The notes under the pieces are model-generated. The model did not search any database. It was not told where the DNA came from and was given only the letters and a program-made list of their open reading frames with translations. From a virus, in the IMG/VR virus record IMGVR_UViG_3300037961_002528, positions 1 through 20,921 of that record: 20,921 nt of DNA, one strand, 5' to 3'. The position numbers and the translations under genes are program-made. This document shows positions 1 to 20,921 of the stretch, piece after piece. How positions within the stretch are numbered: position 1 is the stretch's first letter; each line of letters starts with the position of its first letter.

Positions 1-2603
1 TCTATATTATCTTCGTCAATATTCTCTGTGTTACCAGCTATTGAGAAGTCCGTAGGGAACTCGCCGGACTCGGCGTGAATCTCAAAATCATTCCATTTCT
101 TGCGGTCTATGCTACCTATTGTAAATTGTCTAGTTCTAGCTACGGCTTCCACTTCTACAGCAGTAGCTGTATCTTGACCTAGTGTAGAAATTATAGCATC
201 TTGTCCGTTTTCATTTACATCTAGTTGATGTATACCACCTTGTTTATTGATAGCGTATACGGCTCTATTTGTGCCTTTACCAGCTACAATCAAGTCCAAT
301 ATATCAAAAGTCGTAGTACCATTTCCATAGGTATCAATAGATTCCCACTGTTTATTTAGAAAGTTGTAAATAATAACAGCATTGTTTTCTATTGAATCAT
401 CTAAAGGAACTGCTAAATAATATCTATTATCAAAGTATGCTGATACAGATTTATCTGCGTGGGCTTTATTTATACGTTGGATAGTTTTATTTATGGGCTC
501 ACTGAGCGGTAAAGCAGTACCTCTAAGGTTGTACTCATCTACGAAAGATATACCATAAACACCATTATCGGATAAGAATAAAACCTCGGATCCGATTTGT
601 TCTATACTTCTACGAGCTAAACATCCAACCTCGTCAGTTACTTGTCTTACAGATGATGAAGCAAGATTTATTGTATTAAATACAGTATGAATACTATTAC
701 GATTAAATATAATAAGTTGGTCATTAGCAAATGATTGGAATCCTACCACGAAGTCGGCACTACCAGCATTGAATCTAAACTGTGAAAATATTTGGTCAAA
801 TGTATCCGAATCTAATATATCAGATATAAGCACTTCGTCCTTGATATTCCTATCAGTAATTGTTGCACTTCCGGATGATCCAGTAACTTCAAAGTTATAT
901 GGTACTACTAATCTCTTATTATGATAAGCACCGAAGTTTGGAGCTGGCGAGTGAGTAAACCCTAAGCCCTCCGAAACCTTTTGTGTAAATACTACATCGG
1001 TTTGATTAGTTACGTCACTTGAGTTTACAAAAAATTTGAATAATGAACTTGTTGCTTCTGAAACTATAAACTCAGTAAACGCAGTTAATGTACTACTTCC
1101 AGCAACTGTTAGAACCACTGTATCACCTTGAGACAAAGTGTTAGATACTGTAACTGTAGCTACTCCGTTAGTTATAACAAATCCAGTAGCAGCGAGTTTA
1201 ACCGGTTGAGTGTAATCACCATTAGCAACCAACAAGAAAGTAGGACTTACTTTAGCATCTGACAACGTATAAGTCTCTGATCCGGTTCCAGATCCTATTG
1301 AGTAAGTAAATACTTTGTCGCTAATTTTAGTTATTTCAAATTGACCAGTAGGATCAGTGGTTCCAGTGAGCCCACTAATATCTACAGAATCTCCAGTCTC
1401 TAATCCGTGATTTGCAAATGTGGTAATTCTACCAGTAGTAGCAGCATCACCGCTACTATCAACATTACCTCTAGTTGCTTTACTGATAGTAATAGGAGAA
1501 AAGAACTTATTATTCTCTAAAGATATTTGACCGCCTCTAAATATAATTACTTTATTAAATACTTGTAAAATCGATGAATCCTCTGGAATTGTTTCACCAG
1601 TCTTCAACGGCATATCAAAGGACTCTAGTGTACTTGTGTTAAATGCTACAACCTTTGCATTAGAAGCAAGTAATATATACTCTTCATCAGTTGTTTCATT
1701 TGGATCACTAAACTTGCATCCGCAAGTAACTTCAGATACTGCGGAGTCATTCAAGATAACGCCGCCAGCACAAGGTAAAAACTTTGGAGGTGTACCAGTA
1801 GTAAGTTCTTGAGGAGTAAATGAAAATCTTTCTTTTCCGTGATTGTACACAAGTGTTCCGGTAGGAGTTACAGCTAAGCCAGTTACTACCACATCAAAAG
1901 AGTTTGTACTTACATTTGATATAAATCTATCTCCGTTCGGATTTGTTCCGGAAGCAACACTTAATCCACTTATTGTAATCGCTGTTCCGTTTGATAATCC
2001 GTGAGCAGTTTCATTTATAGTTAGTGTAGTGCCAGATCTACTATATGAGTCCGCAGTAACATCAGTGCCTCCAGTGGCAGTCATATTTGCACCATTAGAT
2101 ACAGTCAATGTACTACTACCAGATACCGCATATGTTAATGTGCTACTAGTAGGAACAGATGCTATAGTAAATGTTCCATTCACGATGTCCGGATTAGAAT
2201 CATCTGAAACAATATCGTTTACTTGTATTGTATCTCCTACAGATAAATGATGATCATCAACGGCACTAGTCGCTTCATTGTAAGTTGTCAAAGTTACAAC
2301 TCCACCAGAATGTGTAGCGGCACTTATAGTATGGGACAAGAGCATTATTTCACCAGCTGTAATCTCATCTTCTGTAGGTAATCTTAGAGCTGTACCACTT
2401 ACTGCAAAAGGTGATAATCTATTCTGTACACCTTTACGAGATTGCCATTGACCATTGAGGTCTAGTCTTCCGTTCTCGCTCTTTTGTAACATCCCTGGGC
2501 CAATCTGATCCGGGCGTAAGCGATCGTTGAATCCTTTGAATCCAAGCTCCTGTTCCTCTAGCTTTTTATCATCACCAGCTAGATATGTATCATAACGTGC
2601 CAT
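1..2603 (-). CDS. Tail nozzle/hub-like virion protein, 3' end outside window
   Basis: An uninterrupted minus-strand frame starts at ATG 2603 and runs off the left edge after about 867 codons. The N-terminus (MARYDTYLAGDD, then GFNDRLRPDQIGPGMLQKSENG and WQSRKG) resembles the opening of phage nozzle or 'stabilization' proteins of the P22 gp10 type, where a beta-propeller closes the tail channel. A later stretch (NDQLIIFNRNSIH, then VGCLARRSIEQIGSEVLFLSDNGVYG, about residues 630-690) also fits that group. At least four beta-rich insertions with an HGL-x-x-GD pattern lie near residues 115, 198, 396 and 490; such segments are often annotated as E1-FCCH-like. The start follows the preceding stop by 3 bases in a TTAATTTATG context with no Shine-Dalgarno. 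The structural role is inferred from sequence pattern and position; the exact tail part is uncertain. Confidence 0.72.
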   Translation of the reverse strand, partial: MARYDTYLAGDDKKLEEQELGFKGFNDRLRPDQIGPGMLQKSENGRLDLNGQWQSRKGVQNRLSPFAVSGTALRLPTEDEITAGEIMLLSHTISAATHSGGVVTLTTYNEATSAVDDHHLSVGDTIQVNDIVSDDSNPDIVNGTFTIASVPTSSTLTYAVSGSSTLTVSNGANMTATGGTDVTADSYSRSGTTLTINETAHGLSNGTAITISGLSVASGTNPNGDRFISNVSTNSFDVVVTGLAVTPTGTLVYNHGKERFSFTPQELTTGTPPKFLPCAGGVILNDSAVSEVTCGCKFSDPNETTDEEYILLASNAKVVAFNTSTLESFDMPLKTGETIPEDSSILQVFNKVIIFRGGQISLENNKFFSPITISKATRGNVDSSGDAATTGRITTFANHGLETGDSVDISGLTGTTDPTGQFEITKISDKVFTYSIGSGTGSETYTLSDAKVSPTFLLVANGDYTQPVKLAATGFVITNGVATVTVSNTLSQGDTVVLTVAGSSTLTAFTEFIVSEATSSLFKFFVNSSDVTNQTDVVFTQKVSEGLGFTHSPAPNFGAYHNKRLVVPYNFEVTGSSGSATITDRNIKDEVLISDILDSDTFDQIFSQFRFNAGSADFVVGFQSFANDQLIIFNRNSIHTVFNTINLASSSVRQVTDEVGCLARRSIEQIGSEVLFLSDNGVYGISFVDEYNLRGTALPLSEPINKTIQRINKAHADKSVSAYFDNRYYLAVPLDDSIENNAVIIYNFLNKQWESIDTYGNGTTTFDILDLIVAGKGTNRAVYAINKQGGIHQLDVNENGQDAIISTLGQDTATAVEVEAVARTRQFTIGSIDRKKWNDFEIHAESGEFPTDFSIAGNTENIDEDNI

Positions 2604-2606
2604 AAA

Positions 2607-2846
2607 TTAACCACAACGCCATCTACGAAGTGCTAGAGCCTTGCGTGTAGGACGGCCTTTAGAATCTGTCATAGGGCCTTTTACGCCCTTCATACGAGCA
2701 CAGAAAGATTTCTTCCTGGCAGCTCTTTTACCTTTAGGATTTTTTTCTGTTACTGGTGGTTTTAGATTGGCACCTGTCTTGCGCTTGAAGTAAGCACGTC
2801 CAGCTGCTGTCAATCCACCCTTTTTACTTTTGTGCTCTTTTCTCAT
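2607..2846 (-). CDS. Small basic phage protein, DUF6321-like
   Basis: A 79-residue, strongly basic protein. The order GGLTAAGRAYFKRKTGANLKPP (residues 10-31), then NPKGKRAARKKSFCARMKG (36-54) and a C-terminal RRWRC matches my memory of DUF6321, a family of unknown function common in marine and cyanobacterial phages. Cysteines are at 49 and 78. Its ATG overlaps the preceding stop in a TAATG junction, which implies translational coupling. The basic charge suggests nucleic-acid or capsid-interior contact, but that is inference and no catalytic motif is visible. Confidence 0.85.
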   Translation of the reverse strand: MRKEHKSKKGGLTAAGRAYFKRKTGANLKPPVTEKNPKGKRAARKKSFCARMKGVKGPMTDSKGRPTRKALALRRWRCG

Positions 2847-3352
2847 TAATTCACTCTATTGTTTTTTAAATCGTCTATAAACTTTGCTTCTTCTGGAGAT
2901 AATTGATCTATTTTGCCCTCTTGTAAATTATCTAAAAATTCATTAAAACTTTTCATTCCTCCGCCACGAAATCCTTCGAACTGACCTTCGTCTCTCAAAA
3001 AACCCTCTTTATTTATACGAATAAATTTTTTAAAATCCTCTATATTTCTTTTTCCAGATTGTCCTGTTATCGGATCAAATTTTTGGTTGTTAAAATCTCC
3101 TATTTCTTGCATTTGATCCGCAATCATCTGTCTGTCCAACATTGTTAGTACACCAGGTTTTTTTAACATTGATCGCAATGAACCAAACATCTCTTCTTTA
3201 GCATTTATTTTGTTTAACGCCGTATTAGGAATTGAGTATCCTAGAACGGGCAATGGAGTATCATCAGTTCCTACTTTTCGAGTTCCGTCTGGATTTACGC
3301 TAACAACAGATTTGATTGAGCCATCTGGATTGTATGTATATTGCAATGCCAT
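2846..3352 (-). CDS. 168-aa protein with a PGVLTMLDRQMI motif
   Basis: A hydrophilic protein of 168 residues that I do not recognise as a family. The first 30 residues contain an NPDGSIKSVVSVNPDGTRKV segment that looks like a short beta-hairpin repeat (NPDG twice). Residues 66-77 read PGVLTMLDRQMI, identical to residues 30-41 of the 66-aa protein encoded at 4106-4306, and the underlying DNA is also nearly identical. The C-terminal half (from about residue 100) is charged and probably helical (EEAKFIDDLKNN). Both ends have TAATG overlaps with the neighbouring genes. Position among small virion-type genes suggests a structural or assembly role, without direct evidence. Confidence 0.85.
   Translation of the reverse strand: MALQYTYNPDGSIKSVVSVNPDGTRKVGTDDTPLPVLGYSIPNTALNKINAKEEMFGSLRSMLKKPGVLTMLDRQMIADQMQEIGDFNNQKFDPITGQSGKRNIEDFKKFIRINKEGFLRDEGQFEGFRGGGMKSFNEFLDNLQEGKIDQLSPEEAKFIDDLKNNRVN
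3121..3157. repeat. 37-nt direct repeat, copy A
   Basis: This segment matches 4183-4219 at 36 of 37 positions by eye. It encodes PGVLTMLDRQMI of the 168-aa protein in the same reading phase as copy B. The offset between copies is 1062 bases, a multiple of three. Confidence 0.95.
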
Positions 3353-3597
3353 TACTTTTTAGTTCTTACTTTCGCTGATGGTGTATTTGGGACAACGGCT
3401 CTTCCGCCTTTTTGGCCTCTCTTCTTTTTGCGAGCTGTTGCAGCACGCTGGGATTTCGATAGACTTCTAGCTTTAGCCATCGGAAGGCACCTGTCGGGAT
3501 TCTTCTTGTTCTTAGATGTTCCGCAAGGGCCTTTGATTTCTCCATCAGTACCAATCCTTACCCAGTTTTGCTTTACCCATTTTTTTAGTTCACCCAT
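3352..3597 (-). CDS. Small basic protein, DUF5872-like
   Basis: An 81-residue basic protein. It begins MGELKKWVKQNWVRIG, followed by GPCG (C25) and RCLPMAKARSLSKSQRAA (C37), then a KKKRGQKGG stretch. The layout W-V-x-I-G, a Cys-Gly, a second Cys-x-P-x-A-K-A and S-x-S-Q-R is that of DUF5872 as I remember it, a family of unknown function in phages and some large viruses. The two spaced cysteines could bind metal, but this is not shown. It is coupled to both neighbours by TAATG overlaps. Confidence 0.85.
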   Translation of the reverse strand: MGELKKWVKQNWVRIGTDGEIKGPCGTSKNKKNPDRCLPMAKARSLSKSQRAATARKKKRGQKGGRAVVPNTPSAKVRTKK

Positions 3598-3761
3598 TAC
3601 TTTTTCTTACGTTTACCTTTAGCACCCTTTGCGTAATTAGGATCCTTACAATACTTAGAAGCAGCCATATTCGCATAAGCACTTGGGTACACATCAAATG
3701 TACGTCTTGCCCAAGCTTTACCGGCTGCACATATCTTATTACCCTTTCTTTTTGCTGCCAT
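3597..3761 (-). CDS. 54-aa basic phage protein (KICAAGKAWAKRT-type)
   Basis: Short frame starting at ATG 3761 and ending in a TAA that overlaps the next ATG. The product begins MAAKRKGNKICAAGKAWARR, continues TFDVYPSAYANMAASKYC and ends in a poly-Lys tail. I recognise the ICxxGKAWAxRTFDVYPSAYANMAASKYCKDPNYAK pattern as recurrent in marine phage small proteins; its function is unknown. Cysteines are at 11 and 38. The coding sequence overlaps the end of the 38-aa gene upstream by 23 bases. Confidence 0.8.
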   Translation of the reverse strand: MAAKRKGNKICAAGKAWARRTFDVYPSAYANMAASKYCKDPNYAKGAKGKRKKK

Positions 3762-3855
3762 TCTTAATTAACGATTTTAGTATTTTAGCTTGTCCAGCGT
3801 GAGCTTTACTAGCTTGTTCTAGCTTTCTAGCTACGCTTAGTATTTTTCTTTTCAC
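3739..3855 (-). CDS. 38-aa basic protein, GTG start, overlapping neighbours
   Basis: A short frame beginning with GTG at 3855 and reading MKRKILSVARKLEQASKAHA, then GQAKILKSLIKNGSKKKG and stop. A strong GGAGG at 3865-3869 sits 9 bases upstream, inside the 41-aa gene, which supports initiation at GTG. The product is a basic amphipathic helix candidate of the 'ASKxHAGQAK' type that I associate with marine phage microgenes. It overlaps the 41-aa gene (29 nt) and the 54-aa gene (23 nt) in different frames. It is real if the SD is used; otherwise the region would be empty between two good genes. Confidence 0.65.
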   Translation of the reverse strand: MKRKILSVARKLEQASKAHAGQAKILKSLIKNGSKKKG

Positions 3856-3952
3856 CTCGTAGTACCTCCAGGTCTGCTGCTGTTATCTTATCTCTAGGGA
3901 TCGCCAAACGTGCAAGTTTTTTTTGTTTAGGACTGTATTTACTAAATGGCAT
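3827..3952 (-). CDS. 41-aa basic protein (MPFSKYSPKQKKLA-type)
   Basis: Starts at ATG 3952 overlapping the preceding TAA, with an AGGAG in the end of the upstream microgene at SD distance. The product reads MPFSKYSPKQKKLARLAIPR, then DKITAADLEVLRGEKKNTKRS. The 'KYSPKQKKLA...P-R-x-K-I-T-x-A-D' pattern recurs in marine phages as a small protein of unknown function. Its position within a run of coupled basic microgenes supports expression. Confidence 0.75.
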   Translation of the reverse strand: MPFSKYSPKQKKLARLAIPRDKITAADLEVLRGEKKNTKRS

Positions 3953-4017
3953 TACTTACGTCTCCTTTTAGTTTTACCTTTTTTACCACCAGGGCAGCTA
4001 CCCTTACCTTTGTGCAT
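3952..4017 (-). CDS. 21-aa Lys/Gly/Arg-rich microprotein
   Basis: A 21-residue frame, MHKGKGSCPGGKKGKTKRRRK, with TAATG overlaps at both its start (4017) and its stop (3952). A purine-rich AAGG lies upstream. On its own it would be too short to call; the tight coupling, the shared amino-acid style and a similar CGTAAGTAATG junction at both ends support it. It has a single cysteine (8). Function unknown. Confidence 0.6.
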   Translation of the reverse strand: MHKGKGSCPGGKKGKTKRRRK

Positions 4018-4100
4018 TACTTACGACCCTTCTTTTTCATAGTTTTCTTTTTAGGTGGTCTTCCGACTTTACTTCCGTATGTTCCTTTACCGTATGGCAT
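4017..4100 (-). CDS. 27-aa basic microprotein (MPYGKGTYGSKVGRP-type)
   Basis: ATG at 4100 is preceded by AGGAG with 9-base spacing, a strong ribosome binding site. The product reads MPYGKGTYGSKVGRPPKKK, then TMKKKGRK. The MPYGKGTYGSKxGRP opening recurs in many marine phage genomes, so I accept it despite its length. It heads the series of TAATG-coupled microgenes. RPPKKK resembles an AT-hook-like basic patch (G-R-P-x-K), suggesting minor-groove DNA contact, but that is inference. Confidence 0.78.
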   Translation of the reverse strand: MPYGKGTYGSKVGRPPKKKTMKKKGRK

Positions 4101-4105
4101 AATTA

Positions 4106-4306
4106 TTATCTCCTATTTGGGTTATTAGATTTTTTTGTTTTTTTTGAAGTATTTTCTAGAACTCGTCTACCGTAGTCAGGATCAATCATCTGTCTGTCTA
4201 ACATTGTTAGTACACCAGGCCCTAAGTATTTCCCTAATGATTTTCTCTGGGAAGGATTGTTTTTTGCTATATTTGCTAACTTTGCAAGGATTTTAGATTT
4301 TTTCAT
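4106..4306 (-). CDS. 66-aa basic protein sharing a 12-aa motif with the 168-aa protein
   Basis: A basic protein with an N-terminal helix candidate (MKKSKILAKLANIAKNN), then PGVLTMLDRQMI (30-41) and a Lys/Asn/Arg-rich tail. The 12-residue motif is identical to one in the 168-aa protein about 1 kb downstream; outside it the two proteins do not align convincingly. There is no SD before ATG 4306; the leader is AT-rich. The next gene (ATG 4100) follows its stop within 5 bases, with its SD inside the 3' end of this gene. I recognise no family. Confidence 0.8.
   Translation of the reverse strand: MKKSKILAKLANIAKNNPSQRKSLGKYLGPGVLTMLDRQMIDPDYGRRVLENTSKKTKKSNNPNRR
4183..4219. repeat. 37-nt direct repeat, copy B
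   Basis: Second copy of the repeat at 3121-3157, with one mismatch. It encodes PGVLTMLDRQMI at residues 30-41 of the 66-aa protein. The two copies enclose the whole block of tiny basic genes. Confidence 0.95.
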
Positions 4307-4340
4307 AATATTATAAGTTTTTGTAAATTAAATTCTAGAA

Positions 4341-4619
4341 TTACTTTCTTTTAATTAGAGCCACTGTCAGTAAACAAAGTCCCATAAATAAACCAACAAA
4401 TGCAGGCTCTGGCACACTATTGTAATCTACTGAAAGTCTGTACTCTACTTCATTCCAGTTGTACTCTTTACCTTCGTAAAGTAATCCGTCAAATTCACTG
4501 TATGCCCACTCTGGTATAGATGGTACAAAGAAATAATTAAAGTTAGTGGATGTAATGCTATCACCCCAACCGTAGTCGAAGTCGTTGTCAATATCAAGTT
4601 CTGAAAATTCGTGGCTCAT
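4341..4619 (-). CDS. Acidic protein with PEP-CTERM-like sorting signal
   Basis: A 92-residue protein. Residues 1-68 are very acidic and rich in Tyr/Trp/Phe. The C-terminus reads V69-P-E-P72, then a hydrophobic helix of about 17 residues (73-89), then KRK at the extreme end. This is the three-part architecture of PEP-CTERM signals, which in hosts are recognised by exosortase, which cleaves at the motif. Normal PEP-CTERM cargo also has an N-terminal Sec signal peptide, and none is visible here (the start is MSHEFSELDID), so this would be an atypical substrate or simply a C-tail-anchored protein. The ATG overlaps the stop of the 56-aa membrane protein (ATGA). I do not recognise the N-terminal part. 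The motif is plain in the sequence; exosortase involvement is inference. Confidence 0.85.
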   Translation of the reverse strand: MSHEFSELDIDNDFDYGWGDSITSTNFNYFFVPSIPEWAYSEFDGLLYEGKEYNWNEVEYRLSVDYNSVPEPAFVGLFMGLCLLTVALIKRK

Positions 4620-4786
4620 TTTTTAAATAGGGATGTAAAGATTGATGCTACCTCTTTAAAGGCTTTGGCAATGAAGTTGTCCTTAGGCAGAAACATCATT
4701 ACTATAGATATTATACCAATGTAGGCAAATGCTATTCCTAGCATATTGTCCTTGTAGTTGTCGAAAATGTATTTAAAAAATTCCAT
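4616..4786 (-). CDS. 56-aa single-TM protein
   Basis: Starts at ATG 4786, overlapping the stop of the 298-aa gene (TAATG), and ends with TGA overlapping the next ATG. The sequence is MEFFKYIFDNYKDN, a hydrophobic segment at about 15-33 (MLGIAFAYIGIISIVMMFL), then a basic amphipathic tail (KAFKEVASIFTSLFKK). The tight coupling at both ends supports it being a real gene. Size and topology would fit a small holin-like or lysis accessory protein, but no family is recognised. Confidence 0.78.
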   Translation of the reverse strand: MEFFKYIFDNYKDNMLGIAFAYIGIISIVMMFLPKDNFIAKAFKEVASIFTSLFKK

Positions 4787-5682
4787 TAGTTTATAGGTGA
4801 TACTTGTCTTGTGTTTGAATGTGGTTTTATATCATCTCCCATTGGCTCAAAAGGAGTTTCTACAATAGGTAGATCGGACTTGACATTATCTGATTTTGAC
4901 TCAGAATCGGGTGATGAATTACTTTCTTGAGTTTGCTCTTTACTTTCAGTTTTTTCTTGCTGGTCTGACGATTGCTTATCTTTGCTATCTTGTTTTGAAT
5001 CGCTATCTTTAGATGATTTATCTTCTTTTGATTCTTTTTGCCCTTTATCTTCTTGCTTATCATTAGATGATTTATCCTGTTTTGTTTCTTCTCCTTTTTG
5101 TTCTGAGCCTTGCTTGGTTTCAGTATTGGAAGACTGAGAGGATTTATCTGAAGAGTCGGATGGTGAAGATTGAGAAGATGAAGGTGTGGGATCCGGTGAA
5201 TCAGCGCTTCCGGACTGTGAAGAGGAGGGTGAAGCGATAGCTTCAGCTCTCTCTACAAAGTCTTGTGCAGCATCTATCTTTTCGGCCATCACTACTTGAC
5301 CCCAATCATTTAACTCGTGGAAATCAACAAAGGTATCAATAAAGAATGGAGCTTCGATACGCTCCTCCACAACATCGTTTGCGATGCTCGCCACGAAGAC
5401 TTCTGTCTGATCTACCGCAACCGTTGTCTGAGCAACTGCGGCTGTACTTACAGCAACACTACCAGCTGTTCCTAGTTCGCTAACCTTCTGTACAACAGGT
5501 AGGTCTTTTATTTTTTCAAGAAGCGACTTTTTAAGTTGCTTACCAGCTGACCTGGCTTGCTGGATAGCTTCAGCAGACTGCTCTTTAATCTCTTCAGAAC
5601 TTTGGTAATTTTTTCCGTCCAAGACTTCGGACAGAGAATCCCGCAATTCTTTGAGTTTATCTTTGGCAGTTTGCTTATCCAT
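4786..5682 (-). CDS. 298-aa protein with coiled coil and charged low-complexity tail
   Basis: Three zones are visible. Residues 1-60 are a charged helical/coiled-coil region. Residues 68-100 are alanine/valine-rich and moderately hydrophobic (AGSVAVSTAAVAQTTVAV), possibly membrane-associated. Residues 151-270 are almost only Ser, Lys, Asp, Glu, Gln and Asn, a disordered polyampholyte. The last 28 residues return to ordinary composition (DLPIVETPFEP). No family is recognised with certainty. There is no SD before ATG 5682; the leader is AT-rich. It lies between the holin candidate and a single-TM protein. A spanin-like, membrane-bridging or virion-linker role is possible but unproven. Confidence 0.82.
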   Translation of the reverse strand: MDKQTAKDKLKELRDSLSEVLDGKNYQSSEEIKEQSAEAIQQARSAGKQLKKSLLEKIKDLPVVQKVSELGTAGSVAVSTAAVAQTTVAVDQTEVFVASIANDVVEERIEAPFFIDTFVDFHELNDWGQVVMAEKIDAAQDFVERAEAIASPSSSQSGSADSPDPTPSSSQSSPSDSSDKSSQSSNTETKQGSEQKGEETKQDKSSNDKQEDKGQKESKEDKSSKDSDSKQDSKDKQSSDQQEKTESKEQTQESNSSPDSESKSDNVKSDLPIVETPFEPMGDDIKPHSNTRQVSPIN

Positions 5683-5704
5683 TTACATAATTTACAATTC
5701 ATAA

Positions 5705-6112
5705 TTATTTACTTACTGCGGCACTTCCAAAATAAAAGGAAATAATACTGATAACCGCTGTTTTGATTTCTGGTAAAATTATATATCCGTGTAGAGTTTC
5801 GTAAGTTGTGCCTTTAACAAAGCCAAACCACTTGCTATATTCGTGAGCAACTGTTACGCCTTCTTCGCTATGAGCTAAAATAAATGGTGCAACAATTACT
5901 CCAAATAGTACAGTCAATACAATAATACGTCTAGTCCAAGCACCAAAGGCATCTACCCTAGCTGCTGCTGCATCTGCACTTGCGTCTGATGCTTGTTGTC
6001 TTTTAATAAGTCCTTCAGTGACAGCTGCTTGGTTTTGAACCATAGTGCCGATCAACTTGAATACGAACCCGGAGAATCCTCCTCCTAGCATTGCTAATAA
6101 TTCTGTTGTCAT
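5705..6112 (-). CDS. Three-TM membrane protein, holin candidate
   Basis: A 135-residue protein with an N-terminal Gly-rich hydrophobic segment (about 4-24), a soluble Ala/Asp/Arg helix (28-56, QQASDASADAAAARVDAFG), a clear TM helix (63-80, IVLTVLFGVIVAPFILA) and a C-terminal hydrophobic helix (115-131, VISIISFYFGSAAVS). This layout resembles the GTA-type 3-TM holin family and similar marine phage membrane proteins. AAGGA sits 7 bases before the ATG, which overlaps the stop of the 52-aa gene (ATGA). The neighbouring small membrane genes support a lysis role, but no endolysin is in the window, so holin remains a candidate. Confidence 0.75.
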   Translation of the reverse strand: MTTELLAMLGGGFSGFVFKLIGTMVQNQAAVTEGLIKRQQASDASADAAAARVDAFGAWTRRIIVLTVLFGVIVAPFILAHSEEGVTVAHEYSKWFGFVKGTTYETLHGYIILPEIKTAVISIISFYFGSAAVSK

Positions 6113-6267
6113 TTAAGATCCTTCCATAATTTATAGATTGATAAAATAGTTAGAGCAATCAAAGCTGTTTTAGACACCACACCGAGCACAAGGTCTACGC
6201 TCTGCAATGTATCCGTGGCTATCCATCCGAAGATTCCTACGGATAATCTTTGTAGTGTCTCTTCCAT
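6109..6267 (-). CDS. 52-aa single-TM protein
   Basis: I chose ATG 6267 rather than the farther upstream ATG at 6324: it lies just after the stop of the 82-aa gene, with GAGGAA at SD distance, whereas the longer form would be read through most of a real upstream coding end. The product is MEETLQRLSVGIFGWIATD followed by a TM segment at about 25-46 (VLGVVSKTALIALTILSIYKLW) and a KDLK end. It overlaps the holin candidate by ATGA. A small membrane protein of unknown function, perhaps part of a lysis or membrane group. Confidence 0.78.
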   Translation of the reverse strand: MEETLQRLSVGIFGWIATDTLQSVDLVLGVVSKTALIALTILSIYKLWKDLK

Positions 6268-6268
6268 A

Positions 6269-6517
6269 CTAAACTTCCTCTGGTTCTGGGAAGGTGACGC
6301 TAGTTGTGATAGCTGACTCTTCATCTTCTGTTAGTTCGTATCCATTTACAACAAGGGCATACTTGCTGTCAGCAGTCATTTTTGGGTAAGTATGATAACG
6401 AGTACCGGAACCTACTCTATGGTAAGCGTAGCCTCGTCTAGCACCCTCTGTGTCTGCTCTTGCAATCGCATCGGTCTCTGTGTCGTATACTAAGTAGTTA
6501 ATTGTTTCTTCGCTCAT
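6269..6517 (-). CDS. 82-aa conserved phage protein downstream of the fibre
   Basis: A small soluble protein, MSEETINYLVYDTETDAIAR, with ADTEGARRGYAYH in the middle and a C-terminus of YELTEDEESAITTSVTFP. I recognise the general pattern (YLVxDTExxAxARAD...RRGYAYH...YELTEDE) from small genes beside tail fibres in marine phages; function unknown. It lies 2 bases after the fibre stop in a TAATTATG start context without SD. It may be a fibre assembly or chaperone factor by position only. Confidence 0.85.
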   Translation of the reverse strand: MSEETINYLVYDTETDAIARADTEGARRGYAYHRVGSGTRYHTYPKMTADSKYALVVNGYELTEDEESAITTSVTFPEPEEV

Positions 6518-6519
6518 AA

Positions 6520-9500
6520 TTAGTAAATATTATAATGATTGTTTATGTCTGTATTTAAATCAGCAACATCATCTTGTAATTTTGCTTTGTAATAAATGAC
6601 CTCTGATACTCGACCATCCCAAGGAAAGGACGAAGAACTACGAACGTTTCTACCTATAGCACCATTTGTTGTATCTATTGCTGCACTTTGGATAGCAGTT
6701 GTTCCTTTTGATACGTTATCTAAAAATGCTTCTGCGTTTGTATCTCCCGTGACAAAAGATGCTAAGTAAGTTCGGTTAGCATCATAACTTCCCATATTTA
6801 TTTTAGTAGCTGAGTCTCCGTAACCAAAATACATAGTACTACCAGTAAATATAGGTGTATAAAACCTAGATGTACTACTACTGCTACCAAGCTGACCAGC
6901 AACAGTACCGTTTCCAGAATTAACATCTCTTTCAAATACAACAAATGTTGAAACAGTATTAATGTTATCAATTACAGCAGGTACATCTAAATGGTCAGAG
7001 CTAGGAATAAAATTAAGAGATGGTTTACCTTTTGAATTTTTAACTGTACCTCCGTTATGAACAATTAATGGTTGTTCACTAGCTGTTGTCTGTGTAGCAT
7101 CGTTACCGCTGTCACTTTGGTCGTACCAAGTTTCTACGAAACCATCACGAGCTATGCGAGACACTTTGAAATCTGATATACTATAATTTTGAGTACCCTC
7201 GGTATCGCCTATGGCAAAATAAACAGCAGTTGCATTTGTAGTAATACTACCAGAATTAAATCCATTTGTAATTGCTACAGAACTTGAATTAGCATTTGAT
7301 GTACCATCAGATTGTTTTAAAATAACCGCTGGTGTTCCACTTGTAATGCTTGCATTGAATGAATAATAAACCACTTTTCCACTAGGTACATTTTGCTCAA
7401 ACTGCCATCTAGCTCTTGTGCTTGCTACTCCAGCACTATAATCTATAGTATACCCATCTTTACCATTTGAAGTAAAAGCACTTCCATAAGGGGCGGTTGG
7501 GTCATCACTCCAGTCAGTAGACATATCATTCGCATCATTGTACAACCCATAATAGTTATTGATGTTGGACTCAATCTTGAAGCGATTGTCTGATTGGTCA
7601 GTAGCATAAAATATAGCTTCTTTCATACTACCATTAAGTGGGCTACTTGCACCATTACCTCTAGCTCCTAGCTTAACAGTGCCAATAGATTTATCACCAA
7701 CATCTGAGTCAGCACCATTGTCTATTATAACTGCATTGCTATTAAAGTCAGTAGTAGTGCCACTATTTATATTGGACACTAAGTACATTTTATTAGCTAT
7801 ATAAGGTGTAGCAGTTAAGTTACTTTTTAGTGTTGCAGAATTATCTCTTGCTTGCCAACCTAAATTACCACTACTATGAAATAAAGTATTATACATAGGG
7901 CTACTTAAACCAGCATTACCAGCTCCAATAATATATTGAGTCGTACTAGCTGCATCTGAATTTACTACAATAAAAGCAGAAGATACTGCATCTGTTCCGG
8001 TATAAATTGATTGTAAATCATCTGCTAACAAAAAATCATCACTTCCGTCAAAGTCTATTCCATCAGAGAGCAATGCTCCATTCTCTGCAATCTTTGGTTG
8101 GTTAGCAGCAGTTGTTTGAGTTGCATTGTTTGACCCAGCTTGGTCGTACCAAGTATGGACAGTAGCTCCGTGTTTAATTATTTCAAATTTTAGATTCGTT
8201 AATGATATAGAAGAACTGCCAGAACTAACTATTGTTTGTAAAAATACAATAGACCTAAAGTCATTTGAACCATTACCAGTAAATTCAAATGAAAAGTCTC
8301 CGGAGTCTCCGTTAGAAAATTTAAAAGTATCAGATGATATTGTACCTACACCAGTTGATGTTAGGTTTGCAAAATCGTGAGTAGAAGAAGCAGTATCATT
8401 ACTGCCTTGTTTTATATTAAAACCAGTTCCTCCACTAGCTGTGTAATTTACGGTACCAGAAAATCTAAATGTAGTGCTAGCAGATTCAGCTGCTGTAAGT
8501 GTTGCTGGTAGTACATAGTTATATCTAGCTGTGTTATCAGCAAATGTTTCAGTAGTTGCAACAAATGAGTTAGATGTTGCCGTTAATGTACTCCATTTTC
8601 TAAAATCAGAACCAATACCACTTGGGTAATCTACTGCACTAAATCTATCTGATAGTGTTTCATTTAAAAATCCATTAAGATCAGTAACACTTGTGCTAGC
8701 AGAACTACTACCAGTGGTTTCTTCTCCTACATTAGATACTAAAGAATTATTACTAACATTTCCATCTGAATCAAAATGTACATTTACCTCTATATCGTCT
8801 GAGCTTCTGCGAATTTGTGCACTTGGACTAATAACAGATGCAGTTAATGAAGAAAATGCTACAATTTCTCCAACATCACAATTTACTGATTGATTATTAG
8901 AATCAACTGCATTTAGTATTCTACCTACTTCTCCTATTCCAGTTTCGATTTTGTATTTGTCTGTTCCGCTATAATAACTTCCAAAAAATACTGTAGCTGT
9001 TGTCCAAGCACCACCTACGATAGTTACTCCATCCTTTGTATAAGTTGCAATAGATGAACCAACAACCCATTTGTTACCTACAAGCGGACTATCGCTTTCT
9101 ACATAGTATTCAAATGTTATTGATCCGCTAAATCCAGCAAGAAAATCATTGTTATTTAACCAAAGCTGTGGATTTGATGGACTATTTACACTTGTAAAAA
9201 GAGCAACATTACTTTTACCTTCATAAGTAAAACCCCCAACGCTTGTAAATAATGAAGTACTATTTGGAACTAACCCATCAGTACCAGAACTAAAGTCAGC
9301 AGTGTAAACTAAACTAGGCCCGTCTTTTACCTTACGAAGACTATAAGCAGCTGCGGCTGTTGCTACATCTGCTGGTAGTGTAGTCTCTAGTTTACCATTT
9401 ACCCATTTTTCTAAAGTACCATCTTGTACTTGATTAGCTGAAAATCTTTCCTCATCATCTATTCCAGATGTAGTATCATATGGTTCTCTACGTGCTCTAA

Positions 9501-9678
9501 CAACAGAGCCATTCATTGCGCCAATATCTCGCAATGAGTACGCTGCTGAGGCACCACCGAATCTACCAGCTATTCCTAGATCGGTATAGTTTGCACTAGC
9601 ACCATCCAAGATATTCCAGGATGCACCAAGATCACCCTTCAACTCTGTTTGGGCAGATGCTAGATGTTCTGAAGACAT
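6520..9678 (-). CDS. Tail fibre/adhesin with duplicated LamG-like modules
   Basis: 1052 residues, rich in Ser, Thr, Asn and Gly and nearly free of Cys. The N-terminus (1-115) has two AAYSLR elements (GGASAAYSLRDIGAMNGSVVR and AAAAYSLRKVKDG), a motif I know from marine phage fibres. A beta-rich domain follows at about 119-280, with IRRSSDDIEVNVHFDSDG near 290. Then a module occurs twice: a CBM-like beta domain, a conserved V-x-TWYDQ...NATQTTA...QP-x-I segment (about 508 and 849) and a LamG/ConA-like domain ending in INNYY or INNHYN (about 706 and 1048). This suggests glycan binding at the host surface. No depolymerase catalytic motif is evident. There is no SD; the start context is TAATTATG. 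Confidence 0.88.
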   Translation of the reverse strand: MSSEHLASAQTELKGDLGASWNILDGASANYTDLGIAGRFGGASAAYSLRDIGAMNGSVVRARREPYDTTSGIDDEERFSANQVQDGTLEKWVNGKLETTLPADVATAAAAYSLRKVKDGPSLVYTADFSSGTDGLVPNSTSLFTSVGGFTYEGKSNVALFTSVNSPSNPQLWLNNNDFLAGFSGSITFEYYVESDSPLVGNKWVVGSSIATYTKDGVTIVGGAWTTATVFFGSYYSGTDKYKIETGIGEVGRILNAVDSNNQSVNCDVGEIVAFSSLTASVISPSAQIRRSSDDIEVNVHFDSDGNVSNNSLVSNVGEETTGSSSASTSVTDLNGFLNETLSDRFSAVDYPSGIGSDFRKWSTLTATSNSFVATTETFADNTARYNYVLPATLTAAESASTTFRFSGTVNYTASGGTGFNIKQGSNDTASSTHDFANLTSTGVGTISSDTFKFSNGDSGDFSFEFTGNGSNDFRSIVFLQTIVSSGSSSISLTNLKFEIIKHGATVHTWYDQAGSNNATQTTAANQPKIAENGALLSDGIDFDGSDDFLLADDLQSIYTGTDAVSSAFIVVNSDAASTTQYIIGAGNAGLSSPMYNTLFHSSGNLGWQARDNSATLKSNLTATPYIANKMYLVSNINSGTTTDFNSNAVIIDNGADSDVGDKSIGTVKLGARGNGASSPLNGSMKEAIFYATDQSDNRFKIESNINNYYGLYNDANDMSTDWSDDPTAPYGSAFTSNGKDGYTIDYSAGVASTRARWQFEQNVPSGKVVYYSFNASITSGTPAVILKQSDGTSNANSSSVAITNGFNSGSITTNATAVYFAIGDTEGTQNYSISDFKVSRIARDGFVETWYDQSDSGNDATQTTASEQPLIVHNGGTVKNSKGKPSLNFIPSSDHLDVPAVIDNINTVSTFVVFERDVNSGNGTVAGQLGSSSSTSRFYTPIFTGSTMYFGYGDSATKINMGSYDANRTYLASFVTGDTNAEAFLDNVSKGTTAIQSAAIDTTNGAIGRNVRSSSSFPWDGRVSEVIYYKAKLQDDVADLNTDINNHYNIY

Positions 9679-9680
9679 AA

Positions 9681-10001
9681 TTAGTCAGTAAACTCAGTTA
9701 AGTATAAGTTTGATGTGGTTGTACCAGCTCTGATAAAACTAGCATCTTGCATAGCTTTTTTACTAAATGTATAAGAACGTCCGGCGTATAATCTGTGACC
9801 CTTAGGGGCTGATTGACTTGCAGAACCTGTAAAGTTTACAAAGGCATCTGCATCTTGAACGTCTAATGCAATGTATTTAGTTAAACCGCTATAAGAAGTA
9901 GTTACACCCTCTGGTGATGAGCTACTAGCGAGCTCTATACGCTCCATAGTAGTACCAACAGTTGGCTTTGGGTACAAGTTAGTTACGAATGAATTAGGCA
10001 T
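9681..10001 (-). CDS. 106-aa small virion candidate
   Basis: A compact, beta-rich looking protein without cysteines or TM segments: MPNSFVTNLYPKPTVG, ERIELASSSSPEGVTTSY and GHRLYAGRSYTFSKKAMQDAS. It lies between the adaptor-like gene and the fibre, with 2 bases to the fibre start. That position and the beta-rich composition suggest a small virion protein such as a fibre-attachment or decoration protein. I do not recognise a family; ATG 10001 is chosen because no in-frame alternative sits closer to the upstream stop. Confidence 0.82.
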   Translation of the reverse strand: MPNSFVTNLYPKPTVGTTMERIELASSSSPEGVTTSYSGLTKYIALDVQDADAFVNFTGSASQSAPKGHRLYAGRSYTFSKKAMQDASFIRAGTTTSNLYLTEFTD

Positions 10002-10022
10002 AGGTATATTTTATATTGTTTG

Positions 10023-10634
10023 TCAACGTCTTTGACGATTGACATAAGTTGAAAATTTCTTGTTGATTGAGTTATTATTTGATCTAAGATCAATCTTTTC
10101 TAACTCTAAATCCAAGTACTCGTTGGCTAGCTTTTCTTCAGTCAAAGCCTTGCCGTGCTGGCCATCCATTCTAAGAAAGTCTGCATATGTAGCGTGAGCT
10201 AAATAATGAAAAAATTCACCGGGTATATCCGTTGAGTTTTCGTCAAATGTAGATAACTCTTTCTTGTAAGTTACAAAAACAGATGAGTCCTCAGTATTGG
10301 CAATATTAAGAACATTGGCTCCGTTAGCATCTACAAAAAAATCGTACTCAATAGCTGAGTTATTTTTGAATGGCTCTTTTCTATGTATTCTAATAAACTC
10401 ACCAATATTGTTTTTACTAGTCTGTGTGTAAGGAACTATCTGTGTATCAGTAGTCATAGTTCTTTCTTCACCGACTACTAAATACCTGGGCCAAGATGGA
10501 CTTGTATTATACGCTTGTGATGCTCTTCTGTTTACTAAGTTTTTTATCTTTGTATCTTCATCTGATGTAAATGAACTGATACCAGCTAAAGCCTCTATCA
10601 AGGCTTTGAGATCACTATAACTTCTATCTTGCAT
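10023..10634 (-). CDS. Head-tail adaptor-like protein
   Basis: 203 residues with an N-terminal helical segment (SYSDLKALIEALAGI...IKNLVNRRASQAYN), an SWPRYLVVGEERTM segment near 47-60, beta-strands in the centre and a C-terminal helical part (FFHYLAHATYADFLRMDGQH, then EEKLANEYLDLELEKI). This organisation is that of adaptor / tail-tubular-A-type proteins (P22 gp4, T7 gp11, SU10 adaptor), which ring the portal's outer face. It lies on the tail side of the capsid unit and shares a TAATG overlap with the 102-aa gene. Role inferred from pattern and location. Confidence 0.68.
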   Translation of the reverse strand: MQDRSYSDLKALIEALAGISSFTSDEDTKIKNLVNRRASQAYNTSPSWPRYLVVGEERTMTTDTQIVPYTQTSKNNIGEFIRIHRKEPFKNNSAIEYDFFVDANGANVLNIANTEDSSVFVTYKKELSTFDENSTDIPGEFFHYLAHATYADFLRMDGQHGKALTEEKLANEYLDLELEKIDLRSNNNSINKKFSTYVNRQRR

Positions 10635-10942
10635 TATATTTTATTAGGACTTAGATCCTGGAACTTCTTGTTGTAGTACTTTAAAAACTCTTTAGAATGT
10701 ACTTCCTCGTGGCCGTACTTCTTTGTTAGTCGAAAGAACTCACGAGCGGGCATAGTAGCTACACACTTTCCTAGAACAGGATGTGTTTTGCCTCTTTCCT
10801 CTGCTGCTTGCTTTTTAGCTTGTGCAACTCGTAAGTGTTCGGTTTCCTTTTCTAATTGAAAACCACTCTTGATTTCATTTAAGAATGCTTGATCGATTTC
10901 ACCATCTGTGAAATTTTTCGGTAAATTAGTAATAATATCCAT
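10634..10942 (-). CDS. 102-aa unknown protein downstream of capsid terminator
   Basis: A charged protein with two halves: an N-terminal helix rich in Glu/Lys/Gln (residues 10-55) and a C-terminal part reading THPVLGKCVATMPAREFFRL, then TKKYGHEEVHSKEFLKYYNK. I recognise the 'HPVLGKxVATMPAREFFRLxxKYG' style from marine phage genomes as a conserved gene of unknown function. It is the first gene after the terminator at 10958-10986, so it depends on read-through or on a promoter I cannot see. No SD precedes ATG 10942. Its stop overlaps the adaptor start. Confidence 0.85.
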   Translation of the reverse strand: MDIITNLPKNFTDGEIDQAFLNEIKSGFQLEKETEHLRVAQAKKQAAEERGKTHPVLGKCVATMPAREFFRLTKKYGHEEVHSKEFLKYYNKKFQDLSPNKI

Positions 10943-10957
10943 AAGTAGTTTTAAATT

Positions 10958-10986
10958 AAAAAAGGTGGGGGCCGAAGCCCCCGACC
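10958..10986 (-). terminator. Rho-independent terminator with UUCG loop
   Basis: Read on the minus strand this is a GGT-C-GGGGGC arm, a TTCG tetraloop, a GCCCCC-ACC arm and six T. The stem has 9 pairs with one bulged C. It lies just after the 159-aa gene and separates the capsid genes from the tail genes. The very GC-rich stem in an AT-rich region, with a UUCG loop, makes it one of the clearest signals in the window. Confidence 0.95.
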
Positions 10987-10996
10987 TAGAATTTAA

Positions 10997-11476
10997 TTAG
11001 TTAGAGAATTGTTCTCCGGCTGTTGGGTAGTAAGCCAAAAGGATTCTGAATTTACCTTTGGTAGCGTTACCAAAACCATTACCAGTTCCGTTAGAATCAA
11101 TATTAACTGCACTTACAACGTGAGAAGTTGCTGTTGCTCCATTTAAAAGAGCTCCAGTGTTCTCATAGATAAGACCAGCAGTATCGCCTGTGAAGCAGTT
11201 AACTTCAGAAACGAAACCGTTGTCATCTCCATCATCACCAAGTGCGATAGTAGCATCTGAAACAGCACTACCTGTGCTTACGTCAGCTGTTACTAACTCG
11301 TCAACGATGATTGCTGCTTTAGCGATAACTCCAGCAAGTGCTGAACCACCAGCTTGAACAGCTGTTGTTTGTGAGCCTGTTGATGCAGACAATTCTGAAG
11401 CCTTGAAAGATGCTTCGTGAGTATATCCAAGAGCTAATGTCTGGATGTCACCGATTTTTTTAAGTTCGATAGCCAT
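10997..11476 (-). CDS. 159-aa capsid-associated (decoration-like) protein candidate
   Basis: A Gly/Ala/Ser/Thr-rich protein: MAIELKKIGDIQTLALGYTH, SALAGVIAKAAIIVDELVTA and a C-terminal FRILLAYYPTAGEQFSN. It has no TM helix by inspection; composition suggests beta-structure. It lies directly after the major capsid gene and before the terminator, and has a very strong SD (AAGGAGGT, TAATTAATTATG). Such placement is typical of head decoration or head-fibre proteins made in high copy. Family not recognised; role inferred from position and strong translation signal. Confidence 0.8.
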   Translation of the reverse strand: MAIELKKIGDIQTLALGYTHEASFKASELSASTGSQTTAVQAGGSALAGVIAKAAIIVDELVTADVSTGSAVSDATIALGDDGDDNGFVSEVNCFTGDTAGLIYENTGALLNGATATSHVVSAVNIDSNGTGNGFGNATKGKFRILLAYYPTAGEQFSN

Positions 11477-11494
11477 AATTAATTACCTCCTTGA

Positions 11495-12499
11495 TTAGTC
11501 TGTGATTTTACCGTGTGCTTGTGGGTGATATACTCCTAATGTTAGAGAGCAATCAACATAACCACGCTCACCGCCACCTAAGTTAGGTAGACGTGTAGAG
11601 CCCAATGGGATCAACTCGTGGATACCAGCATATTCCGGGTTCAACAAGTAACCAGTTTCGTTAACTGGATCAGTTGTTGGCATACAGTCTGGGTTACCAT
11701 TGATAACTGAAACGATACCGTGATCTGATTGATATAACTCAACAGATAGTTTGATAGTACCGCTGTCACCGTTGTGGTTGAACTCACGATTCTCGTTGTT
11801 AACTCCAACACGAGCGAAATCAGAAATTGTACGGCGTAATGCTGTATCAGCAACTAATGTTAAAGAATCAGTTGTTCCTGTTTTGCGGTAGATTGAAGTG
11901 ATGAGATCGTTGAACTCAGCCTCTGTGATAGCTGTACCACCTTGGTCTTTGATAGAAGCAGATGGTGTTCTGAAATCAGCTGGAACAGGGTTTGTAGCCT
12001 GTGCACCGTTTTGAATCCATTTGCCTAAACCACGGAATCCGTAAGCTGTACCAGCACCGTTTTCTACTGCCATTTCATTGTTTGAGCAGATAGTAGCTTC
12101 GATGTCTCGTTTGATTTCACGGATTGCTTTAGCTTCAGCTTGAGCGATTTTCGCAGGGCCTACAGAATCCACAGCCTCTTGGAGGTCGGATACCATATAG
12201 TCACGGCGGAATTTTTGAACATAATTGCCAAGACGAGCACGTCCAGAGAATTTGTCAGTGAAAGCTGTTACGTCAGCACCTTCAGCAACACCAGCAGTTG
12301 ATGGTGTGTCCAGGCTGTCAACAGTCCACTCAACAAATGTAGACGAAGCACGAGACTTCGGCAATGTTGAAAGGATAGGAGTTTCTTCGGGAGCAAGAAT
12401 AGACAAAACATCTGTCAAGTCTTCTCTGTTGGAAACCGCTGATCCTTGCCCAGTTACTGCACTGGGAGCATTAGGATTGTATGTATCTGAGAATGACAT
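11495..12499 (-). CDS. Major capsid protein, SU10-like (DUF5309 type)
   Basis: 334 residues. NREDLTDVLSILAPEETPIL (24-43), FVEWTVDSLDTPSTAGVAEG, ARLGNYVQKFRRDYMVS and AIREIKRDIEATICSNN follow the order and spacing of the SU10/DUF5309 major capsid family: 'REDLxDVIxxIxPxETPF', 'EWxTDSL', 'GNYxQ' and 'KELKRDIEATL'. This HK97-fold protein forms the shell. It lies between a scaffold-like protein and a small capsid-associated candidate. No SD precedes ATG 12499 (leader AAAAATTATG), although the neighbours have strong ones, so initiation would rely on AT-rich accessibility. The family assignment is firm; the fold statement comes from family knowledge. Confidence 0.93.
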   Translation of the reverse strand: MSFSDTYNPNAPSAVTGQGSAVSNREDLTDVLSILAPEETPILSTLPKSRASSTFVEWTVDSLDTPSTAGVAEGADVTAFTDKFSGRARLGNYVQKFRRDYMVSDLQEAVDSVGPAKIAQAEAKAIREIKRDIEATICSNNEMAVENGAGTAYGFRGLGKWIQNGAQATNPVPADFRTPSASIKDQGGTAITEAEFNDLITSIYRKTGTTDSLTLVADTALRRTISDFARVGVNNENREFNHNGDSGTIKLSVELYQSDHGIVSVINGNPDCMPTTDPVNETGYLLNPEYAGIHELIPLGSTRLPNLGGGERGYVDCSLTLGVYHPQAHGKITD

Positions 12500-12511
12500 A
12501 ATTTTTAATAA

Positions 12512-13597
12512 TTATCGATTTTTAATTTGTAGTGTTCTGAGATTAATAAAATCACTTTTTGTGCCACTTTGTTTAAATCGAGAGCTAAGATCTTTAAGTG
12601 CCTTAGTTGACTTATTCACTGTTTTCTCTGATGTGCTTGCACCGGTTGCTCCGGTTTTTGTAGGTGTTAGGGTTGGACTAGCCACTCCGCCTTTGACCGT
12701 TTGCCTACCATAAATACTATTAGCAGCGTGTGCCATTAAGTAATTAAGTTGAGGCCTTACATCCGGCCCGGCTGATTCTCTTAACTTCTGGAATCTTTCG
12801 TCACCTATAATAGCTTCGTATTGTTTCCGAAGATCATTATCCTCGCCCCCCATCCAAGTGAGCTCTTCTCTTGCTTTTTGTTCAAAAGCTGTCTCTAGTT
12901 GATTTGCTTGTTCAACTGTTTGGAGTGTTCTGAGTTGAGCCGGCAAATACTTATCTCTGGCCTTGCGTGCATTAAGCAAACTTGCACGAACTTCGGACTT
13001 AGTAAGAGATTTACCCTCAACTTCTGCGATATAATCATTTGGCCCAGATCCATCTGCGTTAAACAAAGTATCCTCTGCCCATTCAATGACTTGGTTAACT
13101 TCCTTTGCTTTACTTTGGAGATCATCTAGTGTCTCTAAGTTAGAGTAAGGATTGTTGTTAACTTCCTCTGAAGGATTTAGTGGACTTTGTTCACTCAGTT
13201 GAGATTGCAGTTCTTTTAGTTTTTCTTCAGCTGCTTTACGCTTTGCGGTGAGTTCACCATAGCGAGCAACTGCTCTGCTTCCCAACTTTTCAGATAGTTC
13301 CTTGAGCTCATCATCGGACATATCATCAAGATCAAACTGTGAAAGAACATCCTCGGAACCTTGTGGTTCTCTGGTTTGTTCAGCACCTTCTGTTTGGCTA
13401 AGTACTTCTTCGCTAATCTCAGACGAAGGTTGCTCTGCTACTTCTTCTTGTGCCTCTACGGGTGGAGCTACTTCTTGAGTTGCCTCATTCTGTTGCCCCA
13501 AACGGCGGTTGACAAAATCCGCCATTGACATATTTGACTGTTTCGCTGTTGTTTCATTTACAGGTTCAGCGACTCCTGTTGTGATTTCTTCTGACAT
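12512..13597 (-). CDS. Scaffold-like capsid assembly protein
   Basis: 361 residues, highly charged with no cysteine. The N-terminal 90 are disordered and Glu/Gln-rich, followed by DLDDMSDDELKELSEKLG and a coiled coil (about 110-140, ELTAKRKAAEEKLKELQSQL). A helical middle follows, then a basic C-terminus (STKALKDLSSRFKQ...NLRTLQIKNR). This acidic front, coiled-coil centre and basic tail, placed just before the major capsid gene, is the profile of scaffold proteins. A strong AAGGAG SD precedes ATG 13597. Sequence alone does not name a family; the role is inferred from composition and position. Confidence 0.8.
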   Translation of the reverse strand: MSEEITTGVAEPVNETTAKQSNMSMADFVNRRLGQQNEATQEVAPPVEAQEEVAEQPSSEISEEVLSQTEGAEQTREPQGSEDVLSQFDLDDMSDDELKELSEKLGSRAVARYGELTAKRKAAEEKLKELQSQLSEQSPLNPSEEVNNNPYSNLETLDDLQSKAKEVNQVIEWAEDTLFNADGSGPNDYIAEVEGKSLTKSEVRASLLNARKARDKYLPAQLRTLQTVEQANQLETAFEQKAREELTWMGGEDNDLRKQYEAIIGDERFQKLRESAGPDVRPQLNYLMAHAANSIYGRQTVKGGVASPTLTPTKTGATGASTSEKTVNKSTKALKDLSSRFKQSGTKSDFINLRTLQIKNR

Positions 13598-13640
13598 AAT
13601 GTTTATCCACTCCTTAACGCCGAGCGATGGCGATGACTAT

Positions 13641-13668
13641 ATTATATATTACTATGCAATAGTTTAAA
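13641..13668 (-). promoter_or_regulatory. Candidate sigma70 promoter for the capsid unit
   Basis: Minus-strand TATAAT at 13641-13646 is a perfect -10. TTTAAA at 13663-13668 (4 of 6 to TTGACA) is 16 bases upstream. It would start transcription about 37 bases before the scaffold ATG. The -35 is weak and the region is AT-rich, so this is tentative. It pairs logically with the terminator at 10958. Confidence 0.45.
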
Positions 13669-13882
13669 GTCTGTCTTGAAATCTCTTTTGTAGATTTCTC
13701 CAGTCGCACATTTGTAGTACCTGGTCATAGGTAAGAATCCTACCAGATATCTGTTGTATATTGTCAGAAGTAGCTTCGTGCAACTCTTCTATAGTCTCCT
13801 CTCGGAGATCACTTATTACTTGTAAGAATCGAGCAAAGTGCTCGTGTTGTGATAACGTTTGTAAGTCTTCTTCTAAGCTCAT
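13664..13882 (-). CDS. 72-aa conserved acidic helical protein
   Basis: MSLEEDLQTLSQHEHFARFL, followed by LREETIEELHEATSDNIQQISGR and YDQVLQMCDWRNLQKRF. This small, mostly helical and acidic protein lies between the 276-aa gene and the scaffold gene. I recognise the opening 'MSLEEDLxxLSQHExFAR' and 'LREETIEELHEATxDxIQQISGRILTYDQ' from many marine phage genomes; function unknown. An assembly or packaging role is suggested only by location. Start context is TTAATTTATG, without SD. Confidence 0.88.
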   Translation of the reverse strand: MSLEEDLQTLSQHEHFARFLQVISDLREETIEELHEATSDNIQQISGRILTYDQVLQMCDWRNLQKRFQDRL

Positions 13883-13885
13883 AAA

Positions 13886-14716
13886 TTAAAAAGGTAATTG
13901 CTTTTTAAACATTAGGGTATCCTCATACCTTTCTTGTCTTTTCTCCTCGCTTTGATCAGCGGGAGCAAAAAATCCTTTGAACATAGCGTCACTAATTTTC
14001 TCTAAATCACCAGTCTCTATTGCATCTACGATTGCCTTTTTATCATTTCTGTTGAGAATTGGTTTTCCTACGATTTTTTCCATTTGATTTCCAAAAAGTA
14101 TGTCATAAATATAATTAGCATACTCTTCATAACTCCTATCTTTGCCTCTGGCATCTAAGAACATATCGAAGTATTTACTATGAAAATCAAACCCAAGAGG
14201 CCCATCTGCTCTTCCTGGTATTGGGTTACCGGCTGCATCTCTTTGCTTTTCATCTAGTCTAAAGCTTGGTGCTTCTGTATTTCCGTGACCTAGAAGAACA
14301 GGAATTAGTAGTCTAACATTTTTTTCTGGTTTGTTAATCAAAGCATTAGTGTAACCCTCTGATGCAAGTTGTGCATTTCGGTTGATTTCTTCTAGAGTGC
14401 CAAATATATTATTTTTTCCCTGTTTTGGATTTAGCACTTTTATTTGTGCATACTGTGCTTCTGGAGTTTCCATTTCACTTCTTGATATAATCAGATCTGG
14501 TAAAACTGTAACTCCGTTTTCTTTTTTACCACCTCCAAGTATTTTATCCTGTATTCTTTCTGCAACAGGTTTGTTTTGTTCTCCTTCTCCTAGTCTAATA
14601 AGGTCTACTTTGGGAAAAGAAGCAAAATCTATAGTATCTATAAAATCTTTTTTCTTACCAAGGTTGCCACCAAGTATTGAGTTTGCAACTTTGTCTGCAA
14701 TGTCCTTAAAGTCCAT
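13886..14716 (-). CDS. 276-aa unknown protein between portal and scaffold
   Basis: I place the start at ATG 14716, one base after the portal stop, with AAGGA upstream. A longer frame extends to 14977 but lies wholly within the portal gene. The product begins MDFKDIADKVANSILGGNLG. The middle holds KNVRLLIPVLLGHGNTEAPS and a GPLGFDFHSKYFDMFLDAR segment; the end is charged (EEKRQERYEDTLMFKKQ). There is no TM helix and no cysteine. I do not recognise a family. In other phages this position often holds a protease or assembly factor, but no serine-protease motif (for example G-x-S-x-G) is visible. Confidence 0.87.
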   Translation of the reverse strand: MDFKDIADKVANSILGGNLGKKKDFIDTIDFASFPKVDLIRLGEGEQNKPVAERIQDKILGGGKKENGVTVLPDLIISRSEMETPEAQYAQIKVLNPKQGKNNIFGTLEEINRNAQLASEGYTNALINKPEKNVRLLIPVLLGHGNTEAPSFRLDEKQRDAAGNPIPGRADGPLGFDFHSKYFDMFLDARGKDRSYEEYANYIYDILFGNQMEKIVGKPILNRNDKKAIVDAIETGDLEKISDAMFKGFFAPADQSEEKRQERYEDTLMFKKQLPF

Positions 14717-14717
14717 C

Positions 14718-16802
14718 CTACATTCCTTGTGTCTGTATATCTCCCATCTGAGCTGGCTCTGTTCCAACTCTTCCGATTTGAGCGTTTTGCATTTGTTGAA
14801 TTTGGAATGTATATTGTGCAGCGTACTTTTCCATTCTTGCTGCAAAGGCTTCATCGGACTGCAAGCGTTGAGCAATATCTGGCTGAGAAGTATACTGCTG
14901 AATAACTTGTAGTGCAATCTGAGCACCGTTAGGACGTGCCGGCATTTCGATACCAGCAAAGATCTTAGCGAGATCATCAGTTACTTGGCGAACCACTTGT
15001 TCTTGAGCCGCTTCAACGGGTTGAAGTACACTATCCGCGAGAACCGGATCAACAGCAAAAGCAGCACTGTCAAGAAGACTGTTAATATCGATTCGACCAT
15101 TACGATCCAATTGCGTAAGTGAAACCATAGCTTGGAGTTTTTTCTCCTGGGTTTCTGGGTCATTATTAAGAACATCAAAATCTATAATTATATCAAAGTT
15201 TTCATCTGGGTCACCTTTATCAAACATTTGAGGATCTGGAGATCCGGTAACTCTAAAGAAAGTTGAGTCCGGGCCAAAACGCTGATAACATCTGTAGCAC
15301 ATTTGTAATACTTCAGCAGCGTGATGTAAGAACTTATCAACTAAGAACTGTTTGCGAATTTGACTTATTTGTGATGTTTCGTCTAATCCACATAATCTAT
15401 CCGCTTGCTCCTCCATAGTTCTCTCAATCTCAATAGAACCTGTAGGAGGTGGCGGAGTAGGTGCAAAGTCTAAGTCTCCTTTACGTCTGTAAGGAATCAT
15501 TCGACCTGGGCCCCAATCTGTTGGTGCTTGTCCAACTGGGTGTAAAATCGGAGGTAGTGTAGCTAGTGAGTTTCTATCTATACGAGAATCTCTTTCTACC
15601 TTGACTTGATTCTGTATACCACGAAGTACATCTGGTATAGTTTGCACATCATAAAGTCTTTTACTATCTTCAGATATTTTGCTAACTACTACTGGATAAT
15701 CTTCGTATCCATTCAATAATTCAAATTTTGCAAACCCAGGAGTTGTTTCGTCACCACTGAAGTCCTTATGGAATACAGTACAATAAATACCTTCGGATCC
15801 ATCTTCTCTATCTATGAGACGTTGGTATCCGTAAACTATTTCAATTAACTCTTCTGCTTCGTATGCATTGTCAGTGATTGTTAAACTTCTACGGCCTTCT
15901 TGTTCTCTCTCAATGGAATCAATATTTACTCCTCTGTACTTATCGATAACGTGCTCTACAAAGTCTGCATCCCAGCCATCTGTTGTTACTTTGTTGAGTA
16001 ACTCCTGTGCTGTATAGTAAGTCTTCCAAAAACAATACGGTGCTCTTTGAGGATCTGTTACATAAGGAGGAAAGAAGAAGTCACCATCTGGTGCTAATGT
16101 CTTTACCTCTGGAGCATTTACTTGTCTTCTTACAACAGGTAATTCTGCTTGACCAATATTTCGTAAATCTTTAATAGCTTTTTTTGCTCTTCTCTTACTT
16201 AGAGTTGGAAAAGCATCCATCAATAAATCTATAACAATATCGTCCTTGTCTCCTTCTAGGATAAATGTAGAAACTTCTGGATTGATTGCCGCGATTTGAT
16301 TTATATCAAGTAACTGCAAATAACTTCTATCTTCTCTTTGCCAACCTACATATGTGATAAGTAGGCCACGCTCTAACAAATAGTTAGCTCCTAGCTCCAT
16401 CTCTTTCTTAAATCTTGGAATGTATCCAGAGGATACCATCCACTTGAGAAAACCAGATACCAACTTGCTTCGTGCTATATCAGAACTTTCAACTGGAAAA
16501 GCACGAATATTAGCCCGATTAAGACTAGACATAAATAGAGCAACAAGCCTTGTAATTCGTTCATCGATAGTGTGTGCCTCCATATCAGCAGCTCCTTCCC
16601 AAGGAAAGGCATCCGCTCCGTGCTTCCTGTGGTCACGGCTTTTACCCGGCCACCAGTTACGGCGGTCATCATAGCTTGTTCTGCACAAATCAAAGTAAGC
16701 CTCTAGTTCGACTACAGTTTGATCGTATGCATAACGGAGTGTTTTGATATCGGGCTCTTTCTCTTTATAAGTAAGAGCTTCTGAGATTGAGTCACTTTGC
16801 AT
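14718..16802 (-). CDS. Portal protein
   Basis: 694 residues, a normal size for a large podovirus portal. N-terminal WPGKS (51-55) and FPWEGAAD (66-73) followed by EAHTIDERITRLVALFMSSL match the opening common in portals of this group. FFFPPYVTDPQRAPY, the RTMEEQADRLCGLDET segment and LHHAAEVLQMCYRCYQRF lie in the centre and clip/stem region. The C-terminus is Gln/Met-rich (FQIQQMQNAQIG), as expected of a barrel helix. The dodecameric ring is the entry channel and docks the terminase. It follows TerL and the 123-aa gene. No SD precedes ATG 16802. The fold claim is from family knowledge. Confidence 0.9.
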   Translation of the reverse strand: MQSDSISEALTYKEKEPDIKTLRYAYDQTVVELEAYFDLCRTSYDDRRNWWPGKSRDHRKHGADAFPWEGAADMEAHTIDERITRLVALFMSSLNRANIRAFPVESSDIARSKLVSGFLKWMVSSGYIPRFKKEMELGANYLLERGLLITYVGWQREDRSYLQLLDINQIAAINPEVSTFILEGDKDDIVIDLLMDAFPTLSKRRAKKAIKDLRNIGQAELPVVRRQVNAPEVKTLAPDGDFFFPPYVTDPQRAPYCFWKTYYTAQELLNKVTTDGWDADFVEHVIDKYRGVNIDSIEREQEGRRSLTITDNAYEAEELIEIVYGYQRLIDREDGSEGIYCTVFHKDFSGDETTPGFAKFELLNGYEDYPVVVSKISEDSKRLYDVQTIPDVLRGIQNQVKVERDSRIDRNSLATLPPILHPVGQAPTDWGPGRMIPYRRKGDLDFAPTPPPPTGSIEIERTMEEQADRLCGLDETSQISQIRKQFLVDKFLHHAAEVLQMCYRCYQRFGPDSTFFRVTGSPDPQMFDKGDPDENFDIIIDFDVLNNDPETQEKKLQAMVSLTQLDRNGRIDINSLLDSAAFAVDPVLADSVLQPVEAAQEQVVRQVTDDLAKIFAGIEMPARPNGAQIALQVIQQYTSQPDIAQRLQSDEAFAARMEKYAAQYTFQIQQMQNAQIGRVGTEPAQMGDIQTQGM

Positions 16803-16833
16803 AGTTTATTTAATATAATATCATATATATCAA

Positions 16834-17205
16834 CTACCTCATCTTCGGATGAACGTAACTGTACTTTGGTTCGTTACCACTAGTATCACATTCTATGTAT
16901 ATTACCTTATTATCTAACATACCTTTCATTCGTGCTGGTATTGATACCTTGACCTTTTGAGCTATGTCTTTGATATATGCAATGACGAATCTAGGATTCA
17001 TAGCTGGGTGCAATACCTTGCCTCTGTAAAGAACAGGCATCGCTACCAAGTCCTCCATCATCCTTTGTCCGTCTTCATCGAGCCATAGGTTTTTACCTTT
17101 ACCCGATACCATCTCTTCTTCTAGATTGTCGAAAACAATCTTCTGTGCATCCTCAAATGGAATGCCGTATTCTTCTGCTATATTAGTTAGTCGCTTTTTT
17201 GGCAT
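16834..17205 (-). CDS. 123-aa IF2_N-like small helical protein next to TerL
   Basis: MPKKRLTNIAEEYGIPFEDAQ is followed by a Glu-rich helix, DEDGQRMMEDLVAMPV, then RGKVLHPAMNPRFVIAYI and IPARMKGMLDNKVIYIECDT. The N-terminal 50 residues look like the small helical domain of IF2_N or MerR-type proteins (a helix-turn-helix-like fold), and the C-terminal part is beta-rich. It is coupled to TerL by a TAATG overlap with an AAGGAGG SD. It may contact DNA or the terminase, which is inference. I recall similar genes at this position in marine phages without known function. Confidence 0.87.
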   Translation of the reverse strand: MPKKRLTNIAEEYGIPFEDAQKIVFDNLEEEMVSGKGKNLWLDEDGQRMMEDLVAMPVLYRGKVLHPAMNPRFVIAYIKDIAQKVKVSIPARMKGMLDNKVIYIECDTSGNEPKYSYVHPKMR

Positions 17206-18863
17206 TAGTAGCCTCCTTTATTTTGTGTTGTTGTTAATAAACTCCTCGCATCAATATGATCCGGCCCTTCTCCAGCATTTGCCATTCGTAGATATCTAAT
17301 GACATCGAAGAAGTCCTTGAGGGGTTCATCAGACTTTCCACTTGAGTTATAGTTAATTAAAGAATCTATTAGGTTTCCACAATCTGTGTGGATGTAGCAC
17401 ATCGGCTGGTTTGCATCATCAATCTCTACATTTGGGTTGTAACTAAACCACTCGTCCAATGCATTGATACCTAGCTCTTCCTGTCTACCATCACTAGGAA
17501 CAAAGTGCATACCGTAATCGTAAAATGCTGTAAAGAGATCATCATTGTTCTCATTCTCTCTTGCAAAGTACCTAGAGTCACCTATACGCTCTATGACTTC
17601 TATACCTAGCTCTTCTTCTATCTCTGTGAAGAGCTCAACATAGCCTTCTACATTATATCCCAGTTTTTTGGAGGCTGGCCCGAAACGCCACTTTGGATCG
17701 CCGAAAACTGCCCATTCACCAAATGTATCACGGTCTGGCCACTCTCGTCTAATAAATACTCTACCGTCTCGATCCACTCCCGCCCATATCGCAACATAGT
17801 TTCTTGCTCCGGCGGGGTCGACCACCATATAACAAGAGTAGTTGGACTTATCAGAAATGTCCGGGAAGGTTCTTCCTCTTTTGTTTGGTTTTTCAGATAA
17901 TACATTGATCTCAGTGTTAAATAATGGTAGCAGACTTGTCATTGACTTCACTGGTACTCCGTACGCACGCACCAGTATCTCATCTTCGGGCCGGCCTTTC
18001 AAGTCCTTTGCAATACGCTCGTAACCTCCAAACGGGTTCTCGTCCGAATGTAAATACACGACACCAGCATCTCTGTCTGGACTATACTGCTCTATAGGTA
18101 CTTGTCTATCCCTCAAAAGTTCAGCACCTCTGGTTTGTATTGTTTCTGCGCCCTTCAGATACTCGCTGATAAACGGTGTATATCCATCAATCGGTGTAAA
18201 ACCTATAACCAACTTAGAGTTTCTTGTAGCAAGACGGAAACGCAATGTGTTTACTAGACTAGCGTCTCCTAGGTATTCGTCCAACCAGGCTCCTATGTTC
18301 AAACCATTAGGGTTCTTGAAGCCAAACTCAAAACCCTCTAAGATAGTCTGATTGTTACTAAACTGTGTATAAGTCTTAAAGTCTACCCTAGTCCTAGTAT
18401 CCGGAAAGATAAACGAAGAACCTGTAAATCCATTCTGCATAGAGAAGTTGATATAGCCTTCATTGCTCTTAGTCTTACGTCTGAACTCCTTTGGCATCAT
18501 CTCCCAGATTGCTGCTTGTTGAATCTTAACTGATGTATCTGCGTTCTGACTGAAGCATACTATGTGGCCGTCTTCATTCTCCATCACAGCTTTCATTACC
18601 ATCTTAGCACAACCTGTGGTCTTGCCGGATCTATTCCCGCCGAGTACCAGACATTCGTTGTATTGGGACATAGAGCTATCCATACGCTCCCAGCCAGCCA
18701 AGTCAAACCCGTACCTCACGGGATCATCCAAAGACGCTTGTATCCTACCTTCGTGTGCTTTGTAGAGCTGTTCTAATAATCTAGGGTCGCTCTCACCTAG
18801 CATTACTATCTCCTCGTCAGTAGGAGGTGCCAAGAAAGGATGCTTAGAGAAAGTCAGCTCCAT
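17205..18863 (-). CDS. Terminase large subunit
   Basis: 552 residues from ATG 18863, chosen because AGGAGG lies 6 bases upstream; an in-frame ATG at 18896 would add 11 residues inside the upstream gene. The ATPase half has Walker A GGNRSGKT (75-82), Walker B IGAWLDE (190-196, D195 E196) and a coupling motif IGFTP (220-224). The nuclease half has VVDPAG with D349, IGDSR with D429 and KDFFDVIRYL with D520, consistent with the RNase H-like metal-binding acids. It cuts and pumps DNA into the prohead through the portal. It overlaps the 81-aa gene by 20 bases and the 123-aa gene by TAATG. All key residues appear present. Confidence 0.97.
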   Translation of the reverse strand: MELTFSKHPFLAPPTDEEIVMLGESDPRLLEQLYKAHEGRIQASLDDPVRYGFDLAGWERMDSSMSQYNECLVLGGNRSGKTTGCAKMVMKAVMENEDGHIVCFSQNADTSVKIQQAAIWEMMPKEFRRKTKSNEGYINFSMQNGFTGSSFIFPDTRTRVDFKTYTQFSNNQTILEGFEFGFKNPNGLNIGAWLDEYLGDASLVNTLRFRLATRNSKLVIGFTPIDGYTPFISEYLKGAETIQTRGAELLRDRQVPIEQYSPDRDAGVVYLHSDENPFGGYERIAKDLKGRPEDEILVRAYGVPVKSMTSLLPLFNTEINVLSEKPNKRGRTFPDISDKSNYSCYMVVDPAGARNYVAIWAGVDRDGRVFIRREWPDRDTFGEWAVFGDPKWRFGPASKKLGYNVEGYVELFTEIEEELGIEVIERIGDSRYFARENENNDDLFTAFYDYGMHFVPSDGRQEELGINALDEWFSYNPNVEIDDANQPMCYIHTDCGNLIDSLINYNSSGKSDEPLKDFFDVIRYLRMANAGEGPDHIDARSLLTTTQNKGGY

Positions 18864-19089
18864 CAGCTTCCTCCTCTTCTTCTGTTTCCCATACAATATC
18901 TAGGCCATCCATATGGCCGTCCATATCTTTTTGGGTTTCCGTTACAAGCATACGGCCGACTCTATGATTACTATAGTCATAGAACAAGTCACCGTCATCA
19001 TCCATAACTATAAACATATAGTTACTAAAATGCTCACCGAGGTTTCCTCGGATGCGGTCAAAGAGGTCATCGTAGTCAGAATCAATCAT
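18844..19089 (-). CDS. 81-aa acidic protein between TerS-like and TerL
   Basis: MIDSDYDDLFDRIRGNLGEH, then FSNYMFIVMDDDGDLFYDYS and a terminal run of glutamates (ETEEEEEADGADFL). Acidic, soluble and without cysteine. It overlaps the TerS-like stop by 8 bases and TerL's start by 20 bases; the Glu-coding GAA/GAG run near its end also supplies TerL's Shine-Dalgarno. I recall 'NYMFIVMDDDGDLFYDYxNHRVGRML' from marine phages as an unnamed conserved gene. It could modulate terminase, by position only. Confidence 0.85.
   Translation of the reverse strand: MIDSDYDDLFDRIRGNLGEHFSNYMFIVMDDDGDLFYDYSNHRVGRMLVTETQKDMDGHMDGLDIVWETEEEEEADGADFL
18870..18875 (-). promoter_or_regulatory. Ribosome binding site that fixes the TerL start
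   Basis: AGGAGG on the minus strand, 6 bases before ATG 18863, inside the Glu-rich end of the 81-aa gene. No comparable site precedes the ATG at 18896, so the shorter TerL is preferred. Confidence 0.85.
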
Positions 19090-19645
19090 CTGTATCTTCT
19101 ATTATCTCCACCTCGTCAACTTTCTTCATCTTGGCCAAACGCTCCTTTGCAGCCTTCAAAGTATCCTCGTAGTCCTCCTGCGTAACTACCTTACGCTCTT
19201 CCGTGATCTGTGTAGCCTCACCTCTGGATGTCATAGTCTCCCGGAATGCATTGCTCTTTGCTATAGATAGCTCCTTGAGATCCCGGAACGTAACCTCCAT
19301 CTCTGGGTCGTTCTGCATCCTGTCCCGCACTTTGTCTACCAAATCTTCTTCTAAGCTACTGAGGTTCATATAGTTACGAGCCGCAATCTTGCCCGCGACC
19401 TCTCGCAACTTGCCCAGATGGTCTGCGTAGTCTACCAGCACCTGGATAACAGTATTGCGTGGTATCTTCTGCTTCTCGACAATATGAGTCTGACTTTTGC
19501 CAATCGAGTACAAGTAAAGTATCTTTGCAACCTTTTCTGGATTATGACGAGACAAACTCTTGACTTTCATAAGTTCTTTATCAGCAGCAACTTCTGCTAT
19601 AGCATCTGATATATCCTGGGCTAACTTGTCTTTCTCTGCGCTCAT
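19082..19645 (-). CDS. Small terminase-like DNA-binding protein
   Basis: 187 residues from ATG 19645. Residues 39-75 (VAKILYLYSIGKSQTHIVEK, then a PRNTVIQVL helix) form a helix-turn-helix of the type used by small terminase subunits to recognise packaging sites. A long helical region follows (LEEDLVDKVRDRMQNDPEMEV), ending in an acidic tail (EVEIIEDTDD). It is first in the packaging operon, immediately before a small acidic gene and TerL, as expected for TerS. A GTG at 19651 would add 2 residues but lies upstream of the predicted transcription start. There is no SD. The TerS name is inferred from fold and position; it could be another HTH regulator. Confidence 0.78.
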   Translation of the reverse strand: MSAEKDKLAQDISDAIAEVAADKELMKVKSLSRHNPEKVAKILYLYSIGKSQTHIVEKQKIPRNTVIQVLVDYADHLGKLREVAGKIAARNYMNLSSLEEDLVDKVRDRMQNDPEMEVTFRDLKELSIAKSNAFRETMTSRGEATQITEERKVVTQEDYEDTLKAAKERLAKMKKVDEVEIIEDTDD

Positions 19646-19654
19646 ATGCACACG

Positions 19655-19683
19655 GTTGTATGGTAGTGATTGGTATTTGTCAA
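19655..19683 (-). promoter_or_regulatory. Sigma70 promoter for the packaging/structural operon, probably leaderless
   Basis: Minus-strand TTGACA at 19678-19683 (6 of 6) and TACAAC at 19655-19660 (4 of 6 to TATAAT) are separated by 17 bases. An A-tract (TTAAAAAAATA on the minus strand) lies about 25-35 bases upstream of the -35 and could act as an UP-like element. The predicted start is near 19648, 3 bases before ATG 19645. This implies host RNA polymerase and a leaderless transcript. Confidence 0.75.
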
Positions 19684-19963
19684 GTATATGGCCTATGAGA
19701 AGAGTATTTTTTTAAGGGCTATATTATGAATATACATATCTGTATAAAGCAGAATCTGCAATGCCCTCCTCCCGTGTTGTATATAGTAAACAAATGTTCA
19801 CTAGTGTGCAATAATGGAAAAATTTTGCATCTTATGACTCTTTTTATTATTTTTGCGATAGTTTATATATCTCACAAAACAAAACGCCTTATAGAGCATT
19901 TTAAGCCCGTTAAAAACCTATCTCTTTTACCAGTTTATATATACTAATAAAGTAAAAAAGCAC
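19684..19963. other. Gene-poor gap between two transcription units
   Basis: About 280 AT-rich bases between the promoter of the packaging operon and the terminator of the upstream operon. A plus-strand frame 19726-19947 (73 codons, one hydrophobic stretch) lies here, but composition and orientation make it doubtful. A 9-base arm ACCAGTTTA (19929-19937) matches the inverted TAAACTGGT (19982-19990) of the terminator. I see no tRNA or clear ncRNA. Confidence 0.6.
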
Positions 19964-19992
19964 AAAAAAAGACCAGTCGTTTAAACTGGTCT
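19964..19992 (-). terminator. Rho-independent terminator ending the GP88 operon
   Basis: On the minus strand GACCAGT, a TTAAACG loop, ACTGGTC and seven T; an outer A:U pair can extend the stem to 8 pairs. It follows the stop of the 101-aa gene by about 22 bases. It isolates the GP88 unit from the packaging operon. Confidence 0.9.
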
Positions 19993-20013
19993 CCTTAAAT
20001 TATTTTAAGCTTT

Positions 20014-20319
20014 TTAAACTAAAACTGTATTTTCGGTTTTTTCTTCCCATTCACTCAATGCATCATTGATTCGATCAGCAAATCCAGCGTGTGGATGGGA
20101 ATAATCGGAAACATAGTCAAGATTATTATAATCTGGATGTTCAACTTGTAAATATAAATAAGCGATACTGTTTTCGTCATCTCTTACCTTAAGAGTAAGA
20201 TATTCATATTCTAATAAATGATCTATGATCCTATCATTAGAGCTTTTAAATATTAATCCGTGTTTTCTTAATATGTTTAATAATTTATTTAATGCTGTTT
20301 TTTGTGATAATTTTTTCAT
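20014..20319 (-). CDS. 101-aa unknown protein after GP88
   Basis: ATG 20319 (MKKLSQKTALNKLLNILRKH) is preferred over starts at 20352 and 20379, which overlap the end of the GP88 gene and add a hydrophobic leader unlike the rest. The protein has a basic N-terminal helix followed by an acidic, Tyr-rich part (DRIIDHLLEYEYLTLKVRDD, DYNNLDYVSDYSH) and a charged end. I recognise no family. It sits 10 bases after GP88 and before a terminator, so the two form a unit. No SD precedes this ATG. The start choice is moderate confidence. Confidence 0.72.
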   Translation of the reverse strand: MKKLSQKTALNKLLNILRKHGLIFKSSNDRIIDHLLEYEYLTLKVRDDENSIAYLYLQVEHPDYNNLDYVSDYSHPHAGFADRINDALSEWEEKTENTVLV

Positions 20320-20328
20320 AAGGCTTTT

Positions 20329-20358
20329 ATTAATGCAAATGATAATTAACATTGTCAA
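20329..20358 (-). promoter_or_regulatory. Possible second promoter with leaderless geometry
   Basis: TTGACA at 20353-20358 and ATTAAT at 20329-20334 (4 of 6), spacing 18, on the minus strand. The predicted start is about 3 bases before ATG 20319. The bases also encode the last residues of GP88, so chance is possible. Confidence 0.35.
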
Positions 20359-20917
20359 CGTTTTTATTCCAACAAGCACGGCAATCTAGACATTTGTTGC
20401 CTTGCTTACTGGATGGACAATTAAAAGAGCTTTTAAAGCCTACACTAGAGCCAGTACAGCCAAGCCTTTTTAATTCCTTAGGATTTAAGGCCGATCCAAT
20501 AAAGAAAGCACTTATCCTTATGTTTAAATTATCAGGAATAACATTGCCGTCATTAATATAGTCTTTTATTATCTTAACTTCTCTAGATGGTAGCCAAAAC
20601 TTTATTTGTGGTAGATTGTTAGCAATCTGGACAATAGCTTTTAAATGGTCTATTGACTGCAAATCGCCAGAATCGTGCCAACGAAAAAAACCACTTTTCT
20701 CTTTACGGCTTATTAATTCCGTCATTAATTCTGTCCATTTATCAAAGCCTAAACTATTCATTTTGTTTAAACGATTAAATAAGGCTTCTTTTACATTTGG
20801 AAAAACATATCTACCTTTTAATGCATAGCACGATGAACAAGTAGAGTTTTTCTTTAATCTTAGCTTACTTCCCGTTATGCATTTTTGTGCAGGAATCGAG
20901 AAAGAGTAAGACGGCAT
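20330..20917 (-). CDS. GP88-family cysteine-rich phage protein
   Basis: 195 residues, complete from ATG 20917. It opens MPSYSFSIPAQKC (C13), then STCSSCYALKGRYVFPN (C27, C30), FFRWHDSGD (77-85), KFWLPSRE (106-113), C154 and C167, and C176-x2-C179-x2-C182 (KCLDCRACW). This order is that of the phage 'gene product 88' family, widespread in phages and of unknown function. The cysteine pattern, with CxxC near the front and a Cys cluster at the end, suggests iron-sulfur or zinc binding. A resemblance to radical-SAM-like DUF5131 proteins is only an impression, and no classic CX3CX2C is present. It is separated from the packaging genes by a terminator, so it belongs to another programme, perhaps earlier. 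Confidence 0.87.
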   Translation of the reverse strand: MPSYSFSIPAQKCITGSKLRLKKNSTCSSCYALKGRYVFPNVKEALFNRLNKMNSLGFDKWTELMTELISRKEKSGFFRWHDSGDLQSIDHLKAIVQIANNLPQIKFWLPSREVKIIKDYINDGNVIPDNLNIRISAFFIGSALNPKELKRLGCTGSSVGFKSSFNCPSSKQGNKCLDCRACWNKNVDNVNYHLH

Positions 20918-20921
20918 TTTA

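Follow-up and report, generated by a model that had tools for sequence, protein, structure and literature searches.

The question raised by this locus is why a phage should encode a small protein whose C-terminus resembles the sorting signal of bacterial exosortase substrates and whose N-terminus carries no signal peptide. The window, i.e. the whole stretch of viral DNA analysed (20,921 nucleotides of an IMG/VR virus record), comes from a phage group whose capsid protein is of the SU10 type, and its nearest named phage is C75C1 (63% identity in the capsid protein and 78.5% in the terminase). The group carrying the PEP gene, as the gene is called here, consists of widespread marine phages; at least 598 relatives were confirmed in an IMG/VR scan by the portal query alone. 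No homologue of the window PEP protein was found in named phage records.

The open reading frame at 4341-4619 on the minus strand encodes a protein of 92 aa, MSHEFSELDIDNDFDYGWGDS...YRLSVDYNS-VPEP-AFVGLFMGLCLLTVALI-KRK. The tail ascribed to it by the first-pass annotation, VPEP followed by 17 hydrophobic residues and KRK at the C-terminus, can be read directly from this sequence. The description of the head as acidic and devoid of a signal peptide was equally accurate, its 68 residues containing 15 D/E versus 2 K/R and no hydrophobic stretch. Ahead of the tail, no 17-aa hydrophobic window occurs in the window protein or in any of its homologues. The AF2 model of the window protein, a weak one (pLDDT 72, pTM 0.40), places a helix at residues 72-91, which correspond to the tail. 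The protein and its parts, all on the minus strand, are:

4341-4619, minus strand: 92-aa phage protein with an exosortase-type C-terminal tail (open reading frame; 63 distinct homologues)
4416-4619, minus strand: acidic signal-less head of 68 aa with the conserved core YxWxExxYR (invariant Y53, W55, E57 and R61; no hydrophobic window)
4404-4415, minus strand: VPEP codons, residues 69-72 (sequence; conservation in homologues; recombination junction between the homologues L008 and L012)
4353-4403, minus strand: hydrophobic span of 17 residues, AFVGLFMGLCLLTVALI (spans of 17-20 residues in all homologues; AF2 helix 72-91)
4344-4352, minus strand: basic C-terminal end KRK (sequence; short basic end of at most 10 aa in 58 of 63 homologues)

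The bacterial PEP-CTERM domain (TIGR02595/PF07589; exosortase EpsH, PF09721; Haft et al. 2006, PMC1569441) is a module of about 24 residues carried by unrelated heads, in which a near-invariant Pro-Glu-Pro precedes a single C-terminal helix and a basic cluster at the extreme C-terminus. The proteins bearing it have few basic residues before the tail, and about 97% of them have a signal peptide (PMC1569441). The window copy shares the motif (as VPEP), the single helix (17 residues), the basic end (KRK) and the head poor in basic residues. The phage family differs in being phage-encoded, in lacking a signal peptide in most members (no hydrophobic N-terminus occurs in any MSHE-type member), in the occasional loss of the second P and in the end, which is K-rich and not R-rich as in PEP-CTERM proteins. 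No exosortase was found in the 15 phage records searched.

The comparison with curated models, which the first-pass annotation had proposed as a check, gave a divided answer. The window copy scored 14.3 bits against PF07589 and 13.5 bits against TIGR02595, below the respective cut-offs of 20.7 and 16, whereas three members of the family (L042, L206/L160 and L218) exceeded the PF07589 cut-off, as did none of 14 control genomes. L042 was also above the TIGR02595 cut-off. Since the window copy alone is a weak model match, the case for an exosortase-type tail rests on its relatives. In an NCBIfam scan of 31 members, 12 families were matched, 11 of which are PEP-CTERM or exosortase-substrate families. 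The ADAG-class tails (17 of 63 homologues) are atypical, and the one such member scanned matched no PEP-CTERM model. Motif, scores and NCBIfam matches of the relatives support the view that a PEP-CTERM-type signal is present on a signal-less phage protein. Because the signal peptide is missing, the cut-off is exceeded by relatives only and any host exosortase is putative, we describe the window protein as carrying an exosortase-type tail and would not class it as a proven PEP-CTERM member.

The lack of a signal peptide and the sub-threshold scores of the window copy also fit a generic tail-anchored phage membrane protein, whose helix would hold a small head at the inner membrane (compare lysis-regulating or ElaB-like tail-anchored proteins) and whose VPEP, serving as a linker or to cap the helix, would have nothing to do with exosortase. 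The same explanation accommodates the ADAG-class tails and the tolerance of long C-terminal extensions and of replacements of the second P described below. We consider it rather unlikely. The three scores above the PF07589 cut-off argue against it, and so do conservation and exchange of the tail.

Homologues were collected from IMG/VR by a single-sequence scan (41 homologues) and by a profile scan (78 loci), and the results of both, with neighbouring-gene finds, were reduced to 63 distinct proteins. The tail proved to be conserved in relatives: P-E is invariant in all 63 and P-E-P is present in 56. Synonymous change is free across the homologues (each P of the motif is encoded by four codons and E by two; the V codon varies as well), which indicates that selection acts at the protein level and that the motif was not recently copied. 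All three elements in strict form, namely PEP, 17-20 hydrophobic residues and at most 10 residues of basic end, are combined in 51 homologues; a basic end within 10 residues was found in 58. In the alignment of 31 members, whose identity to the window copy goes down to 25%, the only invariant columns are Y53, W55, E57, R61, P70 and E71. Among 234 open frames with a C-terminal TM helix that lie outside the family in the same viral loci, none has PEP at the helix edge; this count and the conservation of the motif ruled out a chance tail. An invariant P-E in tails alike in nothing else is hard to reconcile with a generic anchor. Homologues that keep an anchor without P-E-P had been named as evidence against an exosortase signal, and such evidence is present in part: the second P is replaced in 7/63 (PES, PEQ, PEA or PEF), and the 5/63 with a long C-terminal extension count toward the same point.

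Several homologues have unusual forms. In L031, L041, L195, L199 and L196/L202, the helix is followed by 27-37 residues unlike any canonical PEP-CTERM tail, and the PEP motif is retained. The PEP genes of L159 (3100-3400) and L161 (3100-3400) are reduced; VPEP and the helix are kept, the head core is lost and the start codon is possibly ATA or TTG.

Pairs of relatives revealed how the tail is exchanged. Up to the end of the VPEP codons, L008 and L012 agree in 214/216 nt; beyond this point, their tails and downstream DNA are unrelated. Conversely, the tail DNA of L085 matches that of L003 in 56/57 nt and the heads have no match. In the same slot, L085 (and L133) encode an unrelated protein of 197 aa with a signal-peptide-like start, MKTLIPLLFVSTALIA..., which ends in IPES-MHIGLLMGLCLLTLTLIKRK; a structure model of the L085 protein was set aside (pLDDT 38). 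Head or tail can thus be exchanged while PE, the helix and the basic end stay, and the same tail sits on unrelated heads, as in bacterial PEP-CTERM proteins. The tail is a recombining cassette with its junctions at the motif. Both the position of these junctions and the fact that secreted proteins at this slot bear the same tail weigh against a generic anchor.

A scan of IMG/VR for canonical tails led to L235, a contig that belongs to another phage lineage and encodes a terminase (E 4e-28; PF03237 over the cut-off). It encodes a protein homologous to the secreted domain of L085 (BLASTP 2e-14), whose tail, AVPEPSTYALLAGFSVFMYVAIRKR..., exceeds the PEP-CTERM cut-off with 21.6 bits; as read from the frame, this protein has a hydrophobic start, truncated where the contig ends. 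That the same-slot secreted protein has a canonical PEP-CTERM homologue in another phage is a further point against the generic anchor, and together with the junctions and the secreted versions it strengthens the suggestion that the tail had been captured. A second, small secreted type with a tail of 24 bits, also over the cut-off, was found on the IMG/VR contigs L236-L240. These were not accepted as phage PEP-CTERM proteins, as the contigs gave no terminase or Gp23 match. On L236, a large contig of a putative virus, the small secreted PEP-CTERM protein (4746-5090) is Asp-rich, and a signal-bearing protein near its gene (7319-8818) is tyrosinase-like in appearance.

On the bacterial side, the SFYG-class tail gave one confirmed match in GTDB genomes, VPEPSFYGVLGFGVIALVFARK in a Bryobacterales MAG that carries two exosortase genes. 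This tail is 57% identical to that of the phage homologue L004 over 23 residues; unlike the MSHE-type phage proteins, the Bryobacterales protein starts with a signal peptide, and its head is unrelated to theirs. Bryobacterales were not accepted as the host, since the single match compares tails and does not identify a host. A search of GTDB genomes with the terminase found no relative, and no tRNAs that might serve as a host clue were found. The PEPSTYALLAGF style of the L160 and L235 tails prompts a guess at a verrucomicrobial host.

The PEP gene is the last of three coupled genes that adjoin a probable holin gene and lie among structural genes:

4616-4786, minus strand: TM56, a 56-aa one-helix protein; its stop codon and the PEP-gene start codon overlap as ATGA (overlap seen across loci)
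4786-5682, minus strand: AC298, a 298-aa protein with a weakly hydrophobic segment and a long Ser/Glu/Lys-rich C-terminal part, the first cassette gene (position in loci)
5705-6112, minus strand: 135-aa probable holin, so judged by its position and its hydrophobic segments (match to phrog_38283, of unknown function, E 2e-39)

The overlap of TM56 with the PEP gene is at offset -3 in nearly all loci carrying TM56, and in L085 and L133 the gene of the secreted protein is coupled to TM56 by a GTGA overlap. In every locus that extends far enough, AC298 lies upstream of both TM56 and the PEP gene, and the order is kept despite the moved neighbours in L023, L026 and L027. A frameshift fusion of TM56 and the PEP protein on the A-run before ATGA was rejected; this run is variable (AAGAAATG and AAACGATG occur), and coupling by start/stop overlap is therefore preferred. 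In C75C1, L105, L117, L123 and L131 the holin-like gene is present and the cassette is absent, which makes the cassette accessory. In L196 (3160-3700; same contig as L202), two genes are inserted between TM56 and the PEP gene; both have an N-terminal helix and a charged C-terminal part and are holin- or inner-spanin-like in appearance, which suggests that this slot is a membrane/lysis module.

Elsewhere in the window, the proteins encoded at 4106-4306 and 2846-3352 (minus strand) have the motif PGVLTMLDRQMI in common, as if one were a part-copy in the other. The small proteins at 2607-2846, 3352-3597 and 3597-3761 (minus strand) are very Lys/Arg-rich and conserved in C75C1; the order of their genes is shuffled between relatives (L023, L026, L027), and they are possibly DNA-binding virion proteins. 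L044 encodes a protein of 1841 aa (6999-12524, minus strand) with a HELLH zinc-peptidase-like motif and no Pfam match; among the late proteins examined in the phage group, none was a recognisable endolysin.

The position directly after the holin-like gene and the coupling to TM56 raise the possibility of a lysis factor: with TM56 and AC298, the PEP protein would form an envelope-disrupting complex beside the holin, the exosortase tail replacing the lipid anchor of an o-spanin. Like spanins and holins, it is a small late membrane protein encoded beside a probable holin gene. In addition, the heads are Pro-rich in many homologues, no lipoprotein turned up when near-complete contigs of relatives were put through a simple lipobox scan, and the helix-plus-charged genes of L196/L202 lie between TM56 and the PEP gene. 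The PEP protein differs from spanins in that the window copy lacks the N-terminal lipobox signal of an o-spanin, and no lysis homology was found in Pfam or PHROGs. As the five relatives named above keep the holin-like gene without the cassette, lysis in the wider group does not require the cassette. We consider a lysis factor very unlikely.

Retention of the tail where the head is replaced (L085/L133), the shortness of the head and its strong reduction in L159/L161 would suit an exosortase decoy, in which a small abundant late substrate occupies the host exosortase and lowers surface-protein or exopolysaccharide assembly, easing release or spread. The tail would then be the active part and the head would matter little. 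However, the Y-W-E-R core is invariant in the aligned members, and hence the head has a job; moreover, the fixed coupling with TM56 and AC298 suggests a complex, and P-E-P is not strictly retained. A decoy thus seems to us very unlikely.

The explanation that we prefer, with belief and doubt evenly balanced, is an accessory late-gene envelope protein of marine phages which carries an exosortase-type sorting signal at its C-terminus and changes the host envelope late in infection. The tail would probably derive from host surface proteins and now be swapped between phages as a cassette, the protein being made as the last product of the AC298-TM56-tail unit. We infer that the hydrophobic tail is most likely a reverse signal-anchor, with the short acidic head out and KRK in the cytoplasm. 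Acidic N-tails are known to be translocated without a signal peptide, as in E. coli ProW. PEP would then come to lie on the outside of the inner membrane, the site of exosortase action in the published PEP-CTERM model (Haft et al., PMC1569441), and an acidic head with a basic end agrees with the head-out orientation of that model. In a host with exosortase, cleavage at PEP could then pass the head to the outer envelope or exopolysaccharide, and the sorted head might alter the envelope, aiding release or blocking further adsorption. The absent signal peptide, the sub-threshold window copy, the 7/63 second-P losses, the 5/63 extensions and the ADAG-class tails all count against this explanation.

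No phage PEP-CTERM protein family was described in the literature covered by our full-text searches, in agreement with the first-pass annotation, which knew of no phage PEP-CTERM effector. That statement is qualified by proteins with TIGR03118, a putative exosortase-interaction domain, counted among genes derived from horizontal transfer in hot-spring viral contigs (PMC11003980); these are a different protein family, reported only as a count and, in the text consulted, with no analysis of conservation or locus.

Taken together, the results suggest that these phages use, or interfere with, a surface-sorting enzyme of their hosts. More tentatively, and with somewhat more doubt than belief, we propose that this phage family uses host exosortase to put its own protein on the host outer envelope during infection, that it swaps exosortase tails like host-range cassettes to fit different host sorting systems, and that export of the head relies on N-tail translocation, not on a signal peptide. 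If so, phages would tap a Gram-negative surface-sorting system for which we found no described viral use, and the tails would provide a host clue for a widespread, host-less marine phage group. A natural, minimal and signal-less candidate substrate would also help in the study of exosortase, since the processing reaction of this enzyme is difficult to assay.
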